In this document: piece by piece, positions 1 through 64,000 of the stretch | Numbering within the stretch: position 1 is the first letter of the stretch | Layout: each line of letters begins with the position of its first letter | Assembly: GCF_003752175.1 (NCBI RefSeq) | Contig: NZ_RJVF01000008.1 | Location: 248,001-312,000 of the forward strand | Source of the DNA: Comamonas sp. BIGb0124 | GTDB taxonomy: Bacteria > Pseudomonadota > Gammaproteobacteria > Burkholderiales > Burkholderiaceae_C | Direction of reading: 5' to 3' | Length of the DNA stretch: 64,000 bases | Made by a program: the position numbers and the translations under genes | Notes under the pieces: generated by a model | Told to the model about the DNA's origin: nothing | The model's input: only the letters and a program-made list of their open reading frames with translations | Databases searched by the model: none

Positions 1-12
1 GGATAATGGCTG

Positions 13-426
13 ATGCCTATCGAATTCGCTGCCTGGACCACACCTTTTGCCAATGCCGACGACGTCCGTATCCTGCAACTGGTCTATGACATCCAGGTCG
101 CCAGCCTCGACGACGGCCATCGGCACGAATGCCTGCACGTCGCGGTGCAGGTCATGGGCAACGACGATCAGTACGTGATCCACGCCGACTGCCATACCTA
201 CCGGCAGATCAACGAGTACGGTTTGCTGGCGTTGTGGGGCGCCTCCAAACGCACGCCGCGCCCTGCCGGCACCACGTTCAGGGCACGCAACCACGAGTGG
301 GGCCGCGAAAGTTTTCTGTCCTTCGAGCTCGAGACGGTCGACGGCTGGTCCTACTTCATCGCTTCGGAAACGAATTGCATCGAAATGCTCTGCCGGTCGC
401 GGCCCCGGGTCGAAAAACGGCCTTGA
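13..426 (+). CDS. Hypothetical protein, 137 aa
   Basis: Soluble protein with no signal peptide or membrane segment and balanced acidic/basic composition, typical of a real small cytoplasmic protein. I do not recognise the family. It ends about 100 bases before the likely start of the LysR regulator downstream, on the same strand, so it could be cotranscribed, but nothing ties it to malonate use. The window begins only 12 bases upstream of the ATG, so the start and any ribosome site cannot be judged. Confidence 0.6.
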   Translation: MPIEFAAWTTPFANADDVRILQLVYDIQVASLDDGHRHECLHVAVQVMGNDDQYVIHADCHTYRQINEYGLLALWGASKRTPRPAGTTFRARNHEWGRESFLSFELETVDGWSYFIASETNCIEMLCRSRPRVEKRP

Positions 427-529
427 ACCCCATGAAAGCCCTGACGCCGGTGGCGACGTGCAGCGACCAAACTCGCGCGGGGGTATGTTAGCGTCCGTAG
501 ACTCCCGGAACCCGCCCCACACTGCTCGA

Positions 530-1453
530 ATGGCCCACCTGCCTCCCCGCATCGACGACCAGATCACCTTCCGCAAGCTGGAAATGCTGCTGGCCTTTAT
601 CGACGCCGGCAACCTGGCGCGCGCCGCCGAGCGGCTGGACACCAGTGCCGTGAGTGTGCACCGTGCGCTGCGCACGCTCGAAGAAGCCATGCGCTGCCCT
701 TTGTTCCGCACCGAAGGCCGCAACCTGGTGCCGCTCGAGTCTGCACGGGTCCTGGCCGAGACCGCGCAAGAGGTGCTCGTGCAAATGGCGCGCGGGGTCG
801 ACGCCACACGCGAAGCCGGCGGCTATTCGGCCGAACTGATCCGCATCGGTTCGCTCTATTCCATGACCATCAAGGCGGTCCCGACGCTGCTCATCGACCT
901 CAAGGTGCGGCGGCCGCAGTTGCAGGCCGAACTGGTGCTCGGCTCCAACGCCCGTCTGATCGACAAGCTCAAGCAAGGCGATATCGACGCCGCCCTGATG
1001 GCCATTCCCGCCGACGAGCCGGCCCTCGAATCGCTGCCGCTGTTCGAGGACGAGATCTTTTTTGCGGCACCGGTGGGTTCGGGTTACGACACGCTCGACG
1101 CCGTCGACCTGCGCCAGTGCGTGAACGAACGGTTCGTGAGTCTGGGCGAAGGCTTTGCCACCTACGACGGTTTTCGCGACGCCTTTCGCCGGGCCGGTTT
1201 CGAGCCGAACGTCGTCATGCAGACAGACGATATCTTTTCGCTGATGAGCCTGGTCAGCGGCGGCATGGGCTGCACCCTGTTGCCCGGCCGGGTTCGACAG
1301 GTGTTCGCGGGCCGGATCCGCTTGCTGCCGCTGCAGGACGGCTTTGCCATGCGTCAGCAGATCGGTCTGAGTTTCCTGCGGGTCCGCGAGCGCGATCCCA
1401 ATCTGCTGGCGCTGCAGACCGTGTGCCGCACGGCGCGCATGGCTGCTTTCTGA
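530..1453 (+). CDS. mdcR: LysR-family regulator, probably MdcR of the malonate operon
   Basis: A LysR-type transcription factor of 307 aa. The N-terminal winged helix-turn-helix is visible about residues 10-70 (LAFIDAGNLARAAERL, then SVHRALRTLEE), followed by the effector-binding domain (QAELVLGSNARLIDKL, GMGCTLLPGRV). The open frame extends upstream to 458, but the ATG at 530 gives the usual LysR N-terminus a few residues before the HTH. It lies immediately upstream of, and in the same direction as, the malonate decarboxylase operon, the usual place of MdcR, the activator of mdc genes that responds to malonate. The role is inferred from position; the family is clear. Confidence 0.85.
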   Translation: MAHLPPRIDDQITFRKLEMLLAFIDAGNLARAAERLDTSAVSVHRALRTLEEAMRCPLFRTEGRNLVPLESARVLAETAQEVLVQMARGVDATREAGGYSAELIRIGSLYSMTIKAVPTLLIDLKVRRPQLQAELVLGSNARLIDKLKQGDIDAALMAIPADEPALESLPLFEDEIFFAAPVGSGYDTLDAVDLRQCVNERFVSLGEGFATYDGFRDAFRRAGFEPNVVMQTDDIFSLMSLVSGGMGCTLLPGRVRQVFAGRIRLLPLQDGFAMRQQIGLSFLRVRERDPNLLALQTVCRTARMAAF

Positions 1454-1485
1454 ACAACCGTCTTCTTTCCAGGGCTTACCCTCGC

Positions 1486-1518
1486 GCGTAAACCCTCGAC
1501 CTTTACGCCCAGCGTAAA
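1486..1518. promoter_or_regulatory. Candidate MdcR operator: three GCGTAAA half-sites
   Basis: Between mdcR and the carrier gene lie GCGTAAA (1486-1492), its inverse TTTACGC (1502-1508) and a third GCGTAAA (1512-1518). The first two form an inverted repeat with a 9-base gap and the last two one with a 3-base gap. Spaced inverted half-sites upstream of a LysR-controlled operon fit an activator binding region. Assignment to MdcR is inference. Confidence 0.5.
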
Positions 1519-1645
1519 AGTCCGACGCCGGGCTTGATTGATCGGGATGGGTCTGCTTCGTTATCGTGACGACGACACACCGCACCAGTGCGTGTGTCAT
1601 CACAAAAAGAACCCCCGGTTCCACAACGACGGAGACAAGACAACC

Positions 1646-3028
1646 ATGAATCCCCATTGGATTTCAATCGCGGTACTCGGCGCCATGTTCGTGCTGGCCA
1701 CTGCCCTGCCCATCAACATGGGCCTGATCGCATTTGCCGGCGCCTTTCTCGTCGGCACACTGGTGGCGGGGCTCAATGCCAAAGCCATCATGGGCGGCTT
1801 CCCGGCCGATCTGTTCCTGACCCTGGCCGGCATCACCTACCTGTTTGCGCTGGCGCAGAACAACGGCACCATCAACTGGCTGGTCCAACTGGCGGTACGC
1901 GCCGTGCGAGGACACATCGCCGCCATCCCCTGGGTGATGTTCTTCATCGCCGCAGGATTGACATCGGTCGGTGCGGTCAGCCCGGCGGCCGTGGCCATCA
2001 TCGCGCCCATTGCGTTGGGCTTCGCGCTGCAGTACGGCATCAATCCGCTGCTCATGGGCCTGCTGGTGATTCATGGTGCGCAGGGCGGCGGGTTCTCGCC
2101 GATCAGCATCTACGGCGGCATCACCAATCGCATCGTGGCCAATGCCGGCCTGCCGCTCAACGAAACCGCCACCATGCTGGCCAGCCTGGGCGTCAACCTC
2201 GGCGTGTCGATGCTGCTGTTCGTGATGATGGGCGGCCTGCGGCTCAAGCGCCAGCCGGCCGGCGCCGCGCGCGGCTCGGCTACGGCGATGCCCGCCGTGG
2301 GCCGTGCCGCGCACGGCCAGGGCGGCCCCCAGGTCTATGGCGATGCGGAGGGCGAATCGTTCGGCGAGGAGCGTGCCACGGCGCGCAGTCAACCCGGCGC
2401 ACTCACCGCTGCGGCCGATGCGAATGCCACCGAAGGCCAGCGCTGGTACCAGGTCATGACGCTGCTGGGGCTGGGCGTGCTGGCGGTGCTGACGCTGTTC
2501 TTCAAGCAAGACATCGGTTTTGTGTCGATCGTCATCGGCCTCGTGCTGACCCTGATGGCGCCCAATCTGCAGAAACGGGCGCTCGGGCAGGTGTCGTGGC
2601 CCGAGATCATGCTCATCGTCGGGGTCAGCACCTATGTCGGTGTGATGCAGAAAATGGGCACCATCGACTTCGTGGGTCACAGCGTGGCCGAGCTGGCATC
2701 GCCCCTGATGGCGGCCCTGCTGCTGCTGTTCGTGGGGGCCGTGGTGTCGGCGTTTGCTTCGTCGACCGCGGTGCTGGGCTCGCTGATCCCGCTGGCCGTG
2801 CCCTTCCTGCAGGGCGATGCGGGCGTCGGCGCGGTGGGCTTCATCGCCGCCATGGCGGTGTCTTCCACCATCGTCGACGTCAGCCCGTTCTCGACCAATG
2901 GCGCACTGGTGCTGGCCAGCGCCCGCGGCGTCGACCGCGACCGCTTTTTCCGCCAGCTCATGCTGTACGGGGGCGCGGTGACCGTGATCGCCCCGCTGGT
3001 GGTGTGGCTGATCTTCGTGGTGCTGTGA
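1646..3028 (+). CDS. matC: MatC-type malonate/dicarboxylate carrier
   Basis: Integral membrane protein of 460 aa with many hydrophobic helices. The N-terminus (ISIAVLGAMFVLATALPINMG, then the region around GGFPADLFLTLAGITYLFA) resembles the MatC N-terminal family of dicarboxylate carriers known from rhizobial malonate loci, and the second half repeats the fold. The ATG at 1646 is chosen over 1538 because a GGAGA ribosome site sits just before it and the hydrophobic N-terminus starts there. A long hydrophilic central loop (roughly residues 195-265) divides the two halves. It directly precedes mdcA, so it should import malonate for the decarboxylase. It takes the place of the MdcLM or MdcF transporters of other mdc operons. 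Confidence 0.8.
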   Translation: MNPHWISIAVLGAMFVLATALPINMGLIAFAGAFLVGTLVAGLNAKAIMGGFPADLFLTLAGITYLFALAQNNGTINWLVQLAVRAVRGHIAAIPWVMFFIAAGLTSVGAVSPAAVAIIAPIALGFALQYGINPLLMGLLVIHGAQGGGFSPISIYGGITNRIVANAGLPLNETATMLASLGVNLGVSMLLFVMMGGLRLKRQPAGAARGSATAMPAVGRAAHGQGGPQVYGDAEGESFGEERATARSQPGALTAAADANATEGQRWYQVMTLLGLGVLAVLTLFFKQDIGFVSIVIGLVLTLMAPNLQKRALGQVSWPEIMLIVGVSTYVGVMQKMGTIDFVGHSVAELASPLMAALLLLFVGAVVSAFASSTAVLGSLIPLAVPFLQGDAGVGAVGFIAAMAVSSTIVDVSPFSTNGALVLASARGVDRDRFFRQLMLYGGAVTVIAPLVVWLIFVVL

Positions 3029-3074
3029 TGGCAAGCCACGACATCCGATTCTCAGGACTGGAGATGCAACCGAC

Positions 3075-4757
3075 ATGACGAGCAGAGACTGGAACACCCA
3101 ATCCCGCAACCGCAGCGATCGCCTGGCGCGCGCTGCCGAAGTGCTGGGCCCACGCATGCAGGGCAAGAGCGTGGCGACCGAGGCGGTCGGCATGCTGCTG
3201 GACGCCGTGCTGCGGCCAGGCGACCGGGTCTGCCTGGAGGGCAACAACCAGAAGCAGGCCGATTTCCTCGCAGAGGCGCTGGTGGGGCTGGACCCGAAGC
3301 GCATCAACGGCCTGCACATGGTGCAGTCCGTGCTCGCCCTGCCCGAGCACCTCGACGTGTTCGAGAAAGGCCTGGCCAATCGCCTGGACTTCAGCTTCTC
3401 GGGGCCGCAAGGCGCACGGCTGGCCCGGCTGGCCTCGGCAGGACGCATCAACATCGGGGCCATCCACACCTACCTCGAACTGTTTGCCCGCTATTTCGTC
3501 GACCTCACGCCGCAGGTGGCCCTGGTCGCCGCGCAGGCCGCGGACGCGCAGGGCAACCTGTACACCGGTCCGAACACCGAAGACACACCGGCCATCGTCG
3601 AAGCCACCGCGTTCAAGGGCGGCATCGTGATCGCTCAAGTGAACGAGCTGGTCGATGGCACCACCACCCGGCTGCCCCGCATCGACATCCCCGCCGACTG
3701 GGTCAGTTTTGTCGTGCCGGCTCCCCGGCCGCACTTCATCGAACCGCTCTTCACGCGCGATCCGGCCCAGATCAGCGAAATCCAGGTGCTGATGGCCATG
3801 ATGGCCATCAAAGGCGTGTACGCCGAGTACGGCGTGCAGCGGCTCAACCATGGCATCGGTTTCGACACCGCCGCCATCGAGCTGCTGCTGCCGACCTATG
3901 GCGAATCGCTCGGTCTCAAGGGCAAGATCGCGCAGCACTGGGCCCTCAATCCGCACCCGGCCCTGATCCCGGCCATCGAAGCCGGCTGGGTGTCGTCGGT
4001 GCATTCGTTCGGCTCGGAATTGGGCATGGAGAACTACATCCGTGCACGCTCGGACGTGTTCTTCACCGGCCCGGACGGCAGCCTGCGCAGCAACCGTGCG
4101 TTCTGCCAGGCCGCCGGCCACTATGCCTGCGATCTCTTCATCGGCTCGACGCTGCAGATGGACCTCGACGCCAACAGCTCGACCGCCACGCTGGGGCGCA
4201 TTGCCGGTTTCGGCGGAGCCCCCAACATGGGCGCCGACGCCCGCGGCCGGCGCCATGCCAGCCCGGCCTGGCTCAAGGCCGGCGAGCAGGCACGCGCCGG
4301 CCGTCAGGGTGCCAGCGGTACGCCGCGCGGCCAGAAGCTGGTGGTGCAGATGGTGGAGACGTTCCGCGAGCACATGCAGCCCGCCTTTGTCGAGCGGCTC
4401 GACGCCTGGACGCTGCAGGAACAGGCCGGCATGGACCTGCCGCCCATCATGATCTATGGCGAGGACGTGACGCACGTGATCACCGAGGAAGGCATTGCCA
4501 ACCTGCTGCTGTGCCGCAACGACGAGGAACGCCAGCAGGCCATCCGGGGCGTGGCCGGCTATACCGCGGTCGGACTGGCCCGCGATCACCGCATGGTCGA
4601 GAACCTGCGCGACCGGGGCATCGTCCGGCGCGCGCAGGACCTGGGCATCGACCCCAGGCAGGCCAGCCGCAACCTGCTGGCCGCGCGCGGCATGCGTGAC
4701 CTGGTGCGGGCCTCCGGCGGCCTCTATCAGCCGCCCAAGCGTTTTCGCAACTGGTGA
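3075..4757 (+). CDS. mdcA: Malonate decarboxylase alpha subunit (acetyl-S-ACP:malonate ACP transferase)
   Basis: 560 aa, the expected size of MdcA. This cytoplasmic subunit exchanges the acetyl group on the acyl carrier protein for malonate, giving malonyl-S-ACP and acetate. The sequence begins with the family signature around RLARAAEVLGPRMQGKSV and keeps the CoA-transferase-like features NIGAIHTYLELFARYFVDL and GFGGAPNMGADARGRRHASP. It is the first enzyme gene of the mdcACDEGBH run and follows the carrier gene by 46 bases. Enzyme complex and operon context agree, so the call is secure. Confidence 0.95.
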   Translation: MTSRDWNTQSRNRSDRLARAAEVLGPRMQGKSVATEAVGMLLDAVLRPGDRVCLEGNNQKQADFLAEALVGLDPKRINGLHMVQSVLALPEHLDVFEKGLANRLDFSFSGPQGARLARLASAGRINIGAIHTYLELFARYFVDLTPQVALVAAQAADAQGNLYTGPNTEDTPAIVEATAFKGGIVIAQVNELVDGTTTRLPRIDIPADWVSFVVPAPRPHFIEPLFTRDPAQISEIQVLMAMMAIKGVYAEYGVQRLNHGIGFDTAAIELLLPTYGESLGLKGKIAQHWALNPHPALIPAIEAGWVSSVHSFGSELGMENYIRARSDVFFTGPDGSLRSNRAFCQAAGHYACDLFIGSTLQMDLDANSSTATLGRIAGFGGAPNMGADARGRRHASPAWLKAGEQARAGRQGASGTPRGQKLVVQMVETFREHMQPAFVERLDAWTLQEQAGMDLPPIMIYGEDVTHVITEEGIANLLLCRNDEERQQAIRGVAGYTAVGLARDHRMVENLRDRGIVRRAQDLGIDPRQASRNLLAARGMRDLVRASGGLYQPPKRFRNW

Positions 4758-4801
4758 GCCCGGCGGTCTACGTCCCGGGTCCATCGATCGGAGAAACAAA
4801 G

Positions 4802-5149
4802 ATGAGTCAAGACATTCCCGCAGGGCTCGAAGCCCTGGATTTCCATCTGACCGGCGGCCGGCCGGTGGCCGCATTCGAGCCCATCCTGGTCGGCGTCGTC
4901 GGTTCGGGCAACCTCGAGGTTCTGCTCGAGGCCGCCGACGCCACCGACTGCCACATCCACGTCGACACGTCGGCGCGTGGTTTCGGCACCATCTGGCAGG
5001 CCGTCGTGCAGGATTTCCATGGCCGGCATGCGCTGGCCGGCGTACGCCTGTCCATCAACGACATGGGGGCGACACCTGCCGTGGTCAGCCTGCGCCTGGA
5101 CCAGGCCGTGGCCGAGTTGACCGATCGAGCCCAAGGAGGTCAACCATGA
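4802..5149 (+). CDS. mdcC: Malonate decarboxylase acyl carrier protein (delta subunit)
   Basis: Small acyl carrier subunit of 115 aa that carries the 2'-(5''-phosphoribosyl)-3'-dephospho-CoA prosthetic group. The modified serine is expected in VGSGNLEVL, here Ser35, matching the VGSGDLEV motif of known MdcC. The start at 4802 is preceded by GGAGAAAC and gives the normal length; the open frame reaches 4754 but that extension has no family resemblance. Its stop overlaps the mdcD start. Confidence 0.93.
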   Translation: MSQDIPAGLEALDFHLTGGRPVAAFEPILVGVVGSGNLEVLLEAADATDCHIHVDTSARGFGTIWQAVVQDFHGRHALAGVRLSINDMGATPAVVSLRLDQAVAELTDRAQGGQP

Positions 5150-6066
5150 TGCGCGACGCCACGAGCTATGTCGAATGCACGGCCCGCGAACGCCTGCAGG
5201 CGCTGCTGGACGCCGGCACGTTCCACGAATGGCTGCCCCCGGCCCTGCGCCTCACCAGCCCTCACCTGGCCCAACTGGGCGTGCCGTCGGCGTTCGACGA
5301 CGGCATCGTCATCGGCCGTGCGAAGATCGACGGCCTGCCCATCTTCGTCGCGGCGCAGGAAGGCGCATTCATGGGCGGCGGTGTCGGCGAACTGCACGGC
5401 GCCAAGCTGGCCGGACTGCTGCGCCGGGCCCAGCGGGACCGCCCTGCGGGTGTCCTCCTCCTGGCCGAGTCGGGCGGAGTCCGCTTGCACGAGGCCAACG
5501 CCGGCCTGATCGCGGTATCCGAAGTGATGCGTGCGCTGCTCGATCTGCGCGCTGCGGGCATCCCCACGGTGGTGCTCATCGGCGGCGCCAACGGGTGTTT
5601 CGGCGGCATGGGCATCGTGGCGCGCTGTGCCAACCATGTGGTGATGAGCGACATCGGCCGGCTGGCCATGTCGGGCCCGGAAGTGATCGAGGCCAGCCAT
5701 GGCGTCGACGAATACGACGCCCGCGACCGGGCGCTCGTCTGGCGCACCTGCGGCGGCAAACACCGCTGGCTCACAGGCGACTGCGACACGCTGGTCGACG
5801 ACGACGTGACGGCCTTCCGCACTGCCGCGGCGCAAGCCTTGCGGTCGCCGGCACGCGGCCCCGTCGGGCCGGACGCACTGGAGGCCGAACACGCCCTGCT
5901 GCTGCGCCGCCTGAATGCCGTGCCCCTGGCGCGCTGGGGATCGGACGGCGACGAGGCCACGGCACTGTGGCAAGCCATCGGGGTCGCCGGGGCCGATCGC
6001 ATCCCCGAACTCGATGTGGCCGACGTCCGGGCCCTGCGCCCCGACGCACTGAAGACTGGAGCTTGA
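5146..6066 (+). CDS. mdcD: Malonate decarboxylase beta subunit
   Basis: 306 aa. With MdcE it forms the decarboxylase that converts malonyl-S-ACP to acetyl-S-ACP and CO2 without biotin. The crotonase-like carboxyltransferase fold shows in FVAAQEGAFMGGGVGELHGA, GVLLLAESGGVRLHEANAG and GGANGCFGGMGI. The gene begins at ATGATG; the first ATG overlaps the mdcC stop (ATGA) and an AAGGAGG site lies 6-9 bases upstream, indicating translational coupling. Either of the two adjacent ATGs could start the protein. Confidence 0.93.
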   Translation: MMRDATSYVECTARERLQALLDAGTFHEWLPPALRLTSPHLAQLGVPSAFDDGIVIGRAKIDGLPIFVAAQEGAFMGGGVGELHGAKLAGLLRRAQRDRPAGVLLLAESGGVRLHEANAGLIAVSEVMRALLDLRAAGIPTVVLIGGANGCFGGMGIVARCANHVVMSDIGRLAMSGPEVIEASHGVDEYDARDRALVWRTCGGKHRWLTGDCDTLVDDDVTAFRTAAAQALRSPARGPVGPDALEAEHALLLRRLNAVPLARWGSDGDEATALWQAIGVAGADRIPELDVADVRALRPDALKTGA

Positions 6067-6068
6067 CG

Positions 6069-6770
6069 ATGCACTGGAACACACTGGCCGAACAACTGTT
6101 CGACTCCCCCCACCGCATCGAGGCCGACGCGCTGCTGTTGCGCGGCAGCGCCGACATCGACGGCCGTGCCGTCACGGTCGTAGGCACCACCGAACATGCC
6201 CCCATCGGCGTGGCACTGGCCCTGGCCCAGGCGCGTGTGGTGCTCGACACCGTGAAGCAGCATCCGGGGCGGCCGATCCTGCTGCTGGTCGACACACAGG
6301 GCCAGCAACTGCGACGGCGCGACGAACTCCTGGGCATCAACCGGGCCATGGCCCACTTGGGCATGGCCATCGACTTTGCCCGCCGGCAGGGCCACACCGT
6401 CCTGGGACTGGTCTACGACCAGGCCCTTTCGGGCGGGTTCATCACCTCCGGCCTGATTGCCGATGGCTGTTATGCGCTGCCCGAAGCCGAGATCCGCGTG
6501 ATGCGCATTCCGGCCATGGCCCGGGTCACCAAGTTGCCCGAGGCCACACTCGAGGCGCTGTCGGTCGGCAACCCGGTGTTCGCGCCGGGCGTCGACAACT
6601 ATGTCGCCATGGGCGGCGTGCGGGCCTTGTGGCGTGGCGACTTGAAAGCCGCCCTGCGCCAAGCCCTGCAGGACACGCCTGCCGAAGACACACGAGCCCG
6701 GGACGGCCAGGTGCGCGGCGGCCGACGCATGGCCGCCGATGTGATCCAGCGTGTGCTGGACGCCGATTGA
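6069..6770 (+). CDS. mdcE: Malonate decarboxylase gamma subunit
   Basis: 233 aa, partner of MdcD in the decarboxylase. Family features include LLLVDTQGQQLRRRDELLG and VYDQALSGGFITSGLIADG, which belong to the carboxyltransferase half that builds the oxyanion holes. Only two bases separate it from mdcD. The open frame continues far upstream in another frame over mdcD, but the MHWNTL start at 6069 is the only one giving a family-sized protein. Confidence 0.93.
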   Translation: MHWNTLAEQLFDSPHRIEADALLLRGSADIDGRAVTVVGTTEHAPIGVALALAQARVVLDTVKQHPGRPILLLVDTQGQQLRRRDELLGINRAMAHLGMAIDFARRQGHTVLGLVYDQALSGGFITSGLIADGCYALPEAEIRVMRIPAMARVTKLPEATLEALSVGNPVFAPGVDNYVAMGGVRALWRGDLKAALRQALQDTPAEDTRARDGQVRGGRRMAADVIQRVLDAD

Positions 6771-6780
6771 GGACCGCACC

Positions 6781-7506
6781 ATGGCTGTCGCATTACGCCG
6801 CCATCAACTCGTCTATCTGGGCCGGCCCGCCTGGAGTGCCATTCTGTCCCGGAGCTGGGACAGTTCGGCCAGGGCCTGCCTGACCCACTGGTCCAGCCAT
6901 GCATTGCCGCTGGTGGTCACACGGCAGACGGACGTGCCCCAGCCCGGCGGCGACGATGTCGTGGCCCTCGGGCTGCCTGCGCCGTTGCGCTGGGACAAGC
7001 GTCGACTCGCGCTGCAGGTGGCCCGCCGCGACATCCTGTGGTTCGACGAGTTTCCGCGCGCCAATCAGGTCACATCCCTGCTTCCGGCATCCGCCCAGCC
7101 CGGATGGCGCCGGCTGTGCGCCGAGCTCGAAACCCTGCGTCTTCCGGCACGTGCCTACGGCAGCCACGGCTGGCAATGGCTGAGCGGGCTCGACCATGTG
7201 CGGCCGCAGTCCGATATCGATCTGTGGCTGGGCGTGCAGGATGCGCAACAGGCCGATGCCGCCTGCCGCGTGTTGACGCGCCACACGCAGCAGGCGCACG
7301 CCCGCATGCCAAGGCTCGACGGTGAACTGCTGTGGTCGGACGGCACGGCCGTGGCCTGGCGTGAGTGGCAGGCCTGGCGTGCCGGAGCGACACCCGCCAT
7401 TCTGGTGAAACGCCTCGCACAGACCGGCCTGGCCCGCCGGCCCTTCTGGCCCGATGCACCCGGCGAGACCGTTCCCGACATCCGCCTGCAGGGAGCGATG
7501 CCATGA
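6781..7506 (+). CDS. mdcG: Phosphoribosyl-dephospho-CoA transferase
   Basis: 241 aa nucleotidyltransferase that attaches the phosphoribosyl-dephospho-CoA group to the MdcC serine, turning the apo-carrier into the holo-form. The polymerase-beta-like motif is seen in AYGSHGWQWLSGL followed by SDIDLWLGV, with the two metal-binding aspartates. The ATG at 6781 follows a TGAGGAC ribosome site just after the mdcE stop. Its stop overlaps the mdcB start (ATGA). Confidence 0.9.
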   Translation: MAVALRRHQLVYLGRPAWSAILSRSWDSSARACLTHWSSHALPLVVTRQTDVPQPGGDDVVALGLPAPLRWDKRRLALQVARRDILWFDEFPRANQVTSLLPASAQPGWRRLCAELETLRLPARAYGSHGWQWLSGLDHVRPQSDIDLWLGVQDAQQADAACRVLTRHTQQAHARMPRLDGELLWSDGTAVAWREWQAWRAGATPAILVKRLAQTGLARRPFWPDAPGETVPDIRLQGAMP

Positions 7507-8399
7507 ACTGGGCCCTGCATGTTTCGGCGTCGCTGCCGTTTTTCACTGCGCCGTCGCAGGCCGATGCCGGCATCCTCGCCCCGCAGGCACAGGCCGTGGG
7601 CCGGGCGGCTGCACGGGCGCTCTACGACGAGCTGGCCTTGGCCCCCAAGCCGGGACTCGTTTCGTTTGCCGACAACGGCAGCCATGACGACATGGATGCC
7701 CACACCTTCATGCGCAGCATCTTTGCGCTGCGCCCCTATTACGAGCGCATCACGGCGCTGGGCATGGCCCGTGCGCCGTTTGCCGCGCTGGAGCGCTGCG
7801 GCATCGAGGCCGAACGCCACATGCTGGCAGCCACCGGTGGCATCAACACGCATCGAGGCGCCATCTTCATGCTGGGCCTGCTGTGCGCGGCGGCCGGCGT
7901 GCTCATCGGCCAGGGGCAGCCCCTGGACGCAAGCGCCTTGCGCCAGGCCCTGCTGACGCAATGGGGCGACGCATTGAGCACACGCGCAGACCGCACACCG
8001 ACCTTGCCCGGCGGCATGGCCTCGGCCCGGCTTGGCCTGCGCAGCGCCGGTCGCGAAGCCGCGCTCGGCCTGCCCACCCTGTTCGAAACCGCCCTGCCCG
8101 CCTGGCAGCAGGCCGAGAGGAGCGGACTGGCACCCCACGCCGTGCGGCTGCAGACCCTGTTCTCCGTCATGGCCGTGCTCGACGATGCCAATCTGGCCCA
8201 CCGCGGTGGCCTGTCAGGCTTGGCCCATGCCCGCGCCGCTGCCCAGGCTTTCCTGGCGCACGGCGGTGCAGGCCGAGCCGACGCCCAGAAACAGGCCTGG
8301 GCCGTGCACCGGGATTTCGTGGCCCGCCGGCTTTCGCCCGGAGGGGCTGCCGACACCTTGGCCGCTGCCTGCTGGCTGCACCGTGTACAGGACCGATGA
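7503..8399 (+). CDS. mdcB: Triphosphoribosyl-dephospho-CoA synthase
   Basis: 298 aa member of the CitG/MdcB family. It makes the prosthetic-group precursor 2'-(5''-triphosphoribosyl)-3'-dephospho-CoA from ATP and dephospho-CoA. The family signatures are ALAPKPGLVSFADNGSHDDM and GGINTHRGAIFMLGLLCAAAG. The start at 7503 overlaps the mdcG stop and removes a long unrelated upstream extension of the open frame. It works with MdcG and MdcC. Confidence 0.92.
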   Translation: MNWALHVSASLPFFTAPSQADAGILAPQAQAVGRAAARALYDELALAPKPGLVSFADNGSHDDMDAHTFMRSIFALRPYYERITALGMARAPFAALERCGIEAERHMLAATGGINTHRGAIFMLGLLCAAAGVLIGQGQPLDASALRQALLTQWGDALSTRADRTPTLPGGMASARLGLRSAGREAALGLPTLFETALPAWQQAERSGLAPHAVRLQTLFSVMAVLDDANLAHRGGLSGLAHARAAAQAFLAHGGAGRADAQKQAWAVHRDFVARRLSPGGAADTLAAACWLHRVQDR

Positions 8400-9310
8400 T
8401 GCGTTATGCCGTGATCTTTTCGGGCCAGGGCATGCAGCATGCGGCCATGCTGCCCTGGCTGCCCGACAGCCCGCTCACCCGGGCGCTGGAAGCCCGGCTG
8501 GGCCGCGACGACTGGCGCACCGCGCTGGCCGATCCGGACTGGGCCCACGCCAACCGCCACGCACAGATGCTGCTCGCCGCCGTCCAGACCACGGCCTGGC
8601 AAGTCCTGGCGGCCGGGCTGCCGCCGCCGGCTGCCGTGGCGGGCTACAGCGTCGGCGAGCTGGCAGCGGGTGCGGCCGCCGGCGCCTACGACGCCGAGAC
8701 CGCCCTGGCATTGGCCGATTGCCGAGCCCGCCTGATGGATGCCTGCGCCCAGGACCGGCCCGGCGGACTGTTGGCCGTCGGCGGGCTGGCCGAAGCCCGC
8801 CTGGCGGCGCTGTGCGAACAAAGCGGCACACAAGCCGCCATCGTCAACGGCCCCGATGCGTGGATCTGCGGCGGTCCTGACGCCTCGCTGGCCCTGCTGC
8901 AGGACCTGGCCCAGGCCGCAGGCGCGCGCTGTACCCGGCTGAAAGTGGCCGTTCCCTCGCACACCCGCTGGATGCACGCCGCCGCCCGGGCCTTCGCCGA
9001 AGCCCTCGAAGAAATCGAGATGCAGGCACCCCGCGCCTGCCGCTTCGTCAGCAACACCGGGCAGGCCGCCACCACCGCGGCCGAACTGAGGCATGCACTG
9101 GCCTGGCAGATCGACCACACCGTTCAATGGCAGGCCTGCATGGACGAACTGCACGACAGCCAGCCGCGCTGCGTCCTGGAAATCGGCCCCGGCCAGGCAT
9201 TGGCCCGTCTCTGGAATGCCCGTCACCCCGATATCCCTGCACGCAGCATCGACGAGTTCCACTCCGCCGCGTCCGCGATCGGCTGGGTGCTGCGGCATGC
9301 AGAGTACTGA
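8396..9310 (+). CDS. mdcH: Malonyl-CoA:ACP transacylase of malonate decarboxylase
   Basis: 304 aa FabD-like acyltransferase that loads the carrier MdcC with malonyl from malonyl-CoA to start the cycle. The nucleophile motif is GYSVGEL with Ser85, the N-terminal IFSGQGMQ motif is present, and the catalytic histidine lies in VPSHTRWMH. ATGATG at the start overlaps the mdcB stop. It is the last gene of the operon; the next gene starts 33 bases later and is functionally unrelated. Confidence 0.92.
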   Translation: MMRYAVIFSGQGMQHAAMLPWLPDSPLTRALEARLGRDDWRTALADPDWAHANRHAQMLLAAVQTTAWQVLAAGLPPPAAVAGYSVGELAAGAAAGAYDAETALALADCRARLMDACAQDRPGGLLAVGGLAEARLAALCEQSGTQAAIVNGPDAWICGGPDASLALLQDLAQAAGARCTRLKVAVPSHTRWMHAAARAFAEALEEIEMQAPRACRFVSNTGQAATTAAELRHALAWQIDHTVQWQACMDELHDSQPRCVLEIGPGQALARLWNARHPDIPARSIDEFHSAASAIGWVLRHAEY

Positions 9311-9343
9311 AACCGGAAACCACGCTTTGCCATAATTGCGGGC

Positions 9344-9718
9344 ATGCGCAGTTTCCGGTCCTTCCCATTGCTGATCCGCGCCGTCCTGGCGTGGTTCGCT
9401 TTGACGGTGGCGATCGCGACCGCGTCGCCCCTGGTCCACAAGCCCGATCCGCTGCATACGGTCTGTACCGCCGGCGGCGAGGTCCGGGTGCTGATCACCG
9501 ACGCCGGGCACGATGCACCGGCAGCCGGCCACTCGCACGGCCAGTTGGACTGCCCGCTTTGCCTGCTGGCCAAGGCCCCGCCGCCGGCCGCCATCGTGGT
9601 CGTCCGGCTCGCGCCCAGCCCGCTGGCGCATGCGCTCAGGCCCGCTCGCCGGGCGCATCTGGCCACCTCCACCGGTGCGCCCCTGCCGCCTCGCGGCCCG
9701 CCCACCGATCGCGCCTGA
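9344..9718 (+). CDS. DUF2946-like small secreted/membrane protein
   Basis: 124 aa with one N-terminal hydrophobic segment (about residues 8-28), then a short domain containing HSHGQLDCPLCLLAK. The His-plus-CxxC arrangement is typical of DUF2946 proteins, which often sit beside PepSY membrane proteins and metal-uptake genes. The His/Cys motif could bind a metal; the function is not known. The following gene encodes a PepSY protein, consistent with this pairing. Confidence 0.65.
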   Translation: MRSFRSFPLLIRAVLAWFALTVAIATASPLVHKPDPLHTVCTAGGEVRVLITDAGHDAPAAGHSHGQLDCPLCLLAKAPPPAAIVVVRLAPSPLAHALRPARRAHLATSTGAPLPPRGPPTDRA

Positions 9719-9871
9719 CCTTCGCGATCCCGTGGCGTGCACGGGCAGACACACCCGGCCGGCTTCAGGGCGGGTGATTGCTGCTCACGTGCTGCGGTCG
9801 ACTTTTCTTTCGGTACGTTCCCTTTCCACTGGCGCGGCGCATCGGCTTTGAGCCGCGCCGGCCGTCACACC

Positions 9872-11347
9872 ATGTTGTCTGTTCCCCCTCTCTCGGCGAC
9901 CCGTTCGCCCGTGCTTCCCTGGTGGGTCGCTGCCCTGCGGCGCCTCCATCTGTATATCGGATTCCTGGTCGGCCCCTTCCTGCTGGTGGCCGCGCTCAGC
10001 GGCATGGCCTACGCGCTGACGCCCCAGCTCGAGAACTGGCTCTACGCCGACGCCCTGAACACCCGGACCACCGGCGCACCGCTGCCCCTGGCCGACCAGG
10101 TCGCGGCCGCACAGCGCGCGGCCGGTCCCGCCGCAACGCTGTCGGTCGTCCGGCCCGCACCCGGCCCGGGTTTCACCACACGCGTCATGTTCAACGCCCC
10201 CGGGCTCGGCGAATCCGAAAGCCGGGCGATCTTCGTCGACCCGGTGAACGGCGAGGTTCTCGGCGACTACACGGTGTACGGCACCAGCGGCATCCTGCCG
10301 CTGCGGACCGCCATCGACCAGTTCCACCGCGCGCTGCTGCTGGGCACGCCGGGGCGGCTCTACAGCGAACTGGCCGCATCCTGGCTGTGGCTGGCCGCGC
10401 TGGGCGGGTGCGTGCTGTGGGCCTGGCAACGCTGCGCACGCCGGTCGGCAACCCCATCCACCCAGCCGAGCGATGCGACGCGCCTTGCGCCGCCACGCGC
10501 GGCCCTGCGCCGCCGACATGCCACGCTGGGCCTGTGGCTGCTGCTCGTGCTGGTCTTCTTTTCGGCGACGGGGCTGACCTGGTCGAGATACGCAGGCACC
10601 AACATCGGCGCCATGCGCCAGCACTTGGGATGGGCGACACCGACCGTCTCGACCGCCTTGTCCGGTGCGGCCGAACCGGTTTCCGAGCATGCCCATCACG
10701 AAGAGCATGCCCAAACCCCGGCCGCGGGGCACGCGATGCACGGCATGCACCCCCGGGCCGTGGCGCAGGAATCCGGCACGATCGCACCGATCGGGCGCAT
10801 CGATGCCGTACTGGCCGCGGCCCGATCGGCCGGGATCGACGCCGAACGCCTCGAGATCCGCCCCGCCCGACAGGCCGACCGAGCCTGGACCGTCACCGAA
10901 ATCGACCGCCGCTGGCCCACACAAGTGGATGCCGTGGCCATCGATGCCCGCAACCTGGCGATCGTCAGCCGGGCGCGTTTCGAGGACTATCCCCTGGCCG
11001 CCAAGCTGACGCGCTGGGGCGTCGACCTGCACATGGGCGTGCTCTTCGGCTGGCCCAATCAGCTGATGCTGGTACTGGGTGCCGGCGGCCTGGCCGTGAT
11101 GACGGTCTGGGGTTACCTCATGGTCTGGCGCCGGCATCGGGGCACGCAGCCAGCGTATGCCGCGGTGTCGCTGCTGGGCACGTTGCGCCAGGCGCCGCCC
11201 CCGGCGCTTGTCGCCCTGGCCATCGCCACGCTGGGCCTGGCCTGGGCACTGCCGGTGCTCGGCTGGAGCCTGCCTTTCATCGTGTTGCTGGACATCGGCC
11301 TGACCGCGCTGCGCAGGCACCCCTTGCAGCAAGCGTCCAGGCGCTGA
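9872..11347 (+). CDS. PepSY-associated inner-membrane protein with His/Met-rich loop
   Basis: 491 aa membrane protein of the PepSY-TM (PiuB-like) type. A first helix sits about residues 25-48 (LHLYIGFLVGPFLLVAALSG), PepSY-like periplasmic stretches include RAIFVDPVNGEVLGDYT, and further helices appear near residues 168-185, 215-235 and in the C-terminal third. Between helices, about residues 273-293, is an insert rich in His and Met (HAHHEEHAQ, HAMHGMH), which looks metal-binding. Members of this family are tied to iron-siderophore or copper handling. Start chosen at 9872 because the hydrophobic core follows directly and upstream codons are low-complexity. Confidence 0.75.
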   Translation: MLSVPPLSATRSPVLPWWVAALRRLHLYIGFLVGPFLLVAALSGMAYALTPQLENWLYADALNTRTTGAPLPLADQVAAAQRAAGPAATLSVVRPAPGPGFTTRVMFNAPGLGESESRAIFVDPVNGEVLGDYTVYGTSGILPLRTAIDQFHRALLLGTPGRLYSELAASWLWLAALGGCVLWAWQRCARRSATPSTQPSDATRLAPPRAALRRRHATLGLWLLLVLVFFSATGLTWSRYAGTNIGAMRQHLGWATPTVSTALSGAAEPVSEHAHHEEHAQTPAAGHAMHGMHPRAVAQESGTIAPIGRIDAVLAAARSAGIDAERLEIRPARQADRAWTVTEIDRRWPTQVDAVAIDARNLAIVSRARFEDYPLAAKLTRWGVDLHMGVLFGWPNQLMLVLGAGGLAVMTVWGYLMVWRRHRGTQPAYAAVSLLGTLRQAPPPALVALAIATLGLAWALPVLGWSLPFIVLLDIGLTALRRHPLQQASRR

Positions 11348-11392
11348 CCGAAGGCCGGGACCGGCAGCGCCATGCAGCCCTTTGGCCAAACC

Positions 11393-11429
11393 GGCCGGGC
11401 GCAGCCAGCCACCGCTGGCTCGCCCGGCC
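11393..11429. terminator. Long hairpin between convergent genes
   Basis: GGCCGGGCG and AGCCAGC pair with GCTGGCT and CGCCCGGCC around a 4-base loop, with one unpaired base, giving a 16-pair stem between the PepSY gene and the convergent GDPD gene. There is no U-tract, so it may act as a structural block for both directions and not as a classical intrinsic terminator. Confidence 0.45.
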
Positions 11430-11435
11430 TCGGCC

Positions 11436-13847
11436 TCAACGCACCGTCAATTGCACAGGCTCGGAGTAGATCGTGAAACGACCGCCCTTGGCCATGGCGT
11501 GGGTGTGGCCCACCAACACCAGGGCCGTGCCGGGTCCGCTAAACACGGTCTCGCCATTGCTCTGGGCATAGGGTGCGGTGGCCTCGACCACCACCAGTTG
11601 CCGGCTGCTGGACAGGCTGGCCTGTCCGGCCTGGGTCCGGATCTGCACCGGCAGTTCCACGGCGGCGTTCGCGGCCACCGTTTCCGCAGCGGCGGCGCTC
11701 AGCCGCACCGGATAGGCACTCGCCCATTGCGACATGTCCGTCGTCAGGCCGTGGGTGCCGGCCATGTAATAACGTTCGAAGATCGCCTCGTCCCGGAAGG
11801 TCCAGGGCCAGAAGGTCGTGCCGCGATGCTTGGCCGCCTCGAGCACCGCCTCGGGCACGCCGGCGTAGCTGGGGTTGAAGGTCGACGACAGCGGCTGGGT
11901 CGCGCCCAGAATGGCACGCATGCCCTTCTTCACATCGGCGCCGGTGCTCAGGCCGGTCAGGTAGCCGCCCGAAACACCCGGCATGAGCTCGGCCAGGCGC
12001 TTGAGCTGCGCGGCATGGAACGAAATCGCAATCACCTGGTCGGCAACCCCATGACGGTCGACCGCCACCTTCAGCAGATCCACCACCTCGGGCGTCGCAC
12101 TCTTGATCTCGACGAAATGCGTGATCGGCTGGCCCTTGAACTGCGTGAAGAACTCGTCGAGCGTCGGCACCGGCAAGCCGCTGGTCGTGCGCAAGGCACG
12201 AACCTGGGCCAGGGTCATCGATTCGACTGCTCCGGTGCCGTCGGTCGTGCGGTCCACGGTTTCATCGTGCATCACGACCAGGTGACGATCGGTCGTCATG
12301 TAGATGTCGTTCTCGACCGCGTCGGCACCCAGGCGCACCGCCTCGATCGCACCGGCCAGGGTGTTCTCGTCCACCCGTGAAGGCACGCCACGGTGGCCCA
12401 CCACCAACGGCTTGCGCAACAGCGAGCGGGCGGGGAACTTGGCCAGCAGTGCCGTGTAGGGCGCAAGGTCTGCCGCCACCACGCCGTTGACGCCCGAAGT
12501 CAGCAGCCGGGCCGCCGACAGCGCCGAACCGTCCTGCGGCACCGCCCACACCGTCACCAGCATGCGCTGCAGGTAGGCCACCGTCTCGCGCGTGGCGGCT
12601 GCAGCCGGCAGCACCGCGATCTTGGCGCCCGCCTGATTGGTTGCAGCGACCAGGCGGGCCAGATCGGCCGTCCCGCCGCCCACGGTCGATTGCGTGTAGT
12701 CGACGGCAGCCCGCACGCGCGGCATCGCCTGGCGGGCCTGCGCCAGCAGCGCCGGGTCGGCCGACAGCAAGGTCAGATCGACCAGATTGCGCGCCTTGAC
12801 CTGCTCGGCCAGTGCGGTCACCGTCGCTGCATCGGCGATGCTCAGCACAGGAATGGCCCGGGCATCGGCCCGATCCAGCAGGGCCTGCAAGGTCCCCAGG
12901 CTCTGGCCGGAGGCCGTCGACACGTTGAGTGCGCTGTCCAGCGTCACCAGGCTGTTGGCTGCGCCGGCTTGCGATGCCGTCGCGGCGGTCTGTGTCAGCT
13001 CGACCAGCGTCGGGGCCATGGCGACGCCGGTCTGCGGCTCGGCCACGTCGTAGATGTCGCCCAGACTCGGCAAGGCCTCCAGTTGCTCGGTCACCTTGAC
13101 GGCATCGACACGCATGATCGCGCCTGCGGCCTGCAGGCCCAGGCCGCCCTGTGCCGCGCCACCCAGTTCCGCATCGTGCAGCAGCACGTCGTTCAGGTAC
13201 TGGCGCACCCGGCCGCCCTTCACGATCACCGTCGCCTTGTAGGTCTTGCCGGGCTGGATGGCTTCGGAGAACGCAGCCGTCTCGCTCACGATCCAGCCGC
13301 CGTCCTTGCGCTGGGCAAGTTCGGTGCCGTTGCCTGCCGTGGCCGTCTGGCGCACCGCCATCTGGTAGTAGGGCTCGAGGTTGGGCGTATCCGAGGTGCG
13401 GTACATCACGCTCACCCAGCGCGACGTGTTGTTGGCCTGCACGATCGTGAACTCGGCGTCGATCCGGTAGTCGCCCCGGCTGGCCAGCGAGGCCGGCAGG
13501 CGCACGGCGGTGGCCGTGCTGTTGTTGGCCAGGCCGTTGACGAACAGGCTGCCCTCCTGGACATACACCGCGCCGTCCACGCCGTTGGCCTGCTGCCAGC
13601 CGGCCGGCAGCGCACCGGTGGCGATGCCGTCGAAACGCTCGTCGAGCAGCACGACCGGCTCGGGTGCAGGCGGTGTTTCCGGTTCGGGTTCCGGCTCGGT
13701 GGGCGGTGTCCCCGGATCGGGCGTACCGCCACCGGGGATCTCGGTTCCGGGCTGCGTGGGAGCCGCATCGTCGTGGTCATCGGAACCGCCGCAGGCAGCA
13801 AGTGCAAGAGTGGCGGCCATGGCGATGGCAAGGCGTTGGAAATACAC
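11436..13847 (-). CDS. Glycerophosphodiester phosphodiesterase-domain lipoprotein
   Basis: 803 aa. A lipoprotein signal peptide ends in the lipobox LAACGG (Cys about residue 19), followed by a Pro/Glu-rich linker. A first region to about residue 230 looks like a beta-sandwich (GSLFVNGLANNSTATAVRLP). A central region resembles a degenerate TIM barrel, and from about residue 480 a GDPD barrel appears: GHRGVPSRVDENTLAG, AVENDIYMTTDRHLVVMHDE and HFVEIKS carry the expected HR, E, D, H and E residues. It should hydrolyse glycerophosphodiesters to glycerol-3-phosphate at the outer or inner membrane surface. A PhoB-box-like repeat lies upstream, suggesting induction by phosphate limitation. Confidence 0.85.
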   Translation of the reverse strand: MYFQRLAIAMAATLALAACGGSDDHDDAAPTQPGTEIPGGGTPDPGTPPTEPEPEPETPPAPEPVVLLDERFDGIATGALPAGWQQANGVDGAVYVQEGSLFVNGLANNSTATAVRLPASLASRGDYRIDAEFTIVQANNTSRWVSVMYRTSDTPNLEPYYQMAVRQTATAGNGTELAQRKDGGWIVSETAAFSEAIQPGKTYKATVIVKGGRVRQYLNDVLLHDAELGGAAQGGLGLQAAGAIMRVDAVKVTEQLEALPSLGDIYDVAEPQTGVAMAPTLVELTQTAATASQAGAANSLVTLDSALNVSTASGQSLGTLQALLDRADARAIPVLSIADAATVTALAEQVKARNLVDLTLLSADPALLAQARQAMPRVRAAVDYTQSTVGGGTADLARLVAATNQAGAKIAVLPAAAATRETVAYLQRMLVTVWAVPQDGSALSAARLLTSGVNGVVAADLAPYTALLAKFPARSLLRKPLVVGHRGVPSRVDENTLAGAIEAVRLGADAVENDIYMTTDRHLVVMHDETVDRTTDGTGAVESMTLAQVRALRTTSGLPVPTLDEFFTQFKGQPITHFVEIKSATPEVVDLLKVAVDRHGVADQVIAISFHAAQLKRLAELMPGVSGGYLTGLSTGADVKKGMRAILGATQPLSSTFNPSYAGVPEAVLEAAKHRGTTFWPWTFRDEAIFERYYMAGTHGLTTDMSQWASAYPVRLSAAAAETVAANAAVELPVQIRTQAGQASLSSSRQLVVVEATAPYAQSNGETVFSGPGTALVLVGHTHAMAKGGRFTIYSEPVQLTVR

Positions 13848-13899
13848 GGAGGGTCCTTCTTCAAAACATGACAGAAGTCCCCGACCGTAGTCACCGCCG

Positions 13900-13917
13900 A
13901 TGACAAAGCGTTGACAT
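13900..13917 (-). promoter_or_regulatory. Candidate Pho box upstream of the GDPD lipoprotein gene
   Basis: On the minus strand, 53-70 bases before the GDPD start, the sequence ATGTCAACGCTTTGTCAT contains two TGTCA cores 11 bases apart. The PhoB consensus is two CTGTCAT repeats separated by 4 bases, giving the same 11-base period. The match is good in the cores and weaker in the spacer. Confidence 0.5.
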
Positions 13918-14006
13918 TTGCTTCACTTTTCTTTGCACAACTTCACGCAATGCCGCTCTTTTTATCCCCTATCGCGGGCCTTCTCCCAGGAAAGAGCAAT
14001 GCCATC

Positions 14007-14906
14007 TCATGGTAAACCCGCATGCAACTTCACAGCCCGCGAGATCACGCTCTCGGGCGCCAGATATTGGTCGAGCAGGTTGAAATGGTTGTAGTCCTTG
14101 AGCACGTGGATGTCGGGCGCATAACCCTCGATCTGAAGCAGCCTGCCGTAACGCAGCGTCAGGTCGATCCAATGATGCGGCTCCTCTCCCCCCACCAGCA
14201 GCGTCACCGGACCGGCCAGCCGGGGCAGGCGCTGCTCCATGTTGTTGCGAGCGGCCACTTCGGGCGTCAGTTGCAGTTGCGCGTTGAGCGAGGTGTACAT
14301 GGCCGGCCGAGGATCGAAGACCCCACTGATCAGCGTCGCCCCGGCCAAAGGTGGCGCCTGCTCGAGTCCGGCGTAGGTCTGCCAGTCCTGGGCCAGGATG
14401 GCGGCGCACAGATGAGCGCCCGCCGAGTGTCCGCCGATGCTGAGCCGAGCCGGGTCGATGCCGTGATCGGCTCCCTGCCGGTGCAGCCAGGCAAACGCCG
14501 CGAGCGCCGAGTCCACCACCCCGTCGAGGTTCGAACCGGGGCACAGCTCGTAATTGGCGATCACGGCCGTGATGCCCTGTTCGACCAGCCCGGCCGCCAC
14601 AAACGCAAAGGCCGACTTGTCGAGCGCGCGCCAATAGCCGCCATGGAAAAACAGATGGGCCGGGGCCGGCCGGCCGTCGGCACGCGGCGGCGCCCGGTAG
14701 ATGTCGAGGCGGCGGCGCGCATGCTCGCCATACGCCACGTCGAACACCGCATCCAGCGTGTCGCGGGCCTGCGAGTTGATCGCTGCACGCGGCTCGTCGT
14801 AGCGCGTGAAATCGGGCACCGACAGACGGGGATTGAACTGAGCCTCGAGCGCTTCGGGGCTCAAGGCCGACCAGGCCGGGACGGGGGTCAGAAGGGGCGC
14901 ATTCAT
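14007..14906 (-). CDS. Alpha/beta hydrolase (esterase/formamidase-like)
   Basis: 299 aa cytoplasmic alpha/beta hydrolase. The oxyanion motif HGGYW is at about residues 87-91 and the nucleophile elbow GGHSAGAHL is at about residues 148-156. This pair of motifs is typical of the carboxylesterase/kynurenine-formamidase-like group. A histidine near DYNHFNLLDQY toward the C-terminus is a likely third triad member. It is convergent with no neighbour and sits between two phosphoesterase lipoproteins on opposite strands; a shared pathway is not evident. The substrate cannot be told from the sequence. Confidence 0.8.
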   Translation of the reverse strand: MNAPLLTPVPAWSALSPEALEAQFNPRLSVPDFTRYDEPRAAINSQARDTLDAVFDVAYGEHARRRLDIYRAPPRADGRPAPAHLFFHGGYWRALDKSAFAFVAAGLVEQGITAVIANYELCPGSNLDGVVDSALAAFAWLHRQGADHGIDPARLSIGGHSAGAHLCAAILAQDWQTYAGLEQAPPLAGATLISGVFDPRPAMYTSLNAQLQLTPEVAARNNMEQRLPRLAGPVTLLVGGEEPHHWIDLTLRYGRLLQIEGYAPDIHVLKDYNHFNLLDQYLAPESVISRAVKLHAGLP

Positions 14907-15209
14907 GGCGAAGGGAGTTTCCAGACAACACGGATCGATCGATGCTACGTGTTTTCCCGATCCCTTGCAGGGCCGCCCGAGCCCCGCCGGAATGCCCGAT
15001 TTCCCGCCGCGAAATGCTCACGCGCTGCATCTGACGGGACAAGGAAGGGCCTCTTGGGTGCCTGCATCGGACTATTGATTGTTTATTCTCATAGCAAGAG
15101 TCAACGATATCTCAACATATTTCGGCAAGAACCATTCGTTGATTTCATCGAATCGTCATCCCTCGTTCCTACAGTCCGTAACCTTGTTCCCTGCAGGTAC
15201 CCAAGGCCC
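14907..15209. other. Divergent intergenic region, no gene seen
   Basis: About 300 bases between the minus-strand hydrolase and the plus-strand metallophosphoesterase. The middle (15070-15180) is AT-richer than the surroundings and probably holds promoters. A weak 11-base-period repeat, TCAAC-N6-TCAAC at 15101-15116, resembles a poor Pho box; I do not rely on it. Confidence 0.4.
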
Positions 15210-17369
15210 ATGACCGATTCCATTCGCAAAACCTCGCCGCTTTCACTCAACGAACTTCAGGGGCTTCCCGACCGCCAGCGCCGTGCACTGCTGCGTGCCG
15301 GCCTCGGCCTGTCCGTCGGCAGCGCATTGCTGTTGGCGGCCTGCGGCGGCGACGGCAACGACGCGCCCGCCGACGAGAGCGGTGCCGGCGGCACGCCCGT
15401 CGATCCGCCCACCACCACACCGAACCCGGACGAGGGCGGCGGCACGCCGCTGCCGCCCGCCGTGGCCAGCTTCGCGCTGGCGGTGCTGCCCGACACGCAG
15501 TTCTACTCGCGTTATGCCACCGCCGACGAGAACACGCAGTTCCAGCGCATGTACGGTTCGACGCCCTACCTGGCCCAGACCGAATGGATCGCCCGGCATG
15601 CCGCCGACTACAAGATCCCGTTCGCCATCCACCTGGGCGACATCGTCGACCAGCAAGGCAAGCCGGCGCAGTGGGAGATTGCCGATGCAGCCATGCAGGT
15701 GCTCGAAGATGCCGAAGTCCCCTACTCGATCCTCGCCGGCAACCATGACGTGATCCGAGACGTCGACTACGTGAACGCCGGCAGCCAGTCCACCGATACC
15801 GATGCGCAGCGGACCCTGGCCAACGAACCCTATCTGAAGTGGTTTCCGACCACACGAGCGGCCCGGCAGGCCACTTTCGGCGGCCGCGACAGCTCGGGCT
15901 TCCATGAGTTCCACATCTTCGAAGCCGAGGGGCAGTCCTTCCTGGTCCTGTCGCTTTCGTGGCGGGTCTCGGATGCCGGCATCGACTGGGCACGCCAAGT
16001 GCTGGCCCAGCATCCCACGCTGCCGGCCATCCTGGTCAATCACCAGTTGCTCAACATCGCCTCGGACGGCACCAGCCCGCTCGAAGTACCCTACGGACTC
16101 ATGCTCTGGGATCGCCTGATCAAGGACAACGACCAGATCTTCATGACCCTCAACGGCCATTACCACGGTGCCAGCCGCCTCACCAAGACCAATGCCTACG
16201 GCAATGCCGTCGAAGAGATGGTGGTGGACTATCAGATGGCCTACATGGGCGGCAATGCGCTCATGCGGACCTACGAGTTCGACCTGACCCACAACAAGAT
16301 CCGTGTGCTGTCCTTTTCGCCCTGGGTGCCGAGCAAGCCGGTCGAGGCACTCAACGAGTTCGACGTCGCGGTGCTCGCCGAAGACAACCAGCAGTTCGAG
16401 ATCGACATCGATTTCAAGAAACGCTTCGCCCGTTTCAACCCCGGCTTCGCCGCCCCCGCACCGTCGAACCAACCCATCACCGAACGGGTGAAGGCCGCAC
16501 TGCTGGCCAACTACACCGAACCCGAAACGCCCGACCAGAAACCGGCGGCAGACACCGAGGACTACCCCCACGTCTCCTCCACCCTGGCGCACTGGCGTTT
16601 CTTCGGCGGTGCCGCCGATTCCGTGGTGCCCGTGGGTTACGTCGTGCCCGACGAGACGGGCGCCAATCCCATCTACCGCGAGTCGCTGGTCTTCAACGGC
16701 AGCACCATCGGCCAGGAGGGCGACCTGACCTGGGCCGACGACCATCACCATCTCTCGGCGGCCCCCGGCAGCGTCAAGTTCTCCAGCACCACCACAAAGC
16801 CGCTGCGCATGAGCTACTTCACGACACGCTCGGAGGCCGCGCTCAACACGCAGACCTTCGACTCGGGTTACACCGTCGAAGCCTTCATCAAGGTCGATGC
16901 CAGCTGGACCGCCAGCCAGAACGCCTGGATGAACATCATGGAGCGCGACGGCCGCCGAGGCCAGATCGACGGCTTCACCGGCGGCGACGGCGAAGAATGC
17001 CCCATCATCTTCGCCGTCTCCAGCCTGCGCGAAGTGCAATGGGAAGTGCTGCCCGGCAACACGGGCGCCAAGTCGCCGACCTCCAACTGGTCGGGCGAAA
17101 TCATGGCCGGCAAGTGGATCCACGTGGCCATCGTCAACGATCCGGTCCGCCGCGAAACGGTGATGTATGTCGAAGGTGCGCCCGTGCTGCGCAATGCGGC
17201 CGGCGGCGTCGGTATCGCCTACCGCCGTGCGACCGACCGCATGGTCATCGGTGGCGGCGCCTACGCCGGCCAGCGCACCAACGGTTTCCTGGGCCAGATC
17301 GGAGAGATCCGCCTGTGTGCCGAACCCCTGCCGGCCAGCCAGTGGCTGACGGCACGGCGCAGCGCCTGA
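15210..17369 (+). CDS. Calcineurin-like metallophosphoesterase lipoprotein with LamG-like C-terminal domain
   Basis: 719 aa. The N-terminus has a lipobox (LLLAACGG) preceded by an RR-containing region (RQRRALLRAG), then a Thr/Pro-rich linker. The metallophosphoesterase domain spans about residues 90-390: LPDTQFYS, HLGDIVDQ, GNHDVIRD, NHQLLN and NGHYHGA supply the metal ligands. The C-terminal 250 residues (FDSGYTVEAFIKVD, WIHVAIVNDP, GFLGQIGEIRLC) look like a concanavalin/LamG-type jelly roll, which often binds carbohydrate. The start at 15210 removes a long, unrelated upstream extension. Likely an exported phosphomono- or diesterase; the substrate is not determined. Confidence 0.85.
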   Translation: MTDSIRKTSPLSLNELQGLPDRQRRALLRAGLGLSVGSALLLAACGGDGNDAPADESGAGGTPVDPPTTTPNPDEGGGTPLPPAVASFALAVLPDTQFYSRYATADENTQFQRMYGSTPYLAQTEWIARHAADYKIPFAIHLGDIVDQQGKPAQWEIADAAMQVLEDAEVPYSILAGNHDVIRDVDYVNAGSQSTDTDAQRTLANEPYLKWFPTTRAARQATFGGRDSSGFHEFHIFEAEGQSFLVLSLSWRVSDAGIDWARQVLAQHPTLPAILVNHQLLNIASDGTSPLEVPYGLMLWDRLIKDNDQIFMTLNGHYHGASRLTKTNAYGNAVEEMVVDYQMAYMGGNALMRTYEFDLTHNKIRVLSFSPWVPSKPVEALNEFDVAVLAEDNQQFEIDIDFKKRFARFNPGFAAPAPSNQPITERVKAALLANYTEPETPDQKPAADTEDYPHVSSTLAHWRFFGGAADSVVPVGYVVPDETGANPIYRESLVFNGSTIGQEGDLTWADDHHHLSAAPGSVKFSSTTTKPLRMSYFTTRSEAALNTQTFDSGYTVEAFIKVDASWTASQNAWMNIMERDGRRGQIDGFTGGDGEECPIIFAVSSLREVQWEVLPGNTGAKSPTSNWSGEIMAGKWIHVAIVNDPVRRETVMYVEGAPVLRNAAGGVGIAYRRATDRMVIGGGAYAGQRTNGFLGQIGEIRLCAEPLPASQWLTARRSA

Positions 17370-17473
17370 ACACCGCGGCCCAGGGCTTAGTCCCGGGCCA
17401 CCCTTGACGACCCTCAATGTCTGCCACGGCCGCCGGCCTTCCGCGCGGCCCCGGCCACTCCATCGAATCCATC

Positions 17474-19225
17474 ATGTACGCATCGACAACACACCGACCT
17501 TTGCTTCCCGCTCTGCCGCGCAACTGGCTGTGGGCGGCCCTCGCCGCCGCAGTGCTCACCGCCTGCGGCGGCGGCGGCGACTCCTCGGGCACGCCCGACG
17601 TCACTTCGCCGCCCACCACCGAACCCACGACACCGCCGGTCGACGGCGCAGAGGGAGAGGACGGCGGCGGAGACGACGGCACGACGCCGCCGCCCGTCGC
17701 CACCGGCCGCTGGACCCGCGGCGACCTGCACGTGCACACCTACCAGTCGGACGACGCTCAGACCGGACTCGAACAGGTGCTGGACCAGGGCTTCGACCAG
17801 TACGGCCTGGACTGGATGGCACTGTCCAATCACCTGCGCTTGTCGGCACGCGACCACACCGGCGCCGCCCTGCCCGGCGGCTCCATTCCCTTCTCGCGCG
17901 CCATGGCGGAGTACGAGGCGCCCTTCATCCGGCAAGCCCAGGCCGCCGGCCGCTACAAGGACAAGCTGATCCTGTCGTCGGCCGAATGGGACATGCCCAC
18001 CCACGATCACGTCAACGTCGGCATCCTCACCGACCAGCCCATGAGCGACAAGGCCTTCAAGGCCATGAACCAGTTCGAGTATTTCTTCACCAACCGCAAT
18101 GCCGCCCTGTTCGATGCGGCGGACGTGGCCGCCTGGAACACCCAGCGCGCACGCGCCTACAGCACCCATGCCGATGCCGTCGGCGCGATCGCCTGGCTGC
18201 GCGACAACCATGGCGAAACCAGCTACATGCTGCTCAACCATCCGTCGCGCTACAACGGCCGCTACACCGCCGCCCAACTGCGCGAGATGAACGACACCGC
18301 GCCCAACGTCTTCTTCATGATCGAAGGACTGGTCGGCAACCAGATGGAACCGGACCGCGGCGGTTATGCCGAGAGCTACACCGCCGCCAACCTGCCCTCG
18401 CGCACCTACGGCGGCACCGACTACATGGTCGCCCGACTGGGCGGCATGTGGGATGCCCTGCTGGGCGAGGGCCGCCGCGTCTGGACGGTGGCGAACTCCG
18501 ACTTCCACTTCAAGACCGCCCAGGGCCTCTACAGCAGCGGTTATGCGCCGGGCGAGTACGCCAAGACCTACCTTCGTCAGGCCGACGAGGGTGCGCAGGG
18601 CTGGCTCGACAGCCTGCGCGCCGGCCAGGCCTTCGGGGTGCTGGGCGACCTGATCGACGCCCTGGATTTCAGCGCTGCAGGCCCTGCACCCGAAAACGCC
18701 AGCGCCGCCATGGGCGGCGAACTCTCCGTCAAACCCGGCGAGACCGTGACCGTCACCATTCGCTTCAAGAGCCCCGAGCGCAACAACCGTGAGACGGCAC
18801 TGGGCAGCGGCGTACTGGCCGGCGAGCAGCCGCAGGTCGATCACGTCGACCTGATCGCAGGACATGTCGTTGCAAAGGCCGCACCGGCATCGGCTGCCTA
18901 TGCCGAATCGACCAACGCCAGTACCCGCGTCATCGCCCGTTTCTTCAAGAAGGACTGGCAGGTCGATGCCGAGGGCTACAACGTCATCACCTATCGCTAC
19001 ACACCGGCCGCCAGCCAGTACCTGCGGTTGCGCGGCACCAATCTGGGCGTGGACGTCGCCGGCGAGACCAGCCGGGGCGAACCCCTGCCCGACGCCAAGA
19101 TCACGCTGGCCGACAATCAGGCCCGCTTCGACGCCATCGACGCACGCAACTACGGCGACCTCTGGTTCTACTCCAACCCGGTCTTCGTGACCGTGGCCGC
19201 GGCGGCAACCGCCGGCACACGCTGA
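17474..19225 (+). CDS. PHP-domain phosphoesterase lipoprotein
   Basis: 583 aa. Lipoprotein signal peptide ending in LTACGG, then a Thr/Pro/Glu-rich linker, then a PHP fold from about residue 80. RGDLHVHTYQSDD supplies the first metal ligands, SAEWDMPTHDHVNV the middle ones and NSDFHFK the C-terminal one. The start may be 17474 or the in-frame ATG at 17417, which would give a longer cytoplasmic tip before the signal peptide. It follows the metallophosphoesterase gene by about 100 bases on the same strand and may be cotranscribed. Expected role: exported phosphoester hydrolysis. Confidence 0.85.
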   Translation: MYASTTHRPLLPALPRNWLWAALAAAVLTACGGGGDSSGTPDVTSPPTTEPTTPPVDGAEGEDGGGDDGTTPPPVATGRWTRGDLHVHTYQSDDAQTGLEQVLDQGFDQYGLDWMALSNHLRLSARDHTGAALPGGSIPFSRAMAEYEAPFIRQAQAAGRYKDKLILSSAEWDMPTHDHVNVGILTDQPMSDKAFKAMNQFEYFFTNRNAALFDAADVAAWNTQRARAYSTHADAVGAIAWLRDNHGETSYMLLNHPSRYNGRYTAAQLREMNDTAPNVFFMIEGLVGNQMEPDRGGYAESYTAANLPSRTYGGTDYMVARLGGMWDALLGEGRRVWTVANSDFHFKTAQGLYSSGYAPGEYAKTYLRQADEGAQGWLDSLRAGQAFGVLGDLIDALDFSAAGPAPENASAAMGGELSVKPGETVTVTIRFKSPERNNRETALGSGVLAGEQPQVDHVDLIAGHVVAKAAPASAAYAESTNASTRVIARFFKKDWQVDAEGYNVITYRYTPAASQYLRLRGTNLGVDVAGETSRGEPLPDAKITLADNQARFDAIDARNYGDLWFYSNPVFVTVAAAATAGTR

Positions 19226-19240
19226 AGCCCGCCGGCCGCC

Positions 19241-19978
19241 TCAGGCCTTGATCGAGGCCGGCAGGTAAAAACAGTAACCGCTGTTTCTGAGGGTCTTGAT
19301 CGGGAGCTCATGCCCGCTGATTGCCTCGACCCGGCGGCGCAGCCGGCGCATCTGCGTGTCGAGCCGGCGCTGGTCGTATTCGAGATAGTCGGCACCCAGC
19401 GCCTGCACGATCTGCCGGCGGCTGATGCTGTCGCCGGGCTGGCTCATCAGGCATTGCAACACCACCTGGTCCTGCTGCGACAGCGGCACAAAACCGGCAT
19501 CGGGCACATGCAGGCGCCGTGGCCCGAGCTCCAGCACCCAGGTGGCCGGTTGCTCGTATTCAGCGGGCAGCAAGGGCCCCGCAGGCTGTACCGGCAGGGT
19601 CGATTGCAGGCCGAGCCGGCGAGTCAGCGCATCCAGGGTCGCGGCGAGTTCGTCCAGGTCGCATCCCTTGCCCAGGTAATGGTCGGCTCCACCCGCCAGT
19701 CCGGCGATCCGGTCGGGACTGGTGCTGCGGGCACTGAACACCACGATGCCCACCTGTTGACCGCCTTGCCGCAGACGGCGGATCAGCTCCAGCCCGCTGC
19801 CGTCGGGCAGGCCGATGTCGACGATGGCCAGCCGATGTCGCTGGGCATCGAACAGGCGGTCGAAGTCGCCGATGGTGCCCGCACGGGCGACTCCATAGCC
19901 CAGCTCTTCGAGGAAATCGCCGAGCTCCTGGCTCAGGACCGGCTCGTCTTCAAGCAGGATGACTTCAGGCATGGCCAA
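19241..19978 (-). CDS. OmpR-family response regulator
   Basis: 245 aa. The receiver domain (residues 1-120) has the acidic pair E10/D11, phospho-acceptor Asp54 in VDIGLPDGSG and conserved Lys104 in DHYLGKG. A winged-helix DNA-binding domain follows (residues 150-240, ISRRQIVQALGADYLEYDQRR, RRRVEAISGHELPIKTLRNSGYCF). It is divergent from, and 65 bases away from, the sensor kinase gene, so the two almost certainly form a pair. The C-terminal end lies 15 bases from the convergent PHP gene. Confidence 0.9.
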   Translation of the reverse strand: MAMPEVILLEDEPVLSQELGDFLEELGYGVARAGTIGDFDRLFDAQRHRLAIVDIGLPDGSGLELIRRLRQGGQQVGIVVFSARSTSPDRIAGLAGGADHYLGKGCDLDELAATLDALTRRLGLQSTLPVQPAGPLLPAEYEQPATWVLELGPRRLHVPDAGFVPLSQQDQVVLQCLMSQPGDSISRRQIVQALGADYLEYDQRRLDTQMRRLRRRVEAISGHELPIKTLRNSGYCFYLPASIKA

Positions 19979-20043
19979 GCGACGCCCGGCCGACGATGTG
20001 GTTTATTCTGACGGACTGCACAGGGAAACCCAAAACAATTGAA

Positions 20044-22068
20044 ATGAAATGTTACCGCATCACGGGGGGATGGCTGGCGATCCTCGTCTGGATGATCGCG
20101 ATGGCCGTGTCGGGGGTCGGCCGCGCTGAAGCGGCCGTTCTCACGCTCGACGCAAAAGGCGGTCGCCAGGATACGGCGGGTTACCTCGAACGTCTGGACG
20201 ACCCCGACGGCCGCCTGGATGCGGCACAGGCTGCGAATGCCGCGGAGTGGCAGGCGCTGCCCGGTGGCCTGAGCGCCGGTTTCACCCAGGCCACCGTGTG
20301 GCTGCGCCTGACGGTCAATGTGGATTCGGTGCGAACCGGCGGTTGGATGCTGCAGCTGGGCAACGCCTTGCTCGACAACGCCCGTGTCTATGTCGATCTG
20401 CCGGCCGGTGGATGGGCCGAACTGGGCGACAGCGGCGAAGACGTTCCGCGCCGCGACTGGCCGGTGGACTATCGCAGCCCCGTCTTCGAATTCAATCCCG
20501 CAACCGCGCGCAACCACGTCATCCTGGTTCGGCTGCAGAGCAAGAACGCACTGGCCACCCGCCTGGACATCTGGCCGCGGCTGGCCTTCGACAACCAGTC
20601 GCGCCGCGAAGGCCTGCTGTTCGGCCTGTACTTCGGTTTCTATGTGCTGCTCATGGCCCTGCACGCGCTGTTCTGCTGGTTCACGCGGGCGCCCCTCAGC
20701 GGTCTGTTCCTGGCCTACATCAGTGTCGGCGTGGCCAACGAAACCCTGTCGCTGGGACTGGTCCAGCAAGTCACGCGCCTGCCCGTGCAATGGAGCGACC
20801 CCATCCTCGGCGTCGGGATCGCGATCGGCATGATGCTGGGACTGGAGATGTCGTTCCGCATTCTTGCGCTCGACACCCTCTATCCCCGTCTGGTCGCCTG
20901 GGTGCGGCGCTCGACGGGCCTGCTGGCCGCCGTATGCTCGGTCCTGATCCTGCTGGGCCATTACGGCCTGGGCATGCCCCCCGTGCAGGCGGCAGCCCTG
21001 CTGCTCATGACGATGCTCTCGCTCATGGCCGTCTATCTGCTCTGGCGAGGCTGGCGACCGGTCCGCTTCTTCATCCTGGCCTTCGGCGGCTTCTATGCCG
21101 GCATGCTCGTCGGCTTCCTTCGCAATCTCGGTGTCCTTCCGGTCAATCAGATCACCGAATTCGTCTCCACCTTCAGCGGCATGGTGCACATGCTGCTGCT
21201 GAGCCTGTTCATCATCGGGCGCCACGAGCGTCAGCGGCGTGCAAACGAGCGCCGCCAGGCCCACGCCGCCGCCGAAATGGCGCAGGAACACAGCCTCAGG
21301 CTCGAACACGAAGTCGCATTGCGTACCGCCGAACTGCGCAATGAAATCCTCAGCCGCGAGCGGCTGGAGGACGAACTGCGCGCATCGCTGGCCCTCGAGC
21401 GGCGGGTCCTGTCCGAGCAGCGCGACTTCGTGGCCATGGTCTCGCACGAGTTCCGGACGCCGTTGGCCATCATCACCGCCTCGAGTCAGCAGCTCGAGCG
21501 CCATCTCGAAGGCCCGCTCGAAAAAAGCAGGACACGCTGCGGCAACATCCGCGGCGCGGCCATCCGTCTGCTCGCGCTGGTGGACGAGTACCTCACCGAC
21601 GACCGCATGAGCGAGCCGCGGGCCGATCTCCGGCTGCAGGCCTGCGACCTGCATGCCCTGCTCGACGAACTGTGCGGCGAATTCCCGCCTGGGCGCATGC
21701 GCTGCACCCGGGGCGAGGGCACCCGCTGGCTGTTCTGCGACGCAGGACTGCTCCGTGTCGCCCTGCGCAACCTGCTCGCCAACGCCGATCGCCACGCCCC
21801 CATCGACACCTGCGTCGACATCCTGATGCGCTGTGCCGACCAGCAACTGTGCATCGACGTCGGCAATGTCGGCGAATTCATCGAGCCGGCCGAACGCGAC
21901 CGCATGTTCCAGAAATACTATCGCGGCCAGAATGCCCAGCACCGTCCCGGCGCAGGATTGGGGCTCTACCTGGTTCAGCGCATCGCCAAACGCCTCAAGG
22001 GCAGTGTCGCGCTGACCGGCGCCGGCGGTCCGGAGCCGGTCAGGTTCTCGCTGTGCCTGCCGCGCTAG
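20044..22068 (+). CDS. 7TMR-DISM sensor histidine kinase
   Basis: 674 aa. A signal peptide (MAVSGVGRAEAA) is followed by an extracytoplasmic 7TMR-DISMED2-like domain (residues 35-185, TVWLRLTVNVDS, WMLQLGNALLDNARVYV), which in this family may bind carbohydrate ligands. Seven hydrophobic helices follow (about residues 190-390), then a coiled linker, a HisKA domain with His468 in SHEFRTPL and a HATPase domain (NLLANADRH, GAGLGLYLVQRIAK). The start at 20044 puts the signal peptide at the N-terminus; the frame is open to 19996. Partner of the divergent OmpR-type regulator. The neighbouring lipoprotein phosphoesterases are possible targets, but this is only positional. Confidence 0.9.
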   Translation: MKCYRITGGWLAILVWMIAMAVSGVGRAEAAVLTLDAKGGRQDTAGYLERLDDPDGRLDAAQAANAAEWQALPGGLSAGFTQATVWLRLTVNVDSVRTGGWMLQLGNALLDNARVYVDLPAGGWAELGDSGEDVPRRDWPVDYRSPVFEFNPATARNHVILVRLQSKNALATRLDIWPRLAFDNQSRREGLLFGLYFGFYVLLMALHALFCWFTRAPLSGLFLAYISVGVANETLSLGLVQQVTRLPVQWSDPILGVGIAIGMMLGLEMSFRILALDTLYPRLVAWVRRSTGLLAAVCSVLILLGHYGLGMPPVQAAALLLMTMLSLMAVYLLWRGWRPVRFFILAFGGFYAGMLVGFLRNLGVLPVNQITEFVSTFSGMVHMLLLSLFIIGRHERQRRANERRQAHAAAEMAQEHSLRLEHEVALRTAELRNEILSRERLEDELRASLALERRVLSEQRDFVAMVSHEFRTPLAIITASSQQLERHLEGPLEKSRTRCGNIRGAAIRLLALVDEYLTDDRMSEPRADLRLQACDLHALLDELCGEFPPGRMRCTRGEGTRWLFCDAGLLRVALRNLLANADRHAPIDTCVDILMRCADQQLCIDVGNVGEFIEPAERDRMFQKYYRGQNAQHRPGAGLGLYLVQRIAKRLKGSVALTGAGGPEPVRFSLCLPR

Positions 22069-22136
22069 CGGTGGCGATGTCCCGATCAGGCCATTGCGGC
22101 AGAGGATGATGCTTCGCTCCATCGAAAGAACACGGC

Positions 22137-22364
22137 ATGACCCGACTCCGCATCTTCTGGCTCGGTTGCCTGCTCCTCGCTGCCGCCAGCCAGCTCGCCT
22201 ACCACTTCATCGATCCGCCCACCCTCGACAACCAAGGCATGCTCCACGAGCAGTTCGGCCTGATCCCTCTGGGCCTGCTCCTGACCGGATTGGGCCTCGT
22301 GGCCCTGGTGGTCGACGGCATCGGCGCACTCAAGGCTTGGCGTCGCCGGTCCAGACGCGCATGA
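22137..22364 (+). CDS. Small membrane protein, 75 aa
   Basis: Two hydrophobic segments (about residues 5-25 and 42-62) separated by a short polar loop, and a basic tail ending in RRRSRRA, which suggests the C-terminus is in the cytoplasm. It starts about 70 bases after the kinase gene. Its 3' end overlaps the end of the convergent Yellow-like gene by 35 bases. No family recognised. Confidence 0.6.
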   Translation: MTRLRIFWLGCLLLAAASQLAYHFIDPPTLDNQGMLHEQFGLIPLGLLLTGLGLVALVVDGIGALKAWRRRSRRA

Positions 22365-23433
22365 TCCGGTAAGGCGGTTTGCCCGTCTCTTCGGTGCCCG
22401 AGAAACCCTGGCTGCGGTGCAACTGATTGACCGCGATGTACAACCAGTCGTCGGCGCCGAAACGCACGCTGTCCGGCCAATCCAGGCGTGCATCGCGCAC
22501 CACCGGCGTCAGCCGGCCATCGGCCTCCAGCCGGTCGATGCCGTTCTCGTTCATGTTGGTGAAGAAATGGCTGCCGCCCGCAGTCGTGGTCGCACCGTCG
22601 GATATCGGCTTGTCGCCCACTTGGCGGATGGCTGCGGCAATCGTCTCGTCCGTGGCGCCGTCGCGGAACAGGCGGGTCGGCACGCTATACCAGCGGGTGC
22701 CGGTCATCGCGCCGAAAAACAGCTGTTGGCCATCGGCCGAGAGCGTGATCGGGTTCACCCCCACGGCGGCCGGCTGGCCCTGAAACTGGACGTCCTGTCC
22801 GCCAATGCGCATCACTGCGTTCGGCTCGGCCTGAAGGACGGGCGATTCACCAAAACGGCGGCTCTTGCCCGTCGCGATTTCGACGGCGATCAAACCCGGC
22901 TTGGCAATGTCGGCGAGATAGATCCAGCCGGTTTTATCATCGACCACCAGATCCTGTATAAAACTGCCTTTGGGGGCAATGTCGGCAGGCAGCTCGATTC
23001 GACGAAGCTGTTTTCCCGTCGAAATGTCGAAGGCCCAGATCCGGGTTTTCTCCACATGGAAACCCATATCGGCAATCCACAGCCGATTTTTGCCGTCGAT
23101 ATAAATACCCAAAGGCGAATCGAGCGTGGCGGCCGTGTGGCGTTTGCCGTCGCTCTGCACCGCCGTGCCGGGCCATGCGCGATACCGGTTGCCGGCCGTG
23201 ACCTCGATCAACTGCACGCCGCGCGGGGCGTCGAGGGGATGCACGGTGGCAAAAACACGCCCCTGCTTCGATACGGCGACATTGCCTGGACGCAGAGGCA
23301 GCTCGGCCACCACCTGCAACTCGCCCGGTTGAACGGCCAGCGCGGCAACCGGCCAGGCCAAGGCCGCTGCGGCCATGATAAAACTGGCGGCCAGGTATTT
23401 TTTGACGGCTGGGCCATATCGATGCGAACACAT
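22330..23433 (-). CDS. Exported Yellow/major royal jelly-like beta-propeller protein
   Basis: 367 aa with a Sec-type signal peptide (hydrophobic core about residues 15-32, AAAALAWPVAALA). The rest reads as a six-bladed propeller of the MRJP/Yellow type: LDSPLGIYIDGKNRLWIAD, IQDLVVDDKTGWIYLAD, GVNPITLSADGQQLFFG and PDSVRFGADDWLYIA are typical blade strands. Bacterial members have no settled function; insect relatives include dopachrome-converting enzymes. An AGGAG site 7 bases before the ATG supports the start. It is divergent from the DeoR regulator gene. Confidence 0.75.
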   Translation of the reverse strand: MCSHRYGPAVKKYLAASFIMAAAALAWPVAALAVQPGELQVVAELPLRPGNVAVSKQGRVFATVHPLDAPRGVQLIEVTAGNRYRAWPGTAVQSDGKRHTAATLDSPLGIYIDGKNRLWIADMGFHVEKTRIWAFDISTGKQLRRIELPADIAPKGSFIQDLVVDDKTGWIYLADIAKPGLIAVEIATGKSRRFGESPVLQAEPNAVMRIGGQDVQFQGQPAAVGVNPITLSADGQQLFFGAMTGTRWYSVPTRLFRDGATDETIAAAIRQVGDKPISDGATTTAGGSHFFTNMNENGIDRLEADGRLTPVVRDARLDWPDSVRFGADDWLYIAVNQLHRSQGFSGTEETGKPPYRIMRVWTGDAKP

Positions 23434-23794
23434 TTAACTTCTCCTGATAATGAAAGGATTCCCCGTACCCATGTCGCATGGATAACGTTCAGGTATGGTA
23501 ATCATGTCGTTCGATATGAAAAACCGGCTCGCACGGCAAAACACTTTCAAATTAAAATTGAAATCCCTATTTCGGTAATCATGGTGCGGGGTCAAATGCA
23601 CCGGCCGGACCGTCGCGCCAGGGTCCTCGATTGCGTCTGCGGTGATCGCCACCCCCAATCTCGCAGCAGCCGTGGCGCACGATGCATGCGCCCCGGCCAA
23701 GCCTGGCCATGCCGCTTCAAGCCGGTCGCACGCTCCCGACTTCGTACAATCCCCGCAATCGTGTTGTGTTGACCAACGGGTTCATGAAGGGCTT

Positions 23795-24574
23795 ATGAAA
23801 GTAGCGAATCGTCGAGATGCCATTTTCCAGGCCGTGCAAGAGGGGGTGTCCGACGTCACGGCCTTGTGCCGGAAGTTCGGCATCTCCGAGGCCACGGCCC
23901 GCCGCGATTTGCACGCGCTGCAACAGGCCGGCCGCTTGCTGCGGGTGTACGGCGGCGCGGTGGCGACGCCCATTCTTCATGAGCCCGAGGAATCGCTCGA
24001 GTCCCGTCAATCCCAGCATCACGACGCCAAGGCCGCGATCGCGCGCATGGGCGCGGCGATGCTGGCCGAGGGCGACACCGTGTTCATCGACGGCGGCACC
24101 ACCACCCAGAGCCTGGCACGCGAGATCCCGCAGGGTCTGGCCATCCGCATCTTCACCAACAACCTGCTGGCCGTGCAGACGCTGGCCGAGCGCGGCATCC
24201 CGGTCTCGCTGGTCGGTGGCGATCTGCGGCCCGGCAGCATGAGCGTGTTCGGCGTGCTGGCCGACCTCGCACTCGAGCGCCTGACCTTCGACAAGGTCTA
24301 CACCAGCGCCGATGGCGTGGATGTCGAACTCGGTCTGTGCGAAGGCTCGATAGAACAAGCCTGGTTCAAGGACAAGGTGTTTCGCCGGGCACGCGAGATC
24401 ATCGTGCTGGCCACATCGGAAAAACTCAGCAGGCGATCGCAGATGTACTGGTCGCCGATCAACCGGGCCTGGACGCTGATCACCGACAGCCACGCCCAGG
24501 CTCATCAACTGCAGCCCTTTGCCAGCCACGCCTTCGTCGAGGTGCATCAGGCCTTGGCGCCCACGCACGACTGA
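23795..24574 (+). CDS. DeoR-family regulator, probable control of the acid-sugar operon
   Basis: 259 aa. The N-terminal DeoR helix-turn-helix is clear (ALCRKFGISEATARRDLHAL, then LLRVYGGAV), followed by the DeoR sensor domain, which usually binds a phosphorylated sugar (GDTVFIDGGTTTQSLA, SADGVDVELGLCEG). The start at 23795 gives the normal domain; the frame is open to 23642. It lies just upstream of the acid-sugar genes on the same strand, and phosphorylated acid sugars are intermediates of that pathway, so it is the best candidate to bind the repeated motif found there. Confidence 0.85.
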   Translation: MKVANRRDAIFQAVQEGVSDVTALCRKFGISEATARRDLHALQQAGRLLRVYGGAVATPILHEPEESLESRQSQHHDAKAAIARMGAAMLAEGDTVFIDGGTTTQSLAREIPQGLAIRIFTNNLLAVQTLAERGIPVSLVGGDLRPGSMSVFGVLADLALERLTFDKVYTSADGVDVELGLCEGSIEQAWFKDKVFRRAREIIVLATSEKLSRRSQMYWSPINRAWTLITDSHAQAHQLQPFASHAFVEVHQALAPTHD

Positions 24575-25059
24575 TCCTTCATCGGGATTGCCGCGCTCGC
24601 CGCGAACAGGCAGAAGCGGTGCCCCGCCGTTCGGTGAACGGCCGGGATCCGGGCGGCATCGACCAGACCTCGGCCGCTCTTTGCAGACCGATCACGCGAC
24701 TGTCGGATCACCTGCAGGGCCGCTTCCGGCAATCGCGGCGCCGTTCCATTGCTCGATGGCAGATGCGCCTTGTCTGATGCCAGCGCACGGGCCGACCGCG
24801 GCCGGGGTGGCGCTGCGGGCGCTCGCGTCGCGCCGACTTGATGCAATCCGTCGTCGCTGGAACTGTTGAACCGGTCATCTTGGCCCGGGAAAATACGGAT
24901 ACGCAGGGCAAATATTGTGTGTTTTGATCGCATCAATCATTACAAAATGATTGATTCAAGCAGATATTCAAGCCACCACCGGCACGAGCCGCCGCGACGC
25001 CGCAGACAGTCGGCGCCAGGCCCGGCCGGGCCATCACCCGGAGCGATCAGGAGACAACC
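24575..25059. other. Intergenic region upstream of tctC, no gene seen
   Basis: Almost 500 bases. The first 300 are GC-rich with no convincing reading frame; possibly decayed coding sequence. From about 24900 the sequence turns AT-rich and carries the operator-like repeats listed separately, then an AGGAG ribosome site (25049-25053) for the next gene. Confidence 0.5.
24924..24959. promoter_or_regulatory. Operator-like inverted repeats upstream of tctC
   Basis: TTGATCGCATCAATCA (24924-24939) runs into a perfect 10-base inverted repeat, ATCAATCATT (24932-24941) and AATGATTGAT (24946-24955), ending in the palindrome TTGATTCAA. Fourteen of 16 bases of the first element recur at 26237-26252. Likely binding site of the neighbouring DeoR regulator. 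Confidence 0.6.
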
Positions 25060-26061
25060 ATGACCCAGTCCACTTCCTCGACCAAACGCCGCTTGCTCGC
25101 CTCGGGCCTGCAGGCCTGCCTCGGCGCTGCCCTGCTGGCGGCCAGCCCCCTTGCCGCCTGGGCGGACACCGGTGCGTACCCGAACCAAACGATCAAGGTG
25201 GTCATTCCCTTCCCGCCCGGCGGCACGCTCGATACCGTGGGGCGGACCCTGGCACAACGCCTGAGCGACCAGATGGGCAAACCCGTCATCGTCGAGAACA
25301 AACCGGGCGGCAATGCCACGATCGGCCCGGCCACCGTGGCGCGCAGCACGGCCGATGGCTACACCCTGCTTTTCAATGCTTCGACCTTCCTCAGCGGTCC
25401 GATGATCTCCACCGCCGTCCCCTACCAGATCGAGAAGGACTTCCAGCCGGTCGCCCTGGTTGCCAAGGCCCCTCTGTCGGTGGCGATCAACAAGAATCTG
25501 CCCATATCGGACATGAAGGGATTGATCCAGTACGCCAAGGCCAATCCCGGCAAGATGACGTTTGCCGTCGGCTCCATTGCCTCGGCCGGCCATCTGTCGA
25601 CCGAACTGCTCAAGCAATCGGCCGGACTCGATTACATGATCGTGCCCTACAAAGGCACGGCCCCCGCGTTTCAGGACTTGATCGGCGGACAGATCGACGC
25701 CTTCATCGACCCGGTTCTCGGTTCGTTGCAATACCACCAGGGCGGCCTGCTCAAGGTGATCGCAACCACCTCCAAGACCCGCATTCCCGTGCTGCCCGAG
25801 GTGCCGACGGTCGGCGAGACCCTTCCCGGTTTCGAGTTCTTCAGCTGGTACGGCCTGTGGGCACCCGCAGGCACGCCTGCCGCGGTGATCGCCCGGCTCA
25901 ACAAGGAAGTCAATATCGCCTTGCAATCCGAGGCGCTGACCAAGTTCAGCGCACAGGGCCTCATCCTGGAACAACGCTCGGTCGACGAGTTCAAGGCTTT
26001 CCAGAAGATCGAGTCCGACAAGGCACGCAAGATCGTGGACGACGCCAACATCAAGCTCTGA
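25060..26061 (+). CDS. TctC/Bug-family periplasmic solute-binding protein
   Basis: 333 aa with a Sec signal peptide cleaved near PLAAWADTG. The mature protein shows the family pattern IKVVIPFPPGGTLDTVGR, VIVENKPGGN, VARSTADGYTLLF and VPTVGETLPGFEF. These proteins bind carboxylates for tripartite tricarboxylate transporters. No TctA or TctB membrane gene is present in the window, so it must use a transporter encoded elsewhere, as is common for Bug proteins in Bordetella and relatives. Its place at the head of the acid-sugar genes suggests its ligand is a sugar acid. Confidence 0.9.
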   Translation: MTQSTSSTKRRLLASGLQACLGAALLAASPLAAWADTGAYPNQTIKVVIPFPPGGTLDTVGRTLAQRLSDQMGKPVIVENKPGGNATIGPATVARSTADGYTLLFNASTFLSGPMISTAVPYQIEKDFQPVALVAKAPLSVAINKNLPISDMKGLIQYAKANPGKMTFAVGSIASAGHLSTELLKQSAGLDYMIVPYKGTAPAFQDLIGGQIDAFIDPVLGSLQYHQGGLLKVIATTSKTRIPVLPEVPTVGETLPGFEFFSWYGLWAPAGTPAAVIARLNKEVNIALQSEALTKFSAQGLILEQRSVDEFKAFQKIESDKARKIVDDANIKL

Positions 26062-26106
26062 ACGAAACATGCGTGCGGAATAGTCAACCCATTTCGCACG
26101 CAAAAA

Positions 26107-26143
26107 CGATCGACTCGATCAATAAAATGATCGTGTTGATCAA
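26107..26143. promoter_or_regulatory. Operator-like repeats between tctC and the kinase gene
   Basis: CGATCGACTCGATCAAT followed by the palindrome TTGATCAA (26136-26143). These are imperfect versions of the TTGATCGNNTCAATCA element found on either side. Confidence 0.4.
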
Positions 26144-26197
26144 AATAGCCCAATAATCAGTGTAAACCCGCATCGGCATCACCCAAGAGTCACTTAA

Positions 26198-26252
26198 GAT
26201 TGACTCAATCAATCAGTACACATTCGACCTTGCCGATTGATCGATTCAATCA
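26198..26252. promoter_or_regulatory. Paired operator-like elements just upstream of the kinase start
   Basis: GATTGACTCAATCAATC (26198-26214) and GATTGATCGATTCAATCA (26235-26252). The second contains TTGATCGATTCAATCA, matching the element at 24924 in 14 of 16 bases. It ends 14 bases before the probable GTG start at 26267, a position suited to repression. Confidence 0.6.
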
Positions 26253-26266
26253 AAATTGGACCTGAC

Positions 26267-27568
26267 GTGAACACCCCTTTCCTCATCATCGCCGACGACC
26301 TCTCCGGTGCAGCCGACTGTGCCGTCGGCTTTGCTCTGGCAGGACTGGACAGCACGGTTCTCCTCGGTTGCGATGTGAGTCCGGGGCGGCAAGCCACCGT
26401 GCTGACCGTCGACACCGACAGCCGGCGCGATGCCGCCGAGGTGGCCGCCGGCAAGGCCTGCGCCGCGCTGGATCGGCATGGCGCCGGGCGCGCGGTGATC
26501 AAAAAAATCGATTCGACCCTGCGCGGCGGCTGGGTGGCCGAGGTGGCGGCCTTGCAGCCGGCACTCGGCATGGCGTTGGTGGCACCGGCCTTCCCTGAAC
26601 TGGGACGGGTGATGCGTGACGGCTTGCTGTACGTGCACGGCCAGCGCCTGGCAGACACCGCCACCTGGCAGCTCGAGCATGCCGGTCGAGAAGACCGGCC
26701 GGCCGTGCAGTTGCGGCAAGCCGGCCTGCGCTGCGAAGTGCTGCCCTCCACCTTGCTCGACGGCGACGCGGCCGCGGTGCAGCAGGCCGTCGCCCGGGCG
26801 ATCACACTGGCCTGGACGCAAGGCTGCCAAGCCCTGGTGTTCGATGTCGAACAGACCCATCACCTGCGGCAACTGGCCCGCGCCACGCACGAGCTCACCG
26901 GCATCTTCTGGGTGGGATCGGGCGGCCTGTCGCGTGAACTCGCGGCGGCGTTGCCTGCTGCCGGCGCACGGGCGGCCGCAAGCGTTCCCACAGCCGGGCC
27001 AGACATTGCACCGGCCTTGCCCTCCACCGGCACCACCGAGTCGCCCGACCACACCGTGCTGACGGTCGCCGGCAGCCTGTCTCCCATGACCCGGCAACAG
27101 ATCGCCTGCATGGCAACGGATACACGCACCCGTGTGCACACCATCGCCGCAGCCGAGTTGCGCCAGGCACCGGGTGCAGACCGATCCGCAGCCTCCTGGC
27201 CGCTTCGCATCCAGGCCGATCTGGCCGGCGGTCTCGACGTGGTGCTGTGCATCGGCACCGACGATCGATTCGACCCCGCCGAGGGACCGCTGTTGGCGCG
27301 CCACCTGGCGGCCCAGATCCTGCCGGCCATGCAGATGGCCGGCGGTCTGGTGCTCACGGGCGGCGAAACCGCACGCGCCATGCTCGATCGACTTCGACTG
27401 GGCGAACTGCAGGTCCTCGGTGAAAGCGAGCCCGGCGTCGTGGTGTCTCGCACACCGGCCGGCCCTCCCCGTTTCATCGCCACCAAGGCCGGGGCGTTCG
27501 GCAACGAAGAGTCGCTGCAGCGCGCCCGCCTGACTCTCCGGCAACGTCTTATTTCCACGCATTCCTGA
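26267..27568 (+). CDS. DUF1537 four-carbon acid sugar kinase
   Basis: 433 aa, the normal length of the OtnK/DtnK/DenK kinases. The N-terminal domain has IIADDLSGAADCAVGFA and KKIDSTLRGGW; the C-terminal nucleotide-binding domain has LVLTGGETARAMLDRL and ATKAGAFGNEESL. Family members phosphorylate threonate or erythronate at C4 with ATP. The GTG at 26267 is preferred: it gives the typical start NTPFLIIADDLSG, and the upstream TTG at 26237 lies inside the operator-like repeat. The gene is followed 25 bases later by pdxA2, its usual partner. Confidence 0.88.
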   Translation: MNTPFLIIADDLSGAADCAVGFALAGLDSTVLLGCDVSPGRQATVLTVDTDSRRDAAEVAAGKACAALDRHGAGRAVIKKIDSTLRGGWVAEVAALQPALGMALVAPAFPELGRVMRDGLLYVHGQRLADTATWQLEHAGREDRPAVQLRQAGLRCEVLPSTLLDGDAAAVQQAVARAITLAWTQGCQALVFDVEQTHHLRQLARATHELTGIFWVGSGGLSRELAAALPAAGARAAASVPTAGPDIAPALPSTGTTESPDHTVLTVAGSLSPMTRQQIACMATDTRTRVHTIAAAELRQAPGADRSAASWPLRIQADLAGGLDVVLCIGTDDRFDPAEGPLLARHLAAQILPAMQMAGGLVLTGGETARAMLDRLRLGELQVLGESEPGVVVSRTPAGPPRFIATKAGAFGNEESLQRARLTLRQRLISTHS

Positions 27569-27593
27569 CCCCCATAGATCGGACGCAACCGCC

Positions 27594-28592
27594 ATGAGCG
27601 CTTACACCCCTGTCATCGGCATCACCATGGGAGATGCCGCGGGCGTCGGCCCCGAGATCATCGTCAAGAGCTTTGCCAACGCGAACCTCTACAAGCTGGC
27701 CCGCGCCGTGGTCATCGGCGACGCCCGGCGCCTTCACAAGGCCCGTCAGCTGCTGCAGCTCGATGTCGACATCCGCACCATCGCCGAGCCTGCCGATGCC
27801 CGTTTCGAGCCCGGCGTCATCAACTGCATCGATCTTCCGCTCATCCCGGACGACCTGCCCTTCGGCAAGCTGTCCGCCGTGGCCGGCGATGCGGCCTTCC
27901 GCTTCATTGCCCGCGCCGTGGAGCTGGCCAAGGCCGGCCAGATCGACGCCATCTGCACGGCCCCGCTGAACAAGGAAGCACTGCACGCCGGCGGCCACAA
28001 GTTTCCCGGCCACACCGAGATGCTGGCCCACCTGACCGGTGTGGAAGAGGTCTCGATGATGCTGGTGGCCCCCAACCTGCGCGTCATCCACGTGACCACG
28101 CATATCGGCATCATCGACGCCATCCGCAAGATCGAGCCCGGCCTGGTCCAGCGCACCATCGAGCGCGGTCATGCCACGCTGCAGAAAGCCGGCATCGAGA
28201 ACCCCCGCATCGCTGTCTGCGGCATCAATCCGCACGCCGGCGAGAACGGGCTGTTCGGCTATGGCGAAGAAGAGGAAAAGATCGTTCCCGCCATCGAGAT
28301 GCTGCGTGCGCGGGGCCTCGACATCGAAGGCCCGCTGCCGGCCGATACGCTGTTTTTCCGTGCCGGACGCGGCGACTTCGACCTGGTGGTGGCGATGTAC
28401 CACGACCAGGGCCACGGGCCGGTCAAGGTGATGGGGCTGGAAGCCGGCGTGAACATCACCGTGGGCCTGGACGTCATCCGCACCTCGGTCGATCACGGCA
28501 CGGCTTTCGACATCGCCGGCAAGGGCATCGCCGACGAACGCAGCCTGATCGAAGCCCTGCGCCAGGGCGCCGAACTGGCCACGCGCCGCTGA
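27594..28592 (+). CDS. pdxA2: 4-phospho-threonate/erythronate dehydrogenase (PdxA2)
   Basis: 332 aa PdxA family. GITMGDAAGVGPEI at the N-terminus, APLNKEALHAGGHKFPGHTE in the middle, and zinc-ligand regions TTHIGI, INPHAGENG and YHDQGHGP are all present. PdxA2 oxidises the 4-phosphorylated four-carbon acid and the product decarboxylates to dihydroxyacetone phosphate. The adjacent DUF1537 kinase makes the substrate, so this is almost certainly the catabolic PdxA2 and not the vitamin B6 enzyme. An ATCGGACGCAACC leader separates it from the kinase. Confidence 0.88.
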   Translation: MSAYTPVIGITMGDAAGVGPEIIVKSFANANLYKLARAVVIGDARRLHKARQLLQLDVDIRTIAEPADARFEPGVINCIDLPLIPDDLPFGKLSAVAGDAAFRFIARAVELAKAGQIDAICTAPLNKEALHAGGHKFPGHTEMLAHLTGVEEVSMMLVAPNLRVIHVTTHIGIIDAIRKIEPGLVQRTIERGHATLQKAGIENPRIAVCGINPHAGENGLFGYGEEEEKIVPAIEMLRARGLDIEGPLPADTLFFRAGRGDFDLVVAMYHDQGHGPVKVMGLEAGVNITVGLDVIRTSVDHGTAFDIAGKGIADERSLIEALRQGAELATRR

Positions 28593-28632
28593 GCACACGC
28601 TCCATCGCATCTCCCGCATCCAAGGATCCGAC

Positions 28633-29769
28633 ATGCATATCCACAGTACTGTCTTGAGCGGCGCAGGCGTGCTCGACGACATCTCCTATCTGCTCGAAGG
28701 CAAGCGCCGCGTGCTTTTCGTGAGCGACGCCAACATCGTCCGCATCGAGGGCGTTCAGCGCCTGCTGAAGCAGGTGCAGACGCTAGCCGAAGACGTGCAG
28801 CTCATCGACTCGGTGGCGCCGGAACCCACCGACGGCCATGTGCGAGCCCTCGTGCAGTCGCACGACCTGCGCGGCGTGGACCTGGTCATCGGCGTCGGCG
28901 GCGGCAGCGTGCTGGATGTCGCCAAGCTGCTCTCGGTGCTGGCCGATCACCAGTCGCCGAAGCTCGACGACCTGCTCGGCGGTGCGCCCATCGCGCGCCG
29001 GGTGGCTTCGCTGATGGTGCCGACGACGGCAGGGACCGGCTCGGAAGCCACGCCCAATGCCATCCTCGCCATTCCCGAAAGGCAGACCAAGGTGGGCATC
29101 ATCTCGCCCGTCATGCTGCCCGACTACGTGGTGCTGGCCCCCGAGCTGACCACGTCCATGCCCCACCAGATCGCCGCCTCGACGGGTGTCGATGCCCTGT
29201 GCCATCTCATCGAGTGTTTCACCTCGAACAAGTCCAATCCGGTCTGCGACAACTACGCGGTGATCGGCCTGAAGAAGCTGTTCGCCAGCATCGAACGCTC
29301 GGTGGCCGATCCGTCCGATCTCGAGGCCAAGCTCGACATGCTCTGGGCCTCGTACTACGGCGGCGCCTGCATCGCGCACGCGGGCACGCATCTGGTCCAC
29401 GCCATGTCCTATCCGCTGGGCGGCAAGTACCACATCCCGCACGGCGTGGCGAACGCCATCCTGCTGGCTCCCTGCTTCGAGTTCGTGCGCCCGCTGGCAG
29501 TCGACAAGCTGGCCCAGGCCTACGACCTCGTGCCCGGTGCCGACCCCAGCCTGGATGCCGAAGCCAAGTCGCACGCGCTGGTGCGCTATTTCGGCGAGCT
29601 GGTGCAGCGTCTCCAGTTGCCCGGCAGCCTGCAGGCCCTGCGCATCGAAGCCGACGAACTGCCCGCGCTGGTCGCAGGCGCACTCGACGTGCAGCGACTG
29701 ATCCGCAACGTGCCCGGCACGGTCACCGGCGACGACATCGAGAAGGTCTACCTGAAGCTGTTTCAGTGA
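28633..29769 (+). CDS. Iron-containing alcohol dehydrogenase
   Basis: 378 aa of the group III Fe-dependent alcohol dehydrogenase family. The NAD-binding signature is GVGGGSVLDVAKLLS, the next motif is VPTTAGTGSEATPNA, and metal ligands are in STGVDALCHLIECF and KYHIPHGVANA. It could oxidise an alcohol group of a sugar acid to the corresponding aldehyde or ketone, or the reverse, upstream of the kinase step. It lies 40 bases after pdxA2 and is surely cotranscribed. Exact substrate unknown. Confidence 0.87.
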   Translation: MHIHSTVLSGAGVLDDISYLLEGKRRVLFVSDANIVRIEGVQRLLKQVQTLAEDVQLIDSVAPEPTDGHVRALVQSHDLRGVDLVIGVGGGSVLDVAKLLSVLADHQSPKLDDLLGGAPIARRVASLMVPTTAGTGSEATPNAILAIPERQTKVGIISPVMLPDYVVLAPELTTSMPHQIAASTGVDALCHLIECFTSNKSNPVCDNYAVIGLKKLFASIERSVADPSDLEAKLDMLWASYYGGACIAHAGTHLVHAMSYPLGGKYHIPHGVANAILLAPCFEFVRPLAVDKLAQAYDLVPGADPSLDAEAKSHALVRYFGELVQRLQLPGSLQALRIEADELPALVAGALDVQRLIRNVPGTVTGDDIEKVYLKLFQ

Positions 29770-29811
29770 ATGGATACGACCCCGACCCGAACCCCATAAC
29801 GAAAGCTAGAC

Positions 29812-30702
29812 ATGTCCAGAAAACTTGAAGGTGTGCTGACCGCCATCGTGTCGCCGGTCGATGCCGACCACCGTTTCAACGAGACAGCCTTCCGCGAACA
29901 GATCGAACGGCAGCTTGCCGCCGGCAACGGCATCTTCTGCGGCGGCACCAACGGCGAGTTCTTTGCCCTGACCGAAACCGAAAAGCTCGCCGTCGCAGCC
30001 GTCACGGTCGAACAGGTGAACGGACGCGCGCCCGTGGTCGGCCACGTCGGCGAAATTTCCACGGCCGAATGCATCCGCATGGGCCGACAGGTCGTGGCCC
30101 AGGGCGTCGATGCCGTTGCGGCCATCACGCCCTACTTCGTGCCGCTGACCCAGGACGAACTGGCCGATCACTTCACGGCCATCGCCGACGCGCTGGACGT
30201 GCCCGTCTACCTCTACAACATTCCGGCGCGCACCGGCAACACCATCGCGCCCGAAACCGCAAGACGCCTGGCGGCGCATCCCCGGATCGCGGGCATCAAG
30301 GACAGTGCAGGCAGCTACGAAAGCCTCAAGGGCTACCTCGACGTGGCACGCGACATCGACGACTTTGCCGTCTTCAACGGCCCGGACAGCCTGATCCATC
30401 AAGGCTTTGTCGACGGCTGCGCCGGTTGCGTGTCGGGCCTGGCGAACGTCGCCCCGCGTGAGATCAACCTGATCTGGAGCAACTTCCAGGCGGGCCGGAT
30501 CGAAGCCTCGCGCCTTGCCCAGGACAAGATCAGCAGCCTGCGCGAAGCGCTCTATCGTGTGGCTTTTGCACCGGCTGCCGTCAAGCGCGCCGTCCGGCTG
30601 CTGGGCTACCCGGTGGGCGACAGCAAGTACCCGGTCCGCATCGGTGCCGAGCAGGAACAGGTCATCCTCGACGTGCTCCGCCGCCACGACATCACGGCCT
30701 GA
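29812..30702 (+). CDS. DapA/NanA-superfamily aldolase
   Basis: 296 aa class I aldolase of the dihydrodipicolinate synthase/N-acetylneuraminate lyase superfamily. FCGGTNGEFFALTETE is the GxxGE region, VYLYNIPARTGN contains the catalytic Tyr, and GIKDSAGSY holds the Schiff-base Lys. The context argues against lysine biosynthesis: it sits between an alcohol dehydrogenase and a sialidase-like gene in a sugar-acid operon. It probably cleaves a 2-keto-3-deoxy sugar acid to pyruvate and an aldehyde. Confidence 0.87.
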   Translation: MSRKLEGVLTAIVSPVDADHRFNETAFREQIERQLAAGNGIFCGGTNGEFFALTETEKLAVAAVTVEQVNGRAPVVGHVGEISTAECIRMGRQVVAQGVDAVAAITPYFVPLTQDELADHFTAIADALDVPVYLYNIPARTGNTIAPETARRLAAHPRIAGIKDSAGSYESLKGYLDVARDIDDFAVFNGPDSLIHQGFVDGCAGCVSGLANVAPREINLIWSNFQAGRIEASRLAQDKISSLREALYRVAFAPAAVKRAVRLLGYPVGDSKYPVRIGAEQEQVILDVLRRHDITA

Positions 30703-30719
30703 GCGCCCCAGGAGACCCC

Positions 30720-31940
30720 ATGACAGACAACACTTCGATCGCACCGAGCGCGGGCGAAACCGCGTCCGCACTGGTATTCGACGGTACGGTGACGGCGCTG
30801 CCCACCGACCCGCAATGCAAGGTGGCGATGCTGCCCACCCTGCGCCCCCAGAACCACGCCTCCAACATCCTCCCGCTGCCCAACGGCGACTTGCTGTGCG
30901 TCTGGTTCGCAGGGACACAGGAAGGCGTCTCCGATATTTCGGTGAATTGTTCGCGTCTGCCTGCCGGAAGCACGCAGTGGACTCGCCCCGTCCAGCTCTC
31001 GAACGACCCCGACCGCTCCGAGCAGAACCCCATTCTGTTCCTGGCCCCCGATCGCATCCTGTGGCTGATCTGGACCGCACAGGCCTCGGGCAACCAAGAC
31101 ACCGCCGTGGTGCGCTACCGCCAGTCGCACGATCTGGGTGCGACCTGGGGCGAGATCGGCACGCTGTTCGGCACCCCCGGCACGTTCGTGCGCCAGCCGC
31201 CCGTGGTCACGGCCAGCGGCAAGTGGCTGCTGCCGATCTTCTATTGCCGCACCCGGCCCGGCGAGAAATGGGTGGGCAGCTACGACATCAGCGCCGTGAA
31301 ACTCTCCGACGATCAGGGCAAGACCTGGCGCGAAGTCGCAGTGCCCGGCAGCACCGGCAGTGTGCACATGAACATCACACCGCTCGCCGACGGCAGCCTG
31401 CTGGCGCTCTACCGAAGCCGCTGGGCCGACGCCATCTACGCCAGCCGCTCGCTCGACGACGGCGAGACCTGGAGCGAACCCCAACCCACGGAACTGCCCA
31501 ACAACAACTCGTCCATCCAGGTCACCACGCTGCACAACGGCCATCTGGCCCTGGTCTACAACGCCATGAGTGCCGCCGGGGCCACCGAACGCCGCGCCTC
31601 GCTCTACGACGAGATCGAGGACCAGAACGTGCACAACGACCAGTCCAACATCGTCGCCGACCCCGCAGCCGCAGGCCAGCGCGAAGCCTTCTGGGGCGCA
31701 CCGCGCGCACCGATGACCCTGGCGATATCGCCGGACGGCGGCCGCACCTGGCCCTGGCGGCGCAATCTGGATGTGGGCGACGGCTACTGCATGAGCAACA
31801 ACTCCGAGCAGAAGATCAACCGCGAGTTCTCGTACCCCAGCGTCAAGCAGTCGGCCAACGGCGACCTGCATGTCACCTACACCTACTTCCGCCAGGCGAT
31901 CAAGTACGTGCAGGTCACCGAAGCCTGGGTGCAGGCATGA
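30720..31940 (+). CDS. Sialidase-like six-bladed propeller protein without signal peptide
   Basis: 406 aa, related to exo-alpha-sialidases of the BNR_2 type. Four Asp-box motifs of the form SxDxGxTW are seen: SHDLGATW (136-143), SDDQGKTW (196-203), SLDDGETW (244-251) and SPDGGRTW (337-344). No signal peptide is present, so it is expected in the cytoplasm, unlike secreted sialidases. It is 17 bases after the aldolase and overlaps the SDR start (ATGA). Whether it cleaves sialic acid is doubtful; a hydrolase or lyase for another acidic sugar derivative fits the operon better. Confidence 0.8.
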   Translation: MTDNTSIAPSAGETASALVFDGTVTALPTDPQCKVAMLPTLRPQNHASNILPLPNGDLLCVWFAGTQEGVSDISVNCSRLPAGSTQWTRPVQLSNDPDRSEQNPILFLAPDRILWLIWTAQASGNQDTAVVRYRQSHDLGATWGEIGTLFGTPGTFVRQPPVVTASGKWLLPIFYCRTRPGEKWVGSYDISAVKLSDDQGKTWREVAVPGSTGSVHMNITPLADGSLLALYRSRWADAIYASRSLDDGETWSEPQPTELPNNNSSIQVTTLHNGHLALVYNAMSAAGATERRASLYDEIEDQNVHNDQSNIVADPAAAGQREAFWGAPRAPMTLAISPDGGRTWPWRRNLDVGDGYCMSNNSEQKINREFSYPSVKQSANGDLHVTYTYFRQAIKYVQVTEAWVQA

Positions 31941-32620
31941 GCACGCCGCCACGCGCACTGGTCACCGGGGTCAGTTCGGGCATCGGGGCCGCTATAGCGC
32001 AGACGCTGCTGGCCGCCGGCTGGACGGTCGACGGCGTGAGCCGAACGCGCGTCGAAGGCTGGGGCGCGGCCCTGAACAGCCACACGCTCGATCTGTCCGA
32101 CCACCCCCGTGCAGCGTCCTGTCTGGCCGATCTGCCCACGCCGGATGCCGTGGTGCATGCCGCAGGCATGATGCACGCAGCCCGCCTCGGCGAACTCGAC
32201 GCCGCCGTGAGCGCGCGGCTGTGGCATCTGCATGTGGCCACATCCGAACTGCTGGCCAACCTCTTTGCTCCGCGCATGCAGGCCGGCGGCCGCATCGTGC
32301 TGATCGGCAGCCGCACCTCGCGTGGCGCGGCCGGACGCAGCCAGTACGTGAGCACCAAGGCCGCCATGGTCGGCATGGCTCGCAGTTGGGCCGCCGAGCT
32401 CGCACCGCGCGGCATCACCGTCAATGTCGTGGCGCCGGGTGCGACCGAAACCCCCATGCTGAAGCAGCCCGGGCGCGAAAGCTCGCCGCCGAAGCTGCCC
32501 CCCATCGGGCGTTACATCCAGCCCGGCGAAATCGCCGAACTGGTGAAGTTCCTGCTCTCGCCGGCGGCAGCGGCCATCACCGGTCAGGAGCTGGTCGTGT
32601 GCGGCGGTGCATCGCTCTGA
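31937..32620 (+). CDS. Short-chain dehydrogenase/reductase
   Basis: 227 aa classical SDR. The cofactor motif is TGVSSGIG, the NAG-like segment is HAAGMMH, the catalytic serine is in IGSRTSRGAAGR, YVSTK is the Tyr-xxx-Lys pair and NVVAPGATETPM follows. The start overlaps the sialidase-like stop, so the two are translationally coupled. It is the last gene of the acid-sugar operon and likely oxidises or reduces a hydroxyl of the same substrate series. Confidence 0.88.
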   Translation: MSTPPRALVTGVSSGIGAAIAQTLLAAGWTVDGVSRTRVEGWGAALNSHTLDLSDHPRAASCLADLPTPDAVVHAAGMMHAARLGELDAAVSARLWHLHVATSELLANLFAPRMQAGGRIVLIGSRTSRGAAGRSQYVSTKAAMVGMARSWAAELAPRGITVNVVAPGATETPMLKQPGRESSPPKLPPIGRYIQPGEIAELVKFLLSPAAAAITGQELVVCGGASL

Positions 32621-32679
32621 ATCGGGCTTTGACTGGCCGATCGGCATGACATGGCGTCACACGGATCGGCAGTCGACGT

Positions 32680-33249
32680 TTACGGCGCGATCGCTTCGAG
32701 CGCGATGTTCAGGGTCACTTCGTCGGCCACGGCGGGCGCATAGGCACCGGCATTGAAGTCGCTGCGCTTGATCACGGCGGTGGCGTCCGCGCCGATGGCC
32801 GGCTTCTTGAGCATGGGATGCTCGACGCTGCTGAACGACGTGATGGTCAGCGTCACCGGCTTGGTCACGCCCTTGATCGTCAGGTTGCCTTCCACCTTCG
32901 TGGGCTTGTCGCCCTCGAAAACCACACGCGTGGACTTGAACGTGGCCGTCGGGTAGGTCGCCGCATCGAGGAAATTGGCGCCCTGGATATGGCCGTTGAA
33001 TGGCGCAAAGCCGGTGTCGACCGACGTGATGTCGACGGTCACATCGACCGAGCCCGTCTTGGCCACCGGGTCCACGGTCACCGAACCGCTGGTCTTGTCG
33101 AAACGCGACAGCTGGGTCGAAAGCCCCATGTGCTTGTACGCAAAACGGGCAAACGTGTGGGTCGGGTCGATGTTGTAGGTCTGGGGGGCGGCCCAGGCGG
33201 GAGCGGCGAATGCGGAGGCCAGTAACGTGGCGGCCAGCAGTTTGTCCAT
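32680..33249 (-). CDS. YceI-family periplasmic protein (first copy)
   Basis: 189 aa with a clean Sec signal peptide (MDKLLAATLLASAFAAPAWA). The mature part is an YceI lipocalin-like barrel: YNIDPTHTFARFAYKHMG, VDVTVDITSVDTG, FLDAATYPTATFKSTRV and LTIKGVTKPVTL. YceI proteins bind isoprenoid-type lipids. The start at 33249 is set by the signal peptide and an AAAGGAG site upstream. It is the third gene of a minus-strand set with the second yceI and cytochrome b561. Confidence 0.9.
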   Translation of the reverse strand: MDKLLAATLLASAFAAPAWAAPQTYNIDPTHTFARFAYKHMGLSTQLSRFDKTSGSVTVDPVAKTGSVDVTVDITSVDTGFAPFNGHIQGANFLDAATYPTATFKSTRVVFEGDKPTKVEGNLTIKGVTKPVTLTITSFSSVEHPMLKKPAIGADATAVIKRSDFNAGAYAPAVADEVTLNIALEAIAP

Positions 33250-33340
33250 GGAATGAAGCTCCTTTGAGGTCAGGTTGGGAATGGAAGGATCGAACGATCG
33301 GCAGACGGGTGCCCATGGGCCCCCGCCAAAGCCGGCGGTA

Positions 33341-33910
33341 TCAGGGGGCAACGGCGGTGATGCGGTAGCTCACCTGGATCTCGTCGGCAACGATGCTGGT
33401 GTCGCTCCAGGCGCCTTCGCCAATGCTGAATGCGGTGCGCTTGAGCGGCAACGTGCCTTCGAGCACAGCCGTCTTGCCCTGCTCTTTCACGGTGAAGGTC
33501 GAGGTCGCAGGCTGCGACTTGCCCTTGATGGTCAGGGTGCCCGCGGCCTCGAAGCGCTGGTTGCCCAGCGACTTGACCTGGGTGGATTCGAACACCGCCA
33601 GCGGAGAGCCCGCCACGTCCAGCCACTCCTTGGTGGTGGCGCTGCTGGTGGCCGGCTTGGAACCCGCATCCACGCTGGCCAGTGTCACCTTGACGGTTGC
33701 CTGGGCCTTCTCGGGATGGGCCGGATCGAAGCGCAGCGTCGTGTCGAACTTGGCAAAACTGCCGTTCATGCCGACCTGCATCTGTTTGTACGTGAAAGCG
33801 ATACGGCTGGCTGCCGCGTCGACCTGGGTGTACTCGGCCGCCTGGGCGGCACCCAGCAGCCCGCTTCCCAGCACCAAGGCCAGGGCAGTGCGCGAGACGA
33901 ATCGATTCAT
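33341..33910 (-). CDS. YceI-family periplasmic protein (second copy)
   Basis: 189 aa. Signal peptide ALALVLGSGLLGAAQA, then YTQVDAAASRIAFTYKQMQ, ATVKVTLASVDAG and TLTIKGKSQPATSTF. It is clearly diverged from the first copy downstream, so this is an old duplication. The pairing with cytochrome b561 (65 bases upstream) is the common yceJ-yceI arrangement. Confidence 0.88.
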   Translation of the reverse strand: MNRFVSRTALALVLGSGLLGAAQAAEYTQVDAAASRIAFTYKQMQVGMNGSFAKFDTTLRFDPAHPEKAQATVKVTLASVDAGSKPATSSATTKEWLDVAGSPLAVFESTQVKSLGNQRFEAAGTLTIKGKSQPATSTFTVKEQGKTAVLEGTLPLKRTAFSIGEGAWSDTSIVADEIQVSYRITAVAP

Positions 33911-33975
33911 GTTGGATAACTCCGTTGTCGGTCTGGATGTGATGTCGGTCGGATGGATCGCGAGGCCCGCGGCTC

Positions 33976-34521
33976 TCAGCGCCGCAGACGGGGCTGCATG
34001 CGCGCCAGCACGCCGTCGCGATCCACGAAATGATGCTTCAACGCGGCAGCCACATGCCCGGCCACCAGCGCTGCCATGGTGTAGTTCAGGGTCTTGTGCA
34101 CGGTCAAGAGGCGCTCGCCCCAGGTCTCGTCGGGCGACATCAGATCGGGCAACGGCAGCACGCCGAACCACACCGTCTGGAAGCCCAGCGACGAACTCAT
34201 CAGCCAGCCGCTGAGCGGCACCGCGACCATCAGCACATACAGAAGACCGTGTCCCGCCTCGGCCGCGATCTGCTGCCAGCGGGCCATGCCTTCGGGCAGA
34301 CGCGGGGCGCGGTGCGTGAGGCGCCAGGCCAGGCGGAACACCACAAAACAGAAAATCGTGACCCCGGCCCACTTGTGCCAGGAATACAGCTGCAGCTTGC
34401 CCGGCGTGAACGGCAGGCCCTGCATGTAGAAGCCCAGGGCAAAGGTCGAGACCAGCGCCAGGGCAATCAGCCAATGCAGATAGATGGCGGTGCGGGTATA
34501 GCGTTCGGGAGGATGGCTCAT
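33976..34521 (-). CDS. Cytochrome b561
   Basis: 181 aa, four hydrophobic helices with haem-ligand histidines: YLHWLIALALV, WHKWAGVTIF, the GHGLLYVLM helix and VHKTLNYTMAALVAGHVAAALKHH. Diheme quinol-linked electron carrier of the inner membrane. The start at 34521 begins MSHPPERYTRTAIYLHWL, the standard N-terminus; the open frame further upstream is unrelated. First gene of the b561-YceI-YceI set. Confidence 0.92.
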   Translation of the reverse strand: MSHPPERYTRTAIYLHWLIALALVSTFALGFYMQGLPFTPGKLQLYSWHKWAGVTIFCFVVFRLAWRLTHRAPRLPEGMARWQQIAAEAGHGLLYVLMVAVPLSGWLMSSSLGFQTVWFGVLPLPDLMSPDETWGERLLTVHKTLNYTMAALVAGHVAAALKHHFVDRDGVLARMQPRLRR

Positions 34522-34863
34522 CGTGGTATCGGGTCGGTCCGAGCGCAATCGGGATCCGGGCCGCCTGTTATCGGTGTTCTGGCTGACCTGGGACCGGGCG
34601 CATCGTTCCCGTGTCTGGAATCGAACCATTCTACGGACGCTTGACGCTTCATAAAGTCTGTTTACCGAGTTAGATTGTTCCGAAAAAAGGATCAATCGAT
34701 GCGAAGCCAGCCCCTCTTGGGCGTGCCTTCCGATCGTCACAAAATCCACCGGCTGACATGCGGAACTGCTCCTATTCTGGTAAATTGTTCGGCAAAACAA
34801 CCCTAAGAAACTCCATCTCCCGCATGGTCCATGTGGGAGCTCCGCCGTCTTCAAGGGTTGTTC
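34522..34863. other. Divergent intergenic region, no gene seen
   Basis: About 340 bases between cytochrome b561 and the permease gene. An AT-richer patch around 34630-34710 probably contains promoters for one or both directions. No repeat or RNA gene was recognised. Confidence 0.4.
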
Positions 34864-36321
34864 ATGGCCGTTCGTTCCCCGCAGCAAACCGTGCCCGCCG
34901 CTTCGGCCGGCTCTCCCGGCAGCGCTCATGCCGCCTCTGGCGAAACATCCGGGGGGACGAATTCTCCCGCTCTGCCTCAACCCTCGCTCTCGGTCTTCGA
35001 CGCGATCGCCATCATGGTCGGCTTGGTGGTGGGCATCGGCATTTTCCGCACCCCCTCCATCGTGGCCGGCAACGTCGAATCGGAACTCGCGTTCATTCTG
35101 GTCTGGGTGGCCGGCGGTGCGATCACGCTCATCGGTGCGCTGTGTTATGCCGAGCTGTCGGCGGCGCATCCGGACGCCGGCGGCGAGTACCACTTCCTGT
35201 CGAGAGCCTACGGCAAGCCACTCGCGATGATGTTCGGCTGGGCACGATGCACCGTGATACAGACCGGCGCCATCGCGGCCGTGGCCTTCATGCTGGGCGA
35301 TTACGCCGCGCAACTGCTGCCGATCGGCCCGTACGGCTCCACGATCTACGCGGCGCTCTCCATCGTGATCCTGACGGCGGTGAACGTCATCGGCACCACC
35401 CAGGGCAAGAATCTCCAGTTGGCCATGACCTTCATCGAGATCGGCGCGATCGCGCTCATCATCGGATTCGGCTTCTTCGGTTCGCCCGAAGTCTCCCCCG
35501 CACCGGCGTTGCCCCCGGAATCGGCCGCGATGGGCATGGCCATGATTTTTGTGCTGCTCACTTACGGCGGCTGGAACGAAGCGGCCTACCTCACGGGTGA
35601 ACTCAAGAACCCTTCGCGCAACATCGCCAAGGTGCTGGTCACGGGCACGGCCATCCTGGTCACGCTGTACGTGGCCGCCAACTGGGCGCTGCTGTCCATT
35701 CTGGGACTCGAAGGCCTGCGGGGCTCGGACGCGGTGGCCACGGAGATGATGCGCCAGGTGGCCGGCCCGGCCGGCGCCACGGTCGTCACGGTGGCCATCG
35801 TGGTGGCGGCGCTGTCGACGCTCAATGCCACCATCTTCACCGGGGCGCGTGTCTTTTATTCGATGGCCCGCGACATCACGCTCTTTCCCAGGGTCGGGGA
35901 ATGGAACGCCCGCGGGCGGACGCCCGCCAACGGCTTGTTGATGCAGGCCGGGGTCTCGCTGGCCCTGGTGGCGCTCGGCGCCGCGACGCCGGACGGCTTC
36001 AAGGCCATGGTCGACTACACCGCGCCCGTGTTCTGGGGTTTCCTGCTGCTGGTGGCGTTTTCACTGTTCGTGCTGCGCCGTCGCGAGCCCCACCGGCAGT
36101 TGACCTACCGGGTGCCCCTGTATCCCCTCACACCGGCCCTGTTCTGCCTGACCTGCCTCTACATGCTGCATGCCAGTCTGGCCTACACGGGCTCGGCTGC
36201 GTTGATCGGCGTGGCGGTGCTGGCGGCGGGCCTGCCCCTGCTGTGGTTCCAGCGCAAGGATCACCCGCCGGCACCCGTCGCGCAAACCGCGACCACCCCA
36301 TCCCCAACCTTGCTCGACTGA
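34864..36321 (+). CDS. APC-superfamily amino acid permease
   Basis: 485 aa. After a hydrophilic Ser/Ala/Gly-rich N-terminal tail of about 40 residues, the protein has around 12 hydrophobic helices. The APC signature is in the first helix (GLVVGIGIFRTPS), with AELSAAHPDAGGEYHFL and YGGWNEAAYLTGELKNPSRN following. These features place it with basic/neutral amino acid exchangers. The ATG at 34864 or the upstream one at 34831 may be used. Substrate unknown. It is followed 24 bases later by the exported methyltransferase-like gene. Confidence 0.85.
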   Translation: MAVRSPQQTVPAASAGSPGSAHAASGETSGGTNSPALPQPSLSVFDAIAIMVGLVVGIGIFRTPSIVAGNVESELAFILVWVAGGAITLIGALCYAELSAAHPDAGGEYHFLSRAYGKPLAMMFGWARCTVIQTGAIAAVAFMLGDYAAQLLPIGPYGSTIYAALSIVILTAVNVIGTTQGKNLQLAMTFIEIGAIALIIGFGFFGSPEVSPAPALPPESAAMGMAMIFVLLTYGGWNEAAYLTGELKNPSRNIAKVLVTGTAILVTLYVAANWALLSILGLEGLRGSDAVATEMMRQVAGPAGATVVTVAIVVAALSTLNATIFTGARVFYSMARDITLFPRVGEWNARGRTPANGLLMQAGVSLALVALGAATPDGFKAMVDYTAPVFWGFLLLVAFSLFVLRRREPHRQLTYRVPLYPLTPALFCLTCLYMLHASLAYTGSAALIGVAVLAAGLPLLWFQRKDHPPAPVAQTATTPSPTLLD

Positions 36322-36345
36322 CGAGCCCGTTTCAGGAGAATCGCC

Positions 36346-37182
36346 ATGTTCACACGACGTCAACTGGCCGGCGTCTGCGCCGCCGCGCTGCTGGCCACAC
36401 CGGCTGCATGGGCGCAGACCCTCGAGGCCCCGGCATCCACCTACTCCCCGACCGTGGGCCAGCAGGGCAAGGACGTCATCTGGGTTCCGACCCAGCAGGC
36501 CCTGATCGACCGCATGCTCGACATGGCCGAAGTGACGCAACAGGACTATCTGGTGGATCTCGGCTCGGGCGATGGACGCACCGTGATCACCGCCGCCAAA
36601 CGCGGACTGCGCGCGCATGGCATCGAATACAACCCCGACATGGTGGCCCTGTCCAAACGCGCGGCCGCCAATGAAGGCGTCGCCGAACGGGCGACGTTCG
36701 AGCAGGCCGACATCTTCGAGTCGGACTTCTCGAAAGCCTCGGTGGTGACGCTGTTCCTGCTGCCCGACCTCAACCTCAAGCTGCGCCCCACGCTGCTCGA
36801 CATGAAGCCCGGCACGCGGGTGGTTTCCAATTCGTTCATGATGGGCGACTGGCAACCCGATGCATCGGTCGAATCCGGCCCGACCGCCAACTGTTCGAGT
36901 TTCTGCCGCGCACACCTGTGGATCATCCCCGCCAAGGCCGCGGGCGTCTGGGACCTCGGCAACCAAGGCCAGCTCGAGCTCAAACAGACCTACCAGGCGC
37001 TCGAGGGCACGCTCACACAGGGCAGCCGCGCCATTCCTCTACAGGACGCCAAACTCAAGGGCAACGAGATCACCTTCGTCGCCGACGGCAAACGTTATGC
37101 CGGTACCCTCGAAGGCACACGCATCAACGGCCGCGTCGATGGCGGATCGAGCTGGATCGGCAGCCGCAAGAACAGCGGATGA
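36346..37182 (+). CDS. Exported protein with SAM-methyltransferase fold
   Basis: 278 aa. A signal peptide (RRQLAGVCAAALLATPAAWAQ) is followed by a class I methyltransferase core: VDLGSGDGRTVITAAKRG is the SAM-binding loop and AHGIEYNPDMV the acidic motif II. A C-terminal domain of about 80 residues (IPLQDAKLKGNEITFVADGKRY) resembles a small beta barrel. A GGAG site precedes the ATG. SAM is not expected outside the cytoplasm, so either the signal peptide is retained as an anchor with an unusual topology or the fold has another role. Confidence 0.75.
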   Translation: MFTRRQLAGVCAAALLATPAAWAQTLEAPASTYSPTVGQQGKDVIWVPTQQALIDRMLDMAEVTQQDYLVDLGSGDGRTVITAAKRGLRAHGIEYNPDMVALSKRAAANEGVAERATFEQADIFESDFSKASVVTLFLLPDLNLKLRPTLLDMKPGTRVVSNSFMMGDWQPDASVESGPTANCSSFCRAHLWIIPAKAAGVWDLGNQGQLELKQTYQALEGTLTQGSRAIPLQDAKLKGNEITFVADGKRYAGTLEGTRINGRVDGGSSWIGSRKNSG

Positions 37183-37215
37183 CGCAGCGCCGCTGCCGTG
37201 CGGCGCAGAAAAACC

Positions 37216-37245
37216 AAGGCCCGCACCGGCGGGCCTTATTTCTTG
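37216..37245. terminator. Intrinsic terminator, bidirectional
   Basis: AAGGCCCGC pairs with GCGGGCCTT (37216-37224 with 37229-37237) around ACCG, followed by TTATTTCTT. It ends the methyltransferase-like gene and also overlaps the end of the small convergent gene on the minus strand. Confidence 0.8.
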
Positions 37246-37484
37246 TGAGGATCCTGCGTGCGGTCAAACGACTCTGCGCGTTTGCCACTGGAATCCGTCG
37301 CCACGGACGGCGCACCGTTTCGGCGCTGTCCGGCCGCATAGCCGTCCAGCCATGCCGCCACCACACGGTCGCGCATGAACGCCTCGACCCCGCCGCCGCC
37401 AGGCAGCAGATAGGGCTCGACCAGGGTCATGGACGATGACGTCAGCAGAAAGCGCTGGAGCTCGGGTATGGAGGAATCTGACAT
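37236..37484 (-). CDS. Hypothetical protein, 82 aa
   Basis: Small soluble protein with a well-formed amphipathic N-terminal half (SSIPELQRFLLTSSSMTLVE, then RDRVVAAWLDGYAAGQ) and a polar tail. Its 3' end coincides with the shared hairpin terminator, supporting it as a real convergent gene. No family recognised. A competing frame on the opposite strand exists but reads as low-complexity Arg/Pro-rich. Confidence 0.5.
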   Translation of the reverse strand: MSDSSIPELQRFLLTSSSMTLVEPYLLPGGGGVEAFMRDRVVAAWLDGYAAGQRRNGAPSVATDSSGKRAESFDRTQDPHKK

Positions 37485-37680
37485 CTTGGAGCTTTCGGAA
37501 CGCCTGTACGCCGCTTGCCGCGCCGCTCGAAAAAGCCGCTTCGGCGATTGTGCGTTGTGCTGGGCGAGAGCTTACGCCGGTTTTGGCGGCTCGGACGGGT
37601 CGGAAGGCCTTCCCCACATAAAAGCAGGGTGTGCGCCGACATGATCCGGCCGGCTTGCCGTCCCTCCGGTCCCCCTCGTC

Positions 37681-38757
37681 TCAGGCGGAAGGCGAAATGG
37701 CCCGATCGCGGGCATGATCGCCATGGTCATGCCCATGGCGATGGTCCTCCTGCCCGACGTGCCCCCAGAACAGCATGGCATCCCGTCCTGCGACCTCGAG
37801 GGTGACCGGCGCGCCCACCGGCAGCATCACCTTGGTCGGCACGTGACCGAAAGGCAGCCCCGTCAACACGGGCGTACGTGGCAATTGAGCCCGCAGCCAG
37901 TCGACCACGGTCTGCAGCTTGTAGCCCCGGTCGTGAGGTGTCAGCTTGAACGAGGTGAAGCTCCCCAGCACCACGGCAGCCTGCCGGGCCAGCACGCCGC
38001 TGAGCAGCAACTGGGTCAACATGCGCTCGATCTTGTAAGGATGTTCGCCCACGTCCTCGAGGAACAGCACCCCGCCCTCGACCGCCGGGAAATACGGCGA
38101 GCCGGCCAACGCGCACAGCACGGCAAGATTGCCGCCCCACAGCGTGGCATTCTGGATCGGCCGTTCCGCGACATCGGCCGGCAGGCTGTCGATATAACGC
38201 AGGTCCCCGGCCGGCAGCCGCCAGCCGGTGCCTTCGCCCTGCCCGCTGGTCATGTCGGCAAGACAGTCGGACATGAGTTCGTCGACGCCCTCTTCGGCGC
38301 CGAAATCCGCACCCAGCGCCGGACCGGCCCAGGTGACGGTCCCTTTTTGCGCCAGCATGGCCAGTTGCAGCGCGGTGAAATCGCTGTGACCCACGAACTG
38401 CGTGCCGCCCTCCACGGCGCGGTGCAGCAGTCCGTAGTCCAGGTGCGGCAGCAACCGGGTCAGGCCATAGCCGCCCCGGGTGATGATGGCGACATCCGCG
38501 CCGCTGGCCGCCGCACGGTGGATCGCCGCGACCCGGGTCTCGTCGTCCCCGGCAAAGCGCTGGACGCTCGCCAGGCTGTCGGGATCCAGATCGACCCGGT
38601 AGCCCTGGGCCTGAAGCCGTTTGACCGCCCTGCGCAGGGCCGCGCGGTCGCGCACGGCTCCCGACGGGGAAAAACCGTACAGCCGGATCGGGCGGGGTTC
38701 GGATGCGGCCAGGCGGGCGCAGTGGACGCAGGAATAATTCAACGCGGAGGAGTTCAT
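37681..38757 (-). CDS. ldcA: LD-carboxypeptidase (peptidase S66)
   Basis: 358 aa. Muramoyltetrapeptide LD-carboxypeptidase that removes the terminal D-Ala from peptidoglycan tetrapeptides during recycling in the cytoplasm. RGGYGLTRLLP and GHSDFTALQ (Ser125 as nucleophile) are typical, with GGNLAVL, FLEDVGE and PFGHVPTK carrying the remaining catalytic Glu and His. The C-terminus ends in a His/Asp-rich tail (HRHGHDHGDHARDR) that is not part of the family domain. Its end is close to the fusion gene's region upstream; both are on the minus strand. Confidence 0.88.
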   Translation of the reverse strand: MNSSALNYSCVHCARLAASEPRPIRLYGFSPSGAVRDRAALRRAVKRLQAQGYRVDLDPDSLASVQRFAGDDETRVAAIHRAAASGADVAIITRGGYGLTRLLPHLDYGLLHRAVEGGTQFVGHSDFTALQLAMLAQKGTVTWAGPALGADFGAEEGVDELMSDCLADMTSGQGEGTGWRLPAGDLRYIDSLPADVAERPIQNATLWGGNLAVLCALAGSPYFPAVEGGVLFLEDVGEHPYKIERMLTQLLLSGVLARQAAVVLGSFTSFKLTPHDRGYKLQTVVDWLRAQLPRTPVLTGLPFGHVPTKVMLPVGAPVTLEVAGRDAMLFWGHVGQEDHRHGHDHGDHARDRAISPSA

Positions 38758-38825
38758 GGTGCAAACAATCTGCAGGTCCGGCCCCAGATGCCGGCGACCC
38801 TTCGCCTGCACCCCAGGGGCGACCT

Positions 38826-40280
38826 TCAATGCCCGAAGTATGCCGCAGCGCGTGCCACGTCGGATGCGGCGAGCAGATCGTCCGGCTGTGCCCATGGATC
38901 GGATGCAGCCGCAGAAGCGGTGACACCGAATGCAGCCGGATCGACGATTGGACAGCCCGATGCATCGGCTTCGTGTTCTTCATGGGTCTGTGCAATTGCG
39001 GCGGCCGAGCCGCCCATGCCGCTTTCCGGAGCCGCTTGGGCGACCCGAGCCCACGCCGCCATGGCGACAAATGCGGCTTGGTGCCCCTTGTCCGGCCACG
39101 GCGCAGCCAGCGCCTGGGGCGAGAGCGCTCGCTTCGTCACCCCGGTCGGGTCGGGCTGGCTTCCACCAGGGGATGCATGCCTCGGCCCCGTGCCCGCGCG
39201 ACCCGACGCGTCCCGCGCTCGCAGCGCGGTGACCAACAAGGGGCGAGCGGCCAGGTCCTTCAGAAAAGCGGCGTGGTCGGGGGAAGGCCAGGGTGCGCCC
39301 TGGGGCAGCCGCCACAAGGCCCTCACCCGTCCGGACGCACGGCGCGCCGCGTCCAGCCCCAGCTCCGCACCGATTCCCTGCCCCAACACGACGGCCCGTT
39401 GCAGATCGCGTTCGGCCAGCAGCTCGACGAGGATCCGTGCATGCAAGGCCGGATGGTGGAACGCCGTCTTCTTCGGTTTGTCGCTGCGCCCGAACCCGAC
39501 CAGATCGGGAACGAGTATGCGCCGGGTCGACGGCTGGGCCTGAAGCCAGCCCAGCACCTTGGTGAAGCCGGCGCTCCAGCCCGGATGGCCATGGAGCAGC
39601 AGCCAGTCGACCGTGCCACCCGAGGGGCCATGGGCTTCCAGGTAGTGCAGCCGCAGTCCCGCCAGCGCAGGCAGGCTGCTGGTATAGCGCGACTCGGCAG
39701 GAGCGGCAAGCGCGAGTCCGGCAAAACACCCGTCGGGCGTGCGCAGCGCGTCCTGGCGCAAGGGGTGGCTGGCTTGGTGCAGGCATAGCGCCTGCTTCCT
39801 TTTGTCGCGGAAGAACCCCTGCAGCAAACCGGCACACGCCTGCGCCCATGTTTCGGCCTCCGGGCCCAGACCGGCGGCGGGCAGCACCCGGGTCTGGTGA
39901 TTGAGCTGGGCCACGGCAAAGGGATCGATCACCGACCCTGCCGCCCCGGTGCGCGGCTCGGGCACGGCATAGATCACCTGAGCGACCCGTGCATGGAGCA
40001 TGGCGCCGGCGCACATCGTGCAGGGCTCGAGCGTGATGTAGACACGGCAGCCGTCGAGCCGGTAGTTGCCCAGACAGGCGGCGGCCTGCCGCAGGGCCTG
40101 GATCTCGGCATGCGCGGTCGGGTCGTGGTTGGCGATCGGCGCGTTGTGTCCGCGGCCGATGATGCGCCCTTGCGCGTCGCACACCACGGCGCCGATCGGC
40201 ACCTCGCCCGCGGCGGCGGCAAGCCGGGCCTGCTCGAGCGCGGCCTGCATCGGAATCGAGTGGGATAAACGGTCGTCCAT
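38826..40280 (-). CDS. tadA: TadA tRNA adenosine deaminase fused to an alpha/beta-hydrolase-like domain
   Basis: 484 aa. Residues 1-165 are a complete TadA: HAE (His57, Glu59) and PCTMC (Cys87, Cys90) form the zinc site that deaminates A34 to inosine in tRNA-Arg. From about residue 195 a second domain reads as an alpha/beta hydrolase of the dehalogenase-like kind: LLLHGHPGWSAGF (oxyanion region), LVPDLVGFGRSDKPKKTAF and the elbow VVLGQGIGAELGLDAA. In the elbow the nucleophile position is Gly302, where Ser or Asp is expected, so the domain looks catalytically dead. Start 40280 follows usual TadA length. Known TadA proteins are usually about 150-180 aa. Confidence 0.87.
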   Translation of the reverse strand: MDDRLSHSIPMQAALEQARLAAAAGEVPIGAVVCDAQGRIIGRGHNAPIANHDPTAHAEIQALRQAAACLGNYRLDGCRVYITLEPCTMCAGAMLHARVAQVIYAVPEPRTGAAGSVIDPFAVAQLNHQTRVLPAAGLGPEAETWAQACAGLLQGFFRDKRKQALCLHQASHPLRQDALRTPDGCFAGLALAAPAESRYTSSLPALAGLRLHYLEAHGPSGGTVDWLLLHGHPGWSAGFTKVLGWLQAQPSTRRILVPDLVGFGRSDKPKKTAFHHPALHARILVELLAERDLQRAVVLGQGIGAELGLDAARRASGRVRALWRLPQGAPWPSPDHAAFLKDLAARPLLVTALRARDASGRAGTGPRHASPGGSQPDPTGVTKRALSPQALAAPWPDKGHQAAFVAMAAWARVAQAAPESGMGGSAAAIAQTHEEHEADASGCPIVDPAAFGVTASAAASDPWAQPDDLLAASDVARAAAYFGH

Positions 40281-40359
40281 GAGGCTGAGCAGTTTACCGG
40301 TCCGGCCTTCACATGACCGCACCGGCAAGGCACCTATTGCGCCAAGGCACAATCGCCGC

Positions 40360-40836
40360 ATGAAACTCACCTTACTCGTTGGCACCATGAGCGACACGGC
40401 CTGGCAAGTCGCACAGGCCATGGAAATGGCCGCAGCAGACCACGTCGCCGAGATCGAGGTCCGTCGCCTCGATGCATCCGACAGCCCCGAACTGTTCCAG
40501 GCCGGCCCCGATCACGCTTACATCGTCTGCACATCCACCTTCGGCAGTGGCGATCTGCCCGACAACGCCCAGCCGCTCTATCACGCGCTGGATGCCCAAC
40601 CCCGCTACCTGGGCGGCGTGCGCTACGGTGTCGTGGCGTTGGGCGACAGCGGTTTCGGCGAGACGTTCGCCCGTGGTGGCCGGCTTTTCGACGAACGCCT
40701 GGCCGATCTCGGCGCCGTCCGTGTCGGCGAACTGCTGGTCATCGACGCCTGCAGTGCGGACGATGCCGAAGAAGCGGCTTCGGCCTGGATCGAGTCCTGG
40801 CTCGAAGCCTTGCAGAAGTTGCCTGCCGACGTGTAA
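40360..40836 (+). CDS. MioC-like flavodoxin
   Basis: 158 aa. The FMN phosphate-binding loop is VGTMSDTAWQVAQ at the N-terminus, with STFGSGDLPDNA and VVALGDSGFGETF forming the flavin contacts. These flavodoxin-fold proteins carry electrons in the cytoplasm. The start at 40360 gives the typical MKLTLLVGTMS beginning, with the frame open upstream. Divergent from the tadA fusion gene, 79 bases apart. Confidence 0.87.
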   Translation: MKLTLLVGTMSDTAWQVAQAMEMAAADHVAEIEVRRLDASDSPELFQAGPDHAYIVCTSTFGSGDLPDNAQPLYHALDAQPRYLGGVRYGVVALGDSGFGETFARGGRLFDERLADLGAVRVGELLVIDACSADDAEEAASAWIESWLEALQKLPADV

Positions 40837-41066
40837 GACAGGACTGGCGGCATGGCCCAGGTACTGCCTGGGAAAACGGTGCGGATCGCATGGCCGGCTC
40901 GTTTGTTCGGGACGACGACGCCTGACCGGCAGGGAGCGACGACTCCTACGCCAGCGGCAAGGGCTCGCCGACGCACGGTTTGCCCGCCTGGGGTGACCAT
41001 GGAGTCAACGCGAAACGCAAGTTGCGACGCGTCTCAGAGAAGTCATTCAAAGGAAAGGAAACCTCC

Positions 41067-41525
41067 ATGACCACCCGTACAGAAGTCATCGACATCCTCA
41101 ACGATCTGCTCAAGAATGCGCACGACGGTCACCAGGGCTACCTGGCAGCAGCCAAGGAGACCCACTCGCCGTATCTGCAGAACACCTTCCAGACATTGGC
41201 CGAACACCACGCCCGCACGGCAGCCGATCTCGCGGCCCTGGTGCAGCATCACGGCGGCGAAGCGGTAGACCACGGCTCTGCCACCGGTGCCGTGCACCGG
41301 GGCTGGCTGAAGGTCAAGGCGGCCGTCGGCGCCGACAGCGATGCGTCCATCCTGGACGAAGCCGAACGTGGCGAAGACGCCAATGTGGCCCGCTACCGCA
41401 AGGCGCTGAAAGCCGACTCGCTGCCGGCCGACGTGCTCGCCACGATCGACCGCCAAGCCCAGGCCGCGCAACGCAGCCACGACGAGATCAAGGCCATGCG
41501 CGATGCCGCGAAGGCGAAAGCCTGA
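41067..41525 (+). CDS. DUF2383 (PA2169-type) four-helix-bundle protein, copy 1
   Basis: 152 aa, almost wholly helical. The signature DILNDLLKNAHDGHQGY and the strongly conserved C-terminal part (GAVHRGWLKVKAAVGADSD, EAERGEDANVARYRKAL) are characteristic of the family, which resembles ferritin-like bundles. An AAAGGAAAC site precedes the ATG at 41067. A close paralogue is at 59784. Function unknown; family members are often stress-induced. A strong terminator follows. Confidence 0.87.
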   Translation: MTTRTEVIDILNDLLKNAHDGHQGYLAAAKETHSPYLQNTFQTLAEHHARTAADLAALVQHHGGEAVDHGSATGAVHRGWLKVKAAVGADSDASILDEAERGEDANVARYRKALKADSLPADVLATIDRQAQAAQRSHDEIKAMRDAAKAKA

Positions 41526-41594
41526 CCCTCGATGATGCCGGGCTTGCATCGGCAGCCCCGCCGCCGATGCGCATCTTGTGCATCTGCATTGCCG

Positions 41595-41620
41595 ACCCGG
41601 TCCATCCCGACCGGGTTTTT
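41595..41620 (+). terminator. Intrinsic terminator after the first DUF2383 gene
   Basis: ACCCGGTC pairs with GACCGGGT around CATCCC, followed by a run of five T. Positions 41595-41602 and 41609-41616. Confidence 0.85.
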
Positions 41621-41728
41621 CTCGTTTTCACCAAGGCCGACGCTTAACGGCGCGCTTGCAAACGTCCTTAGAATGACCCGATGCGCAGGCGCCCTGCCTG
41701 CCCTGCCCCGTTTGGAACAAGGGAGCTC

Positions 41729-42136
41729 ATGGGTTTCTCCACGTCTCGACACACCGCAATCGCTGCACACGCACCCCGACGGCCGGGGCCGCGTGGCGAG
41801 ACGGCCCCGCGCGGGCTGTTCTCGCGGGCGCGTGCATGGATGGCCGGCGCCTCGACGCTGACGCTGGGACAGCGCGCCCAGGCCAGTGTGCCCATGACAC
41901 CCGCCGAGCCGGTGCTGCTCGACGAGATCCATGCCCTGGCGGCAGTCGCCGGGGTGATCCTGGGCTACGGGCTGCACCAGTTGCATCTCACGGGCCGCCG
42001 GCGCTACACGCTGTTCGCCATGGCCGGCACGGTCGCAGTGGTCCTCGCTTTTGTCCCCTATGGCCTGTACCTGGTCGCGGGTGGCGTGTTCTCGCTGTTG
42101 CTGGCGCTGGCCTGGGACTATTTCACCAACCCCTGA
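41729..42136 (+). CDS. Small membrane protein, 135 aa
   Basis: A basic, low-complexity N-terminal third is followed by two hydrophobic helices (about residues 60-82 and 92-130, AVVLAFVPYGLYLVAGGVFSLLLALAWDYF). No recognised family. Start uncertain: ATG at 41729 or 41681, and it could lie further in, near MTPAEPVLLDEIHALAAVAG. No neighbour on the same strand. Confidence 0.55.
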   Translation: MGFSTSRHTAIAAHAPRRPGPRGETAPRGLFSRARAWMAGASTLTLGQRAQASVPMTPAEPVLLDEIHALAAVAGVILGYGLHQLHLTGRRRYTLFAMAGTVAVVLAFVPYGLYLVAGGVFSLLLALAWDYFTNP

Positions 42137-42273
42137 AACGACGAAGTCCGCAACCCGGCCACTGCACGCAGCCTGGAAACGGACTTCGACCGGCCTTTCG
42201 AAGGCCGCGAGGGCCACGCTCGTTTTTCACAAACGGAAGCGCCCCTCGCTCAGGTCATCGGCACACGCCGGAC

Positions 42274-44466
42274 TCAGGCCACCTCGACCGTGAACGAGTA
42301 GCGGTTGGTGGCGCTGCCGTCCGGCGAAGTCACCTCGACGACGATCCTGCTGCCTGCCGAAACCGGCACCACCGTGCGGCTGGACTGCGCCACCGCGGCG
42401 CCGTTGACCTTCAGCCCGCTCGCCTTGTTGGACATGGCACGGGGTCGGATCGCCACGCTGCGCTGTCCGGCCGGCACTTTCAGGCGGTAGTCGAAGGTCC
42501 ACGGATCGAACTTGTTCGGCAGCACGTTCGGCGTCCCGTTGGCGGGCGCTGCCCAGTACACGTTCACACCCACCAGCGTGGCTTGCTCGAACTCGACGTT
42601 GCTCAGCGTGGCGTACTTGCGGTAGCCGTTGTCCACGTTGTAGTCGATGCCGATGCCGTTCGGATAATCCACCGTCGGCTTGCTGAGGTAATCGACGGGC
42701 TTGCCGTAGCCGCTGCCGATGGGGCCGATGGCCATCCAGTTCTTGTCGCGCCACATGTCGCCCACGATACTCATGCGGTTGGCGATGCCGCCGCGGATGG
42801 ACGGCTTGGACGCGGCGTCGCCCTCGTCGATCAGTTGCTGGAAACACTGCACGAAGTTGTCCACGCAAGCCATGCCCACGGGCACCTCCTGGTGAGCATT
42901 GGTGACCTCCACGATCTGGCCGTCGACGATGCGTTTGCGGTAATCGGCCAGCAACTGCAGCGTCAGCGACAGGAACAGATCGACCTTGACGGACGAATAC
43001 TGCGTGGTGTCCGCCGTCGTCGGGCGGTTGCAGCCCCACATGTCGGAGCCGAACACCCAGCCGGCCTCATGCACCACCGCCGTCACCGTGCCGTTGGTGT
43101 GGCCCGGGATGATGAAAATGCTGACCTTGCTGCTGCCCAGGTCGAACGTGTGGCCATCCGGCACGGCAATCGCCGCCGTTCCCGCCGCACGGCGATTGGC
43201 ATTGCTGTCGGCCATGAAAGCGGCTTTTTCGATGCCCGAACAATAGAACGGGATACCGGCCGAGGTGAAGTTGTAGATCTGCGACGAGTGATCGGAGTGG
43301 TTATGACCCACGATCATGTCATAGGGTTTGGTCGCAATCGAATCGACGAAGGACTTGAGATTGGCTTTATCCGGCGAAATCTGGCCGCAATCGAATACTA
43401 AACCGCGCGTGCTGCCTTCGATGTAATAGACGAAAGGCCCGAGATTCTCTGCCTTGTTGAATATCTTCCAGACCTTGGGCTTGGCGCCCGATGCTTCATG
43501 GTAAACGGTGGCCTGGTATTCGGCCGTATCGGGCACACCTGTTTTCCAGAAGAACTCCCGCACCACGCTGGGCTCGAGATCGTCGCGCACGGCCACCGCT
43601 TTCAGGCGCACCGTGCCGTTGGACGCGTACTGCAGCACGCCCTGTGCATAGAAGTCGTAAAGCCGGCCGCTGCTCAGCGGATCGGCCGGCTCGCTGCCGT
43701 CGGTCGTGACGGTGTAGTAGATCGCAGCGCCGGCCGTCGGCGTGGAAATGCGGATGAAGCGGCGCGGCGCGGTCGTGCCCGACTTGCACATCACCTGAGG
43801 CGGCGAGGTCAGCCGGCCCGTGATGGCCTTGAGCACCGCTTCGGCCTCGGCGACCGTGATCTGGGCCTTGGGCGAGAAGGCCGTGGCACTGGTTCCCTGC
43901 ATGTAGCCGGCGCCGACCAGCGCATTGACCGATGCCCGGTATTCCTCGCCGATCTGAGCGGCATCGCTGAAAATCGATAGCGCATCGGCTTGCGTCGTGG
44001 TGATGCCGAAAGCCTTGGCGTACACCCCGGCGGCCCACTCGCGGGTCGCGTCGGCGTCGGGCGCGAAAGCGGTGCCTGCGTTGCCGATCACCGACTCTTC
44101 CAGCGCCGTCTCGATCTGCCGCGAGTACGGGGTCTGGTCCAGCACCACATCGCTGTACTTCGGCTGCACCGCCTTGTACTGGTCGTTGTACGACGACGAA
44201 TGCACCCAGTCGAAGTGATCGGCCACGGTGGCCACGAAGGCGCCACGGGCCAGCGCCGGCGCGCCCGCGACCGGCGGCGTCACCGGTGCCTCGTCGTCGT
44301 TCGATCCACCCCCCAGGCAACCCGCAAGCATCATGGACGGAGCGGCCAGCATCGGCAATCCCAGCATTCTGGAAAACGCCCGGCGGGACATCCCCGTGCG
44401 TTCCGCAATCGTGTTCGAACCACTGTCCTGATTTGCGCCTGGGCTTGTCTCGAAGGTTTTTCGCAT
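42274..44466 (-). CDS. Metallo-beta-lactamase-fold lipoprotein with SLH-like repeats
   Basis: 730 aa. An RRAFSRMLG twin-arginine-like motif precedes the lipobox LAGCLGG, indicating export and lipidation. Residues about 85-215 contain SLH-like segments (FAPDADATREWAAGVYAKAFGI, GYMQGTSATAFSPKAQITVAE), usually a cell-surface anchoring module. A beta-sandwich of the chitobiase/FN3 type follows. The MBL domain (about 340-600) has the zinc motif HNHSDH, then HTNGTVTAVV and a distal DMWG. A cadherin-like tail closes it (PAGQRSVAIRPRAMS). An AGGAAT ribosome site supports 44466. Hydrolase of unknown substrate, probably controlled by the divergent IclR regulator. Confidence 0.8.
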   Translation of the reverse strand: MRKTFETSPGANQDSGSNTIAERTGMSRRAFSRMLGLPMLAAPSMMLAGCLGGGSNDDEAPVTPPVAGAPALARGAFVATVADHFDWVHSSSYNDQYKAVQPKYSDVVLDQTPYSRQIETALEESVIGNAGTAFAPDADATREWAAGVYAKAFGITTTQADALSIFSDAAQIGEEYRASVNALVGAGYMQGTSATAFSPKAQITVAEAEAVLKAITGRLTSPPQVMCKSGTTAPRRFIRISTPTAGAAIYYTVTTDGSEPADPLSSGRLYDFYAQGVLQYASNGTVRLKAVAVRDDLEPSVVREFFWKTGVPDTAEYQATVYHEASGAKPKVWKIFNKAENLGPFVYYIEGSTRGLVFDCGQISPDKANLKSFVDSIATKPYDMIVGHNHSDHSSQIYNFTSAGIPFYCSGIEKAAFMADSNANRRAAGTAAIAVPDGHTFDLGSSKVSIFIIPGHTNGTVTAVVHEAGWVFGSDMWGCNRPTTADTTQYSSVKVDLFLSLTLQLLADYRKRIVDGQIVEVTNAHQEVPVGMACVDNFVQCFQQLIDEGDAASKPSIRGGIANRMSIVGDMWRDKNWMAIGPIGSGYGKPVDYLSKPTVDYPNGIGIDYNVDNGYRKYATLSNVEFEQATLVGVNVYWAAPANGTPNVLPNKFDPWTFDYRLKVPAGQRSVAIRPRAMSNKASGLKVNGAAVAQSSRTVVPVSAGSRIVVEVTSPDGSATNRYSFTVEVA

Positions 44467-44675
44467 CTCTGTTATTCCTGGGTATGAGTTGTTCTGTCAT
44501 CCATGCATCTTCATGGACGTACTGGATGGTACAAAACGATGCGAGTTTTCCAACCTATGGAATACCCTTAACAGGAAACCGACTGCAAAAAGTCTCGCAG
44601 ACCCTTTTTCGTGCCTGAATCGAGATCCGCTTCCCCATCGAATCGAATCAACCGAATGACTTGACACAACGGAAT

Positions 44676-44691
44676 TGGAAAATATTTTCCA
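44676..44691. promoter_or_regulatory. IclR-box-like 16-base palindrome
   Basis: TGGAAAATATTTTCCA is a perfect palindrome that starts 10 bases after a TTGACA -35-like hexamer. It closely resembles the E. coli IclR box TGGAAATNATTTCCA. It lies between the IclR-type gene and the MBL lipoprotein gene, so it is the likely operator for both. Confidence 0.6.
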
Positions 44692-44741
44692 GTATCCAGA
44701 GGCCGCTCGAAGGCGCCGCTCCCGGGCGTAAAGCCTCAACT

Positions 44742-44754
44742 GGAAACGCTTTCC
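44742..44754. promoter_or_regulatory. Second, weaker IclR-like palindrome
   Basis: GGAAACGCTTTCC, an inverted repeat of GGAAA/TTTCC with 3-base centre, 51 bases downstream of the better palindrome and 70 bases before the regulator start. Confidence 0.35.
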
Positions 44755-44823
44755 TCGTCGGAACGGCGTTGCGCTTCGGCTAGACTCGCGGGAAAAGCAC
44801 TACACGGAAATTCCGCGCCCACC

Positions 44824-45606
44824 ATGGCAGCCCTCATCGAACGATCATTCAAGGTTCTCGAGCACCTGATCCAGTATCCGGAAGGCTGCCCTCTCTCGGC
44901 GCTCTCGTCTGCGCTGGACATTCCGCTCAGCGCCACGCACCGCATGCTCACCGATCTGGTGACGCTGGGCTATGTCCGGCAGCGCGAACGCGACGGCCAC
45001 TACATGCTGACCATCAAGCTCGCCGCCATGGGGCTCAACTATCTGGGGACCACCGGCGTGGTCGACGTGTCGCAGCCCTTGCTCGACGAGCTGGCCGTGC
45101 AGAGCGGCGAACTGGTGCGGCTGGGTGTCGTCGACGGCGACGACCTCATCTTCGTGGCCAAGGCGCAGGGTGCACGCAAGGGCCTGTTCTACGACACCGA
45201 CATGGGCCTGTCGGTCCCGCTGTCGTGCAGTGCGGCGGGCTACGCCTGGCTCTCCACGCTCAGCGACGACGAGGCCATCTCCAAGGTCTCTCGCCAGGGC
45301 CTGGGCAAACCCGAGAACTACGGGCCCAAGGCCCCCACCACGCTGGCCGGCGTGAGCGCGCAGATCAAGGCTGCACGCAAACGCGGTTTCAGCCTCATCG
45401 TCGAAGTCTTTGCGCCCGCCATGAGCGCGATGGCGGCCCCGGTGCGCGGCGTCGACGGCACGGTGATCGGCGTGGTGACCATTGCCGGGCCGCTGGTCCG
45501 GCTGACCAAGGCCCGCATGGAGGCGCTCGGCCCCCTGCTCCAGTCCACCGCTCACGACATCGGCATGGCCAGCCGCGGCTCCAAGCATTTCCGTCACGCC
45601 AACTGA
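44824..45606 (+). CDS. IclR-family regulator
   Basis: 260 aa. The N-terminal winged helix is in LIERSFKVLEHLIQYPEG, LSSALDIPLSATHRMLTDL and LGYVRQR; the IclR effector domain follows (QSGELVRLGVVDGDDLIFVAKA, GAPVRGVDGTVIGVVTIAGP-like end). Divergent from the MBL lipoprotein gene and probably its regulator as well as its own. The ligand is not known. Confidence 0.88.
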   Translation: MAALIERSFKVLEHLIQYPEGCPLSALSSALDIPLSATHRMLTDLVTLGYVRQRERDGHYMLTIKLAAMGLNYLGTTGVVDVSQPLLDELAVQSGELVRLGVVDGDDLIFVAKAQGARKGLFYDTDMGLSVPLSCSAAGYAWLSTLSDDEAISKVSRQGLGKPENYGPKAPTTLAGVSAQIKAARKRGFSLIVEVFAPAMSAMAAPVRGVDGTVIGVVTIAGPLVRLTKARMEALGPLLQSTAHDIGMASRGSKHFRHAN

Positions 45607-45608
45607 AG

Positions 45609-45647
45609 ACGCCTGCCCCGCGCGCATGGGGCGCACGGGACAGGCGT
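45609..45647. terminator. Inverted repeat between convergent genes
   Basis: ACGCCTG (45609-45615) pairs with CAGGCGT (45641-45647), with CCCG/CGGG further inside. It lies between the IclR gene and the convergent DUF4394 lipoprotein gene. No U-tract, so its terminator role is uncertain. Confidence 0.35.
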
Positions 45648-45672
45648 GGTCTGTTTCAGCCGTTGTACAGCG

Positions 45673-47268
45673 TCAGAATCGGATGGCGATGTCACGCACC
45701 ACGGGACCCGAAGCGCCGCCGATCAGGGACAGGCTGGCATCGCCCGTGGTGTTGCGGTACAGCGTGGCGGCACCGCTGGTCAGCGACAGCGTGTAGAGCG
45801 TGAACGGACCGCTCGCACCGCTGCGCAACGCGGCCAGGACCAGGCCGTTGGCGCCGCCGGCGATGTCGAATGCACCCTGCCCGTTGAGCGTCACGCCCAG
45901 GGGACCGACGTTTTCCAGCGTGCCGTCGTTCGGCGGATTCTGCTTGGCCAGCACGTTCTCGTTGGCATCGAGGTCGTACAGCGTCGTCGCGGTGGTGCCG
46001 GCAAAGCTGTTGGTGTAGGCACCGGCCACCACCTTGGCAGGCGTGCTGCGGTTGATCGTGCCATCGGTGATGGTGATGCCGGTTTCCACATTGATGCGCA
46101 GGCTCTGACCGGTTTCACTGATCACACGCAGGCGGTCGGCAACCGGGTTGAAATCCACCGTGAACTGGCTGCCGTCCAGGCCGGTGTAGGGAGCCGATGT
46201 GTCGGCCGGATCGGCGGCCAGCGTCGAAACCACGGTTGCGGCGCCGCTGCCCGTGTCGATGCTGACCACCCGCGCGTTGCTGGTCAGGCCATACAGCTTG
46301 CCGTTCGCCGGGCGGAAATCGATGCCCAGCACCGTCTCGCCCGAAGCCAGTCCGCTGATCGCCACGGCCGTCGACACCGTGTTGGGCGCAGCCGGTGCAA
46401 AGCTGGACAGGCGCGAGGCGTCGTCGAGCAGATACACCCGCAGTGCTTCGGGCTGAACCAGGGTCAGTCCGATCACGGCCTCGCCCGTGCCGATGGGGCC
46501 GACCGCCTTGGCCCCGGCATCGCCGCTCAGCGGCACGGTGTAGAGCTGGGTCGAACCGCCGACCGCGAGTGCGGCGTAACCCACGTTGTTGCGGGCATCG
46601 ATGTCGAAGCCGTTGCTCGAGGTGAACGTCACCTTCAGCGGCACCGGATTGGCCAGCGTTCCGTCGTTGGGCGGATCCTGCAGATACAGCGTCCCGGCGG
46701 CATCCAGGTTGAAGAGCTGTGTGGTGGTGGTGCCGGCAAAAGCGTTGGTATAGGCGGACGCGGTGACCGATGCTGCGGGGCCGTTGATGGGCTTGTCTTC
46801 CGTCACGCCGCCCGTGGTCACGTCCACCCGCAGGTTCTGACCGGTATTGCTGACCAGACGCAGACGATCGGCGACCGGGTTGAAATCGACCCCGAACTGA
46901 TTGCCGGCAAGGGGTACGGACAGGGTGGACTTGAGCGTCAGCACACCGGTGCTGGCATCCAGGGTGTAGATGCGGTTGGTGCTGCTGACCGCATAGATCG
47001 CGCCGTCGGCCGGGCGCACATCGATACCGACCAGCGACTCGCCACCGGCCAGGCCGGACAGTGCCACATTGCTCGAGATCGTTCCGGGCGTGGTCCGGTT
47101 GAACGAGATGACGCGGTTGGCGGCGGTCACGGCCACGGTGTCTCCGAGAACGACGGGCGCGGGGGGCATCTCGCCGTCTCCGTGGTCGTCACCGCCGCCA
47201 CCGCCGCACGCGGCCAGAGTGGCCACGGCAGCCAGAGCGAGGGAACTGAGTTTCAGGTATTGAGGCAT
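45673..47268 (-). CDS. Lipoprotein with two tandem DUF4394 propeller domains
   Basis: 531 aa. Lipobox LAACGGG after a short signal peptide. The remainder consists of two copies of a DUF4394 domain (about residues 40-280 and 290-530). Each has matching blocks: GIDVRPADGAIYAVSSTNRI and GIDFRPANGKLYGLTSNARV, then VDFNPVADRLRLVSNTGQNL and VDFNPVADRLRVISETGQSL, then AYTNAFAGTTTTQLFNLD and AYTNSFAGTTATTLYDLD. Function unknown; the repeat structure suggests a beta-propeller on the cell surface. The start at 47268 is set by the signal peptide. Confidence 0.85.
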   Translation of the reverse strand: MPQYLKLSSLALAAVATLAACGGGGGDDHGDGEMPPAPVVLGDTVAVTAANRVISFNRTTPGTISSNVALSGLAGGESLVGIDVRPADGAIYAVSSTNRIYTLDASTGVLTLKSTLSVPLAGNQFGVDFNPVADRLRLVSNTGQNLRVDVTTGGVTEDKPINGPAASVTASAYTNAFAGTTTTQLFNLDAAGTLYLQDPPNDGTLANPVPLKVTFTSSNGFDIDARNNVGYAALAVGGSTQLYTVPLSGDAGAKAVGPIGTGEAVIGLTLVQPEALRVYLLDDASRLSSFAPAAPNTVSTAVAISGLASGETVLGIDFRPANGKLYGLTSNARVVSIDTGSGAATVVSTLAADPADTSAPYTGLDGSQFTVDFNPVADRLRVISETGQSLRINVETGITITDGTINRSTPAKVVAGAYTNSFAGTTATTLYDLDANENVLAKQNPPNDGTLENVGPLGVTLNGQGAFDIAGGANGLVLAALRSGASGPFTLYTLSLTSGAATLYRNTTGDASLSLIGGASGPVVRDIAIRF

Positions 47269-47643
47269 GTTGCAAGTCCTGTGGAGTGGAGGGATATGCC
47301 ACGCGCTTGTTATTGGCGTTCTATACGAGCGACATGTTTCCACTACCCACCGCGATGCCATCTGGATGCAGGGGCCACGCATCTATTACAATTGGTTTCA
47401 TCTTGCCGTAACGAGGCTGTCTCCCGACCGACAGGCTGCAGCGCCACGGCAACCCTCTCACACCGGCCGCTGTTTTGCGCGCGAAGGGCTTGCAGCGCCG
47501 TCCTCGTACGGAACGACCCCTGCACCACGCGATCGCCGTCATCGACAAATCCACACACTTGCAGAGCCTGAATGACAGGATTCGATTCTAGAATTCCACC
47601 AGACTGCCGATAACAAGGCAGCGAGATCAGGGAAAGAAAAAAC
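47269..47643. other. Intergenic region, no gene seen
   Basis: About 375 bases upstream of both the DUF4394 lipoprotein gene (minus) and a small plus-strand gene. Open frames here are short and Arg-rich or Pro-rich, typical of shadows. No repeat recognised. Confidence 0.4.
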
Positions 47644-47871
47644 ATGCAGTGGAGTACGCCTCAGACCGACCGCGACTGGGTGATCAAGACATGGCTCGAA
47701 CGCCCTGTCGACTTGCGCCGCAGCACCTATTTGCAGAGCTTCATCGACATGGTCTGGGACACTTCGTACCGGTTCTCGGCCGTGCGCACCCGGCACGCCG
47801 AGCTCATGGCCCAGGCACTCGATCCGTATCTCGAGGATTCGAGAACGGCGAGCCCTCAGGCCCTCACCTGA
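47644..47871 (+). CDS. Hypothetical protein, 75 aa
   Basis: Small, mixed-charge, helical protein (DWVIKTWLERPVDLRRSTYL, VRTRHAELMAQALDP). A GGGAAAG site lies ahead of the ATG. No family recognised. It ends 8 bases past the stop of the convergent BLUF gene. Confidence 0.5.
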   Translation: MQWSTPQTDRDWVIKTWLERPVDLRRSTYLQSFIDMVWDTSYRFSAVRTRHAELMAQALDPYLEDSRTASPQALT

Positions 47872-48271
47872 TGAATCGTTTGTTGTGAATCAACTCGCCG
47901 ATGAAGGCCTCGACCTCGTCGGCATCGGTGTGGCTCTCGGCCAGCAGACCGGCGACGGCGTCGTTGAACCGGCCGTCGTGCAGATAACCCATCGACCAGT
48001 CCTCGAAATCGCGCGAGATGATCGGTTTCCGGGCCAGGACCCGCACCCGTCCGTGTCGCGGGTCTGCCGATATACGCGCCATCAGCGTGTCCAGCACCGT
48101 GGCCGGGCCTTCGAGCACCTGCGTGAAATGCTCGCCGTCATAGGTCAGCAGGCCCGTGATCTCATGCTCGGCGTTGAATGTGCGGGCGACCGCCAGAATG
48201 TCTGAAACGGTCTGAAGCCGGCTTCCGATCTGGGCTTTGCTGACATAGAAAATGCGCGTGAGTCGGGTCAT
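47864..48271 (-). CDS. Short BLUF-domain blue-light sensor
   Basis: 135 aa, essentially one BLUF domain of the kind that binds FAD and responds to blue light. The flavin tyrosine is in RIFYVSKA near the N-terminus, with ARTFNAEHEITGLLTYDG, FTQVLEGP (conserved Gln) and DFEDWSMGY (Trp/Met) following in the canonical order. No output domain is fused, so it must act through a partner protein. The start at 48271 gives MTRLTRIFYVS, the normal BLUF beginning. Confidence 0.88.
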   Translation of the reverse strand: MTRLTRIFYVSKAQIGSRLQTVSDILAVARTFNAEHEITGLLTYDGEHFTQVLEGPATVLDTLMARISADPRHGRVRVLARKPIISRDFEDWSMGYLHDGRFNDAVAGLLAESHTDADEVEAFIGELIHNKRFIR

Positions 48272-48589
48272 GAATAGTCGATTGGTGTAGCCACATTTAG
48301 CCACAGTTGCTAACATTTTATACGAGTGGTTAGCGAACGCACGCCGCCTGCGCAGTCGTGGCCCATCCACGACCGCCGCAAACCCGCATGGACGGAAATC
48401 CGTCCCTGCGTGGCTGCACAGCGTCGATTTACCGGCCCTGCTTCAAAGCCGCCCCTCCACATCCCGGTTTTTCCTGGGCTTGCGAAGGGCCAAAGCGCTG
48501 CCCGAACATGGAACGGATCCTGCTCTATGTCTTCATGCGACTCGGCACAGCCGCGGTCGCCACGCCGCGACATCCCTCTTCATCAGCCC
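48272..48589. other. Divergent intergenic region with short direct repeat
   Basis: About 320 bases between the BLUF and gamma-glutamyltransferase genes. TAGCCACA occurs twice 10 bases apart (48288-48295 and 48298-48305), in front of the BLUF gene, and GTGGTTAGC follows at 48326. The rest is GC-rich with no accepted gene. Confidence 0.4.
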
Positions 48590-50800
48590 ATGACACATCC
48601 ACTTCGACACGCCACCGCCCGCCCTGCCCTCTGGAGCCTGAGCCTCGTCCTGGCCCTGGCCGCGTGCGGCGGCGGCAGCAGCCCTTCCGACAACGACACG
48701 GCCGGCGACGGCGAGACGACCCCGACCGTCCCCACGCCCGACCCGACCCCGACGCGGACCGTCACATTCGATCCGGCACGCTGCGAGCCGCAGAGCGGCG
48801 CACCCTACGGCCAGACCGTGGGTCTCAAGGGCTCGAATCTGATGGTCACCTCGGCCGACGTGAATGCCTCGGCAGCAGGCTGCAAGGTGCTGGCACAGGG
48901 CGGCACCGCCATCGATGCGGCCATCGCGGTTCAAGCCGTGCTGGGCGTGACCGAGCCCTTCGGTTCGGGCCTGGGTGGCGGATCCGTGATCACCTACTAC
49001 GACGCCGCTTCAGGTGCGGTGCGCACCTTCGACGGCCTGTCTTCGGCGCCGGCCGAAGTCGGCGGCGTCGACACCATCTACAAGGCAACGGCCCAGGACG
49101 TTTCATCCGTCGCACCCTACAACCTCTGCAAATCCGGTCTGAGCGCCGGCGCCAGCATCTCGGCGCAGCAGGGCAACACCAACATCTCGGCCCGTGCAGC
49201 CGGCGTGCCCGGCACCCTGGCAGTGCTCGACTCGGTGCACCGCATCTACGGCAAGACCGCCTGGAATGCGCTGTGGGGCGACGCCATCGACCTGGCGAAC
49301 AAGGGCTTCCCGATGTCGCCCTACATGTACACCACGCTGTACGCGGAGGCCAGCGAATACGACGACGACGGCAACCCCGTGGCCGCCGGCAGCGCCGTAT
49401 CGGCCTGGGTCAATTCCGCCGGCACGGCCAAGGGTGCGGCACGCTGCAAGTACCCCGACATCAACGCGCGCTACTGCGAGCCGACCGACGCCAGCAAACA
49501 GAAGCCGCTGGCCATCGGCACGCTCATCCGCAATCCCGAACTCGCGGCCTCGATGGAGATCGTGCGTGACGGCGGTGCCCAGGCCTTCTACGACCCGGCC
49601 GGCGCCATCGCTCCGGCCATCGTCGCCAAGCTCACGAGCGGCCAACTGCCCTGTACGTCGATCCTGCCGAGCTCGGGCACGACGGCCGCGCCGGCCATTG
49701 CCGGCACCATCGCCAGAATCCCCAGCCTGATGACGGCCGCCGACTTCGCCGCCTACAAGGCCGTCGAACGCAAGCCTTTGGTGGGCACCCATTTCGGCAT
49801 GACGATCTACACCCAGCCTGCACCGTCGTTCGGCGGCCTGGTGACGCTCTACAACCTGGGCTTGATGGAGCGCAAACAACTGGCCGGCATGCCCTTCAAC
49901 GGCACCGACTACCTACACCTCGTCACCGAGGGCAGCCGCCTGGCCAACGCCGACCGCCGCAACATCGTGGGCGATCCGGCCTACTCCAACGTGAACGCGC
50001 GTGTCGCCACCCTGCTCTCGCCGGCCTACCTCGATGCACGTGCCGCGCTGATCACGGACACCGCACTCGCGACCGCGCCGGCCGGTACAACTGCCGACGG
50101 CATTGCCGCGTTCGTCGCCACCAGCCCAGCCCATGACGACACGCTGGCCTCGGCGGTGCGCAAGACCTCGCGAACCAGCGCCATGCAGCTGGCAAGCGCC
50201 GGACAAGCCGCTGCCCACGACGAAGACTGGAACACCACCAGCAATCTGGCCATCGTCGACGGCTACGGCAACGCCATCTCCATGACGACCACCATCAACA
50301 CGCACTGGGGTTCGCATATCGAAGCGGCCGGCATCCTGATCAACAACGCGATGTCGAACTTCTCGGCCAGCACGCTGGGCTTCGACGTCAACGGCTACCA
50401 GGCCAACAAGCGCCCGCGCTCGTCCATCTCTCCAGCCATCGCCTTCGATGCCGAAGGCCGGCTCCAGATGGTCTGGGGCTCTGCCGGCGGCGGCCCCATC
50501 CCCGACTACATCGTGAAGACCTTCCTGGGCCACACCGTCTACGGCATGGACATCCAGGAAGCCGTCAACGCCGACAATTTCACCGGCCAGAACGGAACCG
50601 CGCAGCTCGAGGCCGGCAAGCCGATTGCAGACCAGGTCGGCAACCTCGTCTCCAAGTACGGCAACACCGCCGCCAACGCCGAAGCGACAGGCCTCAAGAG
50701 CGGCATCAGCGGCATTGCCGTGAGTTACGACACCAACGGATTCCCGGTCTACAGCGGAGCGGCCGACAGCCGGCGGAACGGGGCGGCGAACGGGTATTGA
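48590..50800 (+). CDS. Gamma-glutamyltransferase-family lipoprotein
   Basis: 736 aa. Lipoprotein signal ending LALAACGGG, a Thr/Pro-rich linker, then the GGT fold. GLKGSNLMVTSADVNASAAG and QGGTAIDAAIAVQAVLGVTEPFGSGLGGG open the large subunit. The autoprocessing site is DWNTTSNLAIVDGYGNA: Thr549 would be the N-terminal nucleophile of the small subunit, as in other GGTs. MTTTINTHWGS and RPRSSISPAIAF follow. Acts on gamma-glutamyl peptides such as glutathione outside the cytoplasm. The large subunit carries an insertion (residues 250-300). The lipid anchor is unusual, as most GGTs are soluble periplasmic. Confidence 0.88.
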   Translation: MTHPLRHATARPALWSLSLVLALAACGGGSSPSDNDTAGDGETTPTVPTPDPTPTRTVTFDPARCEPQSGAPYGQTVGLKGSNLMVTSADVNASAAGCKVLAQGGTAIDAAIAVQAVLGVTEPFGSGLGGGSVITYYDAASGAVRTFDGLSSAPAEVGGVDTIYKATAQDVSSVAPYNLCKSGLSAGASISAQQGNTNISARAAGVPGTLAVLDSVHRIYGKTAWNALWGDAIDLANKGFPMSPYMYTTLYAEASEYDDDGNPVAAGSAVSAWVNSAGTAKGAARCKYPDINARYCEPTDASKQKPLAIGTLIRNPELAASMEIVRDGGAQAFYDPAGAIAPAIVAKLTSGQLPCTSILPSSGTTAAPAIAGTIARIPSLMTAADFAAYKAVERKPLVGTHFGMTIYTQPAPSFGGLVTLYNLGLMERKQLAGMPFNGTDYLHLVTEGSRLANADRRNIVGDPAYSNVNARVATLLSPAYLDARAALITDTALATAPAGTTADGIAAFVATSPAHDDTLASAVRKTSRTSAMQLASAGQAAAHDEDWNTTSNLAIVDGYGNAISMTTTINTHWGSHIEAAGILINNAMSNFSASTLGFDVNGYQANKRPRSSISPAIAFDAEGRLQMVWGSAGGGPIPDYIVKTFLGHTVYGMDIQEAVNADNFTGQNGTAQLEAGKPIADQVGNLVSKYGNTAANAEATGLKSGISGIAVSYDTNGFPVYSGAADSRRNGAANGY

Positions 50801-50920
50801 GCAAGCCTTGCCGGCTCAGAACCCATCCTTCACCGTCAACATGGCGCTGCGGTACACGTCGAGTCTGAGTCCGAGCAACCATTCAAGCAGCGAACCCAGC
50901 CTCTCGTGTCTACCAGTAGA

Positions 50921-51634
50921 TCACTGTGCATCCCACCGCTTCTGCGCCTTGATTCGATCAAAAGACGGGAGCATTGCCTTGATAATCGGGACATTCGCCA
51001 ACGCAGGGAAGTAACTACGAAACGCTGCCTCATCCTTCGCCTGTTGGTCTGTGATGACAATATCGAAGGTGCCTCCCGAAGCCCCCGCGATGGCTTGATC
51101 GATCAATGGAATCAGCGGCCCTGCCCGAAACTCCTCACCCTGGCGCTCTCGCACCGTCGCCTCGACATGACCCAGATAGTAGACACCGGGCGCGGTGACC
51201 TTCAGATTGGCATACAGGGGAACAAAAAACAAGCCATGGACAGGGAACGCGCTGGCCAAAGCACTGAAACCGACCAGCTCGTAACTACCGGGATCCAGTG
51301 ACATCCGCAACAGGTAGTGATTCCCTCGCGTAGAGCTATTGGTTTCCTGTCGTGCCTTGTCGTCAACGACAAAGTTCCAACGGTCCGCCGCTTCAGTCGC
51401 GCCTGGCTTTTCAACGTGCAGCACATTGAGCTTGGGCTGATAGCGAGTCTTATATGGGTTCTTGATGGTCGCAGTCATCAGAAACACCGGCTTGCTCGCT
51501 GCGGTCACGCTCTCTGCCGGATCTTCGAACGTCATCTTGGTTCGTGTCGCGCATCCTGTCAGCAAGAGTACTGCCAGTACGCTGGCTACAGCGAGGCCTC
51601 GCCCCCATCCTGTCGATTTCATCATCATCCTCAT
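50921..51634 (-). CDS. Lipoprotein of unknown function, 237 aa
   Basis: A signal peptide with lipobox LLLTGCAT (about residues 22-29) is followed by a beta-rich domain (VFLMTATIKNPYKTRYQPKL, PGSYELVGFSA, VYYLGHVEATVRE). Resembles uncharacterised lipoproteins that bind or display on the outer membrane. ATG at 51634 or one of the nearby in-frame ATGs. Its upstream side borders the low-GC island. Confidence 0.65.
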   Translation of the reverse strand: MRMMMKSTGWGRGLAVASVLAVLLLTGCATRTKMTFEDPAESVTAASKPVFLMTATIKNPYKTRYQPKLNVLHVEKPGATEAADRWNFVVDDKARQETNSSTRGNHYLLRMSLDPGSYELVGFSALASAFPVHGLFFVPLYANLKVTAPGVYYLGHVEATVRERQGEEFRAGPLIPLIDQAIAGASGGTFDIVITDQQAKDEAAFRSYFPALANVPIIKAMLPSFDRIKAQKRWDAQ

Positions 51635-52233
51635 CCCATGTTGTTGAGATGAAGATTATGAATGGCAACCGAAACCAATTTGATCATTGAGGGCAAACGC
51701 ACGAGTAATGAGGAGAATTTACTTACAGGCAAGGTGCGCCCCACTCTCATCAAGTCCCACTTCAAGGCTTTCAAAGTGAAATTAAAAGCAACTCGCAAGT
51801 ACGCGGCGGGTCATCCCTATAGTGCGAAATCCAAGGCCCAGTCGTTGCCCATTGGCGAAGTTCTACCCCGTCAGTGGCCAGCAAGGCCTGGCCCGTGCTT
51901 CTTCGAGCGCATCCGCGCATGCCGACCGCAATGGCGAACTTGCACTGACGGCAAATATCAAAGCGGATTGAACATTCACACGCTGTCTAGAGGGTGCCGT
52001 ATGTCATGCGCTTACAGAGCATGATCCATCGGCACATAGAGACCGCCTTGGGTTCGCTGGGTGGTACCCCAGTCAATAATGGCAGCGGAGGCTGCGTCAT
52101 GCCTCGTCAATGACATGACGGAGTCTCATGACCTATGCGGACCCTCTGCATTCGCATTTCTAAAACCCATCACGCAACACCCTGAAAATCAAATGAAATC
52201 AGAAAATAGTTGCACTATACAGTCAAAATTTCA
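51635..52233. other. Edge of the accessory island, no gene accepted
   Basis: About 600 bases with uneven composition: AT-rich flanks around a GC-rich middle (51840-51960). A 120-codon plus-strand frame starting at 51662 exists but shifts character half-way and has no ribosome site. I see no family in any frame. Confidence 0.4.
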
Positions 52234-52476
52234 TCACGACCAACTTCGATAACTACAATCGAAGGCCTTTTGACCCAAAGAGCATGTCTCCACTTGCGTC
52301 ACAAACCAAAACCAACAACCCAACAAATCAAGTGATACGGACGTGAAGTCAGGCTTACGATCTTCAAACGACGGCATGTCTTTCACCGCTCGTGTAAGTT
52401 CATCCAATCGTTGCAGAAGAATTCCGTGAAACCACTCAAAGTATTCCTTGATTTCATTATTTTTACGGGGTTTCAC
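52234..52476 (-). CDS. Immunity-like small protein, possibly truncated
   Basis: 80 aa from a GTG start that immediately follows the stop of the upstream membrane-protein gene (TGA then GTG), so the two form an operon. The segment NNEIKEYFEWFHGILLQRLDEL and DLLGCWFWFVTQVET resembles, from memory, small hypothetical proteins that sit next to toxins. After about residue 65 the sequence loses this resemblance (CSLGQKAFDC), so the end may be a frameshift or an unrelated junction. Confidence 0.5.
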   Translation of the reverse strand: MKPRKNNEIKEYFEWFHGILLQRLDELTRAVKDMPSFEDRKPDFTSVSLDLLGCWFWFVTQVETCSLGQKAFDCSYRSWS

Positions 52477-52741
52477 TCAAGCCCTATCACGATCTTTCTT
52501 TATCACACAGGCCGTCATGACCATACTTATCATAGCCATAACGAGTGAAAACAACATTCCAGCAATAGACAAATAAATATTCACATCAAACTGCGCCAGC
52601 ACACCAAACATGAAGCCCATTGTCATGAAAAACAAAAAATAACCGCCAGTAACGACGAGCCCGAATTGAGAGCATCAGCCGGCCAATAAACTCAAATACC
52701 ACTAATAATGCAAAGAAAGCAAATAAAAATACAAAAATCAT
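52477..52741 (-). pseudogene. Small membrane protein gene broken by one extra base
   Basis: The minus strand reads MIFVFLFAFFALLVVFEFIG and RARRYWRLF in one frame, then MTMGFMFGVLAQFDVNIYL and SLVMAMISMVMTACVIKKD in the next. Removing one base from the six-A run at 52634-52639 restores a continuous 87-codon protein with three hydrophobic segments and a charged KKDRDRA tail. The total of 265 bases equals 88 codons plus one. Its stop abuts the GTG of the following gene. Either a true frameshift or a homopolymer sequencing error. Confidence 0.65.
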
Positions 52742-52783
52742 GACAATATCAATCAAAAATTATTATCAACCATCGCCCACACA

Positions 52784-52797
52784 CACTCAATTGAGTG
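52784..52797. repeat. 14-base palindrome at a composition boundary
   Basis: CACTCAATTGAGTG marks the sharp change from low-GC to high-GC sequence. Its TTGAGTG half recurs in the tandem repeat at 53213-53256 on the other side of the GC-rich block. Confidence 0.6.
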
Positions 52798-53079
52798 CAT
52801 GCCTCTACAGTAAACCCTGCCGCACGGGCCTGCGCCGCGTCTGCGACCAGACGCGTCGTGGCCTCGACCCTGGCAGAGAGCAAACTCGTGCGCAGCGACG
52901 CATCGGACGGCTGTTCCCTGACGCCCTGCTCCAACGTGCTGATAGCGGATTCCTACTGCCCCTGCCGCCTGCTGTCCGTGGCCTGCAGCCTGGACACAGC
53001 CGGACAATACCGCAGTCAGCAGTAACAAAGTGAGCAGTGCTCAGTGTGGCCCCGCAGTCCGTGCTTCTCGATTCCTCAT
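52797..53079 (-). pseudogene. Broken N-terminus of a secretin-like (GspD/PulD-type) lipoprotein gene
   Basis: An AAGGAG site precedes ATG at 53079. The frame reads MRNREARTAGPH, a TGA stop (53041-53043), then ALLTLLLLTAVLSGC, which is a lipoprotein signal with lipobox. After the Cys the sense continues in another frame as SRLQATDSRR, a TAG (52953-52955), then ESAISTLEQGVREQPSDAS and TTRLVADAAQARAAGFTVEA. This helical leader resembles the region before the secretin domain of Burkholderiales type II-like secretins. It is cut off at about 52797. Family assignment is from memory and moderate. Confidence 0.45.
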
Positions 53080-53212
53080 GTGTGGTCCTTCTCCTTGTCT
53101 CTGGGATGTCCTGAATGTGATGATCCGACCTCGAAGGGCCGTACGCGATAAGCTCCATGCGTTGCTGAGTTTTAAGACTGAGCACGAGAAATCAATGAAC
53201 GCTTTCTTCCTC

Positions 53213-53256
53213 AAAATTGAGTGAAAATTGAGTGAAAATTGAGTGAAAATTGAGTG
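53213..53256. repeat. Four perfect tandem copies of an 11-base unit
   Basis: AAAATTGAGTG repeated four times without mismatch (53213, 53224, 53235, 53246). The last copy is followed by AATGC; the palindrome at 52784 is followed by CATGC. The unit is not a multiple of three, so it is unlikely to be coding. Confidence 0.9.
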
Positions 53257-54471
53257 AATGCAAGCGGAATCAAGTCGGATGTTTTTCATTCACTTTCATA
53301 GATATGACTGCCTCGTCGGCGTCAGTGAGCAGTCGCACGGGCGGCGCGCCGTCAGTGGCGAGGACGTACCAGGAGGGAGAGGGTCGCGCGCACATGGAGG
53401 GGCATCGGTTGCAACCCCTCGGCTAACGACCCTAAAACGCTGGAAGTCACGTCAGTCCTACCGAGACATCTGGCGGCAACCCACATGCTCCCAAGTGCTT
53501 GAACCCTGCGCTCGTCGCGACCGACAGACCAAATCTTCCGCTTCTGTGACTTGGAGTTGCTCCACGCCATACACTGCTTGATATTCCCAAACACGCGTCG
53601 CTGGTTAAAAGCGTTCGGCAGCCAATAGCAACAAATTGCTCTGGATTTAAACACCAGCCAATCGCTCCGTCTCGAAACAGGGGCGTCGACACAACAAGCG
53701 ATTGACGTTCAAGTTGCCAGTAGCCAAGAGTAGCCAGCACACCGAAGCCAGCAACGGTTAGAACACCAAGACGCGCAACTTACCTCATTGCAGTCTAATC
53801 TTCGCTTGACCATCGGTTGAATGAAAAACGTTGACCCGACTTGAGAGTGAACTTCCGCACCGTTGCGGCTCTTGAATTGGCTGTCGAACCGGCCGACGTT
53901 GCCAAGTTTCTACCCCCGTGTCGCTTGTCCAAGGCTTGATGTCGAAGTGTACCTGTCATAACCGAGGCCCACCTCAAAAACCCCCGGCGCAACCAACTTA
54001 AGGGGGATTTTGCCACACACCAATTGGTCCAACAAGTTGGTTCCCATGTGCCCACTGAGATTGACGACAACAGTGGACTCGACGCCCAGAGGAAAGTCAG
54101 CCGCGCCAGCTTACGACAAGTGGAGGCTGGCAAGGAAGCTCCATCCTTTGATGTATTTTAGGATCGCATGACAGAACATCAAGAACCATTGATAGCGGAA
54201 TCCACCCCATACAGATAGTCTAGCCGCAAGCCGAGAGCACCTTATAAATATCGATCAGCCAGCCGCAAAAAGCCTCAATATTCATATGCGCAGTGAAAAA
54301 CACCGCGGAAAAATCAACAACAACAACAACAACAACAACAACAAAGCCGCAACAAGATCCATAAGAATTGACAAATAATACCTATTTTTTTAGCCCCCCA
54401 GCTGACTCACAGCAACTTTCATGGCCAGATACTCTGGCGACCCGGGCATAAATAAAAATACTCACGCATCA
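53257..54471. other. Degraded stretch of the island, no intact gene
   Basis: About 1.2 kb. Minus-strand frames between about 53780 and 53447 look protein-like for short runs (VARLGVLTVAGFGVLATLGY, then LNPEQFVAIGCRTLL, and in another frame RVWEYQAVYGVEQLQVTEAE). They need a frameshift to join and match no family I know. The part after 54170 is AT-rich and holds a CAA microsatellite. Confidence 0.4.
54315..54344. repeat. CAA trinucleotide microsatellite, ten copies
   Basis: Ten uninterrupted CAA units in the AT-rich non-coding part of the island. On the minus strand it would read TTG. No open frame crosses it convincingly. Confidence 0.9.
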
Positions 54472-55377
54472 TTAATCAACTTTTGACGAACCATAGTTAC
54501 CACCCTTGACTATACGGGAAAAATTCATTGCGAAATCGCCACCAATTTCACAGTCAAGCGCTCGATAGAGAGTCGAGTAAGCCAACAAACAAACACGGAG
54601 ATCACGCCAATGAGTCATTCTATTGTACGCCACGGCAAATCCATTTAGAAGACATCCCAATGGTAGATTTAACAACTTTCCACTTCTAAAAGATTCAGGC
54701 GTAATAACTTTCTTGAAAGGCATTGGGCACAGATAAAATCGGAAATTTATAACCTTGCAAAACTCCAGTCGATCAATACCAACCATGGGCCAGCCCTCCA
54801 AGCCGTAGCTACTTTCAGGCGAAAAACAAAGCTTCCAACCATCAATAAACGGACGAGAAACAACGGGACAGACATCTCGCGACAAGACCTCATCAAACAA
54901 TAATCCCATATTGGAAAAGCTGGCAATCATCTCCTCAGTCAGATAATTCGAAAAACGACCCGCAGGAAAATTCACATCATCCAGTTGCCCGCAAAAGCGA
55001 CTGCACTCATCGCTCCTGTAGAGAAAAAAACTTTTCGCCCTATTCTCCTGATGCAGTCTCAATTCACCCATTCCCTCTAAATCATCGTATCTTGAACCCC
55101 ACGGAGCCAAAGACGCGATATACCTCGCCCCCTCCCTACCCCAAAATCCCTCGGGGCTCAAAAAATTCATTTTTGCTACAGCCTCACTATAGACATCAAC
55201 GCCAAGCAACTCATCACTATCAATGCAGCACTGACGATAAAACTCTTCCCATGCATTAAATGATCGATAAAAATCAGCCTGAAGCAATTGATTTACATCA
55301 CTTCGTCTTTGATGAATCAAACCATATAACACCTCAAGCAGATTCCTTCGACCCTCGGTCTCCATCTTAAAGCTCAT
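54472..55377 (-). CDS. Unknown protein, 301 aa, immunity-like
   Basis: Soluble protein with many aromatic residues and no signal peptide or membrane helix (ADFYRSFNAWEEFYRQC, FLSPEGFWGREGARY, LSRDVCPVVSRPFIDGW). Low GC compared with the chromosome. The ATG overlaps the stop of the short upstream frame (ATGA), the arrangement seen between a toxin tail and its immunity gene. I do not recognise the family. It is the largest intact gene of the island and has no neighbour on its 3' side for about 1.4 kb. Confidence 0.6.
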   Translation of the reverse strand: MSFKMETEGRRNLLEVLYGLIHQRRSDVNQLLQADFYRSFNAWEEFYRQCCIDSDELLGVDVYSEAVAKMNFLSPEGFWGREGARYIASLAPWGSRYDDLEGMGELRLHQENRAKSFFLYRSDECSRFCGQLDDVNFPAGRFSNYLTEEMIASFSNMGLLFDEVLSRDVCPVVSRPFIDGWKLCFSPESSYGLEGWPMVGIDRLEFCKVINFRFYLCPMPFKKVITPESFRSGKLLNLPLGCLLNGFAVAYNRMTHWRDLRVCLLAYSTLYRALDCEIGGDFAMNFSRIVKGGNYGSSKVD

Positions 55378-55505
55378 CGAATTACCCCTTGCAACCCTGG
55401 AACACCAACCGGCGGCTTACGACCTGCATATGCCCTCCAAATTGCCGCCAAAGCAGATTGTTTATTAAACGCATTATAACTAATCGCTCCAGCCCCGTTT
55501 AGGGG
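55374..55505 (-). pseudogene. Orphan C-terminal coding fragment, toxin-tail-like
   Basis: A 43-codon frame without its own start runs PLNGAGAISYNAFNKQSALA, then IWRAYAGRKPPVGVPGLQGV, and ends at a TGA overlapping the start of the 301-aa gene. An upstream in-frame stop (TAA) and a CCCCTAAACGGGG inverted motif mark its 5' border. The shape fits the end of a polymorphic toxin left behind with its immunity gene. Toxin type cannot be named. Confidence 0.4.
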
Positions 55506-55657
55506 TTATATAAAAGTGTTAAATTAGTGCCATGGCCGCCCCACCCCAAGCCAGAAAGGCCCCATATAATGATCAATATGGCACTCTGCCGATCTTTGTG
55601 AGTCTCTTCTTGTGTAGAGGACTTGACCTGCGGTCAGCACTGCAACGATTGACGAAG

Positions 55658-56087
55658 CTAACTGGCACTGCAGGCGCCCCCAGCAACGCCCAGGAACGAC
55701 GGTGTGACTCGTCGGCCCCACCATGCTGAAAGCGCCGCCGACACCGCAACAAAGAAGCCAAGGGCGGATATGTGCTCTAACAACCACTCCACTACACCAC
55801 GCTCGAGTACTCGGTCTGGCGCAGTGGCAACTATCATGCCCGCCCGAAAAGCACCGTCAGGAACACCCTGCCCCAACTACTATACCAACCGAGATCTGAC
55901 CAAACCGCGCCGAAAGCGGCAAGAGCGGTAGCAATCCAATTGAGACAAAAATTAGAGACACATAGGAGGTGAGCATGGATGTAGCGATCGACTCTCTGGG
56001 CACGCCACCACCCAAAACGGCTGCCGCAATAACGCTCAAGGCCAAGACGAATATGTGATCCACTGCAACCCGCCTCAGCCCCACCAC
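55658..56087 (-). pseudogene. Membrane protein gene with a one-base frameshift
   Basis: From a GTG at 56087 the frame gives RRVAVDHIFVLALSVIAAAV and SMLTSYVSLIFVSIGLLPLL, then stops at 55857. Removing one base from the four-C run at 55871-55874 continues it as GQGVPDGAFRAGMIVATAPD and HISALGFFVAVSAALSAWWG to 55658, giving about 143 residues with three or four membrane segments. It overlaps the end of an upstream toxin-like fragment by 13 bases. Could be a membrane immunity protein; family unknown. Confidence 0.5.
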
Positions 56088-56311
56088 TTGGAGGGCATGT
56101 TCGAAGAAGAGCCGCAGCCAACAACCATCGCTTTCATCCCATTCAATACATCGGCGTTGCCACCGAAGAAATCAAAGCTATCGAAAGCTGCAATTTTCGC
56201 GAACCCGGCCGCCAAAGCACCGTTACTGTTCCCACTCCATTGGCTCACTGGCCTTTTTATGGTCGACTGATATGGAAAATAACCCCTTGCGCATGGGGTA
56301 TGTATTTTTGC
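56075..56311 (-). pseudogene. Second orphan C-terminal fragment, toxin-tail-like
   Basis: A 78-codon frame with no start codon context, beginning after a TGA. It contains KRPVSQWSGNSNGALAAGFA, KIAAFDSFDFFGGNADVLNG and GSSSNMPSKWWG, a composition common in glycine-rich linker/transmembrane parts of polymorphic toxins. Its stop overlaps the GTG of the next gene by 13 bases. A CCCC...GGGG inverted motif (56283-56298) lies near the border, as in the other fragment. Confidence 0.35.
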
Positions 56312-56443
56312 TCAAAAAAGCAACAAAATGTCTAGTTTGCGCCGATGCATCCCGACGTGTCTATGGAGTGCTTACCCGAAGAGTAAATCACTGTGAGGCA
56401 TCACCTCTCATTTAATGTTCTGCAATGAAATTCTCAATAATAA

Positions 56444-56740
56444 TCAATTTAATTCGATCATCTTTGTTTGGATAATTTTTACAATCATATTATTTGCTTT
56501 CTCTGGATTGTCTTGAGTCAGATTGTTAATCTCCTTGCATAGCGGGAGGAATTTTTTCGATATTTTTGGGCTGGCGCGATTAAGGCAATCCACTGCCAAG
56601 TTGCAATCATTGGGAACGATATATGAAAAGCCCTTCACCATTTCCATGTATGCATTAAAGGCTCCGGCCGCTCGTTTATTGCATTCGCAGATAAATTCGA
56701 TGGTCGTCAGCTTTCTTTTGACAAAGTTCAAATTTGTCAA
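56444..56740 (-). CDS. Unknown small protein, 98 aa, immunity-like
   Basis: Low-GC helical protein (TIEFICECNKRAAGAFNAYM, NLTQDNPEKANNMIVKIIQT) starting at a TTG with a GGAGG ribosome site 7 bases upstream (56748-56752), which makes the unusual start credible. No family recognised. It begins inside the end of the upstream frame 56676-57020. Confidence 0.6.
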   Translation of the reverse strand: MTNLNFVKRKLTTIEFICECNKRAAGAFNAYMEMVKGFSYIVPNDCNLAVDCLNRASPKISKKFLPLCKEINNLTQDNPEKANNMIVKIIQTKMIELN

Positions 56741-57020
56741 TATTATATCCTCCAGTTGATTTATTGATGCAGCACCCCTTTTCTTCCATATATCCCCCTT
56801 GAGTATTTTGACTGTAGAGCAAGTTTAGCCTAGGGTATGGGTCATACAAAGGATTCAGGAAGTCGCGAACGCGCAGGCCTGAGTTTAATATTTCTACACA
56901 AAATCCTGACAAAACCAGATCATGATCTCGAAAATAGCACACCGACGGCACGCCTGCGTGTCGTAGCTGGCATGAGTTGATTGAGTAAAAAAAGCGCGTC
57001 GTCGAGGTGAGCATGGACAC
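56676..57020 (-). pseudogene. Third possible orphan C-terminal fragment
   Basis: The 3' two thirds look coding (HDLVLSGFCVEILNSGLRVR, DFLNPLYDPYPRLNLLYSQ, GCCINKSTGGYNIDKFELC) with host-like codons absent and AT-rich third positions. The 5' part is probably not coding. It overlaps the TTG start of the 98-aa gene by 65 bases, as a toxin end might overlap an immunity gene. Weak call. Confidence 0.3.
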
Positions 57021-57260
57021 CCTATGTCATAGCCACTCGGATGCGACACAAGGGTAAACCCCAATCCCCAGTACAATCCCCTACCCGCCGCCGTACAGAA
57101 CGGGATGCCGCTCCGCACCGGCGGACGCGACAGACACGCCAGACCGGCCGTGCCTCCCTGCGATGACCTTGCGTGATCGCAGTCAGGCCGCCGACACGCC
57201 TGCATCGGCATCGGCCCCTGCCGAGCCGTTGCGGTGCATTGAACAATCGAGGTTTGAAGA
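56741..57260. other. Right edge of the island
   Basis: Composition changes back to high GC at about 57000-57050. Apart from the fragment listed separately I see no gene. The promoter of the malate:quinone oxidoreductase gene should lie in the last 150 bases. Confidence 0.4.
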
Positions 57261-58910
57261 ATGATGAAAAACATGAAGTGGCGCCCTGCCCTGGTGGGTT
57301 TGGCAGCGTCCTTGATAGCGCTGTCCGCTCATGCGGCAGAGACAAAGAAGGTCGATGTGCTGCTGGTGGGTGGCGGGATCATGAGCTCGACGCTGGGCAT
57401 CTGGCTGCACGAGCTCGAGCCGAACTGGTCGATGATGATGATCGAGCGCCTCGACGGCGTGGCCAAGGAAAGCTCCAACGGCTGGAACAATGCCGGCACG
57501 GGCCACTCGGCACTGGCCGAGCTGAACTACACGCCCGAAAAGAAGGATGGAACCATCGACATCTCGAAGGCCATCGAGATCAACGAAGCGTTCCAGATCT
57601 CCCGCCAGTTCTGGGCTCACCAGGTGACACGGGGCGTACTCAAGAATCCGCGCTCGTTCATCAACTCCACGCCGCACATGAGTTTTGTGTGGGGCGATGA
57701 AAACGTCACCTATCTCAAGAAGCGCTACGAAGCGCTGCAAGCCAGTCCGCTGTTCCGCGGCATGCAGTATTCGGAAGACCGCGAGCAGATCAAGCAGTGG
57801 GTTCCGCTCATGATGGAAGGGCGCGATCCCAGCCAGAAACTGGCTGCAACCTGGTCACCGCTGGGCACCGACGTGAACTTCGGTGAACTCACGCGTCAAT
57901 ATGTGGCCTACCTGCAGTCGCAATCCCAATTCGACCTCAAACTCTCCAGCGAGGTCGATGGCATCAAGCGCAATGCGGATGGCAGCTGGCGCGTGTCGTA
58001 CTCGCCCACCCAAGGCGGCGGTTCGGCTCAGAACGTCGACGCCAAGTTCGTGTTCATCGGCGCGGGCGGCAGCGCTCTGCATCTGCTGCAGGAATCCGGC
58101 ATTCCCGAAGCCAAGGATTACGGCGCCTTCCCCGTCGGCGGCTCTTTCCTGGTCACCGAAAACCCCGAGATCGCCAGCCGCCATCTGGCCAAGGCCTATG
58201 GCAAGGCATCGGTCGGCTCGCCGCCGATGTCGGTGCCTCACCTCGACACACGCGTGCTCGATGGCAAGCAGGTGATTCTGTTTGGCCCCTTCGCCACCTT
58301 CTCGACCAAGTTCCTCAAGCAGGGTTCTTACTTCGATCTGCTGGCCAGCACCAACACCCACAACGTCTGGCCCATGGTCCGCGTGGGGCTGGACGAATTC
58401 TCGCTCGTGCAGTATCTGATCGGCCAGGTCCTGCTGTCCGACGACGACCGCTACGCAGCCCTCAAGGAATACTTCCCGAATGCCAAGAAGGAAGACTGGC
58501 GCCTGTGGCAAGCCGGCCAGCGCGTGCAGATCATCAAGCGCGACGAAGCCAAGGGCGGCACCCTGAAACTGGGCACCGAAATCGTCAGCAGCCAGGACGG
58601 CAGCATTGCCGGTCTGCTCGGCGCTTCGCCCGGCGCCTCGACAGCACCGCCCATCATGATCGGTCTGATGGAAAAGGTCTTCAAGGACAAGGTCGCGACA
58701 CCCGAGTGGCAAGCCAAGCTGCGCCAGATCGTGCCGAGTTATGGCACCCACCTCAATGACGATGCATCCAAGACCTACCAGGAATGGACCCGCACCGCCG
58801 ACATCCTCCAGCTCACGCCGCCGCCGAAGATCGATCTGACGCCCGGCCCTGCGCCCTCGACCAAGGCGGCTCCCCGGCAGGGCAAGGCTGCCAACGACAT
58901 GGCACTCTGA
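57261..58910 (+). CDS. mqo: Malate:quinone oxidoreductase with apparent signal peptide
   Basis: 549 aa. FAD-dependent oxidation of malate to oxaloacetate with electrons passed to quinone in the membrane. The FAD site is [18 protein letters not shown], followed by [35 protein letters not shown] and [11 protein letters not shown] near the C-terminal half. Before the FAD domain is a typical signal peptide ([18 protein letters not shown], cleavage near HAAET), absent in the classical cytoplasmic enzyme. Start at 57261 or the adjacent ATG codons. Followed by a strong terminator, so monocistronic. Confidence 0.92.
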
Positions 58911-58940
58911 TCCAGCAATCTCGAGGCCGACATGAAATGA

Positions 58941-58973
58941 AGCCCGGTTCCATCACGGAACCGGGCTTTTTTT
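58941..58973 (+). terminator. Intrinsic terminator after mqo
   Basis: AGCCCGGTTCC pairs with GGAACCGGGCT (58941-58951 with 58957-58967) around ATCAC, followed by seven T residues. Confidence 0.92.
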
Positions 58974-59084
58974 ATGGCCATGCGCACACGCCTCTCACAA
59001 GAGCCCATCCGAGCCCTCGCCCTCTCCTTCTCCGACTCGCCAAACCACCGCCGCCAGCGACACTGACGTCAAAAGGACTTCACC

Positions 59085-59684
59085 ATGTTCCACGCTGCGC
59101 ACAGGGATTCGCAACCGCTTCATCGGCGACCACAGCCCATCGGCAACGCATCCGTGCTGTGGCTGTTGGTGAGCGTCGTGGCGGTGCTTCTGGCCTCGAT
59201 CTCGTCGGCATTCGGCGAGCCACGTGTCATGGCCGGCCGGCTGACCGACGCCGACATCGCCCGGCTCACCCACATGGCCGAGGCGCACCGGGCCGGCATG
59301 CGCAATGCAGAGATCGCGGCCGACGAGGCCGATATCCCTCAGGTCAGAGACTTTGCGTTGAAAGCGATGAAAGCCCACGAAAGGCTATTGCTCGAAGTCA
59401 CGCAATTTGAAGTCGCTTCAGGACACGAACCCCGCCCAACCGAATCGGCGACCCAGCTCACGCGACGCCTGCTTTGGACCGGACTGACGACTGGCAGGAC
59501 TTTCGAAATGCAGTTTTTATCCCAAGTCGGCATGCGCGATCATGAAACACTTCGAGACTTATTGACCCTGACATCACAACAGGCCGATAACGAGGAATTA
59601 AAACAATTGGCGCATCGACATATTCGTCCCGTGGACGAACTTTATCTGGCCGCCAAGCAACTCTCCGACGAACTGGACCAGTAA
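59085..59684 (+). CDS. DUF4142-domain exported protein
   Basis: 199 aa. A hydrophobic segment (about residues 24-44) acts as signal or anchor after a basic His/Arg-rich N-terminus. The helical DUF4142 domain follows (LTDADIARLTHMAEAHRAGM, ADIPQVRDFALKAMKAHERL, HETLRDLLTLTSQQADNEEL), a ferritin-like bundle of unknown role often tied to stress. An AAGGA site precedes the ATG. The 3' half is AT-richer than the 5' half. It lies just upstream of the second DUF2383 gene. Confidence 0.8.
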   Translation: MFHAAHRDSQPLHRRPQPIGNASVLWLLVSVVAVLLASISSAFGEPRVMAGRLTDADIARLTHMAEAHRAGMRNAEIAADEADIPQVRDFALKAMKAHERLLLEVTQFEVASGHEPRPTESATQLTRRLLWTGLTTGRTFEMQFLSQVGMRDHETLRDLLTLTSQQADNEELKQLAHRHIRPVDELYLAAKQLSDELDQ

Positions 59685-59783
59685 GGCTTGGGGACCACCG
59701 ATCCGTGGCTTGTTATCCGACGCGATCCCATTCAATAAGCGGCCACCATCGACTCATCCCTCTTTTTTTCCAAAGGACACAAA

Positions 59784-60245
59784 ATGGCAGATACAAATTC
59801 GCAAGTGGTCGAGGTTTTGAACGATTTGCTCAAGAATGCCCACGATGGCGCTCAAAGTTATCGCGTCGGCGCCGAAGAAACCGAATCCGTGGATCTGAAA
59901 CAGCGTTTCACCTCGCTGGTCACTTACCACGAAAAGACCGCGCAAGAGCTGGCCACCCTGATCGCCACTTATGGCGGCGAGCCCACGGAAAGCGGATCCA
60001 TCGGTGGTGCCGTCCATCGCGGCTGGCTCAAGGTCAAGACCGCCGTCGGCGCCGACAGCGACCATTCCATCCTGGAAGAAGCCGAACGTGGTGAAGACGC
60101 CAATGTTGCCCGTTACCGCAAGGCTAGCAAGGAAGCGCTGCCTGCCGACGTAGCCGCCGTGGTCTCGCGCCTGGCCGCGAACGCCCAGCAAAGCCATGAC
60201 ATCATCAAGGCTCTGCGCGATCAAGCCAAGGCACAGAAGCGTTAA
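59784..60245 (+). CDS. DUF2383 (PA2169-type) four-helix-bundle protein, copy 2
   Basis: 153 aa, close paralogue of the protein at 41067. The common blocks are EVLNDLLKNAHDGAQSY, GAVHRGWLKVKTAVGADSD and EAERGEDANVARYRKAS. The N-terminal half has diverged more. An AAAGGAC site lies ahead of the ATG and a strong terminator follows. Function unknown. Confidence 0.88.
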   Translation: MADTNSQVVEVLNDLLKNAHDGAQSYRVGAEETESVDLKQRFTSLVTYHEKTAQELATLIATYGGEPTESGSIGGAVHRGWLKVKTAVGADSDHSILEEAERGEDANVARYRKASKEALPADVAAVVSRLAANAQQSHDIIKALRDQAKAQKR

Positions 60246-60263
60246 GCCGACTCGGCACGATCC

Positions 60264-60291
60264 AAGCCCGCACAGGATGCGGGCTTTTTTT
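60264..60291 (+). terminator. Intrinsic terminator after the second DUF2383 gene
   Basis: AAGCCCGCA pairs with TGCGGGCTT around CAGGA, followed by a run of seven T. Confidence 0.92.
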
Positions 60292-60335
60292 ACGTCCCGA
60301 CGACGCCAATCCGGTGCCCGCCGTGCCCTTGCCCT

Positions 60336-61139
60336 TCACCGACCCGAAGCGGGCTCACCCAGCAAGCGCGCATACACCACCAGTCGCAGGTGCCGGTCTT
60401 CGTCCACGGTCAGCGTCGTGTGTTCGAACGGCTCGGCCTTGCCGTCGATCGTCAGCGTGCGCACCCCATTGCACGGCGCGTGAACCTCGTGTCTGCGCCA
60501 CCCTGCCTTGAACTCGGGTGATACCCGTTCCAGCTCATCCACCAGCGCGTGGATGTCGGCTTCTTGCGTGGCGCGGGCAAAGTCGCGGCGGAAGCTCGAC
60601 AACATCGCCGGGGCCTGTTCATCCCAGTCATGCACGCGTTCACGCAGCACAGGATCGGTGAACAGCAGCCAGAGCAGATTGCGCCGCTCGGGCCCATGCG
60701 ATCCGAAAGCAAAAAGCCGATCGGCGCAGGCGTTGAAGCCCAGCACGTCCCAACGCAGGTTGAGCACAAAGGCCGGGTGCGGCAGATCGTGCATCAGGCG
60801 TCTCACCAGCGGCGGCAATACACACCACGTCTTGCCCGGCTCGGCCGGTGGCCGCTCATGCGCCAACAGAAACAGGTGCCGGCGTTCTGCCGCATCCAGC
60901 TTCAGCACCCGCGTGAGACTGTCCAGAAACGCAGCCGAAACGCCGATGTCTCTCCCCTGCTCCAGCCACGTGTACCAGGTCAGCCCCACTCCGGCGAGCG
61001 CAGCGACCTCTTCACGCCGCAGCCCGGGGGTGCGACGGCGATTGCCGCTGGGCAGACCCACATCGGCGGGCGACAAGCGCTCGCGGTGCGCCCGCAAGAA
61101 GGCGGCCAGATCGGTACGCGTTCGTTCCAGTGTTCGCAT
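60336..61139 (-). CDS. XRE-type helix-turn-helix regulator with MmyB-like domain
   Basis: 267 aa. The N-terminal HTH (RTPGLRREEVAALAGVGLTW, YTWLEQGRDIGVSAAFLDSL) is followed by a C-terminal ligand-binding domain (FVLNLRWDVLGFNACADRLF, DWDEQAPAMLSSFRRDFA), which is the MmyB-like PAS-related fold of these regulators. Start 61139 gives MRTLERTRTDLAAFLRAHRE. Divergent from the MFS pump gene, the usual layout for a local repressor. Confidence 0.85.
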   Translation of the reverse strand: MRTLERTRTDLAAFLRAHRERLSPADVGLPSGNRRRTPGLRREEVAALAGVGLTWYTWLEQGRDIGVSAAFLDSLTRVLKLDAAERRHLFLLAHERPPAEPGKTWCVLPPLVRRLMHDLPHPAFVLNLRWDVLGFNACADRLFAFGSHGPERRNLLWLLFTDPVLRERVHDWDEQAPAMLSSFRRDFARATQEADIHALVDELERVSPEFKAGWRRHEVHAPCNGVRTLTIDGKAEPFEHTTLTVDEDRHLRLVVYARLLGEPASGR

Positions 61140-61227
61140 CGTGATCTCGTTGCTTTCAGTAATAGCATAAATCGTTAAATTGTAATTGCCTAAAAGCCGC
61201 TCGAGAATGCTCGCTTGACCTTCACGG

Positions 61228-62721
61228 ATGCACAAGATGAGCGCAGATTTCTCCCCTCCCGACCTCTCTAGCGATGCCTCTCGCCGTGCCCCCTGGCTGG
61301 GCCTGTCCGTGCTGCTGCTGGCCGGTTTCGTGACGATCTTCGATCTGTTCGTGGTCAATGTGGCCATCCCCAGCATGCAGGCGGGGCTGGGTGCCAGCTT
61401 TGCGCAGATCGGTTTCATCGTGGCCGGCTACGAGCTGGCATTCGGTGTCCTGCTGATCACCGGCGGCCGTCTGGGCGATCTGTTCGGACGTCGCCGCCTG
61501 TTCGTGATCGGCATGGCCGGTTTTACGCTGGCGTCGGCCTTGTGCGGACTGGCGCCCAGTGCCGGCTTCCTGATCGGGGCCCGGGTGTTGCAGGGGCTGG
61601 CCGCTGCCTTGCTGTTTCCCCAGGTCTATGCATCCATTCGCGTCAACTTCGACGGCGATGACCGCCGGCGCGCCTTCGGGCTGCTGGGCATGACGCTGGG
61701 CCTGGCCGCCATTGCCGGTCAGGTCTTGGGCGGCTGGATGGTGCATGCCGACCTGTTCGGGCTGGGCTGGCGCAGCATCTTTCTCATCAACGTGCCCATC
61801 GGCCTGTTCGCCATCGCGGCGGCGCGCCACATCCTCGAGTCCCGTGCCCCGCAACGCCCAGCACTGGACTGGCCGGGCGTGGCACTGGTCAGCGCCGGGT
61901 TGGCGCTTTTGCTGATCCCCCTCATCGAGGGACCGGCACAGCACTGGCCGGCCTGGAGCCTGTGGTCGCTGGTCACGGCCGGGGGGCTGCTCGCACTGTT
62001 CCATCGGCAGCAAGAAAGGCGGCGGCGGGCGGGCGCACTGCCGCTGGTCGACATGCAACTGCTGGCGCAGCGCCGTTTCGCGCTCGGAACAGTGCTGGTG
62101 CTGCTGGTCTACTCCACGTCCAGTTCCTTTTTCCTGTGCTTCGCCTTGCTGATGCAGACCGGCCTGGGGCTCGACCCCTTCGTCGCCGGCAGCCTTTTCG
62201 CGCCTTGCAGCGTGGGCTTTGTCGCCGCTTCGCTGGCCGCACCGCGGCTGGTGGCACGGTGGGGCGTGCACGCCATCGTCGCGGGCGCGCTGGTCTATGC
62301 AACGTCCATCGGCCTGCTGATCGCACAGGTGCGTCTGGCCGGCGCGGAACTGGTGCCCACGCAGTTGATTCCGGTGCTGATCGTGGTCGGCGCCAGCCAG
62401 GGTTCGATCATGACGCCGCTGCTGAACCTGGTGCTGGGCTTTGTCGACGAAGCCCAGGCCGGGATGGCCTCGGGCGTGGTCTCGACCGTGCAGCAAGTCG
62501 GCGCGGCGCTGGGTGTGGCCGTCGTCGGCATCCTGTTCGGTGCGGCTCTTGCAGAGGACGGCATGGCAGCGCAAGCGGGCTCATACGCCTCGGCATTCGT
62601 CACCGGGATGCTCTACAACCTGGCAGCCGCCCTGTCGATCTGTGTGCTGTTGCCGATGCTGGCGAGAGCGCAGCGGTCGGCAGGACGACAAGGCGAGCCC
62701 CGCGTTCAAGGCCGGCCCTGA
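61228..62721 (+). CDS. MFS transporter, DHA2 (EmrB/QacA-type) 14-helix family
   Basis: 497 aa with about 14 hydrophobic helices. Motif A is GGRLGDLFGRRRLFVIGM, the first helix has the family pattern VTIFDLFVVNVAIPSMQAGL, and motif C-like sequence QVLGGWMV is near residue 170. Drug/proton antiport or metabolite export is expected; the substrate is unknown. ATG at 61228 or 61237. Divergent from an XRE regulator 88 bases away that probably controls it. Confidence 0.87.
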   Translation: MHKMSADFSPPDLSSDASRRAPWLGLSVLLLAGFVTIFDLFVVNVAIPSMQAGLGASFAQIGFIVAGYELAFGVLLITGGRLGDLFGRRRLFVIGMAGFTLASALCGLAPSAGFLIGARVLQGLAAALLFPQVYASIRVNFDGDDRRRAFGLLGMTLGLAAIAGQVLGGWMVHADLFGLGWRSIFLINVPIGLFAIAAARHILESRAPQRPALDWPGVALVSAGLALLLIPLIEGPAQHWPAWSLWSLVTAGGLLALFHRQQERRRRAGALPLVDMQLLAQRRFALGTVLVLLVYSTSSSFFLCFALLMQTGLGLDPFVAGSLFAPCSVGFVAASLAAPRLVARWGVHAIVAGALVYATSIGLLIAQVRLAGAELVPTQLIPVLIVVGASQGSIMTPLLNLVLGFVDEAQAGMASGVVSTVQQVGAALGVAVVGILFGAALAEDGMAAQAGSYASAFVTGMLYNLAAALSICVLLPMLARAQRSAGRQGEPRVQGRP

Positions 62722-62752
62722 AGGCAGCAGGATCCGCCCTCTGGTTTTGGCT

Positions 62753-63265
62753 TCATGCCGCGGAGGTCGAAGCCTTTTCTGCAGCCGCTGCAATCACCCT
62801 GACTGCGCTTGCAAAGAACTCCTGCTGCTGGGCAGCGACCTTGCGCTCGAGAAAATCGAAATGGCACAAGGTGCCATAGGTTTCGCCGCTGGACAGGTAA
62901 ATCGGCTGCCCGACATAGCTCAGCAGCGCCTGCTGGTACTTGTGACCATCGAGCACGCTTTCCCTGCGCGCATCCTCGGTCACGAAGACACCGTCTTTCA
63001 GGACGAACTGGCAATAGCTGTCGCACACGGGCACGCTCTGAAGATCCGGGCCGAATATCTCGCCCTCGATGTCGAAGGCCGACATGCAGTACATCACATC
63101 GCGCCGCTTGCGGTACACGGCTGTGAATCGATGGGGTACCAGTGTGTTCAGGTAAGTCACGCCACCGCGAAGCCCGTCGTTGGCAATGAATTCTTCCAGC
63201 AAACGCAGATCGCCGACTGTGCCGATTTGGCCTGCCCGCTTGGCAGCGACGAGTGTTCTAAGCAT
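62753..63265 (-). CDS. GAF-domain protein
   Basis: 170 aa, a single GAF fold: LNTLVPHRFTAVYRKRRDVM, VPVCDSYCQFVLKDGVFVTE, ESVLDGHKYQQALLSYVGQP and GTLCHFDFLERK. Free-standing GAF proteins bind small molecules or haem; no output domain is attached. Convergent with the MFS gene. Confidence 0.8.
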   Translation of the reverse strand: MLRTLVAAKRAGQIGTVGDLRLLEEFIANDGLRGGVTYLNTLVPHRFTAVYRKRRDVMYCMSAFDIEGEIFGPDLQSVPVCDSYCQFVLKDGVFVTEDARRESVLDGHKYQQALLSYVGQPIYLSSGETYGTLCHFDFLERKVAAQQQEFFASAVRVIAAAAEKASTSAA

Positions 63266-63339
63266 CGGAGAGCGCCTGTTTTTGTTGATCGAGAAATAGG
63301 GGTTGCTCAGTCTACTCTGCGGCCGGGCTCAGTCGTGCA

Positions 63340-63603
63340 TCAAACCCGCCTCACACCGCCAGAAATCGTTCGTTCGGCCGGCGTCGCCAGCGCTGAATCG
63401 ATCCATGCGTGGGCTTTTCGCCGCGCATCCACGGCGGCCACCCCCCGGTCGAAATGCTGGGTGGTCGGCGTACGGAACACCTCGGTGCCGTTGTAGACCA
63501 CGGTGGCGCGCGACCACACGTTGGGCGCGACATCGTCCACCAGCACCATGAGCTGGTAACCGCGGTATTCCTCGTGAATCGGTTGGGGGGGCGTCGTCGT
63601 CAT
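63340..63603 (-). CDS. Small protein of unknown function, 87 aa
   Basis: Soluble protein (EEYRGYQLMVLVDDVAPNVW, NGTEVFRTPTTQHFDRGVAA, DARRKAHAWIDSALA). The pattern YRGYxxxV and the closing helix resemble small DUF6566-like proteins, but I hold that loosely. GGAG lies 5-10 bases before the ATG at 63603. Confidence 0.6.
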   Translation of the reverse strand: MTTTPPQPIHEEYRGYQLMVLVDDVAPNVWSRATVVYNGTEVFRTPTTQHFDRGVAAVDARRKAHAWIDSALATPAERTISGGVRRV

Positions 63604-63844
63604 CGCTGTCTCCTCGGGCGTGTCGTCAAGCATACCTGCGGCCCATCGAATCACCCCACTTATCTAAGTCCGGTAATCGTATATCGCGGTCTTCGAGCGC
63701 CATCCGCAGACCGCGAACCTGGCCGCAACGGCGACTGTGGCCGGGTTCCTTGCCGCCCGACAGCCAAAACACGACCATGCTGTACACATAACCAGCAATG
63801 GCGCTTATACTGATGTTCCATCCAGCCTTCTCAACAGGTGCCCC

Positions 63845-64000
63845 ATGGAACAGATCGAACACCTCTACACCGTCAACCTTCATGATTTCCCTGGCATCCC
63901 TGCCATCCAGAAAGCCCAGGCCGAGAGCCGCTTCGGCCACATCCTGCGCAAGGAGCTGGGTGACAACGACGCTGTCGTCGCGGCATTCAAGGCCTTCGAA
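63845..64000 (+). CDS. Partial gene at the window end, function unknown
   Basis: The first 52 codons of a frame that runs off the window (MEQIEHLYTVNLHDFPGIPA, ESRFGHILRKELGDNDAVVA). It looks coding (helical, no stops, normal codon use) but shows no known motif. An antisense frame covers the same stretch and is rejected. Confidence 0.5.
   Translation, partial: MEQIEHLYTVNLHDFPGIPAIQKAQAESRFGHILRKELGDNDAVVAAFKAFE

Follow-up and report, generated by a model that had tools for sequence, protein, structure and literature searches.

A tadA gene that continues into a hydrolase-like domain

The window, i.e. the whole stretch of 64,000 nucleotides from Comamonas sp. BIGb0124 analysed here, carries a gene in which the tRNA adenosine deaminase TadA is followed in frame by a second domain (Table 1). 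A previous sequence-only reading had described an intact deaminase that runs on into a hydrolase-like domain, without naming the strand. Translation of the minus strand bears this out, as the 484 codons contain no internal stop and both His57-Ala-Glu59 and Pro86-Cys87-Thr-Met-Cys90 are present. The HGHPG motif and PDLVGFGRSDKPKK, the latter starting at residue 258, which that reading had also picked out, were likewise found in the translation.

Table 1. Features of the fusion gene and of its two neighbours (positions refer to the window)
Feature	Position	Strand	Evidence
tadA-HLD fusion gene, 484 aa plus stop	38826..40280	minus	translation without internal stop; Pfam/NCBIfam
TadA domain, residues 1-165, HAE and PCTMC	39786..40280	minus	NCBIfam PRK10860; fold match 1z3a_A
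Join block LRQDALRTP, residues 174-182, corresponding to the N-terminus of stand-alone HLDs	39735..39761	minus	alignment
HLD-I-derived domain, residues 176-484	38829..39755	minus	NCBIfam, structure model
HGHPG, residues 230-234 (HGNP in most intact fusions)	39579..39593	minus	translation, alignment
Block A, PDLVGFGRSDKPKKTAFHHPALH, residues 258-280	39441..39509	minus	alignment, dN/dS
Dead nucleophile elbow GQGIG, residues 300-304	39369..39383	minus	translation, alignment
Block B, APWPDKGHQAAF, residues 393-404	39069..39104	minus	alignment
LD-carboxypeptidase (S66), downstream neighbour outside the fusion, predicted start	37681..38763	minus	Pfam PF02016/PF17676
Flavodoxin-like protein, divergent upstream neighbour outside the fusion, predicted start	40363..40836	plus	Pfam PF00258

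The TadA part reaches 155 bits against NCBIfam PRK10860 (cut-off 150), and its model superimposes on 1z3a_A with a Z score of 23.8 and an rmsd of 2.3 over 155 aligned residues. The second domain scores 38.7 bits against Pfam Abhydrolase_1 (cut-off 25.8), which places it in the alpha/beta-hydrolase sequence family. Its best NCBIfam model is the haloalkane dehalogenase PRK00870, with 84.6 bits far under the cut-off of 265. The only congener examined has the same fused architecture, is 61% identical and also carries Gly in its elbow (QGLG). Judged by the two profile scores above their cut-offs and by the likewise fused congener, the architecture is not a product of chance. The fusion is the sole tadA found in its own genome, the two next matches covering about 100 residues at 34% identity, and the genome contains two genes for tRNA-Arg(ACG), the classical substrate of TadA. 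In E. coli, TadA is described as essential (PMC3711424).

Elsewhere in the window, positions 42277-44466 of the minus strand encode a protein of 730 residues with S-layer homology, chitobiase-C-like and cadherin-like domains. The motif HNHSDH half-way through this protein suggests, by eye, a metallo-beta-lactamase fold.

Distribution of the fusion in the family

Among 399 genomes sampled from the family of the window (coded f1), 379 have a TadA match above the chosen threshold and at least 209 contain the fusion, a count that is a lower bound because the fusions were fetched in part. The aligned set comprises 222 proteins, i.e. 208 from f1 genomes, the window protein, one from a genome of another family (coded f3) and 12 from named contigs (Ottowia, Rhodoferax, Comamonadaceae, Burkholderiales and others). 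The idea of a hidden group of fusions devoid of block A was discarded: one representative from each of 56 seemingly unfused genera was read to its stop codon, and in 55 of them the protein ends no more than 66 residues past the TadA domain, the exception, G103, being a fusion. On a quick TadA tree with approximately one row per genus, in which only four branches are starred as well supported, the fused label changes five times, compared with 44 times when labels are shuffled.

The fused domain descends from a haloalkane dehalogenase and has repeatedly lost catalysis

In the intact relative L014, nearly the entire fused domain can be aligned with the haloalkane dehalogenases (HLDs) DppA (2xt0; E 1.7e-110) and DhlA (E 8.7e-100), and DpaA (7avr) aligns as well. 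The two intact fusions that were scanned, L014 and L314, pass the PRK00870 cut-off of 265 with 324 and 347 bits, respectively. In all 89 intact rows, with that of f3 excluded, nucleophile Asp, adjoining Trp, cap Trp, acid Asp and His occupy their five columns. The intact set was defined on four of these columns (Asp, Trp, Asp, His), the cap Trp being no criterion. Moreover, the aligned region starts with the N-terminus of the enzymes themselves, which reads ALRTP in the fusion and AIRTP in DhlA, and therefore a whole HLD was added behind TadA. Homology thus defined shows the fused domain to descend from a subfamily-I (DhlA/DppA-type) HLD, an origin that had not been foreseen from the window alone. 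Like DhlA, DppA and DpaA, the intact fusions have approximately the whole enzyme length and all catalytic residues. The window protein retains a recognisable N-terminal half and block B but differs from these enzymes in lacking nucleophile, adjoining Trp, acid and His, as it does in its low PRK00870 score. Its nucleophile column is Gly302, which aligns with the Asp of intact relatives, Ile303 takes the place of Trp, the column of the catalytic acid is a gap and the His column holds Asp.

This state is common. The complete Asp/Trp/Asp/His set is kept in 90 of the 222 fusions and broken in 132, which are called dead in the following. The nucleophile Asp is missing in 121 of the 222, and nucleophile, acid and His are all missing in 106. 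Across the dead copies, the nucleophile column holds Pro (41), Gly (37), Asp, Glu or Ala (11 each), while the acid Asp and the His persist in 16 and 13 copies, respectively. Dead forms occur from 335 residues upwards, and intact forms are mostly near 459-473 residues. Comparison of the window protein with its congener gives identities of 10/10 at the join, 18/24 in the block A region, 11/16 in the block B region and 104/160 in TadA, and of 22/48 in the elbow region, 7/45 in the cap and 17/55 in the tail.

Both intact and dead members are present in 11 coded genera. In ten of these at least one member is devoid of the nucleophile; in the remaining one, g154, Asp is kept and Trp, acid and His are gone. 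Since 11 genera are mixed, at least 11 separate losses have to be assumed, given that the coded genera are natural groups and that the intact state is ancestral, as follows from the homology to working HLDs. A tree of TadA plus join (221 rows) yields 33 state changes, of which seven are forced by well-supported (starred) branches. In several genera all fetched members are dead, e.g. 5/5 in g85, g95, g75 and g24. By this comparison of genera, the losses are shown to have recurred, about 11 times or more.

These data bear on what the sequence-only reading had made of the elbow. Its GQGIG motif with Gly at the nucleophile position and its assignment of the domain as a pseudoenzyme both agree with the alignment. 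It had proposed to look across relatives for the fusion and for a conserved Gly elbow: the fusion is indeed widespread, whereas Gly is not conserved among the dead copies, though the congener has it. It had further held that a normal elbow in relatives would mark the window copy as a random defect, a test that fails as worded because relatives show both states and the losses are recurrent.

Three blocks outlast the loss of catalysis

Three blocks persist in the 132 dead domains, namely LRxDALR at the join, PDLxGxGxSDKPKKxxxH (block A) and PxPDxGH (block B). In the numbering of L014, Arg168, Asp243, Gly246, Gly248, Ser250, Asp251 and Lys/Arg254 are found in all 132, followed by Pro253 (131), Lys/Arg255 and His259 (128 each) and His264 (125). 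In block B the counts are 122 for Pro361, 124 for Pro363, 125 for Asp364, 129 for Gly366 and 131 for His/Tyr/Phe367. Restricting the set to one dead row per genus (51 rows) gives the same picture, and a search with loose patterns recovers block A in all 132 dead domains and block B in 117. In 88 intact rows 100 positions are near-invariant. Those outside the blocks (77) show a median retention of 23% in the dead domains, compared with 97% over the 14 positions of block A, 92% over the five of block B and 97% over the four at the join. Blocks A and B were delimited after viewing the alignment, and these retention tests are thus descriptive, not blind. Some block positions are weaker (Phe261 is kept in 5%, Arg368 in 66% and Lys255 as Lys in 77%), and some positions outside the blocks are retained to at least 85% (Phe174, Gly195, Arg197, His199, Leu215, His216, Trp221, Gly236, Arg238 and Leu268). 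Lys, Arg or His make up 10 of 30 kept and 8 of 70 lost positions, a weak and post hoc difference (p 0.02; p 0.20 for Lys/Arg alone), and hydrophobic or aromatic residues make up 7 of 30 kept as compared to 36 of 70 lost positions (p 0.015).

Since block A includes a turn that is a classical structural element of alpha/beta hydrolases, its retention could partly reflect upkeep of the fold. The two positions following SDKP are more telling. None of the 22 stand-alone HLDs examined has KK there; they read VD (9), VE (4), AD (3), ED (2) and TE, VQ, RD and TD (one each), and VD or AD is also what the f3 fusions show. In the 89 intact rows (f3 row excluded) the first position is Lys throughout and the second is Lys in 87 and Arg in two. 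Most simply, the pair would have arisen in the fused f1 lineage with the catalytic residues still in place and would then have outlived their loss. It is mainly because of this order of events, gain before loss and retention thereafter, that we prefer a new non-catalytic function to upkeep of the fold.

To quantify selection, dN/dS was calculated from close pairs, using each protein once and bootstrap intervals, for 33 dead and 34 intact pairs. In intact pairs the values are 0.206 for TadA, 0.084 for the join, 0.121 for block A and 0.055 for block B, and 0.160 for positions 171-240, 0.176 for the elbow region, 0.165 for the cap and 0.254 for the tail. The corresponding values in dead pairs are 0.169, 0.067, 0.118 and 0.108, and 0.277, 0.347, 0.407 (cap remnant) and 0.399. 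Relative to TadA, dN/dS thus rises from 0.86 in intact to 2.05 in dead pairs in the elbow and from 0.80 to 2.41 in the cap, and hardly changes in block A (0.59 to 0.70). Block B is somewhat relaxed, from 0.27 to 0.64, and still lies under TadA. Elbow, cap and tail of the dead domains also remain well below 1. A constraint on the DNA itself was considered as a cause of block retention and rejected, the synonymous difference of dead pairs in blocks A (0.352) and B (0.380) not being below that in TadA (0.336). Because synonymous change in the blocks is not depressed, the constraint acts on the protein.

Tail-less, split and rebuilt relatives

Four genomes of fused genera that score like unfused ones (G180, G202, G323 and G387) were chosen by eye. 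In G180 (L401, genus g31), TadA stops just before the join, and 132 bases remain to the end of the contig. No dehalogenase-like reading was found in these 132 bases after the stop (best alignment 12 residues, E 0.29), nor was a close HLD found elsewhere in this genome, which gave only weak hydrolase matches of 36% identity or less. The three other aligned members of g31 (L017, L208 and L227) are intact fusions. Hence, in G180 either the tail appears to have been lost as a whole or the gene to have been replaced, and because its TadA is tail-less, that lineage can do without the tail, which is useful at most. Further losses of the whole tail may account for some of the unfused genera. As to the other three genomes, G202 keeps the join block and is then cut by the contig end, G323 has TadA and an SDKPKK-bearing domain in different frames, and G387 is fused, with SDQPKK and PYPNPGHRA. 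In the G103 fusion (L386/L399), LREDALR, PDLLGHGLSDKPRR (with SDKPRR) and APYPDAGH are kept, and the dehalogenase remnant is otherwise replaced or expanded by long variable Ala/Gly-rich stretches.

Predicted structures

An AlphaFold2 model of the short Rhodoferax fusion L036 (356 residues; mean pLDDT 82.7) has an ordered alpha/beta core at residues 187-312 and a C-terminal end below 50. In a Foldseek search this model matched TadA structures as well as HLDs (2xt0; DhlA 1b6g over 139 columns with an rmsd of 2.3). The model of the window protein has a mean pLDDT of 70.3 and a pTM of 0.53, with residues 349-470 mostly below 50 and blocks A and B of middling to low confidence; because of this low confidence its domain placement is unreliable. 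In two further fold comparisons the listed matches all fell on the TadA half, which makes them uninformative for the other half.

A putative non-catalytic role of the fused domain in TadA function

On balance, we lean towards the reading that the tail was recruited to a non-catalytic role in TadA function, perhaps in contact with tRNA or a partner, that dehalogenation thereby became dispensable and that it was lost many times. A role in tRNA or protein binding had been surmised from the window alone; the selection pattern among its dead relatives points to a role that is non-catalytic. According to this scenario, an ancestor of some members of the betaproteobacterial family would have acquired a subfamily-I HLD at the C-terminus of its TadA. 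With its catalytic residues still present, the fused domain would have gained SDKPKKxxxH and a second, non-catalytic job in TadA function, after which dehalogenation could be dispensed with and would have disappeared in many independent events. In the lineage of the window, Asp would have changed to Gly and Trp to Ile at the elbow, and acid and His would have gone. Join block, block A and block B would then be the parts needed for the second job, held by purifying selection at least as strong as that on TadA. As the likeliest job we envisage a basic surface beside the C-terminal helix of TadA, which the HLD-derived domain directly adjoins, that may contact tRNA-Arg(ACG) or a partner protein. 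Of single targets the tRNA would be the likeliest, although we give it less than an even chance. A more far-reaching version holds that the tRNA-editing enzyme captured a catabolic dehalogenase as a module for handling tRNA, and that this module acquired an RNA-contacting basic loop (SDKPKKxxxH) prior to the loss of catalysis, which then occurred in parallel in ten or more lineages and left some remnants of only about 190 residues, so that the family would hold every stage from enzyme to binding domain; this version is possible and, to our minds, rather doubtful.

The alternative that deserves most attention assumes no second function at all: the kept blocks would be the folding core of a remnant that merely stays soluble and harmless to TadA while catalysis decays neutrally. 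The compact alpha/beta core predicted for L036 and its alignment to DhlA, the known structural turn within block A and the existence of G180 without a tail would all fit such a view. However, at the KK pair and His259 the fusions depart from most stand-alone enzymes; these residues are nevertheless kept in 128-132 of the 132 dead domains, and the stand-alone enzymes give no hint that the fold needs them. In addition, hydrophobic positions decayed more than others, and in G103 the surroundings were rebuilt with the blocks unchanged. We therefore regard a mere folding core as unlikely. Alternatively, the blocks might bind a metal or a small ligand through Asp243, Asp251, His259, His264, Asp364 and His367 and regulate TadA as a sensor. 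Few residues are kept as well as these acidic and His residues, but their closeness in space would be conjectural, and such a sensor appears improbable. Still less credible is the idea that the dead forms, including the window protein, are enzymes with a changed mechanism: partial sets do occur, i.e. Asp-Asp-Asp-His in two rows (L207 and L223) and Gly-Leu-Asp-His in four, yet 106 of the 132 are devoid of nucleophile, acid and His together, and the window protein reads Gly, Ile, gap, Asp. A private sequencing or mutational defect of the window strain, which the normal Asp elbow of intact relatives might suggest, is rejected in view of the Gly elbow in the congener and of genera that are wholly dead among their fetched members.

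Relation to known systems

In its residues 1-165 the window protein resembles the TadA enzymes of E. coli (1z3a) and S. aureus (2b3j) with respect to zinc motif, PRK10860 score and fold, but solved TadA chains are shorter than about 190 residues, whereas the window protein has some 300 extra residues of dehalogenase origin. The eukaryotic wobble deaminase ADAT2/ADAT3 combines a catalytic deaminase with a partner that has lost catalysis and with additional domains that position the tRNA. The likeness we propose is one of working only, as the extra domain is non-homologous and the dead part of ADAT2/ADAT3 belongs to the deaminases, too. In general, pseudoenzyme domains are inactive enzyme folds held by selection, and one attached to a working enzyme is of an already known kind. 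The TadA-HLD family differs in that its many independent losses are natural replicates that single out the kept positions. As far as can be searched, three aspects are new, namely that TadA is paired with an HLD, how often catalysis was lost independently and how sharply the kept blocks are delimited: no paper naming a TadA-dehalogenase fusion was among the matches listed in a search of open PMC titles and abstract starts, and queries for the two names together gave none. One described use case of a dehalogenase-mining tool discards sequences with additional Pfam domains (PMC13355053), and this could be part of the reason why the fusion has been overlooked.

If our reading is correct, the family represents a natural series with many independent repeats that leads from an enzyme to a binding domain attached to an RNA-modifying enzyme. 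Ahead of experiment, these repeats indicate which residues carry the new function. A further consequence is that a dehalogenase match in a genome of this kind may belong to a TadA protein. As TadA is described as the parent of adenine base editors, a natural accessory domain of this enzyme could have practical use.

Other extensions of TadA in the order

Fusions were also found in four f3 genomes (L318-L321), where TadA is followed by an HLD without the KK pair. In an HLD tree, these fusions branch within the stand-alone HLDs, apart from the f1 fusions. The tree favours two fusion events, which makes the f3 case a possible second fusion, but the test does not reject a single clade of all fusions (p-AU 0.176). 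A search of 399 genomes of the order with the f3 fusion also gave matches in families other than f1 and f3; all but two of these were fetched, and the 22 loci, none longer than about 4 kb, contain HLDs and no TadA.

A different extension is present in L315 (G039, same order, other family). Here, in a stop-to-stop frame that starts at locus base 1953 on the plus strand, TadA is followed in frame by a domain of the tyrosine-phosphatase family PF13350 (197.9 bits) with the motif HCTAGKDRTG. The short tails of unfused TadA proteins in f1 (L302-L313 and L355-L398 except L386) carry a conserved motif, [IVL]PxG[EDQV], which is found in 42 of 55 genera, as compared to a mean of 0.6 for shuffled tails. 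It often continues as xxLD and occupies the place that the dehalogenase domain takes in the fused genera.
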